A stretch of 64,000 nt of DNA. Source: Flavobacterium kayseriense. Its GTDB lineage: Bacteria > Bacteroidota > Bacteroidia > Flavobacteriales > Flavobacteriaceae. The stretch lies in the NCBI RefSeq assembly GCF_014305095.1, contig NZ_JACRUI010000001.1, positions 729,695 through 793,694 of the forward strand. Direction: 5' to 3'. Below, piece by piece: positions 1-64,000 of the stretch. Position 1 is the first letter of the stretch, and each line of letters opens with the position of its first letter. A program made the translations under genes and the position numbers. The notes beneath the pieces are model-generated. The model did no database searches and was not told where the DNA came from. It saw only the letters and a program-made list of their open reading frames with translations.

Positions 1-134
1 GTATTTAAACCACAAGTAATTGTATTGTAGTGTTTTGTGTTTTTTTTAAAGTAGTAAAATAGTAGGCGATTTAGAAAAAAACCTTTGTTTATTTTGTTTA
101 TTTCTTCTGTTTTTGAGGACGGATTAACGATTAA

Positions 135-1781
135 CTAAAGTTCTGAACTACCAATTGAAATTAGTTTTGATTCAAATTCTTCTCGTGGACCTTTGGATTT
201 GTTTTTTAGTAAAGAGCGATAATTGTAAATTGTAGAAACGGAATATCTTAAAAAAGTGGCAATTTTAGCGCTATCTTTTATACCCAAACGAATTAAGGCA
301 ACAATACGTAATTCGGTATTTAGGAGTTCACCTTCCTTGAGTTGTGTTAATTCTTTGTCAATCAATAGCGATTCAAATTGTATTATAAAATCGGGAAACA
401 ATTGCAAAAAGGTGCGATCGAAGTTGTTGTAAAACTCGGTTAGTTCTTCTGTAATAAATTGTTTAGACTGTACGGCATCTAGTAGCTGATTCATTTTGCC
501 TGCAGTAGCCATCACATTGAGTTTTTTGCGATATCCTTCTAACTTTGCGATATAATCAGAACATTGGTCCATGTACCTACCAATGTAAATTTCTTTTATT
601 CGGTTTGTTTCCGCAAGATTATTATTGGTCTCATTCAACATTAAGTTAGTTGATTGTAAGGTAGTATTAAGGACAACTAATTGCTGGTTGGCGATATGAA
701 TTTCTTTTTGTGCTGCTTTTAGCTGCTTCATTTGCTTGAAAAGTTGGAATAAAGCAATTAATAGAATTACAGTTAGAATGCTCAGACAAACTAAAAACAC
801 AACGAGTTGTTTTTTATTGGTTTCATTTTGCTGCTGATAGGCACCGCTAATTATAGGTAGCATTTTAGAAATTTCGTAAGTGCGTAATCTTGCATTACAA
901 AACAAAGCATCTTCTAAGGAGCGCTGAATATAAAGATAGGCCCGGTCTATATCTCCTTCCTCGTACAAGAGGAACGCCAAGTTACGCAGGGAAATATTTT
1001 CCTTTTTTGAATTCTGTAAATCAGAAATAGCCGAAATGATCAGCCATTTTTTCTGTTCCTCACGATTCCCTTTTTTTTGATAAATAGTCGAAATGATATA
1101 AGCAAAAACAGCTCGGTTAGGGTCGTCTAATTTTAGAGATTCAAAGGGAACTTTTAAATAGAGGATGGCTTGATCGTAAACTCCTTTTTCTATTAGTGCT
1201 TCGGATGTATTTATCGTGTATTCATTTGTTTGCTTTTTAACATAAATCAATGCTGAATCTCGGTATTTCTTTACCAAGGATAAATAGTTGTTTTTTTCAT
1301 AATTCGAACTAGCATAGTCTGCCATGTAGCCGTAAATACTACGATTGATATTGTAGTAGGCGCCTTTTAACCCAGGGCTTTTGTCCACTGTTTTTGTAGA
1401 GAGAATATCAATAGCCTCCTTGTACATTCCTAGCGTTCCCATTATAGAGGCTAGGTCTAAATAGGATTGGTTTGTTGTGTTAAAATCATTTATTTTTAGG
1501 GCTATAGCAACATTTTTTCGTGCATATGCAAGAGCTGAATCTGATTTGTACAAACGATATTCCTCGTAAAGTAGTCGAGAAAGGATTTGTTTTTCGGTTT
1601 CAGTTGCGCTGGAATTAAATTGTTTTTTTAGAGCAGCTATTTGTGCTTCTTTTTGCGTTGTATACTGCCCTATATTTGCAATTGTTTGATCTAGTTCTTG
1701 CAATAAAGCAGTTGTATTGTCTTGGGACAAAACGATTGTGGGAAAAAATAAAATTAAAATAACTAGTAGCAAGCGATTCAT
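135..1781 (-). CDS. DUF6377-type membrane-anchored TPR/HTH regulator
   Basis: This 548-residue protein starts with a signal peptide ending near FLSQ-like residues 15-19. A long helical TPR-like region follows (about 30-320), then one strong membrane segment (about 325-346), a Leu/Asn-rich coiled coil (about 350-400) and a C-terminal DUF6377 region. The last 60 residues resemble a LuxR-like helix-turn-helix (SAKIATFLRYSVSTIYNYRS). The architecture matches Bacteroidota regulators that place periplasmic TPRs and a cytoplasmic DNA-binding domain on one chain. Signal and target genes cannot be read from the sequence. It is transcribed away from hflX, with a 235-base gap between them. Family assignment is from recognition and the function is inferred. 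Confidence 0.8.
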   Translation of the reverse strand: MNRLLLVILILFFPTIVLSQDNTTALLQELDQTIANIGQYTTQKEAQIAALKKQFNSSATETEKQILSRLLYEEYRLYKSDSALAYARKNVAIALKINDFNTTNQSYLDLASIMGTLGMYKEAIDILSTKTVDKSPGLKGAYYNINRSIYGYMADYASSNYEKNNYLSLVKKYRDSALIYVKKQTNEYTINTSEALIEKGVYDQAILYLKVPFESLKLDDPNRAVFAYIISTIYQKKGNREEQKKWLIISAISDLQNSKKENISLRNLAFLLYEEGDIDRAYLYIQRSLEDALFCNARLRTYEISKMLPIISGAYQQQNETNKKQLVVFLVCLSILTVILLIALFQLFKQMKQLKAAQKEIHIANQQLVVLNTTLQSTNLMLNETNNNLAETNRIKEIYIGRYMDQCSDYIAKLEGYRKKLNVMATAGKMNQLLDAVQSKQFITEELTEFYNNFDRTFLQLFPDFIIQFESLLIDKELTQLKEGELLNTELRIVALIRLGIKDSAKIATFLRYSVSTIYNYRSLLKNKSKGPREEFESKLISIGSSEL

Positions 1782-1992
1782 TAAACCTAAATTAAAGTAG
1801 TGTAAAAATAGATAAAATAATGTACTATTAGTTTGTATAAACCTACTCTTTATTCGAGTTAAGAAGATTGGTAATTATGTAATTTAACTTTGGTTGAGAT
1901 TATGAAATGTGCGGCTAACGCTTTAAAAATAAATAATAGTTTCATTTATGTTAATAAAAATGCATAAATTACATAAGTCACTTACAAATTAT

Positions 1993-2000
1993 TAAATTTG
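1993..2000 (+). promoter_or_regulatory. -7 element of the hflX promoter
   Basis: TAAATTTG matches the Bacteroidota -7 consensus TAnnTTTG and lies 16 bases before the hflX start codon. No clear -33 TTTG/TTG is visible at the right distance. The rest of the 1782-2016 gap is AT-rich with nothing else recognisable. Confidence 0.45.
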
Positions 2001-2016
2001 TATCTTATTAGATATT

Positions 2017-3267
2017 ATGTTAGAAAAAGAAGTACTAAATTTTGAAAAAACAGCCATTGTTGGTATCGTAACTCAAAATCAAAGCGAAGAGAAACTTAAG
2101 GAGTATCTTGATGAACTAGAGTTTTTGACCTATACTGCTGGCGGGGAAGTCGTAAAGCGTTTTTCTCAAAAAATGGAACGACCAAACCCCAAAACTTTTA
2201 TGGGAACTGGTAAAATTGAAGAAATTCATGCGTATGTGAAGGAAAACGGAATCTCAACATTGATTTTTGATGATGAACTAACGCCTTCACAACAGAAGAA
2301 TATTTCAAAAATAATAGTAGAGTGTAAAATACTAGATAGAACACACCTTATACTTGATATTTTTGCACAACGTGCCGAGACTTCCTATGCGAGGACTCAG
2401 GTTGAGCTAGCGCAATGTATTTATATGTTGCCAAGATTATCTGGACTTTGGACACACCTTGAACGCCAAAAAGGGGGAATTGGAATGCGTGGACCTGGGG
2501 AGACAGAAATTGAAACTGACCGTCGTATTGTTAGAGATAGGATTGCTTTATTGAAAGATAAAATTAAAGCAATTGACAAACAAATGGGAACACAGCGAGG
2601 TAATCGCGGTTCTATGGTTCGTGTTGCCTTGGTAGGATACACCAATGTTGGGAAATCAACCTTGATGAATGCCGTAGGGAAAAGCGATGTTTTTGTAGAG
2701 AACAAATTGTTTGCAACTCTAGACACTACCGTTCGTAAAGTAGTGATCAAAAACCTGCCATTTTTACTTTCGGATACAGTAGGTTTCATTCGTAAACTGC
2801 CTACAATGTTGGTTGATTCTTTCAAGAGTACGCTAGATGAGGTTCGTGAAGCCGATTTACTCTTGCATGTTGTTGATATTTCACATCCTGAATTTGAAGA
2901 TCATATTGCATCAGTGAATCAAACGTTGTTAGATATTAAGGCTAACGACAAACCAGTAATAATGGTTTTCAATAAAATCGATGCTTACAAACATCTTACG
3001 ATAGACGAAGATGATTTAATGACGGAAAAAACACCAAGGCATAACACACTTCAAGAGTGGAAAGCAACTTGGATGGGTCGCGTAGGAGAGGAAAATGCAT
3101 TGTTTATATCGGCAACCAACAAAGAAAACTTCGAAGAGTTTAGAGAACGCGTTTACGAAGCCGTGAGACACATACACATCACACGTTTCCCGTACAATAA
3201 GTTTTTATATCCTGATTACAAAGACGCTGTCGAGAAAGAAGTCGATGAAGACGAAGAAATCGAATAA
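2017..3267 (+). CDS. hflX: Ribosome-associated GTPase HflX
   Basis: HflX is a conserved GTPase that binds the 50S subunit and splits stalled or stressed ribosomes. The 416 residues show the HflX N-terminal domain (about 10-130), the linker signature GPGETEIETDRR near 158-169, a P-loop GYTNVGKST near 206-214, the G3 motif DTVGF near 254-258 and the G4 motif NKID near 322-325. Length is normal for the family. It is a single gene with its own probable promoter and a hairpin terminator at 3469-3502, beyond a run of short repeats. Confidence 0.97.
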   Translation: MLEKEVLNFEKTAIVGIVTQNQSEEKLKEYLDELEFLTYTAGGEVVKRFSQKMERPNPKTFMGTGKIEEIHAYVKENGISTLIFDDELTPSQQKNISKIIVECKILDRTHLILDIFAQRAETSYARTQVELAQCIYMLPRLSGLWTHLERQKGGIGMRGPGETEIETDRRIVRDRIALLKDKIKAIDKQMGTQRGNRGSMVRVALVGYTNVGKSTLMNAVGKSDVFVENKLFATLDTTVRKVVIKNLPFLLSDTVGFIRKLPTMLVDSFKSTLDEVREADLLLHVVDISHPEFEDHIASVNQTLLDIKANDKPVIMVFNKIDAYKHLTIDEDDLMTEKTPRHNTLQEWKATWMGRVGEENALFISATNKENFEEFRERVYEAVRHIHITRFPYNKFLYPDYKDAVEKEVDEDEEIE

Positions 3268-3296
3268 TCGCAATTAGTTATTTCAAAAACAATCTA

Positions 3297-3452
3297 GTCA
3301 GTTCTAGCGCTGTCCAGAATACCGATGTAATTTCAAGCTCTGTCTAGAATAATGTTGTCAGTTCGAGCGGAGTCGAGAACCGTCAGTTGTGCTAATAAAC
3401 AAGTTGTTAAGAAACGATTAATAGTTTGTCAGTTCGAGCGGAGTCGAGAGCC
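3297..3452 (+). repeat. Cluster of four copies of the GTTCGAGCGGAGTCGAGAAC repeat (family B)
   Basis: Two near-perfect copies lie at 3356-3381 and 3428-3452 (GTCAGTTCGAGCGGAGTCGA core). Two decayed copies lie at 3297-3320 and 3331-3350. All point the same way, in the transcribed 3' region of hflX ahead of its terminator. The same family recurs inverted at 10441-10549. No coding potential is expected. Confidence 0.8.
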
Positions 3453-3468
3453 ACACTAAATACAATCC

Positions 3469-3502
3469 AATCCCTTTTGAGTCATCATTAGGGATTTTTT
3501 TT
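3469..3502 (+). terminator. Probable rho-independent terminator of hflX
   Basis: AATCCCT (3469-3475) pairs with AGGGATT (3490-3496), and the 3' arm runs into eight consecutive T residues. The T-tract abuts structured repeat copy 1. Confidence 0.65.
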
Positions 3503-3610
3503 GGGCATGCCCCAGCTTCCACTTCGTTGCAGCTGCGTCAGGCTGTTCGTTGCAATCTTTTATTCCGTTACACTACATAAAAGGATTTCCACTGCCATCC
3601 TTCATGCGAG
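3503..3610 (+). repeat. Structured 3'-region repeat (family A), copy 1
   Basis: This is the divergent member of a four-copy family (others at 10577-10656, 42616-42695 and 60613-60690). The conserved segment CTGTTCGTTGCAAT precedes a 7-bp hairpin CTTTTAT/ATAAAAG (3557-3563 with 3577-3583), and GATTTCCACTGCCAT follows. AGG (3540-3542) can pair with CCT (3599-3601) where other copies use CCCG/CGGG. An extra 5' arm begins with the palindrome GGGCATGCCC, and GCATG can pair with CATGC at 3603-3607. From 3611 to 3750 I see nothing further of note. Confidence 0.7.
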
Positions 3611-3750
3611 ACCTGACACAATTGAAGCTAATTTTAAACTTTTTCAAAAATAGATATGAAATAAATTGCGATATTTGAAATTGTAGACCAAGGAAGTAAG
3701 GTAATTGTATGATTTCATTACTACCAAATAAATTTCTTAAAGTAAATAAT

Positions 3751-4212
3751 ATGCGTTTAACAGAGCTAGAAGGAAGAGCGAACAAAGTAGACAACGATAA
3801 AGCACAAGCTAAAGTTGCCCGGTTTAAGTCGCTTTTAATAGAATTAGAAAAAAAAGAGTTGCCGGATACAATTGTTGCTGCAATCAATCAAGAGGTTCAG
3901 GAATTAAATACAACAGTAGGTACGGATGGTGATTTTAGTAAATTATTAAAAAAGAAACAAAGTGCCATTATCAGTTTAGTGGAAAAACAAGTTAAAATTG
4001 TACCTCTACATTATTATCGTACTATGTGGATGGCCTTAGGAATGTCTGTTTTTGGCTTACCGCTAGGAGTTGCGTTGGGTGCTATTTTGAGTAATATGGG
4101 CCTTTTAGGTATCGGATTGCCTATAGGTATGGGTATTGGTATATTGGTTGGTACTAGATTAGACATGAAAGCAAAAAATGAAAACAGACAATTAAATATC
4201 GAGATCAAGTAG
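3751..4212 (+). CDS. Hypothetical small protein with C-terminal membrane hairpin
   Basis: I do not recognise a named family. The 153-residue protein has a charged helical N-terminal half with coiled-coil character (about 1-85). Two closely spaced hydrophobic, Gly-rich segments follow (about 92-138, with repeated G-x-G-I-G patterns resembling glycine zippers) and a short charged tail. This suggests a membrane-inserted hairpin with a cytoplasmic coiled-coil domain. I chose ATG 3751 because the sequence from there (MRLTELEG) looks like a normal soluble N-terminus. An in-frame ATG at 3709 would add 14 residues. It ends before the terminator at 4251-4289. Confidence 0.6.
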   Translation: MRLTELEGRANKVDNDKAQAKVARFKSLLIELEKKELPDTIVAAINQEVQELNTTVGTDGDFSKLLKKKQSAIISLVEKQVKIVPLHYYRTMWMALGMSVFGLPLGVALGAILSNMGLLGIGLPIGMGIGILVGTRLDMKAKNENRQLNIEIK

Positions 4213-4250
4213 CCAAGAAATAAGCTTTTGATGCCATGTTAGAATTGTTA

Positions 4251-4289
4251 AAAAATCCCTTTTCGAATAAAATTCAAAAAGGGATTTTT
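4251..4289. terminator. Bidirectional terminator between convergent genes
   Basis: AAAAATCCCTTTT (4251-4263) pairs with AAAAAGGGATTTTT (4276-4289) around a 12-base loop. A-run and T-run flanks let it serve both the plus-strand membrane protein gene and the minus-strand DUF3078 gene. Confidence 0.8.
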
Positions 4290-4310
4290 AATATAATTAG
4301 TTCATAATGT

Positions 4311-5162
4311 CTAGAAACCATAGTTAACACCTAATCCAAATAATTCTCTTACCTGAACTGCTTTCACAGAGTTGTCATCATAAATAGCTTGTAAGGCTAC
4401 ATTTGCGGTAAGATATTTATTGATTTTCATAACGACATTCATTTGGTAATCAATATCAATATTCTCCGGATGATCTAAATAATTAGAATACATGTTTAAT
4501 CTATTTTCGATAGACACATTGGTCATTAAATTGAATTTGTAATACGCAGTTATACTGGCTCCAAATTCAAAACGAGTTGTATCGCCTTGCAATACTCCAA
4601 AAGAAGGTCCAAGATCAGTAAAGTGACTATCAACTATTATTAATTTGGCAGCAGCAGGAGCGAAATTAACGCTGACATTATTGTTTTTCTTCCATAATAC
4701 ACCAGGCCCCATTTGGAAATAAGCTGGAGAGAAAAAGTGTGAAATGCGTAAATCATTTTTGTCTAATCCGGTGTCCATTTGGCTTTTAAAGTTGAAGTAA
4801 GCAGAATAATACCAATTAGGAGCTTTAGATTTTTTCCCCAAAATACTATTTAGCTCTAAACGATCATCGGTTTTGGCTGTTTTTTCATCTCCCTTTATTT
4901 TACTTAAACCATAAGCTAGGATGAATTTGTTATCCCATACTACATCGTCTTTTTTATAATTCAGATCGTAATTCAAACCAAAATTTCCTGCTATATTAGA
5001 GGTACCACCTCCAAGCCACTGTTTGTTGTATGATGACTGATTAAAAAGTAAGGAAATAGTTCCTTTAGAAGTCCAAGTTTTAATGCTATCCTTTGTGACT
5101 TCTTGCGCTTTAACATTGCTAAGCGTTGTTAAAAACAAAATAAGAAACAGTAATTTTTTCAT
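4311..5162 (-). CDS. DUF3078 outer-membrane beta-barrel protein
   Basis: The 283-residue protein has an N-terminal signal peptide (hydrophobic LLFLILFLTTL, cleavage near VKAQ). Alternating aromatic/hydrophobic strands follow and it ends in FGLGVNYGF, whose terminal aromatic residue is typical of outer-membrane barrels. It matches the DUF3078 family, found almost only in Bacteroidota; function is unknown. It is the last gene of the minus-strand run that begins with sufS, 20 bases after DUF2480. A role in iron-sulfur biology is not supported beyond position. Confidence 0.8.
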   Translation of the reverse strand: MKKLLFLILFLTTLSNVKAQEVTKDSIKTWTSKGTISLLFNQSSYNKQWLGGGTSNIAGNFGLNYDLNYKKDDVVWDNKFILAYGLSKIKGDEKTAKTDDRLELNSILGKKSKAPNWYYSAYFNFKSQMDTGLDKNDLRISHFFSPAYFQMGPGVLWKKNNNVSVNFAPAAAKLIIVDSHFTDLGPSFGVLQGDTTRFEFGASITAYYKFNLMTNVSIENRLNMYSNYLDHPENIDIDYQMNVVMKINKYLTANVALQAIYDDNSVKAVQVRELFGLGVNYGF

Positions 5163-5182
5163 AGTTTAGTTTTTATGTTGAT

Positions 5183-5689
5183 CTATTTTTTTGCTTTATA
5201 CAAAGGTACTGCAGAGCATGCTTCGCCGTACATAATGCTGCGAGCGTAAGGTTGTAAAAATTGAGCAGCAAGTATGTAAGCTCTTGTTGGTACTGGTTTT
5301 TTAGAACAGCCTTTAATGATGGTAGCTTTATTTTGGTATTGACTATAATCTAATTGTGGTAGTAAGGCTTCGTATAACGAAGCATTTAGATCTTCGATAG
5401 AACCATTTACAATTTTTTTAGTATATGGAGCTAATTGAACCGCCACTAAAATGGATGCCCAAGCAGGTACAATAGCGTCAGTGCTGCAATTGATAGCGAC
5501 ATAATGGTCTTGGTACTGTGACCAATCATGATTTTTGAGGTGCTCTCTAAAGTCTTTTTCTCTTAATAAAAAGCCTTCAATCAGCCATTGTGCAATATCA
5601 ATTTGAGTTCTAATACCAGTAGGATAATGGTCTTCAAGGTCAAAAACCTCTAGGGTGCTTGCTGCAACTTTATTTATTATTTCTTCCAT
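5183..5689 (-). CDS. DUF2480 family protein
   Basis: This 168-residue soluble protein matches DUF2480, a Bacteroidota family often found beside SUF genes. It has no signal peptide. Conserved features include the Asp/Trp-rich N-terminus (LEDHYPTG), the CSTDAIVPAW segment and GCSKKPVP, with Cys residues near 90 and 146 that could be metal or redox ligands (my inference). It sits 81 bases downstream of sufT, a gap filled by a heptad repeat and a long hairpin. Confidence 0.8.
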   Translation of the reverse strand: MEEIINKVAASTLEVFDLEDHYPTGIRTQIDIAQWLIEGFLLREKDFREHLKNHDWSQYQDHYVAINCSTDAIVPAWASILVAVQLAPYTKKIVNGSIEDLNASLYEALLPQLDYSQYQNKATIIKGCSKKPVPTRAYILAAQFLQPYARSIMYGEACSAVPLYKAKK

Positions 5690-5691
5690 TT

Positions 5692-5755
5692 TTTAAGTCT
5701 TTAAGTCTTAAAGTCAAAAGTCATAAATTAGCTGGCTTGCTAGTTTATGACTTTT
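5692..5755. repeat. Heptad repeat and 17-bp hairpin in the sufT-DUF2480 gap
   Basis: Degenerate 7-base units (AAGTCTT, AAAGTCA and similar) run from 5694 to 5720. They enter a near-perfect hairpin: AAAAGTCATAAA (5716-5727) pairs with TTTATGACTTTT (5744-5755), extended by TTAGC with GCTAG, closing a six-base loop. Read on the minus strand this lies just upstream of the DUF2480 start codon. It may act as a processing or partial termination site. Confidence 0.6.
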
Positions 5756-5770
5756 ACCTTTTGTACTAAT

Positions 5771-6094
5771 TTAAAGCATTCCTAATTCTAGTTTTGCTTC
5801 TTCGCTCATTAGATCTTTACTCCATGGTGGGTCAAAAGTAATTTCAACTTCAGCATCCTTCACGTTTTTGATCGATTTCACTTTATCTTCAACTTCTCTT
5901 GGTAAACTTTCGGCCACGGGACAGTTAGGTGAAGTAAGTGTCATTAATATTTTTACTTCATAATCCGTATTTACCATAACGTCGTAGATTAATCCCAACT
6001 CGTAGATGTCTACTGGAATCTCTGGATCATATATCGTTTTTAATGTTTTTACGATTGATTCGCCTAATGCGGTAGTGTCTATTTCTTGCTCCAT
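5771..6094 (-). CDS. sufT: SufT/MIP18-like iron-sulfur maturation protein (DUF59)
   Basis: This 107-residue protein consists of one MIP18/DUF59 domain. It shows DPEIPVDIYELGLIYDV near 23-39 and the conserved Cys segment TSPNCPVAE near 54-62. Members assist Fe-S cluster maturation or delivery. The gene belongs to the SUF cluster downstream of sufE, separated from it by the GxxExxY gene. The length is complete for the short single-domain form. The symbol rests on domain and context. Confidence 0.88.
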   Translation of the reverse strand: MEQEIDTTALGESIVKTLKTIYDPEIPVDIYELGLIYDVMVNTDYEVKILMTLTSPNCPVAESLPREVEDKVKSIKNVKDAEVEITFDPPWSKDLMSEEAKLELGML

Positions 6095-6241
6095 TTTGTT
6101 TTTTGTTTAAATGTTTTAAACATATAAGTCATATTAGTTTTTTTTGAAAGTAAAACAAAGTGATTATAAGTTTTTATTTTTTTTATGATTTAAATTTAAA
6201 ATTTGTATTGATGACTAATATGATTATCATTTAACAATTTA

Positions 6242-6655
6242 TTAATCTTCGAGTCTCCGATATAATTCATTTACGAAAGTTTTTTGACCTTCATAAAAAA
6301 TATTTTTTACATTGAAATTGATCATTAATCCAATTGGCACATCTAGTAAGGTCATATAGGTTAGCAATTGTGCTTCAAAAATTGGATTTATTCCATTTAC
6401 GGATTTTAACTCGACTACTAAACTATTTTCAATAAGTAAATCGCATCTTAGTTTTGATTCTAAATCATGTCCTTTATATTTTAGAGGAACTAGTAGTTCA
6501 GACGTAAAACCTATTTTCCGTAATTCTAATTCTTTTTTTAAGCATTGGTGATAAACAGATTCCAAAAGGCCTGGGCCAATACTTTTATGAACTTCAATGG
6601 CAGCTCCATTTACTTGATAGACTAAATCTTTGAGATAACTCTTTGTAAGCTTCAT
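6242..6655 (-). CDS. GxxExxY family protein
   Basis: The 137-residue protein carries the defining motif GPGLLESVY near 27-35. It also has a PD-(D/E)XK-like pattern: D (RCDLLIENS near 90) followed by ELKSV (near 101-105). These proteins are widespread in Bacteroidota, often scattered as single genes, and their function is unproven; a nuclease-like fold is suggested by the motifs. It sits between sufE and sufT on the same strand with gaps of 94 and 147 bases, so it looks like an insertion in the SUF cluster. Confidence 0.85.
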   Translation of the reverse strand: MKLTKSYLKDLVYQVNGAAIEVHKSIGPGLLESVYHQCLKKELELRKIGFTSELLVPLKYKGHDLESKLRCDLLIENSLVVELKSVNGINPIFEAQLLTYMTLLDVPIGLMINFNVKNIFYEGQKTFVNELYRRLED

Positions 6656-6749
6656 TACTATCGGTTTTACTATTGATTAGTGTAAAAATAGTATAGGTTA
6701 ATCAAATATTTAGAAAGAAACTTATCTGACTTCTATGTTCAGATTGAAA

Positions 6750-7169
6750 TTAGTTTTTAGCATTGAATGCCAAAGCATACATCTTTATATTCTTAATCAT
6801 CGATACTAATCCGTTAGCGCGAGTAGGTGATAAATGTTCTTTTAATCCTATTTGATCAATAAATTCCATGTCGGCTGCAATGATATCTTGCGGACTCTGA
6901 TTAGAAAAAACCCGAATCAATATCGCAATTATTCCTTTAGTCAAAATAGCATCACTATCCGCAGTAAAAACAATAGTATCACTATTTTGTTCTCCTTGTA
7001 GCCATACTTTCGACTGACATCCTTTGATTAAATTGTTATCCGTTTTGAATTCTTCTTTGATCAAAGGTAAATTTTTACCTAAATCGATAATGTATTCGTA
7101 ACGTTGCATCCAATCATCAAACATGGAAAATTCATCAACTATTTCTGCTTGTATATCTTTAATCTTCAT
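6750..7169 (-). CDS. sufE: Cysteine desulfuration protein SufE
   Basis: SufE accepts the persulfide sulfur from SufS and passes it to the SufBCD scaffold. The 139-residue protein has the active-site Cys51 in LIKGCQSKVWL, the same numbering as in E. coli SufE, and the family C-terminal GLKEHLSPTRANGLVSM region. Its start overlaps the end of the upstream lipoprotein gene by 11 bases, so the two are probably translationally coupled. Confidence 0.96.
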   Translation of the reverse strand: MKIKDIQAEIVDEFSMFDDWMQRYEYIIDLGKNLPLIKEEFKTDNNLIKGCQSKVWLQGEQNSDTIVFTADSDAILTKGIIAILIRVFSNQSPQDIIAADMEFIDQIGLKEHLSPTRANGLVSMIKNIKMYALAFNAKN

Positions 7170-7602
7170 CGCTTTGTTTTACAAATGAGTTAATCTTTGT
7201 CACTAATTTTTTTATTTCTACAGGAGGAAAACCATGGTCAAAACTTGGTGTTTCATAGGTACTTCCTTGGTATGTTATTTTTAGGTTGGCAATTGCTGCC
7301 CCATCGTAAAATCGTTTTTCAGTTGGTGATTTCAAATCTTTGATTTCCTCTAGATTGATGTCGTCAAACAATTGGATTAAATTTTTCCAATCTGCTTCTG
7401 AAATTTTTGTTGGGGTACCTTTCTCTTTTTGCCCTCGTTCTTTTATTACAGTTACCATTTGTTTTTCGATAATAACTTTTTGATAAAAGCCTCTCGTATT
7501 CGCTGTGTACTCAATTACTGCTGCATTGATATCTTGATTGTTACTACTGTCACATCCTTTGCTAAGGAATATTGTCAAAAATAATAGGGAAAGTAGTTTC
7601 AT
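7159..7602 (-). CDS. Small conserved lipoprotein between sufS and sufE
   Basis: The 147-residue protein starts with a hydrophobic signal and a Cys in LSKGC (residue 17) followed by Ser/Asn-rich residues, which suggests a lipoprotein although the lipobox is not perfect. The remainder looks like a small globular periplasmic or surface domain. I recognise no named family. It is sandwiched between sufS (10 bases upstream) and sufE (11-base overlap), so it is co-transcribed with Fe-S genes. Functional linkage is unproven. Confidence 0.75.
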   Translation of the reverse strand: MKLLSLLFLTIFLSKGCDSSNNQDINAAVIEYTANTRGFYQKVIIEKQMVTVIKERGQKEKGTPTKISEADWKNLIQLFDDINLEEIKDLKSPTEKRFYDGAAIANLKITYQGSTYETPSFDHGFPPVEIKKLVTKINSFVKQSDED

Positions 7603-7612
7603 AATTTTGGTT

Positions 7613-8827
7613 TTAGGATAGCATCATTTGTGCTTTTTTCAAGGCTTCAACTAGGCTATCTATTTCTTCTTTTGTATTATAGAAAGAAAAGGAAGCCCGA
7701 ATGGTGCCCGGAATGTTAAAATAAGTCATAATTGGCTGAGCACAGTGGTGTCCTGTACGAACTGCTATTCCTAATTTGTCAATTATCGTACCAATGTCGT
7801 AAGGATGAATTCCTTCAATGTTAAACGAGATTACAGAGGTTTTTTCTTTGGCAGTACCAAATATGCGTAATCCCTCAATTTCTAGCAGACGTTTTGTACC
7901 ATACTCAAGTAATTCAAGTTCTTGTTGTTGTATGTTGTCAAAACCTACTTCGTTCATATAATCAATTGCAGTACCCAAAACAATTCCACCTGCAATATTA
8001 GGGGTTCCTGCTTCGAACTTATGAGGCAATTCAGCATATGTTGTTTTTTCAAAGGAGACTTCTTTGATCATCTCACCACCACCTTGATAAGGAGGAAGTT
8101 TATTAAGCCATTCTTCTTTACCGAAAAGAATTCCTATTCCTGTTGGTCCACAAATTTTATGTCCAGAGAAAACATAGAAGTCACAATCTAATTCTTGTAC
8201 ATTTGGTTTCAAATGCGGTACTGCTTGTGCACCATCGATTAAAACAGCTGCGCCAACGGTATGTGCTTTATCGATTATGTATTTGATAGGATTCACAGTT
8301 CCTAGTGCGTTCGAAATATGGTTTACGGTAACAATTTTTGTTTTGTCTGACAACAATTTGTCATATTCTGACATGATTAGTTCTCCCTCATCATTCATTG
8401 GGATTACTTTTAATGTTGCTCCCGTTCGTTCACACAACATTTGCCATGGTACAATGTTACTATGATGCTCTAAGGCAGAAACTAAAACTTCATCACCAGG
8501 TTTTAATATAGCTGTAAATCCATTTGCTACCAAATTAACACCAAAGGTTGTTCCCGAAGTAAAAAGTACCTCGTGCAAATGTTTAGCATTAAGATGGTTT
8601 TGAATTTTACCACGTGAAATTTCATAAGCATCAGTTGCTAATTGACTTAAGGTATGAACACCACGATGTATATTAGCATTGATTTCTTGATAGTATTTTG
8701 AGATAGCATCTATAACCACTTGTGGTTTTTGAGAGGTTGCTCCGTTGTCGAAGTATACTAAGGGTTTTCCATTAACTTTTTGAGAAAGAATAGGAAAATC
8801 GGCTCTTATTTTTTGAATATCTAGCAT
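7613..8827 (-). CDS. sufS: Cysteine desulfurase SufS
   Basis: SufS is a PLP enzyme that converts L-cysteine to L-alanine and a protein-bound persulfide for Fe-S assembly. The 404-residue sequence shows the PLP Lys224 in FSGHKICGP, the active Cys362 in RTGHHCAQP, and a His/Asp pair (EHHSN near 120-124, LIDGAQAVPH near 196-205). Length and motifs match the group II (SufS) type. It starts the downstream half of the SUF cluster with its own -7 element at 8853-8860, because a plus-strand hydrolase gene separates it from sufD. Confidence 0.97.
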   Translation of the reverse strand: MLDIQKIRADFPILSQKVNGKPLVYFDNGATSQKPQVVIDAISKYYQEINANIHRGVHTLSQLATDAYEISRGKIQNHLNAKHLHEVLFTSGTTFGVNLVANGFTAILKPGDEVLVSALEHHSNIVPWQMLCERTGATLKVIPMNDEGELIMSEYDKLLSDKTKIVTVNHISNALGTVNPIKYIIDKAHTVGAAVLIDGAQAVPHLKPNVQELDCDFYVFSGHKICGPTGIGILFGKEEWLNKLPPYQGGGEMIKEVSFEKTTYAELPHKFEAGTPNIAGGIVLGTAIDYMNEVGFDNIQQQELELLEYGTKRLLEIEGLRIFGTAKEKTSVISFNIEGIHPYDIGTIIDKLGIAVRTGHHCAQPIMTYFNIPGTIRASFSFYNTKEEIDSLVEALKKAQMMLS

Positions 8828-8852
8828 AATTATTTAGAATAAATTCTTAACA

Positions 8853-8860
8853 CAAAAGTA
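8853..8860 (-). promoter_or_regulatory. -7 element upstream of sufS
   Basis: On the minus strand TACTTTTG matches TAnnTTTG and ends 26 bases before the sufS ATG. A good -33 element is not visible. It supports independent transcription of the sufS-DUF3078 half. Confidence 0.45.
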
Positions 8861-9005
8861 CGGAATATATACCATTTTGAAATTATGAAAACCAAGTTTT
8901 TAATAGATTCTTGTGATATAGTAATAGCTAAATTTATATACAACTTATTCAATTTGATTGCATAAGAATGAGAAGTTTTTAATAAATTGCTTGAAAAATA
9001 ATGAG

Positions 9006-10352
9006 ATGAAAAAAAGTTTTAAGATTATAGGTCTCGCTCTGCTTATTGCTCTTTTGTATTTAGGTTTTACAACCTATCCGAAATTAGATTTAATTTCGGG
9101 CTTTTCAGCCAAAAGTGTAGCCTCAGGTCATTTTATTGATAATCGCTCTAAGGAAATGATTGAGAAGGGTGACAATGATATTAATTTACTTGATTTAGCT
9201 AGCAATGTAATAGATGATGCTGGGGAATTTGCTAAATCTTCAGTCTACGGATTGAAAGAACGTAAAGCAATTTACCGTGAAGGTCTTGGTGCTACTTTGA
9301 TTGATGATAAATTTGATACTACTAAACCATATAATACACCAAAGCGAAATAAAATAGCCAATAATTTAATCTATCCTTATGGAGATGTAGAGCAAAAGGA
9401 CACGGTTTTCTCCAATGTTGATTACGCCAAATTAAATACCGCTGTCTCCAGCGCTTTTGATGAAAAGGGAGTGATTAAAAAAAGAACACGTTCTTTATTG
9501 GTGATTTATAAAGATAAAATCATTGCCGAAAAATACGATACGGGCTTTAACAAAGAGAGTAAGATTTTAGGGTGGTCTATGACCAAAAGTATTACAGCAA
9601 CAATTTTTGGGATTCTTGAGAAGCAAGGCAAGTTTGATATTAATAAACCGGCTCCAATTCCAGAATGGAAAGAGGATGCTCGAAAAAAAATCACGACAAA
9701 CGATTTACTACACATGAATTCGGGATTAGCCTGGGAAGAGAGTTATGATAAAATATGTGATGCTACGGAAATGTTATTTCAGTCTGCTAATATGGGACGT
9801 GTTCAATTAGAAAAAGAAGCGTCTTATGAGCCAAACAGCCATTGGAATTATTCCTCAGGGACTTCTAATTTATTGTCTTACATTTTAAGAAATCAATTTA
9901 AGACGCATCAAGAGTATTTGGATTTTTGGTATACTGAACTGATTGATAAAATAGGGATGCAGTCTATGATTGTGGAGACAGACATGGCGGGTAATTTTGT
10001 GGGATCGTCTTATGGCTGGGCAACAACGCGTGATTGGGGGAAATTTGGGTTGCTGTATTTACATAAAGGGAATTGGAACGGCGAACAGTTATTCAATGAA
10101 AGTTGGGCTAAATATGTTGCAACACCAACAAAAGGGTCCGATGGTGTTTATGGTGGGCACTTTTGGTTGAATGCAGGAGGTAAATATCCGGATGCTCCGA
10201 AAGACATGTACTCTGCCAACGGTTTTCAAGGACAAAAAGTTTTTATTATCCCTTCCAAAGATTTAGTAATTGTAAGACTAGGGCTGACAGATGAAAGCCA
10301 ATTTGATATTAACGAAGTGTTGAAAGGTGTTTTAGGGAGTTTTAAAAAGTAG
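9006..10352 (+). CDS. Beta-lactamase-like serine hydrolase (class C/S12 type)
   Basis: The 448-residue protein has an N-terminal hydrophobic anchor (about 7-22). After a linker it carries a beta-lactamase/penicillin-binding fold: the SxxK nucleophile in GWSMTKS near 190 and an NYSSGTSN segment near 280 as the second motif. The KTG-equivalent is replaced by a Gly-rich region (NGFQGQKV near 405), as in many class C-like esterases. It is probably periplasmic; the substrate could be a cell-wall peptide or ester. ATG 9006 (MKKSF) is chosen over a TTG at 8958 because it gives a normal signal. It separates the two halves of the SUF cluster on the opposite strand. Confidence 0.82.
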   Translation: MKKSFKIIGLALLIALLYLGFTTYPKLDLISGFSAKSVASGHFIDNRSKEMIEKGDNDINLLDLASNVIDDAGEFAKSSVYGLKERKAIYREGLGATLIDDKFDTTKPYNTPKRNKIANNLIYPYGDVEQKDTVFSNVDYAKLNTAVSSAFDEKGVIKKRTRSLLVIYKDKIIAEKYDTGFNKESKILGWSMTKSITATIFGILEKQGKFDINKPAPIPEWKEDARKKITTNDLLHMNSGLAWEESYDKICDATEMLFQSANMGRVQLEKEASYEPNSHWNYSSGTSNLLSYILRNQFKTHQEYLDFWYTELIDKIGMQSMIVETDMAGNFVGSSYGWATTRDWGKFGLLYLHKGNWNGEQLFNESWAKYVATPTKGSDGVYGGHFWLNAGGKYPDAPKDMYSANGFQGQKVFIIPSKDLVIVRLGLTDESQFDINEVLKGVLGSFKK

Positions 10353-10440
10353 TAATCAATAGATTTTTGTTAAGCAAAAGGTTGTTGTAGACAAATAAAG
10401 TATGACTTGGTCTAGTCTGCTTTTCTCAATGTGAGAAATG

Positions 10441-10549
10441 GTTCTCGACTCCGCTCGAACTGACAATGATTTTCGACTCTGTTTGAACTTACAATGATTC
10501 GCAACTTTTCTTTAGCTGCATACGGTTCTCGACTCCGCTTGAACTGACA
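10441..10549 (-). repeat. Cluster of three family B repeats, inverted
   Basis: Copies read on the minus strand lie at 10441-10465 (near perfect), 10468-10493 (decayed) and 10524-10549 (one change, CTTGAAC for CTCGAAC). They match those downstream of hflX. As there, they sit beside a family A structured repeat, with both families in the same relative orientation. Together with the next two features they fill the 365-base gap before sufD. Confidence 0.8.
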
Positions 10550-10576
10550 ATAGTTCAAGTCAATAATTGGATATCT

Positions 10577-10656
10577 AGCCCCGATAGCAGTGAAAATCCT
10601 TTTATTGTTTTTCTTTAAAACAATAAAAGATTGCAACGAATAGCGGGATGAGCTCA
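10577..10656 (-). repeat. Structured 3'-region repeat (family A), copy 2
   Basis: The outer helix pairs AGC+CCCG (10577-10583 on the plus strand) with CGGG (10644-10647) and GCT (10652-10654), with a four-base bulge. The inner hairpin is a perfect 13-bp stem, CTTTTATTGTTTT (10599-10611) with AAAACAATAAAAG (10617-10629), and a 5-base loop. Conserved joining segments match the other copies. Read on the minus strand it follows the sufD terminator. Confidence 0.8.
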
Positions 10657-10658
10657 TT

Positions 10659-10699
10659 AAAAAAACCTTTCAAAGTGCAATACTCTGAAAGGTTTTTTT
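10659..10699. terminator. Terminator downstream of sufD
   Basis: AAAAAAACCTTTCA (10659-10672) pairs with TGAAAGGTTTTTTT (10686-10699) around 13 bases. It has A/T runs on both sides and can work on either strand. It serves sufD on the minus strand and could stop readthrough from the hydrolase gene. Confidence 0.8.
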
Positions 10700-10717
10700 A
10701 ATTTATAAGCGTAATTA

Positions 10718-12034
10718 TTACAAGTCAAATCCTATTTTCACGCCTAATTTGTTTGCGATAATTTTAGTGATTCTTTGTTTTAATTCGGGTATTTTAATGC
10801 TTTCAATAACGGCATTCGAGAACGCATACATTAATAAGGCTTTGGCTTCTTTTTGTGGAATTCCGCGTTGTTGCATGTAAAACATTGCTGTTTCATCTAA
10901 TTGACCAATAGTACAACCATGAGAACATTTTACATCATCGGCAAAAATCTCTAACTGAGGTTTTGCGTTGATTGTTGCTTTGTCGCTCAATAAAATATTA
11001 TTGCTTTTTTGGAACGCATTTGTTTTTTGCGCTGCTCTCTCTACGAAAATTTTCCCGTTGAAGACACCTGTTGATTTATCAGAAAAAATTCCTTTGTAAT
11101 CTTGGTGGCTCTCACAGTTTGGTGAAGCATGCTGCACTAAAGTATAGTGGTCTACATGTTGCTTTTCGCCAATGATCGTAATTCCGTTTAGGTAGCTCAC
11201 AATGCGCTCACCAAAATGGTAAAAATTCAAGTTGTTTCTAGTAAGGTTTCCACCAAAACTAAAAGTATTAACAGCCACGCTACTTTCCTCTTGTTGAGAA
11301 ACGTAGGTGTTATCTATTAAGTTAGCAGTAAGATTGTCATTTTGGATTTTATAAAAATCGACCATGGCGCGTTTTTCAGCAAAGATCTCAGTAACTGAAT
11401 TAGTCAATACTGGATTTTCATTCAAACTTTGGTGACGCTCAATAATTTGTACGTGAGCATTCTCACCTACAATTACTAAGTTTCTAGGTTGCACCATTAA
11501 AGCCGCTTCAGTACCTGTAGAGAAATACATGATTTCGATAGGTTTATCGGCTACTTTGCTTTTCGGGATATTTATGTACGCTCCTTCATTTGCAAATGCG
11601 GTATTTAGAGAAGTTAAACTCTCTTCTTTATTGGCTATCTGATTGAAGTAAGTATCAATTACCGTTTTGTATTTAGGTTTGTTTAATGCTGATGATAGTA
11701 AGCAAACGTCAATTCCTTCATGAGTTGTTGAAGAAAGATGAGAGCTAAAAACACCATCAATAAACACTACCTTATGGCTATCTATCTCATGCAAAAAGTA
11801 TTTTTTTACATCAGAATATTGGATATTGTTTTCTTGCTTTGGAAAAACAGTAAAGTCATTTTTTAAGATGCTATTTAACGAGGTGTATTTCCAAGCTTCC
11901 TCTTTTTTGGTTGGGAAACCTTTATTTTCAAAGTTTTTTAAGGCAGCTGTTCGAACATCATGAAGTTCAGCGTGAACATCGATGCGCTCTTCAAAAGCCA
12001 TAAAAGACGAGATTAATTTTTCTTTCAATTCCAT
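10718..12034 (-). CDS. sufD: Fe-S cluster assembly scaffold subunit SufD
   Basis: SufD joins SufB and SufC in the SufBC2D scaffold on which clusters are built. The 438-residue protein has the SufBD beta-helix core and the conserved C-terminal block KPQLEIFADDVKCSHGCTIG near 355-374, with the Cys and His used at the SufB-SufD interface. QQRGIPQKEA follows. It is the last gene of the upstream SUF unit and ends 19 bases before its terminator. Its start codon is immediately preceded by a heptad repeat. Confidence 0.96.
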   Translation of the reverse strand: MELKEKLISSFMAFEERIDVHAELHDVRTAALKNFENKGFPTKKEEAWKYTSLNSILKNDFTVFPKQENNIQYSDVKKYFLHEIDSHKVVFIDGVFSSHLSSTTHEGIDVCLLSSALNKPKYKTVIDTYFNQIANKEESLTSLNTAFANEGAYINIPKSKVADKPIEIMYFSTGTEAALMVQPRNLVIVGENAHVQIIERHQSLNENPVLTNSVTEIFAEKRAMVDFYKIQNDNLTANLIDNTYVSQQEESSVAVNTFSFGGNLTRNNLNFYHFGERIVSYLNGITIIGEKQHVDHYTLVQHASPNCESHQDYKGIFSDKSTGVFNGKIFVERAAQKTNAFQKSNNILLSDKATINAKPQLEIFADDVKCSHGCTIGQLDETAMFYMQQRGIPQKEAKALLMYAFSNAVIESIKIPELKQRITKIIANKLGVKIGFDL

Positions 12035-12040
12035 TTTAAT

Positions 12041-12180
12041 TTAAGTCTTAAAGTCGAAGGTCGAAAGTCGAAAGACTTTGGATTGTCAACATAATGTTAT
12101 TTAAGTCTTAAGGTCGAAAGTCATAAAGTCAAGGGTGGGAAACCTTTCAGACTTTAGTCTTTCAAACTTTAGACTTTTGA
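12041..12180. repeat. Two heptad-repeat arrays between the four-helix gene and sufD
   Basis: Array one (12041-12079) reads AAGTCTT, AAAGTCG, AAGGTCG, AAAGTCG. Array two (12100-12180) begins with an 18/20 match to the start of array one. It continues with GTC/GAC units and an AAAGTC/GACTTT inverted pair, and runs into the last codons and stop of the four-helix gene. The period is 7 bases. Confidence 0.7.
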
Positions 12181-12534
12181 TAAGTATTTAATAAAACCAC
12201 TTAACAATTTTGATATTTCTGTTACTGATTCTAAAAGTTTTTCAAATTCTGCTTTAGTAATGTAATTCAAATCAAATGCTAGATGTAATTGAGAACGAAC
12301 TTCTCCAGCGGAAGCTTTTGCAACATATAAAAAGTAAATAAACTCTTTATCCGTATTTCTCTCAAATCCCTCAGCAATATTTGACGATATAGAAATTGAA
12401 GCCCGTCTAATTTGTCTAGTGAAATCAAAGTCTTTTTTGAAATTTGTATTTTCAGTGATAAGGTAAATTCTTTTATTAAAAACTCTTGCTCTTTGCCAAG
12501 AATTAATTTCTTCGAAAGAATTAAATTTTCCCAT
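12169..12534 (-). CDS. Four-helix bundle protein (23S rRNA intervening-sequence family)
   Basis: The 121-residue protein matches the TIGR02436-type four-helix bundle family. It starts with FEEINSWQRARVFNKRIY and has the signature FDFTRQIRRASISISSNIAEGFER near 40-63 and SAGEVRSQLHLAFDL near 79-93. Such genes occur within 23S rRNA intervening sequences and as scattered chromosomal cassettes; their function is unknown. Here it interrupts sufC-sufD and is flanked on both sides by heptad repeats. Its final Ser-Lys-Val and stop are encoded by repeat-like sequence, which suggests a cassette inserted into the operon. Confidence 0.88.
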   Translation of the reverse strand: MGKFNSFEEINSWQRARVFNKRIYLITENTNFKKDFDFTRQIRRASISISSNIAEGFERNTDKEFIYFLYVAKASAGEVRSQLHLAFDLNYITKAEFEKLLESVTEISKLLSGFIKYLSKV

Positions 12535-12540
12535 TCACTT

Positions 12541-12571
12541 TTTCTTTTGACTTTATGACTTTCGACTTTTT
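12541..12571. repeat. Heptad repeat between sufC and the four-helix gene
   Basis: Units GACTTTA, TGACTTT and CGACTTT occupy almost the whole 41-base gap. This is the same heptad family, seen on the opposite strand, as the array on the other side of the four-helix gene. Confidence 0.6.
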
Positions 12572-12575
12572 AATT

Positions 12576-13328
12576 TTATGCTTCTTGTTCTTGTTTGATC
12601 CAGTCGTATCCTTTTTCTTCTAGTTCTAAAGCTAAAGATGCGTCTCCAGATTTTACAATTTTACCGTTCAATAAAACGTGTACGTAGTCAGGAACGATAT
12701 AATCTAGTAAACGTTGGTAGTGTGTGATTACCACTACTGCATTTTTATCGCTTTTAAGTTTGTTAACTCCATTAGCTACGATTCGAAGTGCATCGATATC
12801 AAGTCCAGAATCGGTTTCGTCTAGAATCGCTAATTTTGGCTCCAGCATTGCCATTTGGAAAATCTCATTACGTTTTTTCTCTCCACCAGAAAATCCTTCA
12901 TTCAAAGAACGGGATAAAAATTTACGGTCGATTTCTAACAATTCTGATTTCTCACGAATTACTTTTAGCATTTCGTTTGCAGGCATTTCTTCCTGTCCGT
13001 TTGCTTTACGTGTTTCGTTGATTGCCGTTCTAATAAAGTTAGTTACAGATACTCCAGGTATTTCAACTGGGTACTGAAAAGAAAGGAAAACCCCTTTGTG
13101 TGCTCTTTCTTCAGGAGCTAATTCTGAAAGGTCTTCTCCATCCAAAATAATCTCTCCACTTGTAACCTCATAGTTTTCGTTTCCTGCTACGATAGAAGCT
13201 AAAGTACTTTTTCCAGCACCGTTTGGTCCCATTATAGCATGAACTTCTCCTGCTTTTACTTCAAGGTTGATTCCCTTTAGAATTTCTTTGTCCCCAATTG
13301 AGGCATGTAAATTTTTTATGCTTAACAT
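12576..13328 (-). CDS. sufC: Fe-S cluster assembly ATPase SufC
   Basis: SufC is the ABC-type ATPase that drives conformational change in the SufBC2D scaffold. The 250 residues show Walker [10 protein letters not shown] at 34-42, the signature [10 protein letters not shown] near 146-155, Walker [13 protein letters not shown] near 167-178 and the H-loop VITHY near 201. It is complete. It lies between sufB (62-base gap) and the inserted four-helix gene. Confidence 0.97.
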
Positions 13329-13390
13329 TAGTTTTTATTTTAAACCATTAAGGTATTAAGATTCATTTAGCGATCTAGTCAAGTCAGCGT

Positions 13391-14839
13391 TTAACCTACT
13401 GAACCTTCAAGAGATATTTCCAGTAATTTTTGTGCTTCAACAGCAAACTCCATAGGTAATTTATTCAATACATCTTTACTGAAACCATTTACGATCAGCG
13501 CAATTGCTTTTTCGGTAGGGATTCCACGTTGGTTGCAATAGAAAACTTGGTCTTCACCAATTTTACTAGTTGTAGCCTCGTGTTCAATTTTTGCTGATGG
13601 ATTTTTACTTTCAATATAAGGGAAGGTATGTGCGCCACAATTATCTCCCATTAACAACGAATCACATTGTGAGAAGTTACGAGCATTATCGGCATTTGGC
13701 GAAATACGTACTAATCCTCTATAACTGTTTTGAGAACGTCCAGCAGATATTCCCTTAGAGATAATAGTTGATTTCGTGTTTTTACCAATGTGGATCATTT
13801 TTGTTCCAGTATCTGCTTGTTGGAAATTATTAGTCACCGCAATCGAATAAAATTCTCCTACTGAGTTGTCTCCTTTTAAGATACAAGAAGGATATTTCCA
13901 AGTCACTGCAGAACCTGTTTCTACTTGTGTCCAAGAGATTTTGGCATTGGCTTCACACAATCCTCTTTTAGTTACAAAATTGTAAACACCACCTTTTCCT
14001 TCTTTGTTTCCAGGATACCAGTTTTGAACGGTAGAGTATTTAATCTCTGCACCGTCAAGCGCTACTAATTCTACAACTGCGGCATGTAATTGATTTTCAT
14101 CACGGCTTGGTGCAGTACATCCTTCTAAGTACGATACATAACTGCCTTCATCAGCAACAAGTAATGTTCTTTCGAACTGTCCTGTTCCAGCCTGATTAAT
14201 ACGGAAGTAGGTAGAAAGTTCCATTGGACAACGAACGCCTTTTGGGATGTAACAAAACGAACCGTCAGAGAAAACAGCTGAGTTTAAAGCAGCATAGTAA
14301 TTGTCCTTTTGCGGTACAATTGTTCCTAGATATTTACGAACTAATTCTGGGTGCTCTTTGATTGCCTCAGAGATACTCATGAATATAATTCCTTTTTCTC
14401 CTAGTGTTTTCTTGAATGTTGTTGCTACAGAAACCGAGTCTACCACGATATCCATGGCAACGTTGTTCATCATTTTTTGTTCATCAACAGAGATACCTAA
14501 CTTTTTGTACATCTCTAAAAGTTCAGGATCTACATCGTCTAGCGTCTTGTTTGGATCTACCGCTTTTGGTGCTGAGTAATAAGATATAGCTTGAAAATCA
14601 GGCTTTGCATAATTTACATTAGCCCACTCTGGTTCTACCATTTCTTCCCAAGCACGGAAAGCTTCGATACGCCAGTCTGTCATCCATTGCGGCTCTTCTT
14701 TGCGTAAAGATATGGCACGAACGATATCTTCATTCAATCCAATAGGGAAAGTATCCGATTCTAATTCGGTGTAAAATCCATACTCGTATTCTTTTGTTTC
14801 GAGTTCGATTTTTAAGTCGTCTTCTGTGTATTTTGACAT
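13391..14839 (-). CDS. sufB: Fe-S cluster assembly protein SufB
   Basis: SufB is the scaffold subunit that receives sulfur from SufE and holds the nascent cluster. I chose the ATG at 14839 ([10 protein letters not shown], 482 residues). The longer frame from 14905 only adds residues encoded by an AAGTCTT/AAGGTTT-like repeat. The SufB core is clear: [32 protein letters not shown] (Cys ligand region), and near the C-terminus [16 protein letters not shown] and QRGIPTEKA. Length is normal. It is the second gene of the operon, 83 bases after the sufA-like gene. Confidence 0.96.
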
Positions 14840-14850
14840 ATATTTTTTTG

Positions 14851-14890
14851 TCTTAAAGTTTTGAAGTCTTAAGGTTTTAAAGTTGTTTTT
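14851..14890. repeat. Degenerate heptad-like repeat upstream of sufB
   Basis: Units GTCTTAAAG, TTTTGAAGTCTTAAGG and TTTTAAAG occupy most of the sufA-sufB gap just before the sufB ATG. It is weaker than the arrays around sufD. Confidence 0.45.
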
Positions 14891-14922
14891 AGTCTTGCGA
14901 CTCAATGACGTTTACCGTTTGA

Positions 14923-15252
14923 CTATAGTGAAAATGATTCTCCACAACCACATGTTCTTGTTGCATTTGGATTGTTAAAAACAAATCCTTTTCCGTTTAT
15001 TCCGCCTGAGAATTCTAAAATAGTTCCAGCTAAATAAAGGAATGATTTTTTTTCTACAGCAATAGTTATCTCGTTGTCTATAAATATTTTATCGTCTTCG
15101 CCTTTGGTTTTGTCAAATTTTAAATCATAAGATAAACCAGAGCATCCACCGCTTTTTACACCTACGCGTACGTAATCTGTTGCAGCATCAAAACCATCTT
15201 CTTGCATTAAGTCGATAATTTTCTTTTTGGCAGTATCAGAAACTTGTATCAT
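14923..15252 (-). CDS. sufA: A-type iron-sulfur carrier (SufA/IscA/HesB family)
   Basis: This 109-residue protein carries or transfers Fe-S clusters. The three family cysteines are present: Cys37 in GGCSGLSYD and Cys101/Cys103 in RTCGCGESF. It is the first gene of the SUF operon, behind a clear -7 element, and ends 83 bases before the sufB start. The A-type family is certain. The exact symbol (sufA rather than iscA or erpA) is assigned by operon context. Confidence 0.92.
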   Translation of the reverse strand: MIQVSDTAKKKIIDLMQEDGFDAATDYVRVGVKSGGCSGLSYDLKFDKTKGEDDKIFIDNEITIAVEKKSFLYLAGTILEFSGGINGKGFVFNNPNATRTCGCGESFSL

Positions 15253-15281
15253 CGTTAAATTGATTTTGTCTAAATTAACTG

Positions 15282-15289
15282 CAAAGATA
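15282..15289 (-). promoter_or_regulatory. -7 element of the SUF operon promoter
   Basis: On the minus strand TATCTTTG is an exact TAnnTTTG match 30 bases before the sufA-like ATG. No good -33 is visible. No IscR- or Fur-like palindrome stands out in the 15253-15506 divergent gap. Confidence 0.6.
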
Positions 15290-15506
15290 CTATATAAAAA
15301 CCTTTTTCCATAATAGATAACATTTTTATAACTAATGTAGAAATAGAAAAAGTCTATCTAAATCTCAAGAAAGCAGATCAATTTTCATAAATTGCAGTCG
15401 AATTGTGAAAACACAAAAGAGTTTTTGTAGAGGAGAGATTCTAGGTGTACTGGAACTATAAAATCTTTTTTTTATTTCCCAATTCTTAATCTTTCAATCA
15501 AAAAAA

Positions 15507-16367
15507 ATGAAACTATACGCTATTGAAACCGGAAATTTTAAGCTTGATGGTGGCGCCATGTTTGGTGTAGTGCCTAAAACCATTTGGAACCGCACTAACC
15601 CTGCTGATGCCAACAATTTAATTGATATTGCTGCACGATGCTTATTAATTGAGGATGATAAACGTTTAATCCTAATCGATACAGGAATGGGAGACAAGCA
15701 ATCGGATAAATTTTATGGTTATTATTCGCTTTGGGGTTCACACTCACTAGACAAGTCATTGGCTGAACATGGTTTTCACCGTGATGATATCACAGATGTG
15801 TTTATGACGCATTTGCATTTTGATCACTGCGGCGGAAGTGTACAGTGGAATAAAGATAAAACGGGTTACGAACCTGCTTTTAAAAATGCAAAATTTTGGA
15901 GTAATGAAAACCATTGGGAATGGGCAACAAAACCAAACCCGAGAGAAAAAGCATCGTTTTTGTCTGAAAATATTTTGCCAATGCAGGAAAGCGGACAGTT
16001 AAATTTTATCAAAAGACCCGAAGGAGATTTCTTGGAGAAATCAGAATTAGGTTTTGGAATTTTCTTTGCCGATGGGCACACGGAGAAGCAAATGATTCCG
16101 CACATTCAATACAAAGACAAAACTATTATTTTTTGTGCTGATTTATTAGCTACTGCAGGTCACATACCCGTTGCCTATGTGATGGGATATGATACTAGAC
16201 CTTTATTAACCATGCCAGAAAAAACAAAATTTTTAAATGCGGCCGCTGATAATAATTTCTATTTGTTTCTAGAACATGATGCCCACAACCAGATAATTAC
16301 AGTACAACATACTGAGAAAGGTGTTCGGTTAAAAGAGGTTTATTCTTGTGAAGAAATCTTAACATAG
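15507..16367 (+). CDS. MBL-fold metallohydrolase
   Basis: The 286-residue cytoplasmic protein has the metallo-beta-lactamase zinc motif HLHFDHCGG near 101-109, the earlier LIDTGMGDK near 52-60, a later FFADGHTEKQ (about 187-196) and FCADLL (about 209-214). It resembles the lactonase/methyl-parathion-hydrolase branch (quorum-quenching or generic ester hydrolases). The substrate is not deducible. It is divergent from the SUF operon and 74 bases upstream of the subtilase gene. Confidence 0.85.
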   Translation: MKLYAIETGNFKLDGGAMFGVVPKTIWNRTNPADANNLIDIAARCLLIEDDKRLILIDTGMGDKQSDKFYGYYSLWGSHSLDKSLAEHGFHRDDITDVFMTHLHFDHCGGSVQWNKDKTGYEPAFKNAKFWSNENHWEWATKPNPREKASFLSENILPMQESGQLNFIKRPEGDFLEKSELGFGIFFADGHTEKQMIPHIQYKDKTIIFCADLLATAGHIPVAYVMGYDTRPLLTMPEKTKFLNAAADNNFYLFLEHDAHNQIITVQHTEKGVRLKEVYSCEEILT

Positions 16368-16441
16368 TGTTAATCGTGCCGTGGTTGTAACAAAATCCTT
16401 TATTTTAGACCAATATTTAAATCCTAATAATACATTAAATA

Positions 16442-18067
16442 ATGAATACCATTAAGCCTATTTGCCTTTCAGCTATTGCTCTTGTAGTTTTAGCAGGGTG
16501 CGGAACACAAAAACAAGCGGCTAGTTATACAACAATGACTGCTATATCGGCACCATTAAATATTAAAAAAACTAGTCCATTAAAGGAGATTGAGTTAAAA
16601 CGTTGGAGTCATTTAGACATAGTTAAAGACACTATACCTGGAATGAGTGTAGATAAAGCCTACGCTGAATTATTGAAGGATAAAAAAGGAGTTCCTGTAA
16701 TTGTAGGTATTGTCGACTCGGGAGTAGATATCGAACATGAAGACTTAAAAACAGTATTATGGACTAATACCAAAGAGATTCCCGGAAACGGAATTGACGA
16801 TGATAAAAACGGTTATGTAGATGATATTCATGGTTGGAATTTCCTAGGAGATATAACCAAAGAAAATCTAGAATACGAAAGAATCGTAAAAGATAAAAGC
16901 ATTGTGGACGAGGTGACTTATCTGGAAGCAAAAGCGTTAAATGATAAAAAAGTTGCTGATGCAGTTGCAGTAAAAACACGTTTAGAAGGTATGATCGCCT
17001 CATTGGTAAAAAACGATGCTGTTTTAGTTAAGTTCTTAGGTAAGCCAGTCTATACGGTTGCTGATGTAAATGCAATTAGCTCAGAGGATGAAGCTGTAAA
17101 GGAAAGTAAGCAAATAATGCAACAAATGTTTTCTTACAGATTGCCGGTAGCAGATTTGAAAGCTGCGGTCGAAAAACAATTAGAGGGTCAAATAGCTTTA
17201 GTAAACGGAGATAATCTGAAAACAGATTACAGAAAAGTTGTTGGGGACAACCCTAATGATATTACTGATACTAAATACGGTAATGCAAACGTGATGGGTC
17301 CAGATAAAAAAGAAATCCTTCATGGTACTCACGTAGCAGGTATTGTAGCTCAAGTGAGAGGGAATAATTTAGGTGGCGACGGTGTTGCCAACAATGTACA
17401 AATTTTGACAGTTCGTGCTGTGCCAGATGGGGATGAGTACGATAAAGACATTGCTTTAGGAATTCGCTATGCAGTAGATAATGGAGCTAAAGTAATCAAC
17501 GGAAGTTTTGGTAAAAGTTTTTCTCCTCATAGACAATGGGTTTACGATGCGATTAAATATGCTGAGAAAAAAGATGTTTTAATTGTTCATGCCGCAGGTA
17601 ATGATGCAAAAGACATCGATTTTGCTGAAAATTTCCCAAATGATTCAGAAGATAAGAAAACTGAATTTGCTGATAACATGATTACTATTGGTGCTTTGAA
17701 TTTTGAATATAGTGATAAGGTAGTTGCTCGTTTCTCAAACATCGGAAAAGTAAATGTAGATGTTTTTGCTCCTGGAGTTCAAATTTATGCAACAACACCT
17801 AACAATGCATACCAATATTTAGCTGGAACTTCTATGGCTTCGCCTAATGTTGCTGGAGTTGCTGCCTTAATTCGTTCATATTATCCTAAATTGACAGCTT
17901 CACAAGTAAAACACATCTTGATGGATTCAGGTGTAGCTATCACAACTGATGTTGTGGTTGGGGGTAATCCTAAAGATACTCGTTCTTTCTCTACGCTATC
18001 TCAGTCAGGTAAAATAGTAAATGCATACAACGCTATTTTAATGGCAGACAAAATGTCAACTAAATAA
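16442..18067 (+). CDS. Subtilisin-like S8 serine peptidase lipoprotein
   Basis: The 541-residue protein begins with a lipoprotein signal (LVVLAGCGT, Cys20). The catalytic triad is visible: Asp near 91 in GIVDSGVDIEHED, His near 295 in HGTHVAG and Ser near 463 in GTSMASPNVAG. About 200 residues separate Asp and His, far more than in classic subtilisins. This insertion is helical and Lys/Glu-rich (about 140-260). It is probably attached to an envelope membrane. It is followed by a UUCG-loop terminator. Confidence 0.93.
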   Translation: MNTIKPICLSAIALVVLAGCGTQKQAASYTTMTAISAPLNIKKTSPLKEIELKRWSHLDIVKDTIPGMSVDKAYAELLKDKKGVPVIVGIVDSGVDIEHEDLKTVLWTNTKEIPGNGIDDDKNGYVDDIHGWNFLGDITKENLEYERIVKDKSIVDEVTYLEAKALNDKKVADAVAVKTRLEGMIASLVKNDAVLVKFLGKPVYTVADVNAISSEDEAVKESKQIMQQMFSYRLPVADLKAAVEKQLEGQIALVNGDNLKTDYRKVVGDNPNDITDTKYGNANVMGPDKKEILHGTHVAGIVAQVRGNNLGGDGVANNVQILTVRAVPDGDEYDKDIALGIRYAVDNGAKVINGSFGKSFSPHRQWVYDAIKYAEKKDVLIVHAAGNDAKDIDFAENFPNDSEDKKTEFADNMITIGALNFEYSDKVVARFSNIGKVNVDVFAPGVQIYATTPNNAYQYLAGTSMASPNVAGVAALIRSYYPKLTASQVKHILMDSGVAITTDVVVGGNPKDTRSFSTLSQSGKIVNAYNAILMADKMSTK

Positions 18068-18086
18068 ATCCAAAACTATTAATCTT

Positions 18087-18115
18087 ATGGGAGAGCTTCG
18101 GCTCTTCCATTTTTT
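18087..18115 (+). terminator. Rho-independent terminator with UUCG tetraloop
   Basis: ATGGGAGAGC (18087-18096) pairs with GCTCTTCCAT (18101-18110), ten pairs including one G-T, around TTCG. A T-run follows. The C(UUCG)G loop is exceptionally stable in RNA. It lies between the subtilase and M1 peptidase genes. Confidence 0.88.
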
Positions 18116-18126
18116 ATTTTAAACCA

Positions 18127-19998
18127 ATGAAGAAAATACTATTACTTTCCCTCGTTACTTTTAATTTTGGTTCGCTAATGGCCCAAAGTACTACTTATTG
18201 GCAACAACATGTCGATTATAAAATGGACGTCGTTATGGATGTCAAAAACTACCAATACAAAGGAACACAGGAATTAGTTTACACTAATAATTCTAATGAT
18301 ACTTTGAGAAAAGTATATTACCATTTGTTCAACAATGCTTTCCAACCGGGTAGCGAAATGGATGCTAGGTTGCATAGTATTAAGGATCCAGATGCTAGAA
18401 TGGTAAACAAAGTTACCGTTGATGGAAAAGAGGTTAAAGTAAGCCGAATTGAAAGCTTGAAACCAAATGAAATAGGCTACCTAAAAATCACTAATTTCAA
18501 ACAAGATGGCGCAGTAGCAGAAGCTAAAACTGCGGGTACTATTTTAGAAGTGACTTTGGCAAAGCCCATTTTACCGAATTCGAAATCAACTTTTACATTA
18601 GATTTTGACGGTCAAGTGCCGATTCAAATTCGTCGTTCAGGACGAAATAATTCTGAAGGAGTAGAGTTATCAATGACTCAATGGTATCCTAAGTTAGCCG
18701 AATTTGATTTCGAGGGATGGCATGCTGATCCATATATAGCAAGAGAATTTCAAGGAGTTTGGGGTAATTTTGATGTAAAAATTACTATTGATAAAGAGTT
18801 TGTTCTAGGAGGAACGGGTTACTTGCAAAATCCAAACGAAATTGGTTTTGGTTACCAAAGCGAAGGTGTAGTGGTTAACACTCCTAAAAAGACAAAGACG
18901 TTAACTTGGCATTTTGTAGCGCCTATGGTACATGATTTTGCATGGGCTGCCGATAAAAATTACATGCACGATGTGGTAAAAGGACCTAATGATGTTGATT
19001 TGCATTTCTTGTATAAAAACTATCCAAAAACAGTTGAAAACTGGAAAAAACTGCAGCCAATGATGGTAAAGGTTATGGATGTTTTTAATAAAAATGTTGG
19101 AAATTATCCTTACAAACAATACTCCTTTATACAAGGTGGTGATGGCGGAATGGAGTATGCAATGTCTACATTAATGCTCGGAAATGGTACACTTGAGGGA
19201 ATTTTTGGTACAGCAACACATGAGTTAGGACACTCCTGGTTCCAGCATGTCTTAGCCTCAAACGAGTCAAAACACCCTTGGATGGATGAAGGTTTTACAA
19301 CCTACATTTCTGATTTGGCTGAAAATGAACTTTCTGATAAAAAAGTAGCAAATCCTTTTTCAGGTAATTACAGAGCGTATTATAATTTAGTAAACTCAGG
19401 TAAAGAGCAGTCTCAAACTACGCATGGTGATCGTTATGACGAAAACAGACCTTACAGCACCTCTTCATACGTAAAGGGAAGTGTATTTTTATCACAGTTG
19501 CGTTATGTAATAGGTGAAGATAAATTGGCAGAGACCATTAAAAGATACTACCATGATTTCAAGTTCAAGCATCCAACGCCTAACGATATTAAGAGATCAG
19601 CGGAGCGTGTTTCAGGTGCTAATCTAGATTGGTATTTAGTAGATTGGGCACAAACAACAAACACGATTGATTACGGAATTAAAGCAGTGACTGAAAACGG
19701 AAATCAAACTACAGTTAGTTTAGAAAGAATTGGTAGAATGCCAATGCCAATTGATTTGTTAGTAGAATATACTGATGGAACAATGGAAAGTTTTTATGTG
19801 CCTTTACGAATGATGAATTACGAGAAAGCAAATCCTAATCCGGCAGTAAAAAGAACGGTGTTGAATGACTGGACTTGGGCTGCCTCTAACTATGAATTCA
19901 CAATTGCTAAAGCAAAAGGGACTATCAAAAAAATCACAATTGACCCAAGTGGCTTAATGGCCGACGTGAAACAAGATAATAATGTTTACAAACAATAA
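18127..19998 (+). CDS. M1 family metallopeptidase
   Basis: The 623-residue exported protein has a signal peptide (cleavage near LMAQ) and an N-terminal beta-saddle domain typical of M1 aminopeptidases. The zinc site HELGH (near 364-368) is followed after 18 residues by the Glu of WMDEGFTTY, the exact HExxH-18-E spacing. A substrate-binding motif GGDGGMEYAMS lies near 336-346 in place of the usual GxMEN. It is probably periplasmic. It starts 12 bases after the upstream terminator, so its promoter must lie in or before the terminator, or it depends on readthrough. Confidence 0.93.
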   Translation: MKKILLLSLVTFNFGSLMAQSTTYWQQHVDYKMDVVMDVKNYQYKGTQELVYTNNSNDTLRKVYYHLFNNAFQPGSEMDARLHSIKDPDARMVNKVTVDGKEVKVSRIESLKPNEIGYLKITNFKQDGAVAEAKTAGTILEVTLAKPILPNSKSTFTLDFDGQVPIQIRRSGRNNSEGVELSMTQWYPKLAEFDFEGWHADPYIAREFQGVWGNFDVKITIDKEFVLGGTGYLQNPNEIGFGYQSEGVVVNTPKKTKTLTWHFVAPMVHDFAWAADKNYMHDVVKGPNDVDLHFLYKNYPKTVENWKKLQPMMVKVMDVFNKNVGNYPYKQYSFIQGGDGGMEYAMSTLMLGNGTLEGIFGTATHELGHSWFQHVLASNESKHPWMDEGFTTYISDLAENELSDKKVANPFSGNYRAYYNLVNSGKEQSQTTHGDRYDENRPYSTSSYVKGSVFLSQLRYVIGEDKLAETIKRYYHDFKFKHPTPNDIKRSAERVSGANLDWYLVDWAQTTNTIDYGIKAVTENGNQTTVSLERIGRMPMPIDLLVEYTDGTMESFYVPLRMMNYEKANPNPAVKRTVLNDWTWAASNYEFTIAKAKGTIKKITIDPSGLMADVKQDNNVYKQ

Positions 19999-20025
19999 GC
20001 ATTTTCATAAAGTAAATGATAAATC

Positions 20026-20421
20026 ATGAGCGTTACCTACAATGAATTGACAAAATCAGTAGCGATTAAAGATGGTCTAAAAAGTCATCTTTTTCTAATG
20101 AAGTTTGTAATGATACTTACTTTAATCAATGCTCTTTTGAATATATCAAATGGTCAAATAGCATTTGGATTTATGAAAGCGTTATGGTTGGTAATAGGTA
20201 TGTTCTCGGTTGTTATTCTTCACAAGTATATTTTTAAAAAATCAGGTAGCGAGAAAATACCTGCTGATCAAATCAAAGGTATCAATGAAAGTACTTTTTT
20301 AGGACGTAAAAAATACTTTATCATATTGCAAAACGGAAAACAACGCGATTTGCTATCTGTAAAATCAGATGCTGAATTTGTACAAGTTCGAAAGCTGTTT
20401 ACGAAAAACGGAATACTCTAA
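20026..20421 (+). CDS. Hypothetical two-TM membrane protein
   Basis: The 131-residue protein has a short N-terminal cytoplasmic part, two hydrophobic segments (about 25-45 and 48-68) and a basic C-terminal domain of about 60 residues. That domain has a beta-strand pattern (FLGRKKYFIILQNGKQRDLL) that recalls PH-like domains, but I cannot assign a family. It starts 27 bases after the M1 peptidase gene and ends in a strong terminator, so the two probably form a unit. Confidence 0.7.
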   Translation: MSVTYNELTKSVAIKDGLKSHLFLMKFVMILTLINALLNISNGQIAFGFMKALWLVIGMFSVVILHKYIFKKSGSEKIPADQIKGINESTFLGRKKYFIILQNGKQRDLLSVKSDAEFVQVRKLFTKNGIL

Positions 20422-20431
20422 TAAAGAGTAA

Positions 20432-20462
20432 GGCTGCAAAATATTTTTTGCAGCCTTTTTTT
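20432..20462 (+). terminator. Rho-independent terminator
   Basis: GGCTGCAAAA (20432-20441) pairs with TTTTGCAGCC (20446-20455), followed by a run of T residues. Confidence 0.9.
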
Positions 20463-20483
20463 ATAATTAACAGATTGGCTCTA

Positions 20484-20514
20484 TTGCGTTCACAATTAAG
20501 AAACACTAAATTTG
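20484..20514 (+). promoter_or_regulatory. Promoter of the FAD oxidoreductase gene
   Basis: TTG at 20484-20486, 20 bases of spacer, then TAAATTTG at 20507-20514. This is one of the best -33/-7 pairs in the window. The start codon is 25 bases downstream. Confidence 0.7.
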
Positions 20515-20539
20515 TATCAAACGATTGTAGCAACACCAT

Positions 20540-21808
20540 ATGAAACCAACTATTACTATTATTGGCGCAGGAATTTCGGGACTATCGGCAGGACTGCATT
20601 TGCATCGCAAAGGTTTTACTGTCAAAATTATTGAAGCTAGCGATCGAGTGGGTGGCCGAATCAAAACCGATATAGTTGATGGTTTTAGATTGGATCAGGG
20701 TTTCCAGGTTTTACTTACTTCTTATCCTGAGGCAAAAATGCTCTTGGATTATGATGCTTTGCAGCTAAAAAATTTTTTGCCAGGAGCGACGGTTTTATAC
20801 GATGGCGGTCAGTTCGAAATTGCTGATCCGTTTAGAAGACCTTCTGCTTTATTGGCAACAGTTTTTGCGCCTGTGGGTTCACTAAAAGACAAGTTCAATA
20901 CTTTTATTTTAAAGAATAAATTAATAGCTAAATCAGTTGAAGGGATCTTTGCACAACCTCAAAAGTCAAGTCTAGAACAGCTAAAAGACTATGGTTTTAG
21001 TGCTAAGATGATCAACCGTTTTTTCAAGCCCTTTTTCTCGGGTATTTTTCTCGAAAATAATTTGGCAACGCCTAATAGGATGTTTGATTTTGTAATGAAA
21101 ATGTTCTCTGAAGGTGACGCTGCCATTCCGGCTTTGGGTATGGAAGAGATTCCAAAACAATTAGCCAAGCAGTTGCCAGAGCACGCCTTCCTGTTTAACA
21201 CAAAGGTTACCGATATTCAGGCAAATATAATTATTACAGCTACTGGCGAGCAAATCCAATCGGATATTGTTATTGTAGCAACAGAGGCAACAGCCTTGAT
21301 TTCTAAATATAAAACAACTACAGAAACTAAGCATCACTCAGTAACTAATGTTTATTTTGAAGCTAAAGTAGCGCCATCAAATAAGGCAGTTGTTATTTTG
21401 AATGCTTCAGAGAAAGACAAAATAGTCAATAACTTGACGGTGATGACTAACGTAAGCACAGCATATGCGCCTGCAGGGAAAGTGTTAGTTTCAGTTTCAT
21501 GCAATGGTCTGCTTGATTATAGCGATCAAGAATTAGCTCAAAAAATTAAAACCGAATTGCAACCGTGGTTCGGGAACCAAGTCGAGGGTTGGTCACATCT
21601 TAAAACCTATAAAGTAAAGTACGCATTGCCTCAACTCGAAGTTCTAAAAGATGATTTAAATACTGCAGATATGAAAATTACCGACAATTTATATTGCTGT
21701 GGGGATCATTTAATGAATGGTAGCATTAATGCAGCCATGAAATCAGGTCGTTTGTTGGCTGATTTGATAATTTCAGAGAATCGCCAAAATTATATCGATA
21801 ACAATTGA
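20540..21808 (+). CDS. FAD-dependent amine-oxidase-type oxidoreductase
   Basis: The 422-residue protein begins with the dinucleotide-binding motif GAGISGLSAG (near 8-17), an acidic strand end (IIEAS) and the GG doublet RVGGRIKTD typical of amine oxidase/phytoene-desaturase-like flavoproteins. The C-terminus has the FAD motif YCCGDHLMNGSINAAMKSG near 389-407. It has no signal peptide. Substrate is unknown. It is a single gene with its own promoter. In the 209-base gap that follows, apart from the cupin gene's terminator, only a short fragment (CTCGAACTGAC near 21882) resembles family B repeats. Confidence 0.88.
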   Translation: MKPTITIIGAGISGLSAGLHLHRKGFTVKIIEASDRVGGRIKTDIVDGFRLDQGFQVLLTSYPEAKMLLDYDALQLKNFLPGATVLYDGGQFEIADPFRRPSALLATVFAPVGSLKDKFNTFILKNKLIAKSVEGIFAQPQKSSLEQLKDYGFSAKMINRFFKPFFSGIFLENNLATPNRMFDFVMKMFSEGDAAIPALGMEEIPKQLAKQLPEHAFLFNTKVTDIQANIIITATGEQIQSDIVIVATEATALISKYKTTTETKHHSVTNVYFEAKVAPSNKAVVILNASEKDKIVNNLTVMTNVSTAYAPAGKVLVSVSCNGLLDYSDQELAQKIKTELQPWFGNQVEGWSHLKTYKVKYALPQLEVLKDDLNTADMKITDNLYCCGDHLMNGSINAAMKSGRLLADLIISENRQNYIDNN

Positions 21809-21952
21809 TTGAAGAAATTTTTTTAATACATTTTGACTATTGAATTCACTTAATTATTCTAATTATATCAATCAAAACACTCGAACTGACGAGTTGAAAA
21901 TTTTTTAAACTGAGATTCTGAATTAGACATCGTAGTGAAATAATTATTCAAT

Positions 21953-21984
21953 AAAAAACCCGTTATGAAGATTTCATAGCGGGT
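21953..21984 (-). terminator. Terminator of the catabolic operon
   Basis: CCCGTTATGA (21959-21968) pairs with TCATAGCGGG (21974-21983), with one wobble pair. On the minus strand the stem is followed by six T residues. It closes the operon whose last gene is the cupin at 22018-22533. Confidence 0.8.
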
Positions 21985-22017
21985 AGGAACGCATTCATTG
22001 TATTAACTAATATTGAA

Positions 22018-22533
22018 TTATCTCCCAAAATCATCTTGAAGACGTACAATATCCTCTTCGTCTGATGGCTGATTCAAGTCCGTATGTTGCCAAATCTCTG
22101 CAACAATACCCCATGAATCTAGTCCGATTAATCGATGTCTTTCTCCTTTATCCATTTGTATAAATGCACCTGAAGTAAGCTCTTGGATTTCGCCTTCTTC
22201 ATCTGTCAAACTTGTTTTTACGCCTACTTTTCCTCCAATGATTTTCCAAATTTCAGATCTTCTATAGTGATATTGCCAAGACAATCTTTTATTTGGTGCC
22301 ACTACTAATATTTTTGGACTCAGTTTATTTGTGATTTGTATTTGAGACAGTTCAAGATTTGGAAAAAATAATTTTGCAAAAGCACTAGCTTGATCTTCTG
22401 CTATTACAAAAAATCCTCCCCAAGGCCTTGTCATATCTTGTTGAACAATAGTGAAATTTTCTGATTTTATAATGGCAGCAACTCTTTCAAAGATTGCATT
22501 TTTATCCATTATGAGGTCTAAATTAAAGTTCAT
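22018..22533 (-). CDS. Mannose-6-phosphate isomerase type II-like cupin
   Basis: The 171-residue single-domain cupin shows family motifs: RPWGGFFVI near 41-49, SWQYHYRRSEIWKIIGG near 85-101 (metal-binding His and Glu) and GERHRLIG near 131-138. These match the cupin domain of type II phosphomannose isomerases, sometimes annotated phosphoheptose isomerase. It would interconvert mannose-6-phosphate and fructose-6-phosphate. It lies 14 bases after the glycerate kinase gene as last gene of the operon, which fits a hexose released by the GH63-like enzyme. An ATG at 22509 is an alternative start. Confidence 0.82.
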   Translation of the reverse strand: MNFNLDLIMDKNAIFERVAAIIKSENFTIVQQDMTRPWGGFFVIAEDQASAFAKLFFPNLELSQIQITNKLSPKILVVAPNKRLSWQYHYRRSEIWKIIGGKVGVKTSLTDEEGEIQELTSGAFIQMDKGERHRLIGLDSWGIVAEIWQHTDLNQPSDEEDIVRLQDDFGR

Positions 22534-22547
22534 TTTAGGTGTATATT

Positions 22548-23675
22548 TTAAATTTTAGTATGCTCTTTTATTAGTTGAAATCCTAAAGTAGTTAAGTGTG
22601 TCGCCGCATTTTGCATCGCATCCTCCGTAGTCACTCCCATTTCCATAATAGAATGGATACTTTCAGGATGTAGATTTTCTTCGATTAGTTTTTTATCTTT
22701 TACAATTCCTGCAATAATTGAAAAGGGAATTTGATTTTTAAGTGCTCTTTCGCTAATACCTTTGATTACTTTACCCTCGATTGTTTGTTTGTCAACAGAA
22801 CCTTCTCCTGTAATGATTAAGTCAATATTATCTTTTAATAGAGTGTCAAAACCATTTTGTTCCATTACAAAATCAATTCCTGATTTTATTTTGGCATCCA
22901 AAAAGCAAACTGCTCCTGCCCCTAAACCGCCAGCGGCTCCTGCGCCTTTAATAGTTTCTACTTTTTTGTTAAGGTATTTTAGAACTTGATTACTAAAATG
23001 TCGAAGTCCCAGGTCTAATAATTGAATCTGTTCTTCTGATGCACCTTTTTGACCCCCGTAAACGTAAGCGGCACCATTTCTCCCGAACAATGGGTTTTTG
23101 ACATCACATACTACGGTGCAGTTAATTTCATTTAGATCAAATAATAGATGAGTATCCACAATTTTAGCAATATGTAACATCTCTTTACCAATGGGGTTAA
23201 TAAGTTCGTCTTTTGAGTTGTAAAGCTGATAACCCAAAGCGGCTGCCATCCCTATTCCAGCATCATTTGTTGCGCTTCCGCCAATAAATAATACAATGTT
23301 TTTATATCCTTTTTGAATTGCGTCAAGGATGAGTTGTCCAGTACCAAAGGTAGAAGTATAGTAACAGTTTTTTTCGTTTTCTTCTAATAGCTGCAGTCCG
23401 GATGCATTTGCCATTTCAATGTATGCAGTATCCTCAGATACTTTATAAGAGGCCTTGATTTCTTTAAACAAAGGGTTCATTACTATGATAGAAATGGTTT
23501 TCAGTTTGAAATAATTTTGCAATATATCCAAGGTTCCTTCGCCGCCGTCAGCCAGTGGATGTTTTATAGTTTCAATTAATGGATTCGCTTTTTTAATTCC
23601 GTCTTCAATGGCGTTACAAACCTCCATGGCAGACAAAGAACCTTTGAATTTATCGGGTGCTATTAAAATTCTCAT
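22548..23675 (-). CDS. Glycerate kinase
   Basis: The 375-residue protein is a class I glycerate kinase (GlxK/GarK fold, PF02595). It starts IAPDKFKGSLSA and has LADGGEGT near 42-49, GGSATNDAGIGMA near 131-143, GAGAAGGLGAG near 242-252 and ITGEGSVDKQT near 288-298. It phosphorylates D-glycerate, normally giving 2-phosphoglycerate for lower glycolysis. No tartronate or glyoxylate pathway genes are nearby. The neighbours are a GH63-like hydrolase and a symporter, so the glycerate may come from a hexosyl-glycerate. The gap to the symporter gene is 130 bases. Confidence 0.95.
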   Translation of the reverse strand: MRILIAPDKFKGSLSAMEVCNAIEDGIKKANPLIETIKHPLADGGEGTLDILQNYFKLKTISIIVMNPLFKEIKASYKVSEDTAYIEMANASGLQLLEENEKNCYYTSTFGTGQLILDAIQKGYKNIVLFIGGSATNDAGIGMAAALGYQLYNSKDELINPIGKEMLHIAKIVDTHLLFDLNEINCTVVCDVKNPLFGRNGAAYVYGGQKGASEEQIQLLDLGLRHFSNQVLKYLNKKVETIKGAGAAGGLGAGAVCFLDAKIKSGIDFVMEQNGFDTLLKDNIDLIITGEGSVDKQTIEGKVIKGISERALKNQIPFSIIAGIVKDKKLIEENLHPESIHSIMEMGVTTEDAMQNAATHLTTLGFQLIKEHTKI

Positions 23676-23805
23676 TTTGTAATTTTTTAGTTAGTGTATT
23701 TAGTAGCAACTGAGATTAAAAAAAGCAGCACAATTCGTTTCCTCCTCATGCCGCCAAATTAACCAACTCAATGTATTTTATTGATTGAAATACTTTAATC
23801 TCAAT

Positions 23806-25428
23806 CTATTTTATCGATGCTAAAATGTCTGGAAGTGCAAATGAAAACGCAAGTATTGCAATGAAGAATACAACTAATATCAACACATCTTTAGAGTAAA
23901 TATCTTCTTTACGAACGCTAAACACAATATTGGTATCCGTATTTTTTTCTGTTTTATAGATAGCACTAAATACTAATGCTAATACGAAAGTGATAACAAA
24001 ACCGGTTAGGTTAAACCAAATCCAGAAAATATCATTAAAAAAGTATTTGATCGTAACATTGATCAAAACTCCACCTATAATCCCAACGTTCATCCCAATA
24101 TAATTCACTCTTTTTACTAAAATAGCAATTATAAATGTAGCTAGGATAGGGCCATAAAATTGAGATGATATCATGTTAATCAACTCAATTACGGTTCCGC
24201 CATTATTCCCAAAAAGATAAGCCGATGCGATACAAACAATCCCCCAGAATATAATGGAAATCTTAGAAAGCTGCATGTACTTAGCCTGACTTAGTTTTAC
24301 TTTTCCTCTATTAAAAAGATCTTCAACTGTTACCGCTCCAAGTGAGTGAATTGTTGCACTTACTGATGACATAGCCGCTGATAAAATCCCTACGATTAAA
24401 ATTCCAATTAATCCGTGTGGCAAGTATTTCATAATGAAAACAGGCAACATCAAATCAGGTTTGAAACCGTTTTTGAGAAATTCTTCTGGATAATTTTTTT
24501 GAGTTAATGAAGCAATTTCGTTCATGAAATCAGGAGTCAAATGCACTAATGCACCGATGATTAAACCCATAATACAATAGGTCAATACCACAGGGAAACG
24601 CAATAATCCGTTTGTCAATAATATTTTCTTAGCCGAGTTTTCGTCTTTAGCCGATATCAATCGTTGTGCTTGTGTTTGATCTGTTCCGTAGTATGAAAGG
24701 TATAAAAATAATCCACCTAGTACCATTGGCAAAAGCCCATAAGTACCACCGTCAAACCCTAAATTAGGGACATCAATTACTTGCAAACGCTCGCTATCAA
24801 AACCAGTAAAATTAGGATTGGCTTTAAGAACATCCCAACCGTAATAAATACAGATAAGTAATCCGCCGAACAAAATTACCATTTGAATCGCATCACCCCA
24901 AACCACCGCTTTCATTCCGCCCATATACGAATACACGATTGTGATAATGGTAATTAAAAGAATGGTCCAGTGAAAACTAATACTCAAGACTGATTGTAAA
25001 ATAATTGCAATGGTGTACACACCCACACCCGTAGATAGCGAGCGACTTATTTGAAAAACAACACTCAATACAATTCGAGTAGAAGATGAAAAACGTCTTT
25101 CGACAAATTCATAAATACTCACAATATTAGCTCTGTATAATGGCGGAACAATGATCAACATAATTCCGATCATGGCCAATGGCACCGCCAACTCAAAGGT
25201 CAACCACTTCATCCCGCCGCCCTGAGCTAATCCAACAAACGCAGGAGCCGAAATAAAACTGATCGCAGAGAGTTGGGTCGCCATAGCGGATAAACTCAAT
25301 GGAAACCACCCCATATCTTTACCACCCAAAAAATAATCTTTTCCGTCCTTGTTCTCTTTAAAAAACACTCCTAACCCTAGAAAGGCAATTAGGTAAACAA
25401 CGACTACGATATAATCAATCCAGTTCAT
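23806..25428 (-). CDS. Sodium:solute symporter (SSS family)
   Basis: The 540-residue inner-membrane protein has about 13-14 hydrophobic segments. It shows SSS-family features: DYFLGGKDMGWFPLSLSAMATQLSAISFISAPAF in the first 65 residues, and GILSAAMSSVSATIHS near 350-365, which contributes the sodium site. Members import sugars, carboxylates and similar solutes. Here it would carry the periplasmic substrate or product into the cytoplasm. It starts 18 bases after the GH63-like gene in the same operon. Confidence 0.94.
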   Translation of the reverse strand: MNWIDYIVVVVYLIAFLGLGVFFKENKDGKDYFLGGKDMGWFPLSLSAMATQLSAISFISAPAFVGLAQGGGMKWLTFELAVPLAMIGIMLIIVPPLYRANIVSIYEFVERRFSSSTRIVLSVVFQISRSLSTGVGVYTIAIILQSVLSISFHWTILLITIITIVYSYMGGMKAVVWGDAIQMVILFGGLLICIYYGWDVLKANPNFTGFDSERLQVIDVPNLGFDGGTYGLLPMVLGGLFLYLSYYGTDQTQAQRLISAKDENSAKKILLTNGLLRFPVVLTYCIMGLIIGALVHLTPDFMNEIASLTQKNYPEEFLKNGFKPDLMLPVFIMKYLPHGLIGILIVGILSAAMSSVSATIHSLGAVTVEDLFNRGKVKLSQAKYMQLSKISIIFWGIVCIASAYLFGNNGGTVIELINMISSQFYGPILATFIIAILVKRVNYIGMNVGIIGGVLINVTIKYFFNDIFWIWFNLTGFVITFVLALVFSAIYKTEKNTDTNIVFSVRKEDIYSKDVLILVVFFIAILAFSFALPDILASIK

Positions 25429-25446
25429 AAAGATTTATTTATAAAA

Positions 25447-26757
25447 TTAATTCTCTAACATGTCTAAAAACAGCGCCGCACTCCAAGAGAAATTACCGCC
25501 TCCATATCCTTTAGCATCTTCTGTATATTCTGATTTTCTTGCATCAAAATATTCATAGAAACCTACTTTTTTCAAGATCTCAATACTGTCTGATTTTACT
25601 CTTGCAGCGATATCTTTGTATCCATACTCTTTTAAACCATTGTATAAAATCCAGTTTAAGTTAATCCAAACTGGTCCTCTCCAGTATTTTTTAGGATTGA
25701 AACGTTCGCTTGTAGGGTCAAATGAAGCACATAAGTACATATCATGGCCACCAAATTTAGTCATCATCGTATTAATGATTGTTGCCGCTTGTTCCTTGCT
25801 TGGGATTCCCGCAAACAATGGCGAAAATGAGGAAGAACTTACAAAACGGATTGGCTTTTCGTTTCTTAAATCATAATGAATATAAGCGCCTAATTCGGCA
25901 TCATATAATTTTTCATTAAAAGCGCGAATGCTTTTCTCTTGCCATTTTTTCAGTTGTGCAATTTTATCATCGTTACCACCTATTAATTGGTACAAGTTAA
26001 TCAATGAATCATTAGACTTAATCAACATCGAATTAAACAAAGGATCTTGAACTAAAAACGGCGATAGCTCCGCTATTTTTGCATCATCATAATTATGCTC
26101 TTTTGCTATTTGGATAATGTGTAAATAGTGATCGTATTCTCTTTTTGAAGGTCTTTGGGATGCATCAACATGTGTGGTGTCTCTACGCTCAAAAGTATAT
26201 TCTGGTGGGTTCATAGTCAACCAAATATCATCCCAAATAGGTGAATTATCGGTTCCTGATTCCCAATTGTGGTAGATGTAGACTAAACCTTCATTTTGAG
26301 GATCTCTTTTAGTGTAGAAATAATTATGATTGTCGTAAACTTTATCAATGTTTTCTTTGATGAAGCTTAATACATCCGCTTTGTCTGTCCCAATTTCGTA
26401 CATTTTTTCTAATGTAAAACCTAGAACGGGTGGCTGTGTCATTCCTGTAGAAGGATATGCGTCATTTGATTCAGGATGTAATTTTGATAAATGAAAATCA
26501 CGTCCTGGAAAATAACTATCTGTTTCAACGTGAAAAACAATATGCGGAATAAATCCGTTGCCCCATTGTGAATCCAAAAGTGTTTTCATCTCTTTCTTGG
26601 CTTTATCCATATCATAATGTGCAAAACCAATGGCTATAAAACCGGAATCCCACTTCCATTGAAAAGGGTACAACCCTTTGCACGGGATCGAATATCCTTT
26701 TTCTTGAAAATTATCGTTTAAGATGTTTTTGGCCTCTTTAATTAAGTCCTTTTCCAT
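25447..26757 (-). CDS. GH63-type glycoside hydrolase, candidate mannosyl-/glucosylglycerate hydrolase
   Basis: The 436-residue protein is an (alpha/alpha)6-barrel enzyme of the GH63 / MGH1-like group. Motifs are YPFQWKWDSGF (30-40), WESGTDNSPIWDD (165-177, with the likely general acid Asp170), YWRGPVWINLNW near 359-370, and a C-terminal GYGGGNFSWSAALFLD preceded by Glu residues that include the probable base. It is short, like mannosylglycerate and glucosylglycerate hydrolases, and has no signal peptide, so it acts in the cytoplasm. I chose ATG 26757; an upstream frame would encode the terminator hairpin at 26770-26808. The neighbouring glycerate kinase supports a glycerate-releasing role. 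Trehalase or another alpha-glucosidase is the alternative. Confidence 0.85.
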   Translation of the reverse strand: MEKDLIKEAKNILNDNFQEKGYSIPCKGLYPFQWKWDSGFIAIGFAHYDMDKAKKEMKTLLDSQWGNGFIPHIVFHVETDSYFPGRDFHLSKLHPESNDAYPSTGMTQPPVLGFTLEKMYEIGTDKADVLSFIKENIDKVYDNHNYFYTKRDPQNEGLVYIYHNWESGTDNSPIWDDIWLTMNPPEYTFERRDTTHVDASQRPSKREYDHYLHIIQIAKEHNYDDAKIAELSPFLVQDPLFNSMLIKSNDSLINLYQLIGGNDDKIAQLKKWQEKSIRAFNEKLYDAELGAYIHYDLRNEKPIRFVSSSSFSPLFAGIPSKEQAATIINTMMTKFGGHDMYLCASFDPTSERFNPKKYWRGPVWINLNWILYNGLKEYGYKDIAARVKSDSIEILKKVGFYEYFDARKSEYTEDAKGYGGGNFSWSAALFLDMLEN

Positions 26758-26769
26758 GTTGTTATTTAT

Positions 26770-26808
26770 TAAAAAAGATGCCTTGATGAATAAATACCAA
26801 GGCATCTT
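26770..26808 (-). terminator. Intra-operon terminator after the TonB receptor gene
   Basis: AAGATGCCTTG (26775-26785) and CAAGGCATCTT (26798-26808) form a perfect 11-bp stem. On the minus strand T residues follow. It lies 14 bases after the receptor stop codon and before the GH63 start, so receptor transcripts may partly stop here, giving more receptor than enzyme mRNA. Confidence 0.85.
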
Positions 26809-26821
26809 AGCTTTTATTGTT

Positions 26822-29428
26822 TTAAAAAGTAAATGTCAAGTTCATTAATGCCGTTCTTGGGATAATTGGTCTACCCACAAAGAATTGCTCATCTGTTTGA
26901 TTATCACCTAATCTTGGCGAACCTTCCGTAATTCCAGCAGAATTAAATAAGTTGAAAGACTGCGCTCCTACTCTAAGTGTTTCGTTATCAGATCCAACAT
27001 TGAAAGTATATCCTAAACTTAAATCAACAATTCCAAAACCTTGTAATTTGATTGTATTAGCGTCATTTGTGAATTTATCACCAGCATAGTTATAATCAAG
27101 ATTCGCGTCAAAATTTGATTTATCATAAGACAATCCTAATTTTGTCATTACATTAGGTTGTCTAGCCAATTTGTTTCCTACATAAGTTGGATTATTTTCA
27201 GACTTGGTCAACTCATGTTTTTGGTAAGTAAACGTACCGTTAAATGCAAATCCAGGGATAAATCTCCAGTTCCACGTACTTTCAATACCATACGATTTTG
27301 TGTCTTGTAAATCTACCTTTTCAATGAAACCACCTGAGTTATTTGGGTCATTAATAAATTGCACGTTTCTTCTATCAGACAAATTTGCTGAGTATAACGC
27401 TACCGTTCCAGAGAAATCTCCTTTACCATATTTCAAACCTGCTTCGGCTTGAATAATTTTCTCCGGAGAATACGTATTTGGATTACCTAGAGCATCAAAT
27501 TTTACAGAACGTAATTCTGGGAAGAAATACCCTTTAGAAAAGTTACCATAAACGCTTGTACTTGTACTTATTTTGTACAATGCTGCTAATGAAATTGCGT
27601 AATCACTCGTAGAAACATGTGCACGTTGGTATGCTCCAGTTCCCCAAATTACTTTATCAATACCCACGATACCAGTTGCATATTGAGTAGTTGCTAAATT
27701 GTACTCTTTTGATTTTTCGTTTTCAATTGTTCCAGAAGCTGTTTCATGTCTGAAACCGATATCGAAATTCCATTTCTCTAATTTGATTTGATCCGTTAAG
27801 AAAAAAGCCAATTTATTACTTGAAATGTTTTTATTAGAATATCCAGTAGCTGTATTAGTTACTCCGTTTACAGTATAACCAGAAAGGTTTACTAATCTTG
27901 GGCGGTTACTGTATTCGCTTAAATAACTCGTTGTGATATTCAAATCTCCTGCAGATGATCTAGACATAAATGTTCCCGCCGTAACAGTATGAATTCCCAT
28001 TTTGTTGATTATTTTAATCTCAGATACTAATTCGTCTAATGGACGAACTCTGTCTACAATTCTGTTTTCGAATAAAAGAGCAGAAGCTGGCAAAGCTGCA
28101 CCGTTTATAGTTGTAAAATTACCTGACGTTATGCCTCTAGTTGCTTTGAATTGATCTTGTGTTTCAACAGCTTTTGCACCTGTAACACCACTTCCGTCCG
28201 TAAAAAAGTTAAATTGATTCTGATATTGAGATTTTCTAATTTTTGCATCAATACTGAAATTATCTGAAAAATTATGTACAAAATTAGTCATGAAATATCC
28301 CCCTTTTGTAGCAACTCCATCTTTAATATTTGATGTAAACATTCCGTTTGGTGTAGCATATGAAATATCAGAAACGGCAGCTGTTTGCAAAGTCAAAATT
28401 TCTTTTCCGTCGTTACCAATAGGTCTTGTTCTGCTTCCTCCTTGTAATGGGTAAGGCAAAAAGAATTGTACTTTATCGTCAATTACTTGTCCAGAAAAGG
28501 TAATCGTACTTTTGTCAGTTACTTTTTTTACATTAGCACGTATTTGGTATCCTTCAGTTGGCAATCCTGTTTTGATTGGTCCTTCATCATAACGATAAAA
28601 CCCTGTTACGGCATAGAATAAATTAGAATCTTTCCCTCCTAATTGTCCACTAGACAAGAAATCTGCTTTGTATCTAGAATTAGTCCCTACTTCGGTCTTC
28701 AAAATATTTTTGGGAGTCACTGAACCTGTTTCACTTGTATAGTTAATAATACCTGCAACAGAACCTGCACCATATAATACTGATGAACCACCACGAATGA
28801 ACTCTAAACTTTTCATACCAATGTCTGTTCTAAAATAAACATCATGAGCAGAAGAGTTTAATCCAAAAGTAGATAATACCGGCATTCCATCTATTTGCAA
28901 AGGATTAAATTGAAATTGACCTCCAGAAGGTAAACCTCTCACAAACACGTTGGATGCTACTTCACCACCACCATTCTCAGTAGTAATTCCAGGTACACTT
29001 CGCAAAATATTAGCTTGGCTACTTGTGTTTAATTTTGTTAAATCTTTTGCGCTAAAAGAAGTAATCGAAACGGGAGTTTCTTTTTGTGAACGCTTAACCG
29101 AAGTTGCAGTCAAAACAACTTCATCTAAACTTTCAATACTTTCCTTTAATGTAAAGTTTACCGTTGCGTCTCCAGAGAAGTTTACGGTTTTTGTTTGCGG
29201 AAAAAAACCAATGTACATCACTTTGACTTTTTGCTCTCCGCTTAGCTTTGCAGTAATCTCGTATTTTCCGTCAAAATCTGTTGTGGTTCCATAATTAGTT
29301 CCAGCTACAACAACATTCACCTGTGGTAAAGGGTTGTTTTTCTCATCCGTCACCGTCCCTTTAATAGTCGATTGTGAATAGGAACAGGTTCCTATCAGCA
29401 ATAAAAATATTTTTAAATATTTTTTCAT
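26822..29428 (-). CDS. TonB-dependent outer-membrane receptor
   Basis: The 868-residue protein starts with a signal peptide (about 1-18, ending CSYSQS) and a carboxypeptidase-D regulatory-like domain (GTVTDEKNNPLPQVNVVVAG, about 24-100). A TonB plug (about 115-230, with SVPGITTENGGGE) and a C-terminal 22-stranded barrel ending in a Phe (NLTFTF) follow. It imports the locus substrate across the outer membrane using TonB energy. No SusD-like lipoprotein is present, so it is not a standard SusCD pair; this suits a small substrate. It is the first gene of the operon, divergent from lacI. Confidence 0.95.
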   Translation of the reverse strand: MKKYLKIFLLLIGTCSYSQSTIKGTVTDEKNNPLPQVNVVVAGTNYGTTTDFDGKYEITAKLSGEQKVKVMYIGFFPQTKTVNFSGDATVNFTLKESIESLDEVVLTATSVKRSQKETPVSITSFSAKDLTKLNTSSQANILRSVPGITTENGGGEVASNVFVRGLPSGGQFQFNPLQIDGMPVLSTFGLNSSAHDVYFRTDIGMKSLEFIRGGSSVLYGAGSVAGIINYTSETGSVTPKNILKTEVGTNSRYKADFLSSGQLGGKDSNLFYAVTGFYRYDEGPIKTGLPTEGYQIRANVKKVTDKSTITFSGQVIDDKVQFFLPYPLQGGSRTRPIGNDGKEILTLQTAAVSDISYATPNGMFTSNIKDGVATKGGYFMTNFVHNFSDNFSIDAKIRKSQYQNQFNFFTDGSGVTGAKAVETQDQFKATRGITSGNFTTINGAALPASALLFENRIVDRVRPLDELVSEIKIINKMGIHTVTAGTFMSRSSAGDLNITTSYLSEYSNRPRLVNLSGYTVNGVTNTATGYSNKNISSNKLAFFLTDQIKLEKWNFDIGFRHETASGTIENEKSKEYNLATTQYATGIVGIDKVIWGTGAYQRAHVSTSDYAISLAALYKISTSTSVYGNFSKGYFFPELRSVKFDALGNPNTYSPEKIIQAEAGLKYGKGDFSGTVALYSANLSDRRNVQFINDPNNSGGFIEKVDLQDTKSYGIESTWNWRFIPGFAFNGTFTYQKHELTKSENNPTYVGNKLARQPNVMTKLGLSYDKSNFDANLDYNYAGDKFTNDANTIKLQGFGIVDLSLGYTFNVGSDNETLRVGAQSFNLFNSAGITEGSPRLGDNQTDEQFFVGRPIIPRTALMNLTFTF

Positions 29429-29523
29429 TTTGGTTGAATTTAAATTAAAATTTTGGTTTATTATTTTTGGCTAAACTAAAATGTTTCCAATCATATTGAT
29501 ACCAAAAAAATACAAAAAATGAC

Positions 29524-29550
29524 CGCAAACGTTTGCGGAAACGTTTGCAA
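29524..29550. promoter_or_regulatory. Two LacI-family operators between receptor and regulator genes
   Basis: CGCAAACGTTTGCG (29524-29537) is a perfect 14-base palindrome with a central CpG. A second site, GGAAACGTTTGC (29537-29548), has its centre exactly 12 bases further on. They have the form of LacI/GalR-family operators and lie between the divergent receptor and lacI-type genes. The second overlaps the -33 element of the regulator gene. Confidence 0.85.
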
Positions 29551-29573
29551 AGAAAATAAAATTAGTACTTTTG
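29544..29573 (+). promoter_or_regulatory. Promoter of the lacI-type gene
   Basis: TTTG at 29544-29547, 18 bases of spacer and TACTTTTG at 29566-29573 fit the Bacteroidota consensus. The ATG is 18 bases further on. Its -33 lies inside the second operator, which suggests autoregulation. Confidence 0.7.
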
Positions 29574-29591
29574 CTGATATATCTATAAAAA

Positions 29592-30635
29592 ATGCGCAAA
29601 AAAAATATTGTTACCTTAAAAAAATTGGCCTTAGATTTAGGATTGTCCATTTCTACTGTTTCAAGAGCATTGAATAATCATGTAGACATTAGTGAAGAAA
29701 CAAAAGAGCGTGTTAAGGCTTACGCCAATAAAGTAAAGTATGCTCCCAATTTATTTGCCCGAGGATTTCGTTCTCACAAATCAAATATAATTGGGGTTAT
29801 AATCCCTAATATAGAACACCAATTTACCGCCACCTTATTAAAAGGAATTATTTATAATGCAGATTTAAATGGGTACAAGGTTATTATATGTGAATCCTTT
29901 AATAATGAACAAAAACAAGCGGCACTTCTGGAAACGATGGTGCAGTTTGGTGTTGACGGTGTTTTATTATCTCTAGTGAAAAAAAATACTAATGTGGATG
30001 ATATTCTAGACATGATGCAACACATTCCGCTCATCCTATTTGACAGAGTGTCTGCAAAAGTGCCTTGCACACAAATTGTTATTGACGATGAAGAAGCTGC
30101 TTTTAAAGCGGTGGAACATCTTATTAATACCGGAAAAAAGAGAATTGCAATTATCAAAGAAACAGAAAGCTCTATTCTGTCTGAAAAGAGATATGCGGGA
30201 TATTTAAAAGCCTTGAAAAAGTACGGAATAGATTTAGACGAAAGTCTGGTTATGAGTTGCGAAAATCTTACGATTGCTGAGGGTAAAAAGCTTGCAAAGG
30301 TATTAGTTGGCTTGCAGCATAAACCGGATGGTATATTTGCTATTACAGACGAAGCAGGAATAGGGGCAATTCAAGTTTTGACGAAAAACAAAATAAAAAT
30401 TCCCGAAGACGTTGCAGTCGTCGGATTTAGTAATTCAGTTTACTCGACAATCATCAAGCCTAAACTTACAACGATTGATCAACCCGGAAATAGAATTGGT
30501 GAGGTGGCCATCAAGTATTTAATTGACGAAATAAACAGTGATACTGTTATTAGTTACAAAACTATTGAAATCAAAACTAATTTGATCGTACGAGGTTCCT
30601 CTTTTAAATCTTTAAAAAGGAATAGCTTATCCTAA
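29592..30635 (+). CDS. LacI/GalR-family transcriptional regulator
   Basis: The 347-residue protein has an N-terminal LacI helix-turn-helix (TLKKLALDLGLSISTVSRAL near 6-25) and the hinge-helix region (VKYAPNLFARGFRSHKS near 48-64). A periplasmic-binding-protein-like sensor domain follows, with motifs FDRVS (near 156), DDEEAAFKAVEHLI and VVGFSN. It probably controls the divergent receptor-hydrolase-symporter-kinase operon through the two palindromes at 29524-29550, responding to the substrate or a breakdown product. Effector identity is inferred only from the neighbours. Confidence 0.94.
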   Translation: MRKKNIVTLKKLALDLGLSISTVSRALNNHVDISEETKERVKAYANKVKYAPNLFARGFRSHKSNIIGVIIPNIEHQFTATLLKGIIYNADLNGYKVIICESFNNEQKQAALLETMVQFGVDGVLLSLVKKNTNVDDILDMMQHIPLILFDRVSAKVPCTQIVIDDEEAAFKAVEHLINTGKKRIAIIKETESSILSEKRYAGYLKALKKYGIDLDESLVMSCENLTIAEGKKLAKVLVGLQHKPDGIFAITDEAGIGAIQVLTKNKIKIPEDVAVVGFSNSVYSTIIKPKLTTIDQPGNRIGEVAIKYLIDEINSDTVISYKTIEIKTNLIVRGSSFKSLKRNSLS

Positions 30636-30709
30636 TTCGTTTGTTGAGAACAGTAAATAAATAAAATCTAATTTTCACATGAGACTTTTATGGTTCTGTT
30701 TTAAGAGAG

Positions 30710-30784
30710 CTATTTCAAATGATCCAACATGTCTTTAGTCATGCTCTCTAAGTCAAATTGGTGTTGCCAGTTCCAATCAGCTTT
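30710..30784 (-). pseudogene. Orphan 3' end of a threonine dehydrogenase gene
   Basis: Translated on the minus strand, this stretch reads KADWNWQHQFDLESMTKDML then DHLK and a stop. That matches 19 of 24 residues at the C-terminus of the intact tdh at 31700-32638; the DNA is 60/75 identical by my count. Upstream of 30784 the frame no longer matches and soon meets a stop. It is a detached remnant of a divergent tdh allele. The rest of the 30636-30879 gap holds nothing I recognise. Confidence 0.85.
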
Positions 30785-30879
30785 AAGGTATTGAAGTCTT
30801 CTAAAAAATTATAAAAATAGGGTATTGTCAGTGCAGGAAAAGTTGTTTACTTTAGAAACAATAAAAAGTTGTCTTGACC

Positions 30880-31077
30880 ATGAAAAACAAACTTACAATT
30901 ATCGCAATATTATTTCTGCTGGTGAACTTTAGTTGCAAAGCACAATCAATTGTACCGCTAGAAACAAGAGTAAATTACTATAATTCAATAAATGGCATTC
31001 CTGAAACTATTACTTATTTTAAGGATATTAACCATTTGCTAGATAAATATGTAGGTAATTGGAAATACAGTTTATAA
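30880..31077 (+). pseudogene. Truncated DUF6705-like lipoprotein gene
   Basis: The 65-residue frame encodes a lipoprotein-type signal (LLVNFSCKAQ) and then NGIPETITYFKDINHLLDKYVGNWKYSL before a stop. The opening and the DKYVGxWK motif match the N-terminus of the DUF6705 family. From memory, intact members are more than twice this length, so the C-terminal domain is missing. I see no continuation in the next 37 bases before the following gene. It may be expressed as a short lipopeptide but is best seen as a decayed copy. Confidence 0.65.
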
Positions 31078-31114
31078 GCAAATACATTGTAATTAATATT
31101 AAAAATCAAAAAAT

Positions 31115-31543
31115 ATGAAAAGTTTTCTTTTAACTTTCAGCTTGTTTTTAACCTTATTAAGTAGTGGTTGTCAGGCTCAACAGTTGGTTAAAACGATAAA
31201 AGACGTATATCTATTGAAAAATAATGAGCAACGGTTTCTCAACAAACCTTTAAAAAACGTTCTCAAAGAATTAAAACCTAAGATAAAATCAGGTTATGCA
31301 AGTAATGATAATCCATTCTTTTTTAGATTTAAATTTATAACTCATGAGCAACAGAAAATGCAAAAGAGCGATACGAGTTGGGAAGACCAAGTGTCTTTGT
31401 ATGTTTATGTAAAAAATCCAATTGATTGGAAATGGGAAAATAGACCTGAATCGATTGGTTTGGCATGGACTAAAGAAGATGCAGCAAAGTACGGTGACCT
31501 TATTGTAGTGAGAATTAAAGTTATTAACCAACCTAAAGAGTAA
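31115..31543 (+). CDS. Hypothetical lipoprotein
   Basis: The 142-residue protein has a clear lipoprotein signal with lipobox LSSGC (Cys19). A mixed alpha/beta domain of about 120 residues follows, with a basic helical start (LKNVLKELKPKIKSG) and a hydrophobic ending (DLIVVRIKVI). No family is recognised. It starts 37 bases after the truncated DUF6705 gene, with which it may form a transcription unit, and ends before a bidirectional terminator shared with tdh. Confidence 0.7.
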   Translation: MKSFLLTFSLFLTLLSSGCQAQQLVKTIKDVYLLKNNEQRFLNKPLKNVLKELKPKIKSGYASNDNPFFFRFKFITHEQQKMQKSDTSWEDQVSLYVYVKNPIDWKWENRPESIGLAWTKEDAAKYGDLIVVRIKVINQPKE

Positions 31544-31649
31544 ATAACAATTATTTTCAGATTTATAATTGATTCATGATAATAGAGAAATAGAATAAAA
31601 AATATTTTATAAACTATGATCGCCTAAATTTAAAAATTAGTGTTCTAAC

Positions 31650-31685
31650 AATAATGCCGCAAAACTGATATTTTGCGGCATTATT
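31650..31685. terminator. Bidirectional terminator between lipoprotein gene and tdh
   Basis: AATAATGCCGCAAAA (from 31650) pairs with TTTTGCGGCATTATT (31671-31685) around a six-base loop. It is placed between two convergent genes. Confidence 0.85.
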
Positions 31686-31699
31686 TATTCTTTAACGAC

Positions 31700-32638
31700 T
31701 TATTCTAAATGCTCTAGCATATCTTTAGTCATGCTTTCTAAATCAAATTGATGTTTCCATCCCCAATCAGCTCTAGCGCTACTGTCATCAATGCTTGCAG
31801 GCCAGCTGTCAGCTATTTTTTGACGAAAGTCAGGTTCATAGGTAATCGTAAATTCGGGAATATGCTTGGTAATTTCGGCAGCAATCTCCGTTGGTGTAAA
31901 ACTCATTGCAGCTAAATTATAGGAGGAATGAATTTTGATTTGATCAGCAGGTGCTTGCATAATTCTTATAGTCGCCGCAATAGCATCATCCATATACATC
32001 ATTGGCATTTTAGTTTCTGATGATAGGAAACACTCATACGTTTTATCGGCTAGTGCTTTGTGAAAAATATCCACAGCATAGTCTGTAGTACCACCACCAG
32101 GAGGTGATGACCAGCTTATCAAACCAGGATAGCGTATGCTACGCACATCGACGCCAAAGATATTGTGGTAGTACTCACACCATCTTTCTCCTGCTTGTTT
32201 ACTAATTCCGTATACAGTAGACGGCTCCATGATGGTGTACTGTGGGGTGTTCTCTTTTGGGGTTGTAGGTCCAAAAACAGCAATGCTAGATGGCCAAAAT
32301 ATTTTTTTGATTTTTCCGGCTTTCGCCAAATTCAAAACGTGAAACAAGGAGTTCATATTTAAATCCCAAGCAAAAGCAGGATTCTTCTCGGCAGTTGCAG
32401 ATAATAAAGCAGCCATCAAGTACACATCAGTAATTTGATGTACTTCTACTAAATGCTCAATTTGGTTGAAATCTAATGCATTAATTACTTCAAAGGGTCC
32501 AGCATTAACAACGTCGTTATTAAGCTTACGAATATCCGAAGCGATTACATTATCGGTTCCGTAAATTTTTCGTAGAGAATGCGTTAACTCGGTGCCTATT
32601 TGTCCACAAGCACCTATAATTAAGATTTTTGTACTCAT
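31700..32638 (-). CDS. tdh: L-threonine 3-dehydrogenase, SDR type
   Basis: The 312-residue NAD-dependent enzyme oxidises L-threonine to 2-amino-3-ketobutyrate in threonine breakdown. It is of the extended short-chain (GalE-like) type known from Flavobacterium, not the zinc type. Motifs are GACGQIG (9-15), PSS (116-118), YGISK (Tyr143, Lys147), YPGLISWSSPPGGGTTDYAVDIF near 168-190 and MPMMYMDDAI near 210-219, the last two diagnostic for this class. It is a single gene. A divergent copy of its 3' end lies at 30710-30784. Confidence 0.9.
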   Translation of the reverse strand: MSTKILIIGACGQIGTELTHSLRKIYGTDNVIASDIRKLNNDVVNAGPFEVINALDFNQIEHLVEVHQITDVYLMAALLSATAEKNPAFAWDLNMNSLFHVLNLAKAGKIKKIFWPSSIAVFGPTTPKENTPQYTIMEPSTVYGISKQAGERWCEYYHNIFGVDVRSIRYPGLISWSSPPGGGTTDYAVDIFHKALADKTYECFLSSETKMPMMYMDDAIAATIRIMQAPADQIKIHSSYNLAAMSFTPTEIAAEITKHIPEFTITYEPDFRQKIADSWPASIDDSSARADWGWKHQFDLESMTKDMLEHLE

Positions 32639-32839
32639 TTTTTGATTGAATTTTAGGTAGCTAAGATAACGTTTTCGTATAGATCTGAAACACTTGTGAA
32701 CGGGTTTGCATTTTGTACAATTAAAAACTTAAAATCGTTAATTTATGTAGCTTTTTTTGCCTTTATGATGCAAAAAATGCAGGGATTAGAATTGATTGGT
32801 AATTCCTGTTTTGCAATCTATAATTATAAATTTACTTTG

Positions 32840-32847
32840 TAACTTTG
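32840..32847 (+). promoter_or_regulatory. -7 element upstream of the lipoprotein-mfd pair
   Basis: TAACTTTG matches TAnnTTTG, 18 bases before the ATG at 32866. A TTTG at 32810-32813 is somewhat too far upstream to be a convincing -33. Confidence 0.45.
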
Positions 32848-32865
32848 TGCTTTAACGAAAATACG

Positions 32866-33471
32866 ATGAAATTTAAATTATCCTACTTCCTTTTTCTTTT
32901 TGTTCTACTTGTTTCGTGCAAGGATGACAACCAAAAGCGGGAGGCCGAAAATGAAAAAGACGCCAAAAAAAAGGAGGTCATTTTTTCGAACATTAACAAA
33001 GGATGGGTTTTTTATGATACACCTATAAACAAGACAGCTGAGGTAAGTGTGGCAACTTGGACTGAACTACGTATGTTTATCGCAGAGTTAGCTCAAAAAC
33101 CAAAAAAGACAATAGGTGCTTTTCAGCAAAAGTCGACCGCAATTTCTAAAAAAGTAATGGCACTCAAAGAAAACATTCCTTCGCAATATGATGTGCCGCA
33201 AATTAAAAGTAGAATTTCAGTATTGATTACTAAAGTTCGTATGCTTGACTTATACATTCATCTTGATAATATTCCTGACGATAAAGTTGTAGTTGCGATC
33301 ACTGAAATCAATAAAGAACTAGCTTCTCTTCAAAGACAAATGGATAATATTGTCGAAAAAAGTAAAATTCCTGTTGAACAAGGTGAATCTGAATTAATAA
33401 AAATGATGGATCCTTCTAGAGCGATTCTCCCACAACCACTTATAGACCCAAACACACCAAGAGTTGAGTAA
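32866..33471 (+). CDS. Hypothetical lipoprotein upstream of mfd
   Basis: The 201-residue protein has a lipoprotein signal (FVLLVSCKDD, Cys18). A charged Lys/Glu linker and a helical domain rich in Lys, Ile and Leu follow (about 60-175), and the tail is Pro-rich. No named family is recognised. The last codons and stop overlap the TTG start of mfd by 8 bases, so it is co-transcribed and probably translationally coupled with mfd. ATG 32866 is preferred to an upstream TTG because it begins directly with the signal peptide. Confidence 0.75.
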   Translation: MKFKLSYFLFLFVLLVSCKDDNQKREAENEKDAKKKEVIFSNINKGWVFYDTPINKTAEVSVATWTELRMFIAELAQKPKKTIGAFQQKSTAISKKVMALKENIPSQYDVPQIKSRISVLITKVRMLDLYIHLDNIPDDKVVVAITEINKELASLQRQMDNIVEKSKIPVEQGESELIKMMDPSRAILPQPLIDPNTPRVE

Positions 33472-36400
33472 AGCTGCCCTTTTTAAAATTTTTGATAGTT
33501 CTCCTAAAATCCAACAGATTGTAGATCGTTTACGGGAGCAAAATCCCGTAAAATTACATTTAGATGGTTTAATAGGCTCGTCGATTTCAATTGTAATTCA
33601 ATCGCTTTTTAAAAAGGCCGAACATCCTTTTTTGATTGTTTTAAACAATAAAGAGGAAGCAGCTTATTACCTCAATGACCTAGAGCAATTGATAGGGGAG
33701 CAAGATGTTTTATTTTATCCAGGCTCTTTTCGTCGTCCGTACCAAATCGAAGAAACTGACAATGCTAATGTTTTGCTTCGTGCCGAAGTATTAAACCGCA
33801 TTAATTCGCGTAAAAAACCTGCGGTTATTGTTAGCTATCCTGAAGCATTGTTTGAAAAGGTGGTTACACGAAAGGATTTAGATAAAAACACACTGAAAGT
33901 TACTGTAGGCGATAAGATTTCGATAGATTTTATTAACGAAGTTTTATTTGAATATGAATTCAAAAGAGTTGATTTTATTACAGAGCCAGGCGAGTTTTCG
34001 GTTCGAGGCGGAATCGTAGATGTGTTTTCATTTTCGAATGATAATCCGTACCGAATCGAGTTTTTTGGTGATGAGGTCGAAAGCATCCGATCCTTTGATG
34101 TGGCAACACAGTTGTCGATCGAAAAACAAAAAAAGATTACCATTATCCCTAATGTCGAAAACAAAGTTTTTCAAGAAAACAGAGAGTCTTTCTTAGATTA
34201 TATTTCTGAGAAAACGGTTATTTTTATCCAAAACACGGAGGATTTATTTTTGCAATTAGACAAGCAATTTGTAAAAGCTGAAGAAGCTTTTGAGAAATTA
34301 TCCAAAGATATTAAGCATGCTACTCCAGAACAATTGTTTTTGAATCAAGCTAGTTTTATAAAAAGAGCTTTAGATTTCTCGGTAGTCGAACTAGGTTCAA
34401 AAGCTGTTTTTAGAACCATGAAAAAGTTCGAGTTTCATGTGCAACCACAACCATCTTTCAACAAACAATTTGATTTGCTGTTAAATAATTTGAGTGAGAA
34501 TCATTTTAACGGTTACAAGAATTATTTATTTTGTTCTAATGAAGCTCAGGCAAAACGCTTTCATGATATTTTTGAAACTTTGGACGAAGCCAATTCAGAG
34601 AATGTACGCAAGCAGTATCATACAATCGTAATGCCTTTGTACCAAGGTTTCATTGACGAAGAAAACCAAGTTATTTGTTATACCGATCACCAAATTTTTG
34701 AACGCTACCATAAGTTTAATATTAAAAACGGCTATTCAAAAAAACAGAATATTACTTTAAAAGAATTAACGACTTTATCCGTAGGAGATTATGTGACTCA
34801 TATTGACCATGGTATTGGACGCTTTGGCGGATTGCAAAAAATTCAAGTAGAAAATAAAACACAGGAAGCCATCAAGCTAGTGTATGCTGATAATGACATT
34901 GTGTATGTGAGCATTCATTCACTACACAAAATTTCAAAATATAACGGTAAAGACGGTACGCCTCCTAAAATTTATAAATTAGGATCGAATGCGTGGAAGG
35001 TCTTGAAGCAAAAGACCAAAGCGAGAGTCAAGCACATAGCATTCAATTTGATTCAGCTGTATGCAAAGCGACGCTTAGACAAAGGCTTTCAGTTTGCGCC
35101 TGATAGTTACCTGCAAAACGAATTAGAAAGCTCGTTTATATACGAAGATACGCCAGATCAGATGAAATCTACGGCTGAGGTAAAAGCCGATATGGAGAGC
35201 GACCGACCTATGGATCGATTAGTTTGTGGCGATGTAGGTTTTGGAAAAACAGAAGTTGCGATTCGTGCTGCATTCAAAGCGGTTGATAACAGCAAGCAAG
35301 TTGCGATATTAGTGCCCACAACAATTTTAGCTTACCAACACTACCGCACTTTTACAGAGCGCTTAAAGGATATGCCTGTTTCTGTAGGGTATTTAAACCG
35401 TTTTAGAACAGCCAAACAAAAAGCAGAAACACTTAAATTATTAGCCGAAGGGAAGCTAGATATTGTCATAGGTACGCACCAATTGGTGAATAAAAATGTC
35501 GTTTTTAAAGATTTGGGTTTACTGATAGTAGATGAGGAACAAAAATTTGGTGTAAACGTAAAAGATAAATTAAAAACCATCGCTGCTAATGTAGATACTT
35601 TGACACTGACAGCAACGCCTATTCCTAGAACCTTACAGTTTTCATTGATGGCTGCACGAGATTTATCAGTAATCACAACGCCACCGCCTAATCGTTATCC
35701 TATTGAAACTAATGTAGTAGGTTTTAGTGAAGAGCTAATTCGCGATGCGATTTCGTATGAAATTCAGCGCAACGGACAAGTGTTTTTTATCAATAACCGT
35801 ATCGAAAACATTAAAGAAATTGCGGGTATGATTCAGCGTTTGGTTCCCAATGCGAGAGTTGGTATCGGTCACGGACAAATGGACGGGAAAAAACTAGAGG
35901 AATTGATGCTTGCTTTTATGAATGGTGAGTTTGATGTTTTGATTGCGACAACCATTATCGAGAGTGGTCTTGATGTGCCGAATGCCAATACGATTTTTAT
36001 CAATAACGCCAATAATTTTGGATTGTCTGATTTGCATCAAATGCGAGGACGTGTGGGTCGAAGTAATAAAAAAGCATTCTGTTATTTCATTTGTCCGCCT
36101 TATTCCGCCATGACCGAGGATGCCAGAAAACGAATTCAAGCGCTGGAACAATTTAGTGAGTTGGGCAGCGGATTTAATATTGCGATGAAGGATCTTGAAA
36201 TTCGTGGTGCAGGAGATTTGTTAGGTGGTGAGCAATCGGGTTTCATCAACGAAATAGGATTTGATACCTATCAAAAAATCATGAACGAGGCCATAGAAGA
36301 ATTGAAAGAGAATGAGTTCAAAGATTTATACCCTGAAGAAAATAATATCGAGACCAAGGAATATGTAAAAGACTTGCAAATAGACACTGATTTTGAGTTG

Positions 36401-36832
36401 TTATTCTCAGATGAATACATCAATAATATTAGCGAACGATTGAGTTTGTACAATGAATTGGGTGCCGTTAAAAACGAGGAAGAGTTAATTGTTTTTCAAA
36501 ATAAATTAATTGACCGTTTCGGACCTATGCCACCTCGAGCTATCGCGCTGATGAATAGTATTCGAATTAAGTGGATTGCAACTGGAATCGGAATCGAAAA
36601 GCTCGTGATGAAGCAAGGGAAGATGATTTGTTATTTTGTTTCTGATCAGCAATCGGATTATTACCAGTCGAAACGCTTTAAAAAGGTTTTGGATTTTGTA
36701 CAAAAACGGACTGACATTTGTAAAATGAAAGAGAAACAAACACCAAATGGTTTGCGCTTATTATTGACTTTTGATGATGCAAAAACGACTAGAAAGGCTT
36801 TAGAGATGATGAAGCTGTTGGGAGGAGAGTAA
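33464..36832 (+). CDS. mfd: Transcription-repair coupling factor Mfd
   Basis: Mfd removes RNA polymerase stalled at DNA damage and recruits UvrA. The 1122-residue protein has the UvrB-like N-terminal part (about 1-350) and the RNA-polymerase-interacting CarD-like domain (LSVGDYVTHIDHGIGRF near 435-451). The helicase core shows GDVGFGKTE near 589-597 and DEEQ near 689-692, and the C-terminal TRCF domain starts near 985. Length is normal. The start is a TTG overlapping the end of the lipoprotein gene; no in-frame ATG gives a better N-terminus. Confidence 0.97.
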   Translation: MSKAALFKIFDSSPKIQQIVDRLREQNPVKLHLDGLIGSSISIVIQSLFKKAEHPFLIVLNNKEEAAYYLNDLEQLIGEQDVLFYPGSFRRPYQIEETDNANVLLRAEVLNRINSRKKPAVIVSYPEALFEKVVTRKDLDKNTLKVTVGDKISIDFINEVLFEYEFKRVDFITEPGEFSVRGGIVDVFSFSNDNPYRIEFFGDEVESIRSFDVATQLSIEKQKKITIIPNVENKVFQENRESFLDYISEKTVIFIQNTEDLFLQLDKQFVKAEEAFEKLSKDIKHATPEQLFLNQASFIKRALDFSVVELGSKAVFRTMKKFEFHVQPQPSFNKQFDLLLNNLSENHFNGYKNYLFCSNEAQAKRFHDIFETLDEANSENVRKQYHTIVMPLYQGFIDEENQVICYTDHQIFERYHKFNIKNGYSKKQNITLKELTTLSVGDYVTHIDHGIGRFGGLQKIQVENKTQEAIKLVYADNDIVYVSIHSLHKISKYNGKDGTPPKIYKLGSNAWKVLKQKTKARVKHIAFNLIQLYAKRRLDKGFQFAPDSYLQNELESSFIYEDTPDQMKSTAEVKADMESDRPMDRLVCGDVGFGKTEVAIRAAFKAVDNSKQVAILVPTTILAYQHYRTFTERLKDMPVSVGYLNRFRTAKQKAETLKLLAEGKLDIVIGTHQLVNKNVVFKDLGLLIVDEEQKFGVNVKDKLKTIAANVDTLTLTATPIPRTLQFSLMAARDLSVITTPPPNRYPIETNVVGFSEELIRDAISYEIQRNGQVFFINNRIENIKEIAGMIQRLVPNARVGIGHGQMDGKKLEELMLAFMNGEFDVLIATTIIESGLDVPNANTIFINNANNFGLSDLHQMRGRVGRSNKKAFCYFICPPYSAMTEDARKRIQALEQFSELGSGFNIAMKDLEIRGAGDLLGGEQSGFINEIGFDTYQKIMNEAIEELKENEFKDLYPEENNIETKEYVKDLQIDTDFELLFSDEYINNISERLSLYNELGAVKNEEELIVFQNKLIDRFGPMPPRAIALMNSIRIKWIATGIGIEKLVMKQGKMICYFVSDQQSDYYQSKRFKKVLDFVQKRTDICKMKEKQTPNGLRLLLTFDDAKTTRKALEMMKLLGGE

Positions 36833-36844
36833 AATCTTGTATGT

Positions 36845-37882
36845 CTAATTGAGTAAGTAATCGTACTCTTTTAGTCTTGTAGCTTTTCTAATCTTAAACA
36901 AATCTTCTACATAATACCCATAGTGAACTGTAATGTTCCCATCCTTTACGGTATTGTAAGGAGCAGGGAAACTTTTAGAGATCTCTTCTTGAAACTTCTT
37001 CTCATACTCAAATTCAATTGGTTCGATAAAATCGATATTAATCGGAGCATAGGAGTCAGGAGAAATAGTACTAAATAGTCCTTTAGGTTTTAATGGTGAT
37101 GCCCATCGTCCTTGTTTTGTCATATAAACATCATCAAATAGATATTTCATTTGAACAAATTCTCCCTCAAATTCTAAAACATAGAATAAACAATACTCGT
37201 AGTCACCATAATTAGATTTAAATGGAATGTAATTTTGCTTCGCTGGAGACTCGTGTGCATAGGATGTGAATTGGATAGTGTCTTTTGCATAATCACCATA
37301 AATAACACTAACAACAGCATATTTTGCTATCGTTCTAGAATCTAAAGAAATACCATTGCAATGACTTTGAGGAGAATTCCATAATTTAATTTTCTTTCCA
37401 ATAAATACATGAAGTTTTGAAGGATTTTCTGGATGTGTCGGCCAGACTTCACATGGTTCTAAAACTAAGTTCACAGTGATTCTTTTCTGTTTTAGCAAAT
37501 CACTAACTAAGTATTTTTTTGTGGTGTGGTCAGTAGATTCAAAAAATAGGGAATCTGATAACTTGGCTCGTATTTCAAAATTACCTAAAGTATCTGTTTT
37601 CGTTCTAAATTCTTTGTTATTTAAAAATTGTTGAATTATTTCTGAGCTTTCATTAGCTTTCTTGTAAGAGTCGGTATCTCGATCTCTAAATTTAGAAGTC
37701 GCTCTCCAATTATTGTATAAAGATTTATTAATTTTTCTTAATTTATTTATGGTGTCATTTTTAGTCACATAAACGATTGGGTCACCCAGTTTAGTTGAAT
37801 TTAGTGCTTGTCCTTTTATTACTACTTCTTGTGAAAAAAGTAATTGTAATGAGAATAAAAATAGAATGATATATTTTTTCAA
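36845..37882 (-). CDS. Hypothetical exported protein
   Basis: The 346-residue protein has a signal peptide (KKYIILFLFSLQLLFSQ). A short segment resembles the start of a carboxypeptidase-regulatory-like beta domain (VVIKGQALNSTKLGDPIVYV), and a long unassigned mixed region follows. A TTG at 37882 gives a normal signal peptide; the next upstream start (37936) would add 18 basic residues. It is convergent with mfd (12-base gap). No family recognised. The 269-base gap to the next gene shows only the promoter given at 38104-38135. Confidence 0.65.
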   Translation of the reverse strand: MKKYIILFLFSLQLLFSQEVVIKGQALNSTKLGDPIVYVTKNDTINKLRKINKSLYNNWRATSKFRDRDTDSYKKANESSEIIQQFLNNKEFRTKTDTLGNFEIRAKLSDSLFFESTDHTTKKYLVSDLLKQKRITVNLVLEPCEVWPTHPENPSKLHVFIGKKIKLWNSPQSHCNGISLDSRTIAKYAVVSVIYGDYAKDTIQFTSYAHESPAKQNYIPFKSNYGDYEYCLFYVLEFEGEFVQMKYLFDDVYMTKQGRWASPLKPKGLFSTISPDSYAPINIDFIEPIEFEYEKKFQEEISKSFPAPYNTVKDGNITVHYGYYVEDLFKIRKATRLKEYDYLLN

Positions 37883-38103
37883 CTTATGATTTTTTAGTAA
37901 TCTTAAAGGTATATTTTTCTTTTGTCTTTTAAGCAATCGAAGTTACTGTTGTTGTTGTATTACTAGAAAATGATAGTTAATCAATGAAGGAGTATTAACG
38001 AGAAAGCTTTTACGTAATGAATACTATTTGATAGATTTAACCTCTTACTTTTGTGCTTTAGGTGTATAAACCTTTAAAAAGAAGTTAAAACATTGTAAAC
38101 TAG

Positions 38104-38135
38104 TTGTTTTAGTTATTTCTGTTTTGCTATATTTG
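38104..38135 (+). promoter_or_regulatory. Promoter of small gene at 38152
   Basis: TTG at 38104-38106, 21 bases of spacer and TATATTTG at 38128-38135. The start codon is 16 bases downstream. Confidence 0.65.
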
Positions 38136-38151
38136 ATGTAAATAATTGGAT

Positions 38152-38421
38152 ATGAATATTACAGCCGAAAAATCGTTTTTAATTGACTTGCTTCAAAACA
38201 GCACTGATATTGATTTTATTCACAAAGTAAAGAGCTTTATTTTGAAAGAAATCGACGCCAATGAATCATCACCTAAAAACAGTGATTTGTTGAAGATGGA
38301 TTCAGGCACTGGCCTTAATAATGTGGACAATGAGAGTCCGCTTGAGGTTCAGAAAATCATTGAAGTTTGGACAGATTACACGCAATATTTTAGATCGTCA
38401 CCTAAAGTAGATTCCAAGTAG
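38152..38421 (+). CDS. Small hypothetical protein
   Basis: The 89-residue soluble protein has a predicted helical N-terminus (AEKSFLIDLLQNSTDIDFIHKVKSFILKEI), a Ser/Asn-rich middle and a short C-terminal helix. No family is recognised. It has a good promoter match and a terminator at 38512-38541, so it looks like a real single-gene unit. The N-terminal helix pattern resembles short antitoxin-like or regulatory proteins, but no partner gene is adjacent. Confidence 0.6.
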   Translation: MNITAEKSFLIDLLQNSTDIDFIHKVKSFILKEIDANESSPKNSDLLKMDSGTGLNNVDNESPLEVQKIIEVWTDYTQYFRSSPKVDSK

Positions 38422-38511
38422 CAGTATGGCATGATGTTAAATGTTGCGTATATTAGTTGCGTTTCGTTATGCAATTTATGCCTAGTTATAAATATTAGTT
38501 TACAAACAAGA

Positions 38512-38541
38512 AAGCCGTCAGTTAAAACTAACGGCTTTTTT
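38512..38541 (+). terminator. Rho-independent terminator
   Basis: AAGCCGT (38512-38518) pairs with ACGGCTT (38531-38537), extended by AGT/ACT after one mismatch, with a T-run following on the plus strand. Confidence 0.75.
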
Positions 38542-38562
38542 GTATTACTCTATTTTGAAATC

Positions 38563-39219
38563 TTAGTTTTTCAAATCCTTGATTACCTTGAAAGCAACAT
38601 CCACCTGTTCCTCGCTTACTAAAATTGTGAACTCATTAGAAGTTGAAATTACTTCATTGATAATGATACCTTCCCAAGCTAAACGTTGAAAAATAAAATA
38701 ATAAATACCTGGAACTACAATATTTTCTTTTGGTAACTTAACTGTGATAGAAGCTAAATTCTCTAATTTCTGAATCAGCTTTTCGTTTGCAAAATGTTTT
38801 TCAACTAATGCATTTACGCTATTACTTAAAACAATATTGATTTCGTTTACTCCTCTGGATGAGGTATAAAACACATCTGGAAAGCCATTGATGTCCGAAA
38901 TTAATTCGGCTTGCTTGTTGAGAACTGTTTCAGATACTGCAAATGTATAATCAGTTAATGCTGACCGAACCGTTATCTCACCAATATTTTTTATTACTTT
39001 ATTGATTTTATGATTCAGTCTAAAGTCTAATTCTTCCGTTAATCGCTTAAGCGCCATTACAACAGCTCCTTGTTTTACTTCTTTGCCAAATTCACTTTCC
39101 AGCTCCGACATAATATTCCGAGAAAGTGAAGTCAAATTGATAATGCCAAGTGATAATGCATTCAACAAAAATGGTTTAGTTTTAATGTAATTTTCGACAA
39201 TAGATGAAACGGTTTTCAT
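38563..39219 (-). CDS. ACT-domain regulatory protein (short aspartokinase-like)
   Basis: The 218-residue protein has an N-terminal helical, winged-helix-like region (about 1-65, with LSRNIMSELESEFGKEVKQGAVVMALKRL). Two ACT-like betaalphabeta repeats follow (about 78-140 and 152-216, with ITVKLPKENIVVPGIYYFIFQRLAWEGIIINEVISTS). Relatives are sometimes annotated as aspartate kinase, but no kinase domain is present here. It is plausibly an amino-acid-sensing regulator, inferred from domains only. Two candidate promoters precede it. Confidence 0.72.
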   Translation of the reverse strand: MKTVSSIVENYIKTKPFLLNALSLGIINLTSLSRNIMSELESEFGKEVKQGAVVMALKRLTEELDFRLNHKINKVIKNIGEITVRSALTDYTFAVSETVLNKQAELISDINGFPDVFYTSSRGVNEINIVLSNSVNALVEKHFANEKLIQKLENLASITVKLPKENIVVPGIYYFIFQRLAWEGIIINEVISTSNEFTILVSEEQVDVAFKVIKDLKN

Positions 39220-39285
39220 AATGCGTTTGTTGTTTGTACTTAAATGTAGTAGTTATTTATTATGTGGTTGTGTTAAAAACGTATG

Positions 39286-39320
39286 CAAATATAAATAAAA
39301 AACAATTTGTTACAAATATA
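39286..39320 (-). promoter_or_regulatory. Overlapping promoter elements of the ACT-domain gene
   Basis: On the minus strand TATATTTG occurs twice, at 39313-39320 and 39286-39293. The TTTG of the upstream copy (39313-39316) stands exactly 19 bases before the downstream -7, so it can serve as its -33. The transcript leader would be about 60 bases. Confidence 0.6.
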
Positions 39321-39337
39321 ACAATGAAAAAAATACA

Positions 39338-39697
39338 TTAAAAGTGATAAAAAGCGTCGATAAGGTGTTCAATTACAAAGGATTTCCCTTCTTTATGGAC
39401 AGCTATGATATCAAAACGCACATTAAGGTCAAGGTTTTCTTGGTTCACATAGGCGTCAATTGCCTTGGTAAGAAGTTGTATTTTTTTTGGTTTTACAAAG
39501 TCTTGTGGCAACCCAAACTCTAACGATGACCTGGTTTTAACTTCAATGACCGCTAGGATTGTTTCTTTTTGAGCAATAATATCCACTTCGGCTTTTTGAA
39601 AAGTCCAATTTGTAGCTAAAATTGTGTAGCCGTCTTTTTGTAAAAATTCAACGGCTAATTCTTCTCCTAATTTACCTAATTCATTATGTTCAGCCAT
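39338..39697 (-). CDS. YraN/UPF0102 family putative endonuclease
   Basis: The 119-residue protein matches the UPF0102 (YraN) family, with its PD-(D/E)XK-like nuclease signature: GKLGEELAVEFL near 7-18, E in KAEVDIIAQ near 36-44, and VIEVKTRSS near 50-58. The cellular role is unproven; a Holliday-junction or DNA-processing nuclease is suggested for the fold. Length is standard. It follows the LD-carboxypeptidase gene by 39 bases. Confidence 0.93.
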   Translation of the reverse strand: MAEHNELGKLGEELAVEFLQKDGYTILATNWTFQKAEVDIIAQKETILAVIEVKTRSSLEFGLPQDFVKPKKIQLLTKAIDAYVNQENLDLNVRFDIIAVHKEGKSFVIEHLIDAFYHF

Positions 39698-39736
39698 AAT
39701 TAAGTAGTTTTATGATCTTGCATATAATGTTCTAAT

Positions 39737-40771
39737 CTACTTTATAAATATAAGGGCGCTTTTAGTTGGAGTAACTTCCATTGAAACGGTACTACCTAAA
39801 ATCAATGCTCTATTGTCTTGTATGTGTCCTGCAGGAAAATTGTAAATAATCGGAATAGTGTAATTTTTGGTTATATCCTCGATAATTTGGACTGCATTTT
39901 TCCCCCATGGAATGTCATTATCTTTCATTTTGGTCATCGAACCAACAACAATTCCTTTAATGCTTTCTAGACAACCATTGCGCTTAAGATTCATCATCAT
40001 GCGATCAATATGGTACAGATATTCATCTAAGTCTTCGATAAATAAAATTTTATCACGGCAATCAATAGCTGATGGAGAGCCCAATAAACTGTATAGTATA
40101 GATAGGTTGCCACCGACTAATTCTCCACTAGCTTTCCCTATTTTATTCATGGGAGCGGTTGTTATTTCGTATTCTAGTTTGTTTCCAAAAAGTGAAAGAC
40201 GCAAGGTCTCTATCGCTTCTTTTGTCGCTCTAGGAACGGTAATTGGCATAACTCCATGAATTGTTTTAAACCCCATTGTGTTAAGATGATTGTGTAAAAC
40301 GGTAATATCGCTAAAGCCAACAATCCATTTAGGATGTTGCTTGAATTTGGTAAAATCAAGTAAATCAATGATTCGGACCGTTCCATAACCTCCTTTTACA
40401 CACCAAATTGCTTTTATATTTGGATTATCTAATTGCTGCTGAAAATCAGCGGCGCGTTGTTCATCTGTCCCTGCAAGCTGGTTGTTGTCTAGACCTATGG
40501 TTTTCCCAATAACCACTTCAAGTCCCCAACTGTGTAGTAAATCTATCGCTGGTTTTAAATTATTATCTACATTTTTTCGAGCAGTTGCAAGTATAGCTAC
40601 GGTGTCTCCTTTTTGTAAATTAGTTGGTGTGGTCATTGTTATTTGAGATTGGCTTGTTGTGGAATAAATAATGAGGAAGAATAGAAATAACTTAGAAAGA
40701 ATAAAATTCTTGACTGAAAGTAAAAAATGAGGTTTATTCATAGTAAAATTTCCAATTCTATTAATTTTCAT
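39737..40771 (-). CDS. LD-carboxypeptidase (S66 family)
   Basis: S66 enzymes remove the terminal D-Ala from tetrapeptide muropeptides in murein recycling. The 344-residue protein has GDTVAILATARK near 54-65, WCVKGGYGTVRIIDLLDF near 123-140, the nucleophile region GFSDITVLH near 152-160, and later GNLSILYSLLGSP and the His-containing YNFPAGHI near 313. An N-terminal hydrophobic stretch (FILSKLFLFFLIIY) suggests export, whereas many relatives are cytoplasmic. ATGs at 40771 and 40741 both keep this segment. Confidence 0.88.
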   Translation of the reverse strand: MKINRIGNFTMNKPHFLLSVKNFILSKLFLFFLIIYSTTSQSQITMTTPTNLQKGDTVAILATARKNVDNNLKPAIDLLHSWGLEVVIGKTIGLDNNQLAGTDEQRAADFQQQLDNPNIKAIWCVKGGYGTVRIIDLLDFTKFKQHPKWIVGFSDITVLHNHLNTMGFKTIHGVMPITVPRATKEAIETLRLSLFGNKLEYEITTAPMNKIGKASGELVGGNLSILYSLLGSPSAIDCRDKILFIEDLDEYLYHIDRMMMNLKRNGCLESIKGIVVGSMTKMKDNDIPWGKNAVQIIEDITKNYTIPIIYNFPAGHIQDNRALILGSTVSMEVTPTKSALIFIK

Positions 40772-40790
40772 TGGCTGTACTGCCTAAAAG

Positions 40791-40798
40791 CAAATATA
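40791..40798 (-). promoter_or_regulatory. -7 element of the LD-carboxypeptidase gene
   Basis: On the minus strand TATATTTG is an exact TAnnTTTG match 20 bases before the 40771 ATG. No -33 match is seen. Confidence 0.5.
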
Positions 40799-40879
40799 GC
40801 CATTTTCGAAAATAATTGTCGTTTTCTTGTGTAAATGAAGTATTTTTACTTCAAAAGGATGTGTTAATTGTTGCTAATT

Positions 40880-41989
40880 ATGGTAAAATATATAGGTACA
40901 CTATTGTTGTTACTGGTTTTCTTAGGACCAAATTGCTTTGCTCAACAAAAAAATTATCGCATCCATACCGTCGCCTTTTATAATTTCGAAAATCTTTTTG
41001 ATACCATTAATGATCCTGCAACGAACGATGATGAATGGACGCCAAAAGGAGCTCAACATTGGACATCTAAAAAATACCATCAAAAATTAGAGAGCTTATC
41101 AAAAGTTTTATTAGAGATAGGTTCTGCCGAGAATACTAATTCACCCACATTTATAGGTTGTTCAGAGATCGAGAATCGCGGTGTTCTAGAGGATTTAATT
41201 AAACATCCAAAACTTATTCCTAAAGATTACGGAATCATCCATTTTGATTCCCCAGATAAACGTGGTATTGATGTGGCTTTGCTTTACCAACGCAAGTATT
41301 TCCGTCCTACATCCTACACTAATATTCCGTTATATGTTTACAAGAAGGAACTGCCAGCCGAGTTGCCTGTAGTTGTGACGGCCGCTGACAAGTCTGATGA
41401 TGTTTTAGAAATCAATTATCAAAATAATCGTGTATTTACTAGGGACCAACTTTTGATAACCGGATTTCTGGATGACGAGGAGATTCATATTATTGTAAAT
41501 CACTGGCCTTCAAGATCTGGTGGTGAGAAAAAATCAAGTCCGTTTAGAGAGGCCGCAGGTGCCTTAAATCGAAAAATTATAGACTCACTACAACGTATAA
41601 ATAGCGATGCAAAAATAATTACACTTGGAGATCTCAACGATGGACCGTTTAATAATAGTGTCAAAAAAGCATTAGGTGCCAAAGCTAAAAAAGCAGAGGT
41701 GCCACCCTTGGGAATCTATAATCCTTTTGAAGAAATGGCTAACAAAGGTTTAGGAACCATTGCGTTTAGAGATTCATGGGATATCTTCGATCAGATTATG
41801 GTATCTCAAACTTTAATAGAGAGTGACTTTTCGTCTTATCGCTATTGGAAGGCGGGTATTTACAACAAACCTTTTTTAGTGCAAACATCAGGGCAATACA
41901 AAGGATATCCCAAACGGCATTCCGTTTCTGAGGTTGGTTTTAGTGATCACTTTCCCGTTTACATTTATTTAATCAAGGAAGCCAAATAA
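40880..41989 (+). CDS. Exported endonuclease/exonuclease/phosphatase-fold protein
   Basis: The 369-residue protein has a signal peptide (LLLLLVFLGPNCFAQQ) and the EEP fold: FYNFENLFDT near 34-43, EIENRGVL near 97 (metal-binding Glu), DKRGIDVALLY, NHWPSRSGG near 207-215, LGDLNDGP near 253-260 and SDHFPVY near the end (catalytic Asp/His). It is probably a periplasmic nuclease or phosphodiesterase. Relatives in Bacteroidota are similarly exported. ATG 40880 is chosen over a TTG 12 bases upstream. Confidence 0.9.
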   Translation: MVKYIGTLLLLLVFLGPNCFAQQKNYRIHTVAFYNFENLFDTINDPATNDDEWTPKGAQHWTSKKYHQKLESLSKVLLEIGSAENTNSPTFIGCSEIENRGVLEDLIKHPKLIPKDYGIIHFDSPDKRGIDVALLYQRKYFRPTSYTNIPLYVYKKELPAELPVVVTAADKSDDVLEINYQNNRVFTRDQLLITGFLDDEEIHIIVNHWPSRSGGEKKSSPFREAAGALNRKIIDSLQRINSDAKIITLGDLNDGPFNNSVKKALGAKAKKAEVPPLGIYNPFEEMANKGLGTIAFRDSWDIFDQIMVSQTLIESDFSSYRYWKAGIYNKPFLVQTSGQYKGYPKRHSVSEVGFSDHFPVYIYLIKEAK

Positions 41990-42070
41990 ATTAATACTTT
42001 ATGACTTTGTAAACCAAGCATCACAAAGCTTTTTAGTAAATTAGCGTAACTAAACAATAAGTCAAGAATC

Positions 42071-42607
42071 ATGGCAATAGCAAAACCCTTTAACCTTACA
42101 AAGTGGATTGAGGAAAACCGTCAATTACTAAAACCGCCGGTGGGTAACAAGAATATATATAAAGAATCTGGTGATTATATCGTTATGGTGGTAGCAGGAC
42201 CAAATGCCCGTAAAGACTATCACTACAATGAAACGGAGGAGTTGTTTTACCAGTTGGAAGGCAGTATAAAAGTTGTCATTCAAGAAGATGGAGTCCGTAA
42301 AGAAATGGAATTGAATGCCGGCGATATGTACTTGCATCCCGCAAAAACACCTCATTCTCCAGTTCGATCTCAGGGTTCAATTGGGTTGGTTTTCGAGCGC
42401 AAACGTGCTGGTCAAGGATTTGTGGATGGACTACTATGGTTTTGTGATAATTGCAATCATAAACTGCACGAAGTGTATTTTGAATTAAACGATATCGAAA
42501 AAGATTTTTTACCTCATTTCGAACACTATTATGGATCGAAGGATTTAAGAACCTGTACGTCCTGTGGCACCGTTATGGAGGTTGATCCTCGATTCGTGGC
42601 CAAATAG
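42071..42607 (+). CDS. nbaC: 3-hydroxyanthranilate 3,4-dioxygenase
   Basis: This enzyme opens the ring of 3-hydroxyanthranilate in the kynurenine pathway, feeding either quinolinate/NAD synthesis or full tryptophan breakdown. In the 178-residue cupin the iron ligands fall at His51, Glu57 and His95. A rubredoxin-like site has Cys125/Cys128 and Cys162/Cys165. These positions agree with the characterised bacterial enzyme as I remember it. No other kynurenine-pathway gene lies in the window. A structured repeat (copy 3) begins nine bases after the stop. Confidence 0.96.
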   Translation: MAIAKPFNLTKWIEENRQLLKPPVGNKNIYKESGDYIVMVVAGPNARKDYHYNETEELFYQLEGSIKVVIQEDGVRKEMELNAGDMYLHPAKTPHSPVRSQGSIGLVFERKRAGQGFVDGLLWFCDNCNHKLHEVYFELNDIEKDFLPHFEHYYGSKDLRTCTSCGTVMEVDPRFVAK

Positions 42608-42615
42608 GTTTTTTT

Positions 42616-42695
42616 AGGAGCTAATTCCCGCTGTTCGTTGTATCTATTCCTTCTTAAAGAAATCAGGAATAGGATGCCACTTCCATCGGGGCTAG
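42616..42695 (+). repeat. Structured 3'-region repeat (family A), copy 3
   Basis: The outer helix is AGC (42619-42621) plus CCCG (42627-42630) with CGGG (42687-42690) plus GCT (42691-42693). The inner hairpin is CTATTCCT (42644-42651) with AGGAATAG (42665-42672), eight perfect pairs. The joining segments CTGTTCGTTGTAT and GATGCCACTTCCAT are conserved. A T-tract precedes it. The remaining bases to 42838 are featureless AT-rich DNA. Confidence 0.82.
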
Positions 42696-42838
42696 GATTG
42701 TACTGGTCAATGAAGCGATAGTCTAAATCATATTTTAAGTCAAATTTTGATCAAAATAGGATAGTAGAAACTTAATTATTTTAGTTTCATCATAGGGTGT
42801 ATTTCACTGCTAGATTCTTACTATTCAACTTGAAACAC

Positions 42839-42846
42839 TATATTTG
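42839..42846 (+). promoter_or_regulatory. -7 element of the ALDH7 gene
   Basis: TATATTTG is an exact TAnnTTTG match 36 bases before the ATG at 42883. No -33 match at standard spacing. Confidence 0.5.
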
Positions 42847-42882
42847 TGTATAAATACAACAATTTTAACCAAAAAAGTTACA

Positions 42883-44436
42883 ATGATAACAATAGCAAAT
42901 CAATTCGGTATGAAAGAAGCTTTAGCTCAATTGGGTATAAAGGACGTAAATGAAGGAACTTCGACAGGACTTAATCACTTTTCAGACGGAGAAATTCTCG
43001 AAAGTTATTCACCTGTAGATGGTCAATTGATAGCAAAAGTTAAAACAACCACTGCTGCTGATTATGAAAAAGTAATGGAATCAGCAACAGCTGCTTTCAA
43101 AACTTTTAGAACCATGCCAGCACCGCAACGTGGAGAAATTGTACGTCAGTTTGGTGAGAAATTGCGTAAAAATAAGGAAGCTTTAGGGAAACTGGTTTCG
43201 TATGAAATGGGTAAATCACTGCAAGAAGGTTATGGCGAAGTACAAGAGATGATTGATATTTGTGACTTTGCAGTAGGACTTTCTCGTCAGTTGCACGGCT
43301 TAACCATGCACTCAGAACGTCCAGGACATCGTATGTATGAGCAATACCATCCAATGGGAGTAGTTGGAATTATTTCGGCGTTTAACTTTCCAGTTGCCGT
43401 TTGGGCTTGGAACACAGCCTTGGCATGGATTTGTGGCGATGTTTGCGTTTGGAAACCATCAGAGAAAACCCCACTTTGTGGTATAGCTTGTCAAAATATT
43501 ATTGCAGAAGTTATCAAGGAAAATAATTTACCAGAAGGAATTTCTTGTTTAATAAATGGAGATTATAAAGTTGGTGAGATGATGACAAGTGATAAACGTG
43601 TGCCATTAATTTCAGCTACAGGTTCTACTCGCATGGGTAAAATTGTAGCGCAAACTGTTGCAGGTCGTTTAGGGAGATCGTTATTAGAGCTTGGTGGTAA
43701 CAATGCTATCATAGTAACACCAGATGCAGATATCAAGATGACCGTAATAGGAGCTGTTTTTGGAGCGGTTGGTACTGCTGGTCAACGTTGTACTTCTACA
43801 CGTCGTTTAATCATTCACGAAAGTATTTATGATAAAGTGAGAGAAGCACTGGTTTCGGCTTACGGTCAGTTGCGTATAGGGAATCCATTAGACGAAAACA
43901 ATCACGTAGGTCCAGTAATTGATACACATGCCGTTCAAATGTACAATCATGCTTTGGCAAAAGTAGTTGCCGAAGGTGGAAATATATTAGTTGAAGGTGG
44001 AGTTCTTACTGGCGAAGGATATGAAAGTGGTTGTTATGTGAAACCCGCAATTGCTGAGGCAGATAATTCTTTTGAGATTGTACAGCACGAAACTTTTGCC
44101 CCTGTATTGTACTTGCTTAAATACTCCGGTACTGTAGAGGATGCATTGGCAATTCAAAATGGAGTAGCACAAGGTTTATCATCGGCTATTATGACTAATA
44201 ATTTGCGTGAAGCCGAATTGTTTTTATCTGTAGTTGGATCTGATTGCGGAATTGCAAATGTGAATATTGGAACTTCGGGAGCAGAAATAGGTGGTGCTTT
44301 TGGTGGAGAAAAAGAAACTGGTGGAGGAAGAGAATCAGGATCTGATGCCTGGAAGGTATATATGAGACGCCAGACCAATACAATTAATTACACAACGAGT
44401 TTACCGCTAGCACAAGGGATAAAGTTCGATTTGTAG
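42883..44436 (+). CDS. amaB: Alpha-aminoadipic semialdehyde dehydrogenase-like (ALDH7 family)
   Basis: The 517-residue NAD-dependent aldehyde dehydrogenase has the catalytic Glu in LELGGNNA near 268-275 and Cys in GQRCTSTRR near 300-308. The C-terminal signature GTSGAEIGGAFGGEKETGGG followed by RESGSDAWKVYMRR is specific to family ALDH7 (antiquitin/AmaB). Such enzymes oxidise alpha-aminoadipate semialdehyde in lysine breakdown and also detoxify aldehydes. The upstream dioxygenase might suggest aminomuconate semialdehyde as substrate, but that enzyme is of a different ALDH family. It has its own promoter and terminator. Confidence 0.88.
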   Translation: MITIANQFGMKEALAQLGIKDVNEGTSTGLNHFSDGEILESYSPVDGQLIAKVKTTTAADYEKVMESATAAFKTFRTMPAPQRGEIVRQFGEKLRKNKEALGKLVSYEMGKSLQEGYGEVQEMIDICDFAVGLSRQLHGLTMHSERPGHRMYEQYHPMGVVGIISAFNFPVAVWAWNTALAWICGDVCVWKPSEKTPLCGIACQNIIAEVIKENNLPEGISCLINGDYKVGEMMTSDKRVPLISATGSTRMGKIVAQTVAGRLGRSLLELGGNNAIIVTPDADIKMTVIGAVFGAVGTAGQRCTSTRRLIIHESIYDKVREALVSAYGQLRIGNPLDENNHVGPVIDTHAVQMYNHALAKVVAEGGNILVEGGVLTGEGYESGCYVKPAIAEADNSFEIVQHETFAPVLYLLKYSGTVEDALAIQNGVAQGLSSAIMTNNLREAELFLSVVGSDCGIANVNIGTSGAEIGGAFGGEKETGGGRESGSDAWKVYMRRQTNTINYTTSLPLAQGIKFDL

Positions 44437-44451
44437 TTCAATTGTAAACAT

Positions 44452-44489
44452 AAAAAAAGGCAATTTGATTTTTCAAATTGCCTTTTTTT
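44452..44489. terminator. Bidirectional terminator
   Basis: AAAAAAAGGCAATTTGA (44452-44468) pairs with TCAAATTGCCTTTTTTT (44473-44489) around four T residues, between convergent genes. Confidence 0.92.
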
Positions 44490-44505
44490 ATGTTTTTGAA
44501 CGACT

Positions 44506-45003
44506 CTATAAATTAAAAGAGGCACCAATATTTAATGTAAACTGATTGTTTAAGTGGTCAAAACCGCTGGTGGTATTATCATATTTTGCAATAGGGAATC
44601 CTGCTTCGCTGAAAACACCAAAACCGTCTGTGAAGAAATAACGAAATCCTACGTGGCCACCAAAATTTTTCAAACCCAAATCAATTCCTGGATACAAATC
44701 CATCTTTGATCCCATATTAAATACGTTACCTAGATTAGCATTAAAACGTGCTTTAAGATCAATACGGTCTTTAAATTCTGGAATTTCACCCAAAACATTA
44801 GCGCGAACAGAAAGTAAATAGTTACCAGTTAATCCTAACGATATGTTTTCCCCTACGCCAAAATCAGTACTAAGGTAAATCCCTGTTCCTCCATCTTGTA
44901 AATTAGTTCCTATTTGTCCTTTAAAATCACCGTTCCCTTTAAACGCTTGGCCCTGCATTATAAATACTGTTATAAAAGCTAGTGCCGTTATGAGTTTTTT
45001 CAT
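44506..45003 (-). CDS. DUF6646-like outer-membrane beta-barrel protein
   Basis: The 165-residue protein has a signal peptide (cleavage near MQGQA), then AFKGNGDFKGQIGTNLQDGG and amphipathic beta strands. It ends in GASFNL, as expected for a small eight-stranded outer-membrane barrel. The start and the LQDGGTGI motif match DUF6646, a Flavobacteriaceae family of unknown function. ATG 45003 is used; an adjacent GTG would add one Met. Confidence 0.75.
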   Translation of the reverse strand: MKKLITALAFITVFIMQGQAFKGNGDFKGQIGTNLQDGGTGIYLSTDFGVGENISLGLTGNYLLSVRANVLGEIPEFKDRIDLKARFNANLGNVFNMGSKMDLYPGIDLGLKNFGGHVGFRYFFTDGFGVFSEAGFPIAKYDNTTSGFDHLNNQFTLNIGASFNL

Positions 45004-45051
45004 CACTCTTTTATTTTAAATTAATAAGATGTAAAAATAGTTCTTTATAAT

Positions 45052-45777
45052 CTAATTTCGTCCTTTTTCTTCAAAATACAGTTGGTGTAGAGGCTCGCTT
45101 TGCCAAAACTCCTTGGTGTCGATATCCATAATAGTTAATGGTCCTTTAAAGGCTGCTCCCGTGTCGACATTCCAAATACATGCTCTTTGAACTGGTGTAG
45201 TTATCCCAATTCTTGTTACTGGAGTATGTCCTATATAGATTTCGTCATACAAGGTAAGTCTTTTTGGGTATAACAAGTCATTGGGTTTAATACTTGGGTC
45301 TAACGATAAAGCAGTTTCCCACAGTGTTCGATCCCAATAAAATAATTTTGGATAAAATTCATATTTTACACCATTCATATTAGTAAATCCTGCATGAACA
45401 AACAGGCGGTTTTTTTCGTCAAGGTGATAGTCACTTAGTTCTTTCAAGAATTTAATATGACTTTTTTTAGTAGCACCATCTACTTTGGTGTAAGCCGTAA
45501 CAGTCGCTTCACCTCCATGATTATACCATAAAAGATTGTCTTTACTTTCGGTAAGCCAATGCAATAAGAGCTCGTCGTGATTTCCTCTTATAAAAACACA
45601 GCTGTTTGTTGTGCTTAACTCAATCAAATAGTCTAATACTTGCGGTGATTGACTCCAGCCATCAACATAGTCTCCTAAAAAAATTAAAGTATCTTGTGGG
45701 GTTACATGGGCTCTTTCGATAATTTGGTGAAGGGCACGCAAGCCTCCGTGAATATCACCTATAACTAATGTTCTCAT
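45052..45777 (-). CDS. PPP-type metallophosphoesterase
   Basis: The 241-residue protein has the full calcineurin-like metal motif set: GDIHGG (near 7-12), GDYVDGW near 36-42, GNHDELL near 69-75, and the later HAGF (near 131) and GHTPV (near 191). This matches bacterial serine/threonine protein phosphatases of the PrpA/lambda type or diadenosine tetraphosphatases. The substrate is not deducible. It lies 49 bases upstream of the beta-barrel gene on the same strand. Confidence 0.9.
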   Translation of the reverse strand: MRTLVIGDIHGGLRALHQIIERAHVTPQDTLIFLGDYVDGWSQSPQVLDYLIELSTTNSCVFIRGNHDELLLHWLTESKDNLLWYNHGGEATVTAYTKVDGATKKSHIKFLKELSDYHLDEKNRLFVHAGFTNMNGVKYEFYPKLFYWDRTLWETALSLDPSIKPNDLLYPKRLTLYDEIYIGHTPVTRIGITTPVQRACIWNVDTGAAFKGPLTIMDIDTKEFWQSEPLHQLYFEEKGRN

Positions 45778-45939
45778 TTTTTGTTTGGTCAATCAGGATT
45801 ATAAAAATAACCCGTTTGTTGTTTTGAAAAATATAAAAATAAACAAAAGAGTTAGGAAGCGGTAATTTTATGGCTTTTTTATTTTTTTTTCAAAATAAAA
45901 CTGATGAATGGAGCAAATTTAGGGCTACTAAAATATCAC

Positions 45940-45947
45940 TAAATTTG
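45940..45947 (+). promoter_or_regulatory. -7-like element in the 45778-46083 gap
   Basis: TAAATTTG on the plus strand, about 60 bases before the small reading frame at 46008. The rest of this 306-base gap is AT-rich without other recognisable features. Confidence 0.3.
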
Positions 45948-46007
45948 GTGATTGTTTCATGTTAATTATTTTTATTAACTTTACAAAAACATTTAAATTT
46001 ATTTAAG

Positions 46008-46100
46008 ATGAACACACTTATTACTTTATCGATATTGATTGTCAGAACGATATTAAATTTGTTGAATGATGTTTTGTCTTTTTTTAATCTTCACCTTTAG
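46008..46100 (+). CDS. Possible 30-residue hydrophobic peptide
   Basis: ATG 46008 opens a 30-codon frame (MNTLITLSILIVRTILNLLN, then DVLSFFNLHL) that would encode a single hydrophobic helix. Its end overlaps the 3' end of the opposite-strand AlbA_2 gene by 17 bases. A -7-like TAAATTTG stands upstream. Nothing else supports expression. It may be chance in AT-rich DNA. Confidence 0.22.
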   Translation: MNTLITLSILIVRTILNLLNDVLSFFNLHL

Positions 46101-47232
46101 TATCGTACTTCATTTTTCGTACTACTCTCATCGCTTCCTTGAAGGACAAATAGATTGAAGGATAGGCTTTTAAATCTTCCTTAGCATCGATGAGTTTTTC
46201 TTTAGCTTCAGTAAATCCATTTAAATAGCAAATCATCAATGCTGATGGTAAGTTTTCAAGATCTCGTAGTTCTCTATCATCCAAAACGATCTTTTTATTG
46301 AGTCTATTTAACAAAGCTAGATTAGCGTTGTAAATATGATGAAGAAGTTTCTTGTTATATTCTGGCGGCTGAAAAAGCATTTCGCTCTCTATTTTGTAAT
46401 AACCATTTTCATAAAAATAAATTGTTTTTTTCTCCAAAGGATAATAACTTGTTTTATCATTTAAACCTAACGGAATATATTCGACAATGGTGAAACTTTT
46501 GTCATCGTAATTTATAGTTACAACATCTTGAGCAGAATAAAATAACTTGATTTGTTCATTGATTAATTCTATATCGACTCTGGAGAGGAAGGTTTTGTCA
46601 CGATTTTTTTTTGGTATTCCAGCCCAGCAAATGATAAATAACTCTTTAAATACTTTGTATTTAGGAAAGATATCTTTGTGTCTGAAGTTGATGAAATCAA
46701 AAACACCATCAAGGGTGTATTGGATGTTATTTCTAGAATTATTCTCAATATCAATTACCGTTTCGGTATTCGTGTAATTTTTTTTGATAGGTTCAAGAGT
46801 TGGTGTCGTAGTGCTTCCACGTCTTATAAATGTACTGTTGGCTGTAATTTTGTGAATACCTTTTCTAAAATAAGATGGTTTGTTTTTAGGTTTGATAGTC
46901 ACTAAACCTACTACCTTATCTTTTGGTAAATTGGGAAAAGGTACATTTTCATATTGTATTTTTGGTGGATTTTCTAGGTAGGCATTTACTAAATTTTGTA
47001 TTCTACTATCATCAAAAAAATCATCGCCAATTATCTCATTATCTTGATCTTCTACACCCACTACGATATAGGAATTATTAGCAGGATTAGAATTGGATAA
47101 GGCACAAATGTGTTTCAAAAATTTGGCCTTACCCTCTCTAGTATGTAAATTCAACTGTCGCTTTTTGTCATAAAAACTAGTCTCATCGTTATGCGCAAGT
47201 AAGTTCTTGATTAAAAGTCGTTTGTTGATCAT
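46084..47232 (-). CDS. AlbA_2/Schlafen-type putative DNA-binding protein
   Basis: The 382-residue protein has an N-terminal AlbA_2 (Schlafen-type) domain. It shows LNLHTREGKAKFLKHICALSNS near 28-49, NSYIVVGVEDQDNEIIG near 58-74, DSRIQNLVNAYLENPPKI near 80-97 and FIRRGSTT near 142-149. A long C-terminal region without a recognised domain follows, rich in charged residues. Such proteins are annotated as ATP-binding or transcriptional regulators; the role here is unknown. It is the last gene of a minus-strand run after the SDR gene (12-base gap). Confidence 0.8.
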   Translation of the reverse strand: MINKRLLIKNLLAHNDETSFYDKKRQLNLHTREGKAKFLKHICALSNSNPANNSYIVVGVEDQDNEIIGDDFFDDSRIQNLVNAYLENPPKIQYENVPFPNLPKDKVVGLVTIKPKNKPSYFRKGIHKITANSTFIRRGSTTTPTLEPIKKNYTNTETVIDIENNSRNNIQYTLDGVFDFINFRHKDIFPKYKVFKELFIICWAGIPKKNRDKTFLSRVDIELINEQIKLFYSAQDVVTINYDDKSFTIVEYIPLGLNDKTSYYPLEKKTIYFYENGYYKIESEMLFQPPEYNKKLLHHIYNANLALLNRLNKKIVLDDRELRDLENLPSALMICYLNGFTEAKEKLIDAKEDLKAYPSIYLSFKEAMRVVRKMKYDTKGED

Positions 47233-47244
47233 TGAATTTCTTTT

Positions 47245-47997
47245 TTAATCTCTTTTTACAATCGTTGATGAGGCTTGAGCGGTACTCATAACGATCAAAT
47301 CAGCAATATTAACATGATAAGGTCTTGAGACTACAAAATGAATAATATCTGCAATATCTTCTGCTTGAAGAGGAGTAAACCCTTTGTACACATTTTCTGC
47401 TCGGTTGGTATCGCCTTTAAAACGTATTTCGCTAAATTCGGTTTCAACCATACCGGGGTGGATCGCGCCTACGCGAATACCAAAAGGATTCAAATCAATT
47501 CGCATTCCTTGATTCAAAGCATCTACGGCATGTTTTGAAGCACAATACACATTCCCATTTGGATATACTTCTTTTGCAGCAGTAGAACCAATGTTGATGA
47601 TGTGACCTGATTTTCTTTCGATCATTTGCGGAATAATAGCTTTAGATACGTACAAAAGTCCTTTGACGTTAATATCGATCATCGCATCCCAATCATCAAT
47701 ATCTCCAGTTTGAATTGGATCTAATCCATGAGCATTACCTGCGTTATTAATTAAGACATCAATAGTAGAAAAATCATGAGGCAAGCTGTTAATAGCTTCA
47801 AATACAAGATTCTTATCTCGTACGTCAAATGACAAGCAATGCACATCGGTAAATGCTTCTAATTCTTTTTTAAGTTCTTGTAAGCGATCTTCTCTTCGAC
47901 CGCACAAAATGATTCGATAGTTATTTTTTGCTAGTATTTGTGCTGTTGCTTTACCAATCCCGCTTGTAGCTCCAGTAATTAAGGCTGTTTTATTCAT
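47245..47997 (-). CDS. SDR family oxidoreductase (YdfG-like)
   Basis: The 250-residue classical short-chain dehydrogenase has the cofactor motif TGATSGIGKA near 7-16, an Arg-rich second strand end (CGRREDR) indicating NADP, NNAGNA near 88-93, Ser in NIGSTAAKE near 142, and the YCASK catalytic pair near 156-160. It resembles the YdfG group (3-hydroxy acid or serine dehydrogenases). It is in a run with the AKR gene (36 bases upstream) and the AlbA_2 gene. Confidence 0.92.
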   Translation of the reverse strand: MNKTALITGATSGIGKATAQILAKNNYRIILCGRREDRLQELKKELEAFTDVHCLSFDVRDKNLVFEAINSLPHDFSTIDVLINNAGNAHGLDPIQTGDIDDWDAMIDINVKGLLYVSKAIIPQMIERKSGHIINIGSTAAKEVYPNGNVYCASKHAVDALNQGMRIDLNPFGIRVGAIHPGMVETEFSEIRFKGDTNRAENVYKGFTPLQAEDIADIIHFVVSRPYHVNIADLIVMSTAQASSTIVKRD

Positions 47998-48033
47998 TTT
48001 ACGTTTGTATGTTGTTTTTGTTTTAATATGTAT

Positions 48034-48906
48034 TTAGGGAACATCTTTACCCATGCTTTCAGACCAAATTGCGAACCAATCTTCCTTATCTAATTCTAAA
48101 GCAATTGCTTTATGTAAGGATTGTATACGGGCTACGTTTACCGTGCCGGCAATGGGTATTATTTTTGCCGGATGTCTAAGTACCCAAGATAGTAATAAAG
48201 TGTCAGATCCTAATTCATACTTAGACACTAACGTTGCTAAAAGTTTTTTAAGACGGTGCGTTTGCGCATTATCTTCTCTAAAAATGGATCCCAAAGGATT
48301 CCATGACATAGGTTGTATCTGGTGAAGTTGCATGTAATCCAAGCTACCATCCAACATAGGCTCATAATTAGTCGCTGAAAACTGAATTTGATTATAATTT
48401 ACCTCCGTTTTTTGACGAATTAACTCTGTTTGCGAACTCGTAAAATTAGACAGTCCAAAGTCTATAATTTTACCTTCAGATTTTAATATGGAAATAGCTT
48501 CTGCAATTTCATCGGCTTGCATCAATGGACTTGGTCTGTGCAGTAAAAAAACATCTAGATAATCAGTTTGTAAGTTTTTTAAGGAACGCTCTACCGAGGC
48601 GATAATATGTGCTTTTGAATAATCGTAATGTTTGATAGTATTGCTTCGGTTACCGGCAATCATTTGAATTCCACATTTAGATATCAACTGCATTTTTTCT
48701 CGCGCAATTTGGCTTGCAGCAAATGCTTTTCCAAAGTCATTTTCGGTTGTGTACGATCCGTAAATATCGGCATGATCGAAAGTGGTAATTTTGTTTTCAA
48801 GGCATATTTGAATCATGCTTTCCATTTCATTTATTGTCAGGTTTTTATCCCAAACACCCCAGTTCATGGTACCAGCAATAGTAGGTGATAATGTTGTTTT
48901 ATTCAT
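48034..48906 (-). CDS. Aldo/keto reductase (YdhF-like)
   Basis: The 290-residue NADPH-dependent reductase has the AKR tetrad: Asp/Tyr in FDHADIYGSY near 39-48, Lys in ISKCGIQ near 74-80 and His in LLHRPSPL near 121-128. LSNFTSSQTE near 154-163 and the C-terminal IIPIAGTVNVARI cofactor region follow. It groups with oxidoreductases of the YdhF type. The substrate is unknown. It is first gene of the minus-strand AKR-SDR-AlbA_2 run. Confidence 0.92.
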   Translation of the reverse strand: MNKTTLSPTIAGTMNWGVWDKNLTINEMESMIQICLENKITTFDHADIYGSYTTENDFGKAFAASQIAREKMQLISKCGIQMIAGNRSNTIKHYDYSKAHIIASVERSLKNLQTDYLDVFLLHRPSPLMQADEIAEAISILKSEGKIIDFGLSNFTSSQTELIRQKTEVNYNQIQFSATNYEPMLDGSLDYMQLHQIQPMSWNPLGSIFREDNAQTHRLKKLLATLVSKYELGSDTLLLSWVLRHPAKIIPIAGTVNVARIQSLHKAIALELDKEDWFAIWSESMGKDVP

Positions 48907-49118
48907 GGCTTTTATTTTTAAAAGAAATCACTAAAACAAGGATTTCAAGGTATATTTCTCAAAGTTCTTAAAAATATAAAAATTGTATCATAATTCGTCC
49001 TTAAAATTAAGAGGTTGGCGGAAGTTTTAACCATTTTTTAACATCTTACCTCTAAAAAAAAATTCAATTTGCACTCTCAAAAACAAGGCATTAATTTCAA
49101 GGTTTTAAAAATAATAAT

Positions 49119-50123
49119 ATGGAAGAGAATACATCGACTTTAGACATTAGAGCAATCAATGAAAAGATAGAGAGAGAGAGTGCATTTATAGACCTTCTTT
49201 CAATGGAAATGAACAAGGTGATTGTGGGTCAAAAGCACATGGTTGAACGATTGTTGATTGGATTACTAGGACAAGGGCACATTTTATTAGAAGGTGTACC
49301 TGGATTAGCGAAGACTTTAGCAATAAACACCTTGTCGCAAGCAATTCATGGCTCTTTTAGTCGTATTCAATTTACACCAGATTTATTACCTGCGGATGTT
49401 GTAGGTACGATGATTTATAATATCAAAGCAAATGAGTTTTCTATTAAAAAAGGACCCATTTTTGCAAATTTCGTTCTAGCAGATGAGATTAACCGTGCAC
49501 CAGCAAAGGTACAGTCTGCTTTGTTAGAAGCGATGCAAGAAAAGCAAGTAACCATTGGTGATACTACTTTCAAACTAGAAAGACCTTTCTTGGTTTTAGC
49601 AACTCAAAACCCGGTGGAGCAAGAAGGTACTTACCAACTTCCTGAGGCACAAGTTGACCGTTTTATGTTGAAAACAGTTATTGATTACCCTAAAATGGAT
49701 GAAGAGCGATTGGTTATCCGTCAGAATCTAAAAGGTAGCTATGAGAAAGTCAATCAAGTTGTTTCTGTAGAGCAAATTTTACGTGCACAAGAAGCGGTTC
49801 GTGAAGTGTATATGGATGAAAAAATAGAAAAATATATTTTAGATATTGTATTTGCAACGCGTTACCCAGAGAAATACAAACTTGCCGAGTTAAAGCCATT
49901 AATTAGTTTTGGTTCTTCTCCTCGTGGAAGTATCAACCTTGCAGTTGCAGCTAAATGCTATGCTTTTATCAAGCGCCGTGGGTACGTAATACCTGAAGAC
50001 GTACGTGCCGTTGTACACGATGTATTGCGTCACAGAATAGGTATTACCTATGAAGCAGAAGCTGAAAATATCACCTCAGTAGATATTATTAATAAAATCG
50101 TAAACGAAGTAGAAGTTCCATAG
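49119..50123 (+). CDS. MoxR-type AAA+ ATPase of the Bat operon
   Basis: The 334-residue ATPase shows Walker A EGVPGLAKT near 59-67, Walker B FVLADEINRAP near 116-126, sensor LATQNPVEQEGTY near 158-170 and the C-terminal lid with SPRGSINL. MoxR ATPases act as chaperones for von Willebrand-domain complexes. It leads the operon MoxR - DUF58 - BatD-like - BatA - BatB - BatC - BatD - BatE, a typical Bacteroidota arrangement linked to envelope stress. No exact -7 motif precedes it; a near match TCAATTTG is at 49065-49072. Confidence 0.95.
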   Translation: MEENTSTLDIRAINEKIERESAFIDLLSMEMNKVIVGQKHMVERLLIGLLGQGHILLEGVPGLAKTLAINTLSQAIHGSFSRIQFTPDLLPADVVGTMIYNIKANEFSIKKGPIFANFVLADEINRAPAKVQSALLEAMQEKQVTIGDTTFKLERPFLVLATQNPVEQEGTYQLPEAQVDRFMLKTVIDYPKMDEERLVIRQNLKGSYEKVNQVVSVEQILRAQEAVREVYMDEKIEKYILDIVFATRYPEKYKLAELKPLISFGSSPRGSINLAVAAKCYAFIKRRGYVIPEDVRAVVHDVLRHRIGITYEAEAENITSVDIINKIVNEVEVP

Positions 50124-50182
50124 AGTGAATAGTAACTAGTGAATAGTCAGAAGCCAATGTAGGCTACTATTCACTGTTCACT
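50124..50182. repeat. Long hairpin of heptad units in the MoxR-DUF58 gap
   Basis: AGTGAATAGT occurs at 50124-50133 and 50138-50147. The second copy pairs with ACTATTCACT (50166-50175). Inside, AGCC (50152-50155) pairs with GGCT (50162-50165). Outside, AGTGAA pairs with TTCACT (50177-50182). The units follow a 7-base period. It fills most of the 79-base intergenic space. Confidence 0.65.
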
Positions 50183-50202
50183 AATAGCTAATTACTAAAA
50201 AA

Positions 50203-51066
50203 ATGGATACAAAAGACCTTTTAAAAAAAGTACGTAAAATAGAAATTAAAACCCGAAGGTTGAGTGATCACATCTTTTCGGGCGAATACCATACTTCATT
50301 CAAGGGGCGCGGTATGACATTCAGTGAAGTGCGTCAGTATCAATATGGAGATGATATTCGAAATATAGACTGGAATGTAACAGCACGTTACAACGAGGCG
50401 CATGTCAAGGTTTTTGAAGAGGAGCGTGAATTAACTATGATGTTGATGGTTGATATTTCTGGATCTGAAAGTTTTGGATCTAAAAATCAATTCAAAAAAG
50501 ATATTGTTACTGAAATTGCAGCAACAATGGCTTTTTCGGCAACACAAAACAATGACAAGATAGGATTGATTTTGTTTTCGGACCAAATTGAACTTTATAT
50601 TCCTCCTAAAAAAGGGCGTTCGCATGTTCTACGCATTATTAGAGAATTGATCGAATTTCATCCGCAGAGTAATAAAACAGATATTGCACAAGCATTGAAG
50701 TTTTTATCTAGTACGCAAAAAAAGAAAGCAATCGTATTTGTAATATCTGATTTCATGTCAGACGGTTACGACCAAACGCTGAAAATTGCTGCAAAAAAAC
50801 ATGATATTACAGGAATCAGAGTTTACGATATTAGAGAGCAGAGTATGCCAAACTTAGGAATGGTGCCTATGCTGGACGCAGAAACAGGTGTGATGCAAAT
50901 AGTAGATACAAGCTCGAAAGCAGTACGATTTAATTATGAAAAACATTACAACGAACAACTTAATTACTTCAAGGAAACTTTTAGCAAATCAGGTTCAGGA
51001 GTTGTTAACACGAGAGTTGACGAAAGTTATGTAACCAAGTTATTAGGTTATTTTAAATCGAGATAA
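50203..51066 (+). CDS. DUF58 domain protein of the Bat operon
   Basis: The 287-residue cytoplasmic protein has the DUF58 core (GRGMTFSEVRQYQYGDDIRNIDWNVTARYNEAHVK near 30-64). A von Willebrand A-like domain carries the MIDAS sequence DISGSES near 83-89. The usual partners are the MoxR ATPase just upstream and the Bat membrane proteins downstream. The molecular activity is not established. Confidence 0.94.
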   Translation: MDTKDLLKKVRKIEIKTRRLSDHIFSGEYHTSFKGRGMTFSEVRQYQYGDDIRNIDWNVTARYNEAHVKVFEEERELTMMLMVDISGSESFGSKNQFKKDIVTEIAATMAFSATQNNDKIGLILFSDQIELYIPPKKGRSHVLRIIRELIEFHPQSNKTDIAQALKFLSSTQKKKAIVFVISDFMSDGYDQTLKIAAKKHDITGIRVYDIREQSMPNLGMVPMLDAETGVMQIVDTSSKAVRFNYEKHYNEQLNYFKETFSKSGSGVVNTRVDESYVTKLLGYFKSR

Positions 51067-51121
51067 AGCATTTTCCCAAATCCTCGCGATTGAGGTGTTG
51101 AAAACAAATGTTTCAAACAAC

Positions 51122-52753
51122 ATGAAAAGAAATACATACCTACTTATAATTCTGCTTTGTTCTACCGTTTTTGCGCAACAAAAACGAGTAGTCACAAGTA
51201 TAGATACTACCAGAAATAAAATAGGAGCGGAGTTTAAATTAACTGTTAAAACATCAGTAGACACCTTGTCTAAAGTTGTTTTTCCTAATTTAAAAAACAT
51301 CGGTGCGCTTGAAGTTATTCAATCTTATCCCGTTGATACGGTTAAAAATAATGATCGTTATGAGCTAATCAAAAAGTATGGACTAACTCAGTTTGATTCT
51401 GGGAAATATACTATTCCTAGTATAAAAATCTTAATCAATAGTAAATCCTACATGACGGATTCTATCGCTGTAGAAGTAGCCAATGTTCCAGTAGATACTC
51501 TAAAGCAAAAAATGTATGATATCAAGGATATTCAACCTGCTAAAAGCGAAATAGGCGATTGGTGGAAATACCTTTTAATACTCGCTATAATTATAGGTGT
51601 TGGAGCCGCTATTTATTGGTACATCAAAAAGTACCAAAAGAAAAAAATAGAAGCAGAAATCTATAAAACACCAATAGAAAAAGCAACTACCTTGCTTAAT
51701 ACTCTTGAACAGAAAGGCTTGTGGCAAAAAGGAGAAGTAAAAGAATATTATAGTGAGTTGACTGATATTGCTCGTAATTATATTGAAGAAGCAATTGAGA
51801 TCCCTGCCATGGAAAGCACTACCTCAGAATTGATAGTAGCCTTAAGAGCAGCCTCATTAAAAAAGAAAATGAGTGTTTCGCAAGAAACAATCGAGAATTT
51901 AGAACGTGTTTTGAAACAAGCCGATTTAGTAAAATTTGCCAAATCAAAACCGCTGGATTTCGAAATTACAGAAGATAGAAACAAAATTCAAAAGGCAATT
52001 TTAACCTTAGATAACGCTATTCCTGTTGAGGTGCCTGAGGAAGAGGACACACTATTGAATGAAGCACAGCGACAAAAACAAGTGCAAATTCAATTAAAGA
52101 AAAAACGAAATAAGCGAATCGTTTTGAGTGTCACATCAGTATTAGTTTTACTTACGTTGATTACTGCTTACTTTATTGCGACTAAAGGTTTTGCCTATGT
52201 AAAGGATAATGTTATTGGTCATCCTACTAAGGAATTATTGGAATCCGAATGGGTAAAAAGTGAGTATGGGAATCCTAGTGTTCTAATCGAAACACCTAAG
52301 GTACTTAAGCGAATAGATTTGACTAAGTCACTACCTAAAGAAGGATTGGCGCTTATAAAGGATATGCAGTCGTTCGTTTACGGAAGCTTTGTGGATAATT
52401 TCTACCTAATGGTTTCTACTGTAAACTACAAACAAGAGTCGCAAATTGATTTAAAAAAATCGATGGAGGTTACGTTGCAAACCTTAGAATCGCAAGGTGC
52501 AAAAAATATGATTGTAAAACAGGATGATTTTCAAACAGCTGAGGGCATCAGTGGACTTAAATCCTATGGTACGTTCTCGAGAGTGAACGAAAACACCAAT
52601 AGTAGAGAGGATTTATATTATGAAATTGTATTGTTTAGTCAGAACGGTGGCTTGCAACAAATTCTAATTTTCCACGAGCAAGGAGATACCTACGCAGATA
52701 AAATTGCAGAACGTGTTTTAAGTTCTGTCGAATTAAAAATAGCAAGTAAATAA
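51122..52753 (+). CDS. BatD-like membrane protein between DUF58 and batA
   Basis: The 543-residue protein has a signal peptide (LLIILLCSTVFAQQ), an N-terminal beta-rich periplasmic domain (about 20-145) and a membrane segment (about 157-176). A cytoplasmic helical domain (about 185-320) is followed by a second membrane segment (about 338-358) and a C-terminal domain. The N-terminal half resembles the BatD type; the rest is not recognised. It ends with a one-base overlap with batA (TAATG), so translation is coupled. ATG 51122 is chosen because it opens directly onto the signal peptide. Confidence 0.8.
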   Translation: MKRNTYLLIILLCSTVFAQQKRVVTSIDTTRNKIGAEFKLTVKTSVDTLSKVVFPNLKNIGALEVIQSYPVDTVKNNDRYELIKKYGLTQFDSGKYTIPSIKILINSKSYMTDSIAVEVANVPVDTLKQKMYDIKDIQPAKSEIGDWWKYLLILAIIIGVGAAIYWYIKKYQKKKIEAEIYKTPIEKATTLLNTLEQKGLWQKGEVKEYYSELTDIARNYIEEAIEIPAMESTTSELIVALRAASLKKKMSVSQETIENLERVLKQADLVKFAKSKPLDFEITEDRNKIQKAILTLDNAIPVEVPEEEDTLLNEAQRQKQVQIQLKKKRNKRIVLSVTSVLVLLTLITAYFIATKGFAYVKDNVIGHPTKELLESEWVKSEYGNPSVLIETPKVLKRIDLTKSLPKEGLALIKDMQSFVYGSFVDNFYLMVSTVNYKQESQIDLKKSMEVTLQTLESQGAKNMIVKQDDFQTAEGISGLKSYGTFSRVNENTNSREDLYYEIVLFSQNGGLQQILIFHEQGDTYADKIAERVLSSVELKIASK

Positions 52754-53754
52754 TGGGAAAATTAACATTTTTAAATCCTGAGTTTTTCTGGTTATTTCTT
52801 TTGATTCCATTGGCTGTTATTTGGCTTTTTTATAAAAGAAACCAGCAGGTAGCTACTTTAAAAGTTAGTTCTATCAAAGGTTTTGAAGGGAATAGTTCAT
52901 TATTAGTAAGGTTCAAACCTTATTTAAGTGTGCTGCGATTACTTGCTTTAAGCTCGTTAATCATTGCTTTGGCTAGACCTAGAACCGTTGATATTAGCAA
53001 CAGAACGAAAACTACAAAAGGAATCGATATTGTAATGGCGGTAGACGTTTCAGGAAGTATGCTTGCTAAGGATTTGAAACCTAATCGAATGGAGGCACTA
53101 AAAAGAGTAGCAGCTGACTTTGTTCAAGAAAGACCAAACGACAGAATTGGACTTGTTGTTTATGCTTCTGAAGCCTATACTAAAACTCCAGTTACAAGTG
53201 ATAAAGCCATTGTCGGTGAAGCAATAAAGAGTATCAAATACGATAATGTTTTACAAGATGGTACGGGTATAGGAATGGGTTTAGCGACTGCTGTGAACCG
53301 ATTAAAGGATAGTAAAGCGAAGAGTAAGATCGTCATTTTGTTAACAGATGGAGTAAATAACGCTGGTTTTATTGAGCCAGAAACAGCTGCAGATATCGCC
53401 AAGCAATATGGTATAAAAGTATATACAATAGGTTTAGGAAGTAATGGAATGGCCGAATCACCTTATGCATTAGGAGCTAATGGTCAATTACTTTTTCAAA
53501 TGATGAAAGTAGAAATTGACGAACAATTGATGAAAAATATTGCTCGAAAAACAGATGGAAAATATTTTAGAGCAACTAGTAACGATAAGTTGGCCGAGAT
53601 ATATGGCGAAATTAATAAATTAGAAACAACCGAAATTGAAGAGCTAAAATTCTATGATTATGATGAAAAGTACAGAGCATTTGTATGGATTGCAGGTCTT
53701 TTGTTATTGGTCGAAATAGGATTAAGAAATACAGTTTATAAGAGTTTTATTTAG
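52753..53754 (+). CDS. batA: BatA, von Willebrand A-domain membrane protein
   Basis: The 333-residue protein has two N-terminal membrane segments (about 8-24 and 55-76), a VWA domain with the MIDAS motif DVSGSM near 98-103 and TDGVNN near 198, and a C-terminal membrane helix (about 312-330). BatA works with BatB and the MoxR ATPase in the envelope; the term Bat comes from the Bacteroides aerotolerance locus. Its start overlaps the previous stop by one base. A 203-base gap with repeats follows. Confidence 0.93.
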   Translation: MGKLTFLNPEFFWLFLLIPLAVIWLFYKRNQQVATLKVSSIKGFEGNSSLLVRFKPYLSVLRLLALSSLIIALARPRTVDISNRTKTTKGIDIVMAVDVSGSMLAKDLKPNRMEALKRVAADFVQERPNDRIGLVVYASEAYTKTPVTSDKAIVGEAIKSIKYDNVLQDGTGIGMGLATAVNRLKDSKAKSKIVILLTDGVNNAGFIEPETAADIAKQYGIKVYTIGLGSNGMAESPYALGANGQLLFQMMKVEIDEQLMKNIARKTDGKYFRATSNDKLAEIYGEINKLETTEIEELKFYDYDEKYRAFVWIAGLLLLVEIGLRNTVYKSFI

Positions 53755-53957
53755 TAGCTAAACACAAAGATTTCAAACGAATTGGCAAGTGTTGACTTAT
53801 TTAAGATTATCAAAATGTAAATTAGGATTGTTAATTAATTGCAATGTTGGTTTATTTAAAAATGGAGTGAAGAGAGTACTAAATTACTCTCTATGACGTA
53901 AAATAATTTAGTGTGCTTAGTGCTAAACCTTAGTGCCCTTAGTGTTTAAAAAAGAAT
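53755..53957 (+). repeat. Non-coding gap between batA and batB with hairpin and TTAGTG repeats
   Basis: This gap is unusually long for the operon. It contains a perfect 8-bp hairpin AGAGAGTA/TACTCTCT (53871-53878 with 53885-53892, six-base loop) and four TTAGTG units at 53908, 53917, 53930 and 53939 (spacing 9, 13, 9) ending just before the batB ATG. No clear promoter is seen. Confidence 0.6.
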
Positions 53958-54992
53958 ATGGAATTAGACGAAATAAAATATTTATACTTACTTTTTTTAC
54001 TACCACTCATCGTAGCATTATTTCTTTTCAATATGTATTGGAAGCGAAAAAAGCAACGCGAGTTTGGTGATTTAGAAGCAATACAGAGATTGAGTCCTGA
54101 TCGGTCAGTTTTTAAACCAGTTTTCAAAATCGTAGTTCTTTTATTGGCTTTGGCTGCTTTAATTATTGGTTTAGTCAATCCAAAGATTGGTACTAAGATG
54201 GAAACTGTAAAGCGGGAAGGAATTGATATTGTATTTGCAATGGACGTTTCTAAAAGTATGTTAGCCGAAGATGTTGCGCCCAATCGTTTGGATAAGAGTA
54301 AGCAAATCGTATCTCAAATCATCAACCAACTAGGAAACGACAGAATAGGAATAGTCGCTTATGCAGGAAATGCCTTTCCTGTTTTACCAATTACAAGCGA
54401 TTATAGTGTAGCCAAGATGTTCTTGCAAGGTATGAATACGGATATTGTTTCTTCTAGAGGAACTTCACTTGACGAAGCTATAAAATTGTCAGCTACTTAT
54501 TTTGACGATAAAAGTAAAACTAGCAAACTCTTGATTTTAATTTCTGATGGAGAAGATCATTCAGAAGGAGCACAAGCAGCTGCAGAGGAAGCTAGCAAGT
54601 TAGGCATGCGAATTGTAACTGTTGGTGTTGGAACTGAAAAAGGAGGTACAATCCCTTTAAAAGTTAATGGTGTAGTGCAAAGCTATCAAAGAGATCAAAA
54701 CGATGAGGTAGTGGTAACTAAATTAAACAAACCAGGTTTAGAATTAATCGCCAAAGTTACAAAGGGTGGTTATGTGAGTGGAAACAATACTAAGGAAGTA
54801 ATAGAATATATTAAAAACACCTTGGACACTATTCAGAAAACCGAATTTGAATCAACACAAATGGCCGATTTTCAATCGCAATTTCAGTGGTTTATAGGTT
54901 TTGGTTTTGTGTTGTTGTTCTTGGATCTTTTCTTTCTAGAGAAAAAGACAAAATGGGTTAAAAAGTTAAATTTATTTAACGACGAAAAATAA
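53958..54992 (+). CDS. batB: BatB, von Willebrand A-domain membrane protein
   Basis: The 344-residue protein is paralogous to BatA. It has N-terminal membrane segments (about 8-26 and 55-76), a VWA domain with MIDAS DVSKSM near 95-100 and SDGEDHSEGA near 195-204, and a C-terminal membrane helix (about 311-328). In BatB the MIDAS second position is Lys instead of Gly, still fitting DxSxS. It is separated from batA by the repeat-bearing gap and followed by batC after 47 bases. Confidence 0.93.
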   Translation: MELDEIKYLYLLFLLPLIVALFLFNMYWKRKKQREFGDLEAIQRLSPDRSVFKPVFKIVVLLLALAALIIGLVNPKIGTKMETVKREGIDIVFAMDVSKSMLAEDVAPNRLDKSKQIVSQIINQLGNDRIGIVAYAGNAFPVLPITSDYSVAKMFLQGMNTDIVSSRGTSLDEAIKLSATYFDDKSKTSKLLILISDGEDHSEGAQAAAEEASKLGMRIVTVGVGTEKGGTIPLKVNGVVQSYQRDQNDEVVVTKLNKPGLELIAKVTKGGYVSGNNTKEVIEYIKNTLDTIQKTEFESTQMADFQSQFQWFIGFGFVLLFLDLFFLEKKTKWVKKLNLFNDEK

Positions 54993-55039
54993 ATGTCAAA
55001 TCCTTTCGGGAAATCCCTGAAATGGAGTAAGATAATAAA

Positions 55040-55810
55040 ATGAAAATGAAAAATTTTAAAACATACTTATTTGCTTTTTTTGCACTTTTCTTCTGTGGTG
55101 TCACAGGGGTATTGGCGCAAGAAAAAGATAAAAGTTTGCCTGCAGCAAATGAACAATATGTAGCCAAAAATTTTGCGGATGCAGAGGCTGAATACCGAAT
55201 TTCGAACTCAAAGTTCCCTAATAGATCCGTAGCGCCTTTTAATTTAGGAAACGCAATATACAAGCAAAATCAAGCTTCAGAAGCTAAGTATGCTTACGCC
55301 AAAGCATTGAAGAACGCAAAATCTAGAGTACAAAAGCACAAAGCCTTTCATAATCTAGGTAATGTTTTCATGAAAGAGAAAAATTATACTGATGCCGTTG
55401 AAGCGTATAAAAACGCCTTACGCAATGGTCCGTCTGACGAGGAAACAAGGTATAATTTTGCATTAGCAAAGAAAATGCTAAAAGAGAATCCGCCGAAAGA
55501 CAACAAGGATAAGGATAAAAACGACAAGGATAAAGACAAAGACAAGAAGGATCAGGACAAAAAAGACCAAGATAAGAAAGATCAAGATAAAGACAAAAAG
55601 GACGAAAAGGATAAAAAAGGAGATCAAGACAAAGATAAAGAGGGCAAGAATAAAGAGGATAAAAATCCCCAACCCAAACCTGGAGGTATTTCTAAAGATC
55701 GATTAAAAAATCTTCTTGATGCTGTAAATAATGAAGAGAAAAAAGTGCAAGATAAAGTAAATGCTAAGAAAGTTAAAGGACAGTCAACCAAGACCGAAAA
55801 AGATTGGTAA
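55040..55810 (+). CDS. batC: BatC, TPR protein with Lys/Asp-rich tract
   Basis: The 256-residue protein has a signal peptide (FFALFFCGVTGVLAQ) and about three TPR units (about 30-145, including AFHNLGNVFMKEKNYTDAVE). A low-complexity tract of nearly pure Lys and Asp with a few Gln, Glu and Gly follows (about 152-212). A short conserved C-terminus with KDRLKNLLDAVNNEE completes it. It belongs to the periplasmic TPR component of Bat operons. The tract is probably disordered and variable in length between strains. Confidence 0.9.
   Translation: MKMKNFKTYLFAFFALFFCGVTGVLAQEKDKSLPAANEQYVAKNFADAEAEYRISNSKFPNRSVAPFNLGNAIYKQNQASEAKYAYAKALKNAKSRVQKHKAFHNLGNVFMKEKNYTDAVEAYKNALRNGPSDEETRYNFALAKKMLKENPPKDNKDKDKNDKDKDKDKKDQDKKDQDKKDQDKDKKDEKDKKGDQDKDKEGKNKEDKNPQPKPGGISKDRLKNLLDAVNNEEKKVQDKVNAKKVKGQSTKTEKDW
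55496..55672 (+). repeat. Imperfect coding repeat for the Lys/Asp tract of BatC
   Basis: Short AAGGAT/AAAGAC/AAGATC codon-pair units repeat over about 175 bases, giving K-D and K-D-Q-D patterns. Codons are mixed (AAA/AAG, GAT/GAC), so slippage is partly damped. Confidence 0.8.
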
Positions 55811-55889
55811 CCCATAACCTAAATGAGAGTTTGAATAGAACTTAAAATAGTTAACGCATCCGTAATATATACAGGGATTGAATAAAGCA

Positions 55890-57641
55890 ATGAAGAGATA
55901 TTTATTTTTAGTACTACTAAGTTTTCAAGGACTTTTAGCTCAAGTTCAATTTGAGACAAAAGTAAGTAAAACGACACTTGGCCTTAACGAAAGACTCCGT
56001 GTTGATTTTGCGATGAATATAGATGGCGATAATTTCAATGAGCCTTCATTCGATGGATTCAATGTAATAGCAGGACCAAGCCAGCAGGTAAGTCAGTCCT
56101 GGGTGAATGGTAGAAGCTCTTTCGAGAAAATCTACTCGTATTATCTAGTTCCAAATCAAAAAGGAAACCTGACGATCAAGTCGGCTACTATTGAATACAA
56201 CGGTCAGGTTTTTAAAACAAATCCGGTAAAAATTACCGTAACAAACGCTATACAGCAACCAAAGGATCCGAGTGATGCTAGTATTTCAGCCGATGATAAT
56301 TTACATCTAATAGCCGAAGTTTCTAAGACCAATCCTTATGTAAATGAGCCAATTACGGTGGTATACAAATTGTATTTTAGTAATAACATAGGTATAGGTA
56401 ATTTTAGAGAATTTGGAAAACCAAAGTATAACGATTTTTGGAGTCAGAACATAGAGATCAAACAATTAGCGCTTGAAGAAGGAACTTTTAAAGGAGAAAG
56501 ATACCGCTATATTGTGCTTAAAAAAGTCGTTTTATACCCGCAAAAATCAGGAAAACTCAGCATTGAACCGCTAGCTTTAGATATTGATGTTCAATTACCA
56601 TCCAATCGTAGAGATGTTTTTGGGCGACAATTAATAACTGAAGAAAGTAAGCGCGTTTCGGCAGGTGCAAAAACGATCACGGTAAAAGCGTTGCCAGAGG
56701 CAGGAAAACCAGATAATTTTTCGGGTGCCGTGGGTACTTTTGATTTTAAAGTAGCTCCGTCAAAAAATAATTTAAAGAATGGGGAAAGTCTTGACTTAGT
56801 GGTTAGCGTGGTAGGAAAAGGGAATATGAAACTATTTTCCTTACCAAAGCCAATAGTTCCCAATGCGCTAGAAATGTATGACCCAGTTCATAATGAAGAT
56901 GTTAGTACTTCGCTTGCAGGAATGTCGGGAAAAATTAGTGATAGCTATACCATAATTCCTCAGTACCGTGGGAATTATCCAATTAAACCAATTCAGTTTT
57001 CTTATTTTGACCCTGCTAGTGGTAAGTACAAAACAATTAGCTCACCGCAAATCATAGTAAATATGCTCGAAGGACCTACTCCAGTTGATTCTGTAGGGAC
57101 AGGAGCTGCGGGCAAAAATAAAATTGTGGCTAGTGAACAATTCAAGTCGATTAAGTTTAAAACTGATTTACAGCCTTCAGCTACAAACGATTTTCTTGGT
57201 TCAAGATTATTTTATATCTTATTATTATTACCGTTTTTGCTAGTGCCAATAATTATTTTGGTAAGGGTTAAAAAAGAAGCAATGGATGGAGATATTGTAG
57301 GAAACAGAATAAGGAGAAATAATAGATTAGCTAAAAAATACTTGTCGCAAGCCAAGAAACAATTTAACAACAAGGAGCTATTTTATATTGCGCTTGAAAA
57401 AGCGATGCACAATTTCTTAAAGGCCAAACTTAATATCGAAACCTCAGAAATGAGTAAGGCAAATATTAAGGAGATACTGTTGTCTAAAGAGGCGAATGTC
57501 GAAGTAGTAAATGATTTTATTGCATTGACTGAGAATTGCGAGATTGCTAGGTATGCACCTGCGTCTAACGCCACAATTCAAAACGATTATGACAAGGCTG
57601 TATCGATAATTTCAGACCTTGAAAAACAGATAAATAATTGA
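55890..57641 (+). CDS. batD: BatD, oxygen-tolerance membrane protein
   Basis: The 583-residue protein has a signal peptide (FLVLLSFQGLLAQ) and a long periplasmic region of beta-sandwich domains with the BatD signature (VSKTTLGLNERLRVDFAMN near 23-41, LVPNQKGNLTIKSA near 87-100). A membrane segment (about 434-456) and a cytoplasmic helical C-terminus follow. It is a core Bat component of unknown activity. ATG 55890 is chosen over a TTG 12 bases upstream. Its stop merges into the heptad array before batE. Confidence 0.92.
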   Translation: MKRYLFLVLLSFQGLLAQVQFETKVSKTTLGLNERLRVDFAMNIDGDNFNEPSFDGFNVIAGPSQQVSQSWVNGRSSFEKIYSYYLVPNQKGNLTIKSATIEYNGQVFKTNPVKITVTNAIQQPKDPSDASISADDNLHLIAEVSKTNPYVNEPITVVYKLYFSNNIGIGNFREFGKPKYNDFWSQNIEIKQLALEEGTFKGERYRYIVLKKVVLYPQKSGKLSIEPLALDIDVQLPSNRRDVFGRQLITEESKRVSAGAKTITVKALPEAGKPDNFSGAVGTFDFKVAPSKNNLKNGESLDLVVSVVGKGNMKLFSLPKPIVPNALEMYDPVHNEDVSTSLAGMSGKISDSYTIIPQYRGNYPIKPIQFSYFDPASGKYKTISSPQIIVNMLEGPTPVDSVGTGAAGKNKIVASEQFKSIKFKTDLQPSATNDFLGSRLFYILLLLPFLLVPIIILVRVKKEAMDGDIVGNRIRRNNRLAKKYLSQAKKQFNNKELFYIALEKAMHNFLKAKLNIETSEMSKANIKEILLSKEANVEVVNDFIALTENCEIARYAPASNATIQNDYDKAVSIISDLEKQINN

Positions 57642-57671
57642 TTCTTGCTGATTCGCAATTGATAATTAGAA
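57637..57671 (+). repeat. Heptad repeat filling the batD-batE gap
   Basis: Units ATTGATT, CTTGCTG, ATTCGCA, ATTGATA and ATTAGAA run from the batD stop codon to the base before the batE ATG with a strict 7-base period. Confidence 0.6.
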
Positions 57672-57672
57672 A

Positions 57673-58416
57673 ATGAAAAAACTAGTATACTTATTTTTAT
57701 TAATAACCCAAGTGTTTTTTGCCCAGAGTGGTTTTGAAACAGGAAATGCTTTGTACAAAAAAGGGCAGTACGAGCAAGCTATTGATGCTTACAACACTGT
57801 TTTAGGAAGTAAAATGCAATCGGCTGAGTTGTATTACAATATAGCAAATTGTTATTACAAATTGAATAAGGTAGCGCCGGCGATTTACAATTATGAAAAA
57901 GCCTTGATATTAAGTCCCAATAATACAGATGTAATTAATAATTTAAAATTTGCTCAAAAACGTACGGTCGATGAGGTAAAAGTGATTCCTAAAGTGGGAT
58001 TTGAAAAATTACTACGAGACTTTACAGCCATTTACAACTATGATAAATGGGCTTGGTTAGCTATTACATTTTCAGTTTTGTTTTTGTTAGGTTTTATAGG
58101 ATATTATTTTTCAGCAGCATCCGTACTTAAAAGAGTGTTTTTTGTTAGTATGTTTTTGATGCTGGTTTTTGTATTAATCAGCGTTTCAGCTGCAATGTTC
58201 GAAAAGAATTATGCTGTAAACGAACGCCCAGCAATTGTTTTTGCAGATAGGACTGAAGTCAAAAGTGAGCCACGAAACAAAGGTAACAAAGTGATTGATC
58301 TCCATGAAGGTACAAAAGTCTATGTCAAAAAAGTAGAAGGCCGTTGGAAAAAGGTACAGCTAACAGATGGAACCATGGGTTGGATAGATAGTGAAGCGAT
58401 ACGCGAAGTAAAATAA
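57673..58416 (+). CDS. batE: BatE, TPR and SH3-like membrane protein
   Basis: The 247-residue protein has a signal peptide (ending FFAQS), TPR units (about 20-90, with ALYKKGQYEQAIDAYNTVL and SAELYYNIANCYYKL) and two membrane segments (about 120-140 and 147-170). A C-terminal SH3-like domain (about 185-245, with VKSEPRNKGNKVIDLHEGTKVYV and GWIDS) follows. It is the last gene of the Bat operon and ends seven bases from the convergent cvpA gene, with no visible hairpin terminator between. Confidence 0.92.
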   Translation: MKKLVYLFLLITQVFFAQSGFETGNALYKKGQYEQAIDAYNTVLGSKMQSAELYYNIANCYYKLNKVAPAIYNYEKALILSPNNTDVINNLKFAQKRTVDEVKVIPKVGFEKLLRDFTAIYNYDKWAWLAITFSVLFLLGFIGYYFSAASVLKRVFFVSMFLMLVFVLISVSAAMFEKNYAVNERPAIVFADRTEVKSEPRNKGNKVIDLHEGTKVYVKKVEGRWKKVQLTDGTMGWIDSEAIREVK

Positions 58417-58423
58417 CTATTTC

Positions 58424-58960
58424 TTATTTCGCTTTTTCCTCTTCCGTAGTGTTACTAGTTTTGGTTTTAAATTCACCGTACCATTTTTCTAATGATGGAT
58501 AGAAAAACTGAGCTGTTTTGTGGATAGGGTTGTAGAACAACGAGGCGTCTAACGTTTCTTTTTTTGCTATATAATTGTTGTAATTTACTTTCTCAAAAAC
58601 AGTAAATACGATCCCTAGTAGTAAAACAGTCTTTAATACTCTAAAAAAGCCACCTCCCAATTTATTAATCCACCCTAAAAAAGCGAGATCAGCTACTCCT
58701 GTTAGTATTTTGGCTAAAAAGGTTACCCCAATTACTACTAGAATAAAAGTAAGAATAAAAGCAATAGTTTGGATGGTATTGGGTTTCCAGTGCAAAAAAC
58801 CACCTAAAGCATCTCTCATTAAAAACGAAAATTTTATAGCAAAGTAAATCCCTAAAATCAAAGAAATCAAGGAAGCAATTTCTACAAAAAGTCCGTTAAC
58901 AATGCCTTTGTACAATGAATATGCTAGCAATACTCCTAAAACAATATCTAAAAAGCCCAT
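58424..58960 (-). CDS. cvpA: CvpA family membrane protein
   Basis: The 178-residue inner-membrane protein has four hydrophobic segments (about 3-22, 26-46, 62-84 and 99-120) with the CvpA pattern (FLDIVLGVLLAYSLYKGIVNGLF) and a charged C-terminal tail. CvpA proteins affect envelope integrity, purine-linked growth or colicin V production in enterobacteria; the role here is unknown. ATG 58960 is chosen because it opens on MGFLDIVLG and sits 25 bases after a -7 element. Confidence 0.88.
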   Translation of the reverse strand: MGFLDIVLGVLLAYSLYKGIVNGLFVEIASLISLILGIYFAIKFSFLMRDALGGFLHWKPNTIQTIAFILTFILVVIGVTFLAKILTGVADLAFLGWINKLGGGFFRVLKTVLLLGIVFTVFEKVNYNNYIAKKETLDASLFYNPIHKTAQFFYPSLEKWYGEFKTKTSNTTEEEKAK

Positions 58961-58984
58961 AAGTAATTGGTAAATACAAAAGAA

Positions 58985-58992
58985 CAAAGATA
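58985..58992 (-). promoter_or_regulatory. -7 element of cvpA
   Basis: On the minus strand TATCTTTG, with a TTTG 17 bases further upstream (59010-59013). It is divergent from the promoter at 59025-59032. Confidence 0.6.
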
Positions 58993-59024
58993 AAAGAATA
59001 TCCCAAAGTCAAAAATGTACTGCT

Positions 59025-59032
59025 TATCTTTG
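59025..59032 (+). promoter_or_regulatory. -7 element of the gene at 59095
   Basis: TATCTTTG is an exact match to TAnnTTTG, giving a leader of about 55 bases. The two divergent -7 elements here are only 32 bases apart. Confidence 0.55.
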
Positions 59033-59094
59033 CAAAAAATTAATTTTACACAGAGCAAGGACAAAACCTAAAGCCTCATTCACAATAATTACAA

Positions 59095-59451
59095 ATGTCA
59101 AGAGATACACAACTAAAAGAGCGATGGGAAAAGCTCGTTAACCTACTTTCAGATCAATTCTCACAAGGAGAAGATTTAGATTTAGATGCTATAATATATT
59201 TAATAGGAGTCCAGGAATTAGGTCAAATTCATCGTGAGTTTAAAAAAGATGAAAAACTAAATCTGATGCACATCGCGATTTGTCGATTATTGGAGCCTTA
59301 TGGGTTTTACGAATTCGATTTTTACGATGATGAGCGTTGGCCTCATTACAAAGTAAAGGAAGAGTTACCACCGCTTAAGGCAGGAGAGCAATCGGTTTTA
59401 ATGAAGGAAGCCATTGTCAATTACTTCATCGAGAGAGAACTTATAGCGTAG
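59095..59451 (+). CDS. Conserved hypothetical protein upstream of pheS
   Basis: The 118-residue soluble, acidic protein has LKERWEKLVNLLSDQFSQGEDLDLDAIIYLIGVQELG in its first half and conserved-looking aromatic and acidic positions near 70-85 (EPYGFYEFDFYDDERWPHY). I recall similar uncharacterised proteins in Bacteroidota but no named domain. It has its own promoter and lies 114 bases before pheS. Confidence 0.72.
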   Translation: MSRDTQLKERWEKLVNLLSDQFSQGEDLDLDAIIYLIGVQELGQIHREFKKDEKLNLMHIAICRLLEPYGFYEFDFYDDERWPHYKVKEELPPLKAGEQSVLMKEAIVNYFIERELIA

Positions 59452-59541
59452 TGTTTGCTACGCGAGGCAAGAAGTAATTGGAGTTTTTTCATTTTACCCA
59501 CTAAACTTTGAATTTAAACTTTAAACCTAAAACAAATTTTG

Positions 59542-59549
59542 TAATTTTG
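59542..59549 (+). promoter_or_regulatory. -7 element of pheS
   Basis: TAATTTTG matches TAnnTTTG, 16 bases before the pheS ATG. No -33 match at normal spacing. No leader-peptide or T-box-like attenuator is visible. Confidence 0.5.
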
Positions 59550-59565
59550 CACACTCAATTATTGG

Positions 59566-60591
59566 ATGAAAATGATAGATAAGATAAAAGAATATATTGG
59601 TGAAGCACAAGCTTTTTCAACTCAGGATCCGGCCGAATTAGAAGCCTTCAGAATCAAGTTTCTAGGGAGTAAAGGACTTTTAAAAGCGGTTTTTGCCGAA
59701 TTTAAAAATGTTCCTAACGATCAAAAAAAGGAATTCGGACAGGTAGTTAATTTACTAAAATCATCTGCTGAGGATAAAGTGAAAGCCATTCAAGAAGCGC
59801 TCGAAAGTAAAGTAGAAAGCAAAGGAATTTACGGTGACTTAACGCGTTCTGCTGAGCCGGTATTAATTGGTTCACGACACCCTATTTCGATTGTAAAAAA
59901 TCAAATTATCGATATCTTTTCAACCATTGGTTTCAATGTGTCAGAAGGACCAGAAATCGAAGACGATTGGCATAATTTCACTGCATTAAACCTGCCAGAA
60001 TACCATCCGGCGCGTGACATGCAGGATACCTTTTTCATTCAAACCAATCCAGATATTTTGTTGCGTACCCACACATCATCTGTGCAAGTTCGTTACATGG
60101 AAAATAACAAACCACCAATTAGAACGATTTCCCCAGGAAGAGTTTTTCGTAATGAGGCCGTGTCATCCCGTTCACACTGTATCTTTCACCAAGTTGAGGG
60201 ATTGTACGTTGATAAAGATGTTTCGTTTGCTGACTTAAAACAAACGCTATTGTACTTTACAAAAGAGATGTTTGGCAAGTCAAAAATCCGTTTGCGTCCG
60301 TCTTATTTCCCATTTACAGAGCCTAGTGCTGAGATCGATATCTATTGGGGTTTAAAAACCGAAACCGATTACCGAATCACAAAAGGAACCGGTTGGTTAG
60401 AAATTGGTGGTTGCGGAATGGTAGACCCGAACGTTCTAAAAAACTGTGGTATCAACCCTGACGAGTATAACGGTTTCGCCTTTGGAATGGGAGTAGAACG
60501 CATCGCGATGCTATTGTATCAAATCGGTGATATCCGTATGTTTTATGAAAACGACGTTCGTTTCCTAGAGCAATTCAAATCAATAATCTAG
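59566..60591 (+). CDS. pheS: Phenylalanine--tRNA ligase alpha subunit
   Basis: The 341-residue class II synthetase subunit charges tRNA-Phe together with PheT, which is not in the window. It has an N-terminal coiled-coil region (about 1-85) and the catalytic core: DMQDTFFI near 147, SRSHCIFHQVEGLYV near 201-215, GGCGMVDPNVL near 283-293 and motif 3 GFAFGMGVERIAMLLY near 303-318. Length is normal. ATG 59572 (MIDKIKEYI) is a possible alternative start. Structured repeat copy 4 begins about 25 bases after the stop. Confidence 0.97.
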   Translation: MKMIDKIKEYIGEAQAFSTQDPAELEAFRIKFLGSKGLLKAVFAEFKNVPNDQKKEFGQVVNLLKSSAEDKVKAIQEALESKVESKGIYGDLTRSAEPVLIGSRHPISIVKNQIIDIFSTIGFNVSEGPEIEDDWHNFTALNLPEYHPARDMQDTFFIQTNPDILLRTHTSSVQVRYMENNKPPIRTISPGRVFRNEAVSSRSHCIFHQVEGLYVDKDVSFADLKQTLLYFTKEMFGKSKIRLRPSYFPFTEPSAEIDIYWGLKTETDYRITKGTGWLEIGGCGMVDPNVLKNCGINPDEYNGFAFGMGVERIAMLLYQIGDIRMFYENDVRFLEQFKSII

Positions 60592-60612
60592 CAATTAAGT
60601 AGTAGTTTCTTT

Positions 60613-60690
60613 AGGAGCTCGTCCAGCTGTACACTCTATCTATTGCCCCGAACCCCGGGGCAATAGGATGCCGTTTCCATCTGGGCTATA
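60613..60690 (+). repeat. Structured 3'-region repeat (family A), copy 4
   Basis: The outer helix is AGC (60616-60618) plus CCAG (60623-60626) with CTGG (60681-60684) plus GCT (60685-60687), a compensated version of CCCG/CGGG in copies 2 and 3. The inner hairpin is CTATTGCCCCG (60640-60650) with CGGGGCAATAG (60656-60666), 11 perfect pairs and a 5-base loop. The 3' joining segment GATGCCGTTTCCAT is conserved. Confidence 0.82.
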
Positions 60691-60738
60691 CAAGTATCGT
60701 AATAACGCGCTACCTGTTTGCACAAATAGTAATTTAAA

Positions 60739-61146
60739 ATGAGAAAAGACATTATCATTCCCGAAGTAGAAAATGTATTTGTTGCCGCTGTTCAAGAGTG
60801 GAGCGATGATTTTATGGAAAAAGTGTGGTATGCTTATCTAGTAAACGATAGTGATTTTTTAATCGAAAACGTATTAATTGTTTCCAAAGCATTTGGTACC
60901 ATCGATGGTGAAATGAAAAAAACGTCACTTCTGCGCCATGCCTTTGTCGAAGTGCCTTCTGTTTCTGTAGTTAAAATTGAGATGATTGAAAAAAGTGTTC
61001 TTGCACTCAACAACGAGTTTATGGTTTCCTTTTTTATGGGAAATAAACTGTACGACAAAAAGTTTATTTTTAAAGCCAATAGCATCAACGAAAACGATAC
61101 TGAAGAGGTTCCAATACTATTTGTTGAGGGCGTTATAGTGCGATAA
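60739..61146 (+). CDS. Conserved hypothetical protein downstream of pheS
   Basis: The 135-residue soluble protein has a beta-rich pattern (VWYAYLVNDSDFLIENVLIVSKAFG near 28-52) and no signal peptide or membrane segment. It resembles uncharacterised proteins in related genomes, but I know no domain name. It is convergent with the next gene, whose stop codon is directly adjacent. Confidence 0.7.
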   Translation: MRKDIIIPEVENVFVAAVQEWSDDFMEKVWYAYLVNDSDFLIENVLIVSKAFGTIDGEMKKTSLLRHAFVEVPSVSVVKIEMIEKSVLALNNEFMVSFFMGNKLYDKKFIFKANSINENDTEEVPILFVEGVIVR

Positions 61147-61377
61147 CTATACTTTATTTGCTTCTTTCAGCTTTTTCTTCCAGCTGAAATAACCAACCAT
61201 AAAAATGCCAATTAGCAGAAAAAAAACCAGTTTGATAAGATATTTTTTAGACAAAAATTCTTCTTCAAAACTCGCATCCGTTAAATTAAAAATTGAAAGT
61301 ATCGTTGCAGTTGCAAATCCCCACAGTCCTCCAGTTTTAATTTGATATTTCCATCTATCAGTCATAATGGTTTGCAT
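61147..61377 (-). CDS. Small membrane protein
   Basis: The 76-residue protein has two hydrophobic segments (about 15-29, weak, and 48-64, strong) and a basic C-terminal tail (SWKKKLKEANK), which predicts an inner-membrane protein with a cytoplasmic end. No family is recognised. It starts nine bases after the DUF6503-like gene and is probably co-transcribed with it and gpsA. MTDRW at residue 5 is an alternative start. Confidence 0.6.
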   Translation of the reverse strand: MQTIMTDRWKYQIKTGGLWGFATATILSIFNLTDASFEEEFLSKKYLIKLVFFLLIGIFMVGYFSWKKKLKEANKV

Positions 61378-61386
61378 TTAGGTTCA

Positions 61387-62139
61387 TTATAACTCAGTAA
61401 TGGTAGTCAATTTATCTGTTGCTAGGAATTTTTTATCCGCGTTTTGGTACCAAGCTCTGTTTTTAGGGAATTTTATTCCAGAGAACGTTTCTTCTTCACT
61501 CAAAAGGATGTACTCACCATCATTTTTCGCTACATCATGGTAAAATTGGTAAATTTCCATGGCATAGGTTTGTGGGTCAAAGTAAAAGTACCATACATCT
61601 TTCCCTACTCCTTCTTCATATTTTACTTGTAAAACCAAGTACTCTTTTCCCATAAATTCTTTTCGCTCTACAACTGGATTTACAATTGTCCCATCATCAC
61701 TTAATTTCATAGGTAAGCCATACAAGTAGGTATAATAGTTTTTCATGAATTTAGCTCTAGTATCAGTCAAACTGTATTTCTTAGCTTCTTCTTCAGTGAA
61801 TGTTGTTTGGTCATTCAAACTAAAGCTAGAACTGTCCTTAGAGACAATGTGTGAGATTGCAGTATTATTTCTTGACGACGTTAGTTTAAAATATTGGTCC
61901 GGTAGATTGATAATAATGTCACTAAGGCGTTGGTTGCCATCTGGAGTCGTCATTTCTACTACCAAGTGGCCTTTGAAATCACTCCATTTGTTTGATGGAT
62001 CATGATAGGCAATTGTTTTCTTTAAAAGTTCTTGTCCAGATAGTTCTTGAGCAAATGCTTGCAGACTGCACATAAATAAACAGAGCAATAATAATTTTAC
62101 GGTAAATCTTTTGTGTGCTGAAGCTTTTAGTGGTGACAT
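61387..62139 (-). CDS. DUF6503-like exported protein (LolA/outer-membrane sorting fold)
   Basis: The 250-residue protein has a signal peptide (LLLLCLFMCSLQAFAQ), then LSGQELLKKTIAYHDPSNKW, the characteristic opening of the DUF6503 family, and a curved beta-sheet pattern like LolA/LolB-type lipid-binding proteins. It is probably periplasmic and may bind lipid or a lipoprotein (inference from the fold pattern). It follows gpsA by 40 bases on the same strand. Confidence 0.75.
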   Translation of the reverse strand: MSPLKASAHKRFTVKLLLLCLFMCSLQAFAQELSGQELLKKTIAYHDPSNKWSDFKGHLVVEMTTPDGNQRLSDIIINLPDQYFKLTSSRNNTAISHIVSKDSSSFSLNDQTTFTEEEAKKYSLTDTRAKFMKNYYTYLYGLPMKLSDDGTIVNPVVERKEFMGKEYLVLQVKYEEGVGKDVWYFYFDPQTYAMEIYQFYHDVAKNDGEYILLSEEETFSGIKFPKNRAWYQNADKKFLATDKLTTITEL

Positions 62140-62179
62140 GTTTTTTTTATTTAGTTAACAATCATTATACTAGCTGCAA

Positions 62180-63175
62180 TTAGTCTAGTTGGTCTGTTAG
62201 TTTCTTAAAGATAGTTTTGGCGTCTTTGCCTTCATAAAGAATTTCGTATACAGCATCGATAATTGGAGTTTTTGCTCCGTAACCTTGGTTGAGTTTATAG
62301 GCACTTTTAGTGGCGTAATATCCCTCAGATACCATACTCATTTCCATCATGGCGCTTTTTACTGTGTACCCTTTACCAATCATATTTCCAAACATTCTGT
62401 TTCTAGAAAAGACAGAATATCCCGTAACTAATAAATCTCCTAAGTAAGCGGAGTCATTAATATTACGTTTCATCTTATGTACTTTTTTGATGAATTTTTT
62501 CATCTCTCTGATACCGTTACTCATCAAAACAGACTGAAAATTATCGCCATAACCTAAGCCATGAGCAATCCCTGCTGCTATTGCATAAATATTTTTTAGC
62601 ATAGCTGCATATTCCGTACCTATGATATCATCTGTGATTTTAGTTTTTATGTAATTTCCAGATAGGTGTTCAGCTACAACTTTTGCTTTATTAGCATCAC
62701 CACAAGCTATTGTTAAGTAGGACAGTCGCTCAAGAGCAACTTCCTCTGCGTGACACGGACCTGTGATAACTCCAATGTTATAATACGGAATATCATATTG
62801 AAAATGAAAATGTTCACCAACAATTAAGCTCGTCTCAGGAACAATCCCTTTTATAGCCGAGAAAATAACTTTATCTTGTAGGGAAACGGTGAGTTTTGAT
62901 AATTCATTGCTTAAGAATGCAGATGGAATTGCAAAAATGATATAATCAGCATAAGCTACTGCTTCATTAATATCAGAAGTTAATAGTAATTTGTTGGTAT
63001 CAAATTCTACTGAGCTAAGGTAATTAGGGTTGTGTTTATGTGTTTTGATATGCTCAATAGCAGAGTCATTACGCATATACCACGAAACTTCAGAAAGATT
63101 TACGCACAACATTTTAGTAATAGCTGTTGCCCAACTCCCGCCGCCAATCACTGCGAATTTTATATTTTCAGTCAT
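62180..63175 (-). CDS. gpsA: Glycerol-3-phosphate dehydrogenase [NAD(P)+]
   Basis: GpsA reduces dihydroxyacetone phosphate to sn-glycerol-3-phosphate for phospholipid synthesis. The 331-residue protein has GGGSWATAITKML near 11-23, FAIPSAFL near 82-89, SAIKGIVPET near 106-115, the catalytic Lys in LKNIYAIAAGIAHGLGYGDN near 191-210 and a helical C-terminal domain. The ATG at 63175 is chosen because an upstream TTG (63196) overlaps the -7 promoter element. Confidence 0.95.
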   Translation of the reverse strand: MTENIKFAVIGGGSWATAITKMLCVNLSEVSWYMRNDSAIEHIKTHKHNPNYLSSVEFDTNKLLLTSDINEAVAYADYIIFAIPSAFLSNELSKLTVSLQDKVIFSAIKGIVPETSLIVGEHFHFQYDIPYYNIGVITGPCHAEEVALERLSYLTIACGDANKAKVVAEHLSGNYIKTKITDDIIGTEYAAMLKNIYAIAAGIAHGLGYGDNFQSVLMSNGIREMKKFIKKVHKMKRNINDSAYLGDLLVTGYSVFSRNRMFGNMIGKGYTVKSAMMEMSMVSEGYYATKSAYKLNQGYGAKTPIIDAVYEILYEGKDAKTIFKKLTDQLD

Positions 63176-63193
63176 TTTTATATTAAGTTTATT

Positions 63194-63201
63194 CAAAAGT
63201 A
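63194..63201 (-). promoter_or_regulatory. -7 element of gpsA
   Basis: On the minus strand TACTTTTG matches TAnnTTTG and lies 19 bases before the ATG. The rest of the gap up to 63404 is AT-rich without other features. Confidence 0.5.
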
Positions 63202-63404
63202 CTTAAAAATGTATTAATTAAACAAGAAAAAGAATTATTGGTATGCCTTGTCTTTATTAGGAAATCTAAGTTTTCAGCTCCTAATTATATTTTTTTTGTA
63301 AAAAGACACAATATAAATAAATTTTTAACGTTCTAACTTACTATAAATTATCTTTTTATGAAATTAATGAAAGTTGAATTAGTTAATTTTGTTTTTTTAT
63401 CATG

Positions 63405-63444
63405 AAAAAAGGCGTCCAAGAAATCAATTCAAGAACGCCTTTTT
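63405..63444 (-). terminator. Terminator of the YqhD-like gene
   Basis: AAAAAAGGCGT (63405-63415) pairs with ACGCCTTTTT (63435-63444). On the minus strand the stem is followed by a run of T residues. It lies 29 bases beyond the stop codon of the dehydrogenase gene. Confidence 0.75.
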
Positions 63445-63472
63445 GTTTTATCATTTGTAAAATAAAATCTGC

Positions 63473-64000
63473 TTAGTAGCTCATTTCTACGATCTCTTTT
63501 ACTTTTTCTAGAGTAACATTTTGTTTCTCTCCAAGTCCTTTCCAACCCCTTTCTTCAAAACGTTTTACGATAAACTCAGCTGTATTGTTGTACTCTTTTG
63601 TATAATCAGAAAGCTTCGTATCCATTCCCATAGTATGGAAGAATTCAACCGTTTTATTGATGGCCTCATTAGCTACTTCCTCTTCTGTTCCCTCTAGATT
63701 AAAGATTCGTTTTCCGTATTGTGCTAGTTTTGCTTTTTTAGTTTCAAACATAACTTTGTACAAGCTTGGCCCAATGATTGCTAAAGTTCGAGCATGATCA
63801 ATTCCGTACATTGCAGTTAACTCATGTCCGATCATATGCGTTGCCCAGTCGCTAGGAACTCCTTTTTGGATTAATCCATTAAGTGCCATTGTGCAAGACC
63901 ACATAAAATTAGATGCTAATTCATAATTAGCAGGGTCTTCTACTACTTTTGGACCTACTTCAATCAAAGTATGTAAAATCCCTTCTGCAATACGATCTTG
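63473..64000 (-). CDS. YqhD-like iron-dependent alcohol dehydrogenase, 3' part
   Basis: The gene continues off the right edge; 175 C-terminal codons plus the stop are present. The reading frame stays open to the last base (QDRIAEGILHTLIEVGP). It aligns well by eye with the C-terminal half of E. coli YqhD (ALNGLIQKGVPSDWATHMIG, then HELTAMYGIDHARTLAI). The His residues of HELTAMYGIDH bind the metal. These are NADPH-dependent aldehyde reductases that remove toxic short-chain aldehydes. The 5' half, with the cofactor domain, is not visible. Confidence 0.93.
   Translation of the reverse strand, partial: QDRIAEGILHTLIEVGPKVVEDPANYELASNFMWSCTMALNGLIQKGVPSDWATHMIGHELTAMYGIDHARTLAIIGPSLYKVMFETKKAKLAQYGKRIFNLEGTEEEVANEAINKTVEFFHTMGMDTKLSDYTKEYNNTAEFIVKRFEERGWKGLGEKQNVTLEKVKEIVEMSY

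What the first reader, a model, noticed from the sequence alone, without database searches (positions are those of the whole stretch)
30710..31776. Orphan tdh 3' end flanks a small lipoprotein islet as a divergent direct repeat
A 75-base segment at 30710-30784 encodes the last 24 residues and stop of threonine dehydrogenase, same strand as the intact tdh ending at 31700, but only about 80 percent identical. The two 3' ends bracket a truncated DUF6705 gene and another lipoprotein gene. This pattern fits import of DNA from another species by recombination in tdh, or integration at a gene 3' end that left a duplicated terminus.
Basis: seen in the sequence. Interest (0 to 1): 0.55.

Follow-up and report, generated by a model that had tools for sequence, protein, structure and literature searches.

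The report
Displaced gene end beside toxin-immunity islet
A leftover second end of a metabolic gene marks where DNA from another lineage was spliced in next to small genes that probably protect against a rival's toxin; related bacteria show the same scar at this and other housekeeping genes.

Summary
In detail: 30710-30784 is a second tdh 3' end (24 codons plus stop, 81% identical), 916 bases beyond intact tdh. It is another lineage's allele, not a local duplicate: pN/pS 0.14, own flank, own terminator type. Of 81 Flavobacteriaceae tdh loci, 8 carry such a tail. In F. caseinilyticum, intact tdh is a mosaic whose 3' part and islet match other species, while tail and flank match empty-site relatives. 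Islets mostly hold lipoprotein-headed genes with variable tips plus small lipoproteins; the window's 142-aa lipoprotein family follows a JAMM-motif gene in 16 of 21 arrays, so it is probably an orphan immunity gene. The scar also occurs at glyS, trpS, frr, dprA, comF and mfd. Two close species differ mainly in tdh 3' end + immunity gene + toxin tip; one islet-tail junction recurs in two genomes with different flanks. No integrase was found. Best reading: recombination anchored in a housekeeping gene exchanges toxin/immunity cassettes and displaces the gene's old end, as proposed for Vibrio T6SS modules. Toxicity, uptake route and direction of transfer in this genome are inferred.

The parts
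   Evidence: ORF 312 aa; PF01370 E 8.6e-25
30710..30784 (-). orphan tdh 3' end: 24 codons and stop
   Evidence: pN/pS 0.14 against intact tdh
30657..30709 (-). 3' flank of the orphan end with a decayed AGTCTAG-type terminator, homologous to native tdh 3' flanks of other species
   Evidence: window 30657-30778 matches the tdh end plus flank of G299, 77%, E 9e-19; alignment
30786..30879 (.). junction and leader region; weakly similar to the leader of the toxin-like gene next to the tails of F. xanthum and F. fryxellicola
   Evidence: score 33 against shuffle means of about 18; 0 of 300 and 2 of 300 shuffles reach it; 10 regions were compared
30880..31077 (+). truncated DUF6705 lipoprotein gene (candidate immunity gene fragment)
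   Evidence: PF20448 E 7.7e-7, profile positions 1-44 of 188
31115..31543 (+). 142-aa lipoprotein; its family lies directly downstream of JAMM-motif genes elsewhere: orphan immunity candidate
   Evidence: family in 33 of 398 genomes, this one included; 16 of 21 arrays have the JAMM-motif gene just upstream
31650..31685 (.). hairpin terminator of intact tdh, GCCGCAAAA type, different from that of the orphan end
29592..30635 (+). LacI-family regulator beyond the orphan end; also downstream of tdh in F. sp. 28A (no islet) and beside a tdh tail in G270 (94% identical LacI)

Best explanation
The orphan end is a tdh 3' end separated from its gene by horizontal transfer. DNA carrying a tdh 3' part and an adjoining toxin/immunity islet recombined with a resident tdh by homology inside the gene; one 3' end now completes the working tdh, the other is stranded beyond the islet with its own flank. 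In relatives it can be seen that the stranded end is the old native one. The far side joins either illegitimately (first entry) or through a tdh tail already attached to the islet (later entries). Later exchanges use the housekeeping gene as one anchor and the constant head of the toxin-like gene as the other, so tdh 3' end, immunity gene and toxin tip travel as a unit. In this window the toxin-like gene is gone and only immunity-type genes remain. Shown in relatives: mosaic tdh, displaced end on native flank, cassette swap. Shown here: two different tdh ends with different terminators and purifying-selection divergence. Inferred: illegitimate joining and DNA uptake, toxin and immunity function, and direction of transfer in this genome.
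For: Tails in 8 of 81 tdh loci on the tdh strand, 0.3-4.2 kb downstream, plus G363, G223, and G270 at a contig end. F. caseinilyticum tdh (78-nt windows): nt 1-390 94-100% to L034 and 87-99% to L038/L040, 78-92% to L056/L053; last 78 nt 99-100% to L056/L053 (F. tiangeerense, F. sp. I-STPP5a) and 67-73% to L034/L038/L040/L042; DNA from tdh into the islet is 95% to L053 over 1083 bp, 300 of them tdh. Tail plus flank: F. omnivorum 92% to empty-site L042 over 159 bp, F. caseinilyticum 78-82% to four empty-site relatives and 73% to a fifth. F. xanthum against F. fryxellicola: 95-100% to tdh nt 800, then 87% and 70%, one gapped intergenic block 24%, 48-62% over immunity gene and most of the toxin tip, 69% at its border, 81-100% over head, leader, tail and flank. 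pN/pS 0.14 here, 0.22 over 17 pairs. Same scar at glyS, comF, dprA twice, a PAS-domain gene, mfd, trpS, frr (names checked). F. sp. 14A: insert is 85% to F. frigidarium tdh plus flank plus an amine-oxidase fragment over 658 bp, joined to the old tail over 3-8 bases. F. hiemivividum and G270 share the islet-tail junction but not the flank.
Against: No allele close to the window's tail was found: the highest identity over 60 nt or more among the listed matches in 396 genomes is 84%. The window's intact tdh end and its terminator are most like F. sp. 28A (L037, 86-90% over the last windows), the relative with tdh next to LacI and no islet, which would fit a native intact end and a foreign tail here. 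Only one far junction could be set against both parents. Three homology starts fall at -121/-122. Of 47 regions picked by DUF6705 or toxin head, 44 showed no neighbour-gene tail. G223's tail flanks a DUF418 gene, not a toxin islet. Two of 17 tail pairs (mfd, the 253-aa gene) have pN/pS of 0.7-0.8.
Confidence: 0.82

Rival explanations
1. Site-specific integration: an integrase inserted an element at the tdh 3' end, the element carrying a replacement 3' end, and the enzyme gene was later lost.
For: Displaced 3' ends are its classic product (e14 in icd, SXT in prfC; recalled). Homology starts of three of eight tails lie at -121/-122.
Against: No integrase or resolvase family among 53 islet ORFs, one transposase; none of the genome's 8 Phage_integrase matches lies in the window; starts range from -61 to -137; unrelated genes bear the same scar; the F. 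sp. 14A insert is an amine-oxidase fragment.
Confidence: 0.07
2. Local tandem duplication of the tdh 3' end with its neighbour, followed by decay.
For: Same strand, short distance; F. hiemivividum tail and tdh share a long identical stretch across stop and terminator; mfd and 253-aa tails have pN/pS 0.7-0.8.
Against: pN/pS 0.14 for the window pair and 0.22 over 17 pairs, where neutral decay predicts about 1; different terminators on the two ends; mosaic tdh in F. caseinilyticum.
Confidence: 0.06
3. Ordinary two-sided homologous exchange with a donor that already had islet and tail; no illegitimate step in this lineage.
For: F. hiemivividum and G270 share an islet-tail junction (95% over 134 nt before the tail) with unrelated flanks; G270 has a tail beside a 94% identical LacI; the sister-type swap used two homologous anchors.
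Against: The first tail in each lineage still needs a one-sided event; F. sp. 14A looks like one.
Confidence: 0.35

Closest known systems
Sequential displacement of T6SS effector-immunity modules in Vibrio cholerae (PMC5361080; passages read)
   Same: Incoming toxin-immunity module anchored by homology, far end proposed to join by homology-facilitated illegitimate recombination; old immunity genes and an effector 3' end shifted outward; orphan immunity arrays.
   Different: There anchor and displaced end belong to the T6SS cluster; here they belong to unrelated housekeeping genes, the toxin candidates have lipoprotein-type heads, and the host is Flavobacterium.
Homology-facilitated illegitimate recombination in transformable bacteria (recalled; cited in PMC5361080)
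   Same: One homologous anchor, one short-homology join, foreign DNA gained next to a homologous gene.
   Different: Known from laboratory transformation; here inferred from genome scars with proxy parents.
SitA lipoprotein toxins of Myxococcus (PMC5562445, PMC8546572; title and start of abstract in a search listing)
   Same: Polymorphic lipoprotein toxins with immunity partners.
   Different: No sequence comparison made here; their delivery by outer membrane exchange was not looked for in Flavobacterium.
Integrase-type insertion at gene 3' ends (e14/icd, SXT/prfC; recalled)
   Same: Displaced 3' end on the far side of the insert.
   Different: No integrase found, no common core, several unrelated target genes.

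Membership tests
Homology-facilitated illegitimate recombination | homologous anchor on one side of the insert | tested here: met
   in a relative, F. caseinilyticum mosaic tdh; for the window itself sliding identity was inconclusive
Homology-facilitated illegitimate recombination | far side joined at little or no homology | tested here: inconclusive
   one junction with proxies for both parents, overlap 3-8 bases (F. sp. 14A)
Homology-facilitated illegitimate recombination | DNA uptake by the host | not testable with these tools
   ComEC and DprA families present in this genome; Riemerella competent, F. johnsoniae not under the same conditions (PMC7965970, start of abstract in listing)
Polymorphic toxin-immunity system | constant head, variable tip | tested here: met
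   head/tip identity 89/47%, 46/26%, 98/40% in three pairs from relatives
Polymorphic toxin-immunity system | immunity candidate directly downstream | tested here: met
   16 of 21 arrays of the window's lipoprotein family in relatives
Polymorphic toxin-immunity system | toxicity and neutralisation | not testable with these tools
   none
Polymorphic toxin-immunity system | toxin gene present in this window's islet | tested here: not met
   two non-overlapping ORFs of at least 40 aa between tail and tdh (one 80-aa minus-strand frame overlaps the lipoprotein gene); one of at least two head types was searched and is absent from this genome
Integrase-borne genomic island | integrase in or next to the element | tested here: not met
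Integrase-borne genomic island | fixed attachment core | tested here: not met
   varied starts and target genes

The most novel reading that the evidence does not exclude
The duplicated housekeeping-gene end is a carried homology arm: once attached, it lets the islet enter any empty site by two crossovers inside one core gene, without an integrase and without shared downstream sequence. Toxin-immunity islets of Flavobacterium would then be recombinase-free mobile units that use the 3' ends of housekeeping genes as docking arms, and the gene's end would evolve with the toxin. F. hiemivividum and G270 fit this: same islet edge and junction (95% over 134 nt, against 83-93% in tdh itself), tail only 83%, flanks beyond the terminator unrelated.
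Probability: 0.38. Interest if true: 0.78.

Novelty: new variant of a known kind. Interest (0 to 1): 0.6.

Why it matters
It ties toxin-immunity turnover to housekeeping genes: the 3' ends of tdh, glyS, trpS, frr, dprA, comF or mfd can be foreign because a neighbouring cassette was exchanged. The scar is short and easy to scan for, can orient and order acquisitions, and gives a way to find uncatalogued toxin and immunity families without knowing their sequences.

Tried and rejected
A second tdh match in G017 contig 17 and the only one in G002, first taken for distant orphan tails, are a disrupted paralogue (54% over 310 aa) and a decayed tdh and are not counted. G052's second match lies in a 325-aa open frame, a paralogue. 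The profile scan also gave a weak minus-strand hit in L073 (E 0.69), not counted.

Scan rows dropped as not neighbour-gene tails: repeats inside toxin/immunity arrays (L182, L184 twice, L156, L161 six times, L166, L035, L055, L061, L221, L226 twice, L227, L229, L232) and hits of likely spurious overlapping frames (L072 twice, L076 twice, L084 three times, L093 four times, L098 twice, control L247); judged by eye.

The lipoprotein-family set suggested the generality; the later DUF6705 and toxin-head sets alone give 3 of 47 regions against 0 of 33 control regions, which is weak. At tdh, 7 of 10 loci with an islet have a tail and 0 of 70 without, but the islet queries came partly from tail-bearing loci, and five of the 80 loci hold under 3 kb downstream. 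The binomial treats related tails as independent, which L049/L050 are not.

A donor search for the window gave no close allele. Structure prediction of the 142-aa lipoprotein had mean pLDDT 49 and was discarded. Paper searches: no listed title pointed to displaced housekeeping-gene ends at toxin islets; passages of PMC5361080, PMC9711863 and PMC2884548 were read; only the held open-access library was searched.

Identity ranges and the wording on synonymous change were corrected.

Full report
What is there. The window lies in a 3.58 Mb genome whose named relatives are Flavobacterium. On the minus strand, intact tdh runs 31700-32638. Beginning 916 bases beyond it lies a second tdh 3' end, 30710-30784, 24 codons and a stop, 81% identical over 75 bases. 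Between them, on the plus strand, are a truncated DUF6705 gene and a 142-aa lipoprotein gene. The repeat search shows the tdh terminator hairpin and a few short inverted pairs, no long inverted ends.

The orphan end is a real allele with its own flank. The orphan end keeps a decayed AGTCTAG...CTAGACT terminator as in L052, L051, L046, L071 and L045, while intact tdh has a GCCGCAAAA hairpin as in F. sp. 28A, F. xanthum and the F. sp. 14A tail. The two coding ends differ by 7.3 changes over 9.8 synonymous sites and 6.7 over 62.2 non-synonymous sites, pN/pS 0.14: the pattern of two working alleles from different lineages, not of decay after a local duplication.

The scar recurs at tdh. One scan found 556 relatives and kept the best 80 (78 Flavobacterium, two unnamed Flavobacteriaceae). 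With the window, 8 of 81 loci hold an orphan tail downstream on the tdh strand, at +341 to +4225: the window, F. omnivorum, F. sp. 14A, F. hiemivividum, F. xanthum, F. fryxellicola, F. flabelliforme and F. caseinilyticum. Homology starts at -61 to -137 from the end of the gene.

Direction of transfer. In F. caseinilyticum, in 78-nt windows, tdh nt 1-390 is 94-100% identical to L034 (F. psychrolimnae), 87-99% to L038 and L040, and 78-92% to L056 and L053; the last 78 nt are 99-100% to L056 and L053 (F. tiangeerense, F. sp. I-STPP5a) and 67-73% to L034, L038, L040 and L042. From tdh into the islet the DNA is 95% identical to L053 over 1083 bp, 300 of them tdh. Its tail and the next 66 bases match L038, L040, L042 and L048 at 78-82% and L060 at 73%; F. 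omnivorum's match L042 at 92% over 159 bp, and the alignment runs on to the FAD-oxidoreductase gene. So there the foreign end came with the islet and the native end was pushed aside. For the window no close allele exists in the data. G270's LacI-side tail also has an AGTCTAG-type terminator, which fits the window's tail being the native end of a tdh-LacI locus; but the window's intact end resembles F. sp. 28A, which has tdh and LacI without an islet. Direction here is therefore open.

How cassettes are exchanged. F. xanthum and F. fryxellicola are 95-100% identical to tdh nt 800, then 87% and 70% over the next two blocks, 24% in one gapped intergenic block, 48-62% over immunity gene and most of the toxin tip, 69% at its border, and 81-100% over head, leader, tail and flank. 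The exchanged unit is tdh 3' end plus immunity gene plus toxin tip, between two constant anchors. In F. sp. 14A the insert is an F. frigidarium-like tdh end, intergenic DNA and the last part of an amine-oxidase gene (85% over 658 bp; family), joined to the old tail with an overlap of 3-8 bases depending on the proxy. In G223 it is a DUF418 gene. So the scar is a property of recombination at the gene, not of toxin genes alone.

A carried arm. F. hiemivividum (L045) and G270 have the same islet edge and the same junction with the tdh tail: 95% over 134 nt before the tail. The tails are 83% identical, the terminators 93%, and beyond them there is no alignment longer than 14 bases in the next 230. 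One flank leads to the M1-peptidase-type gene, the other to a 135-aa gene and LacI. Their intact tdh genes are 83-93% identical by block, below the 95% of the non-coding islet edge. This is what is expected if the islet with its attached tail entered two different loci through the tail; later insertion of one flank after vertical descent is the alternative.

What the islets carry. Most hold a long gene with a lipoprotein-type head and a tip with JAMM (HNHxxxxxxSxxD) or HExxH-like motifs ending in a cysteine a residue or two before the stop; the mfd-side islet in L052 does not. Heads and tips diverge differently: 89/47%, 46/26%, 98/40%. Of 53 islet ORFs scanned (12 of the 65 listed, those of L053, L055 and L056, were left out), 5 match DUF6705 and one each SprT-like, Prok-JAB, a DDE transposase and four other families. 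The window's lipoprotein family occurs in 33 of 398 genomes. In 16 of 21 arrays the gene directly upstream has the JAMM motif (HNHP in 13) and a C-terminal cysteine, 8-19 bases away in 15 and overlapping in one; five arrays lack it. By position this is an immunity family. One head type was searched: it is in 28 of 396 genomes and not in this one. DUF6705 occurs in 36 of 131 genomes, 34 over the cut-off.

Other housekeeping genes. The last 60 residues of every ORF of at least 120 aa were searched for copies outside ORFs. Twenty regions around the lipoprotein family (301 ORFs): neighbour-gene tails in 5, at glyS, comF, a PAS-domain gene together with dprA, dprA, and tdh. Twenty DUF6705 regions (331 ORFs): 1, a 253-aa gene of no known family. 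Twenty-seven toxin-head regions (396 ORFs): 2, trpS and frr. Thirty-three control regions (320 + 191 ORFs): none, after one hit of a likely spurious frame was set aside. In the 80 tdh loci (1008 ORFs) mfd and the amine oxidase also have tails. Names rest on NCBIfam: glyS, dprA, trpS, frr and mfd over a curated cut-off, comF below it (E 3.8e-26). The pooled contrast 8 of 67 against 0 of 33 has Fisher p 0.050, and the first set suggested the idea, so generality is shown by cases, not by a firm rate.

Mechanism, shown and inferred. Recombination anchored in the housekeeping gene is shown in relatives. An illegitimate far join is seen in one case. Natural transformation is plausible: this genome has ComEC and DprA family members; Riemerella is competent while F. 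johnsoniae was not under the same conditions (PMC7965970, start of abstract). Conjugation or transduction are not excluded. Toxicity and immunity are inferred from architecture.

Comparison with what is known. PMC5361080 (passages) proposes for Vibrio T6SS that incoming effector-immunity modules anchor by homology, join at the far end by homology-facilitated illegitimate recombination, and shift old immunity genes and an effector 3' end outward; PMC9711863 (passages) gives a second Vibrio case. This is the same kind of process. Apparently new, within the searches made, are the anchor in unrelated housekeeping genes, orphan housekeeping ends as scars, and the Flavobacterium lipoprotein-headed genes.

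Verdict. Observation confirmed; interpretation supported in its recombination form, integrase form not supported. A new variant of a known kind, of moderate to good interest because the scar is general enough to scan for and testable.

Noticed in passing
toxin-like ORFs in L035, L043, L045, L049, L050, L053, L055, L059, L152, L160, L162, L167, L170, L185: The toxin-like proteins listed, whatever their tip, end in a cysteine with one or two more residues (PCN, PCS, NCQ, SCNK). Unexplained; may be a processing or attachment signal.
   Followed up: partly
L045:13982-14169 and tdh end: F. hiemivividum tdh and its tail are identical over a long stretch across the stop codon and terminator but differ before that: gene conversion between the two ends, or recent exchange.
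   Followed up: partly
L259:3216-5779 (G223): A tdh tail flanks a single DUF418 membrane-protein gene instead of a toxin islet.
   Followed up: partly
L173:9147-9376 (G002): This genome has only a decayed 3' remnant of tdh at the locus.
   Followed up: partly
window 23806-30635: Beside LacI lie a TonB-dependent receptor, an MGH1/trehalase-type glycoside hydrolase and a sodium:solute symporter (Pfam), probably a sugar-use locus; F. sp. 28A (L037) has the same genes in the same order.
   Followed up: partly
L162 and L167 (dprA), L160 (comF): Two of the genes bearing the scar, dprA and comF, belong to families linked to DNA uptake; may be chance.
   Followed up: no
L061:10939-15164: The F. caseinilyticum islet holds four immunity-type genes with pieces similar to different relatives and a truncated toxin head next to the tail, as expected from repeated displacement.
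   Followed up: partly
L163 (G331), upstream of the lipoprotein gene: The 323-aa ORF 16 bases upstream of the lone lipoprotein gene ends like TrpS in L218, which suggests that the trpS end is another docking site; not checked further.
   Followed up: no
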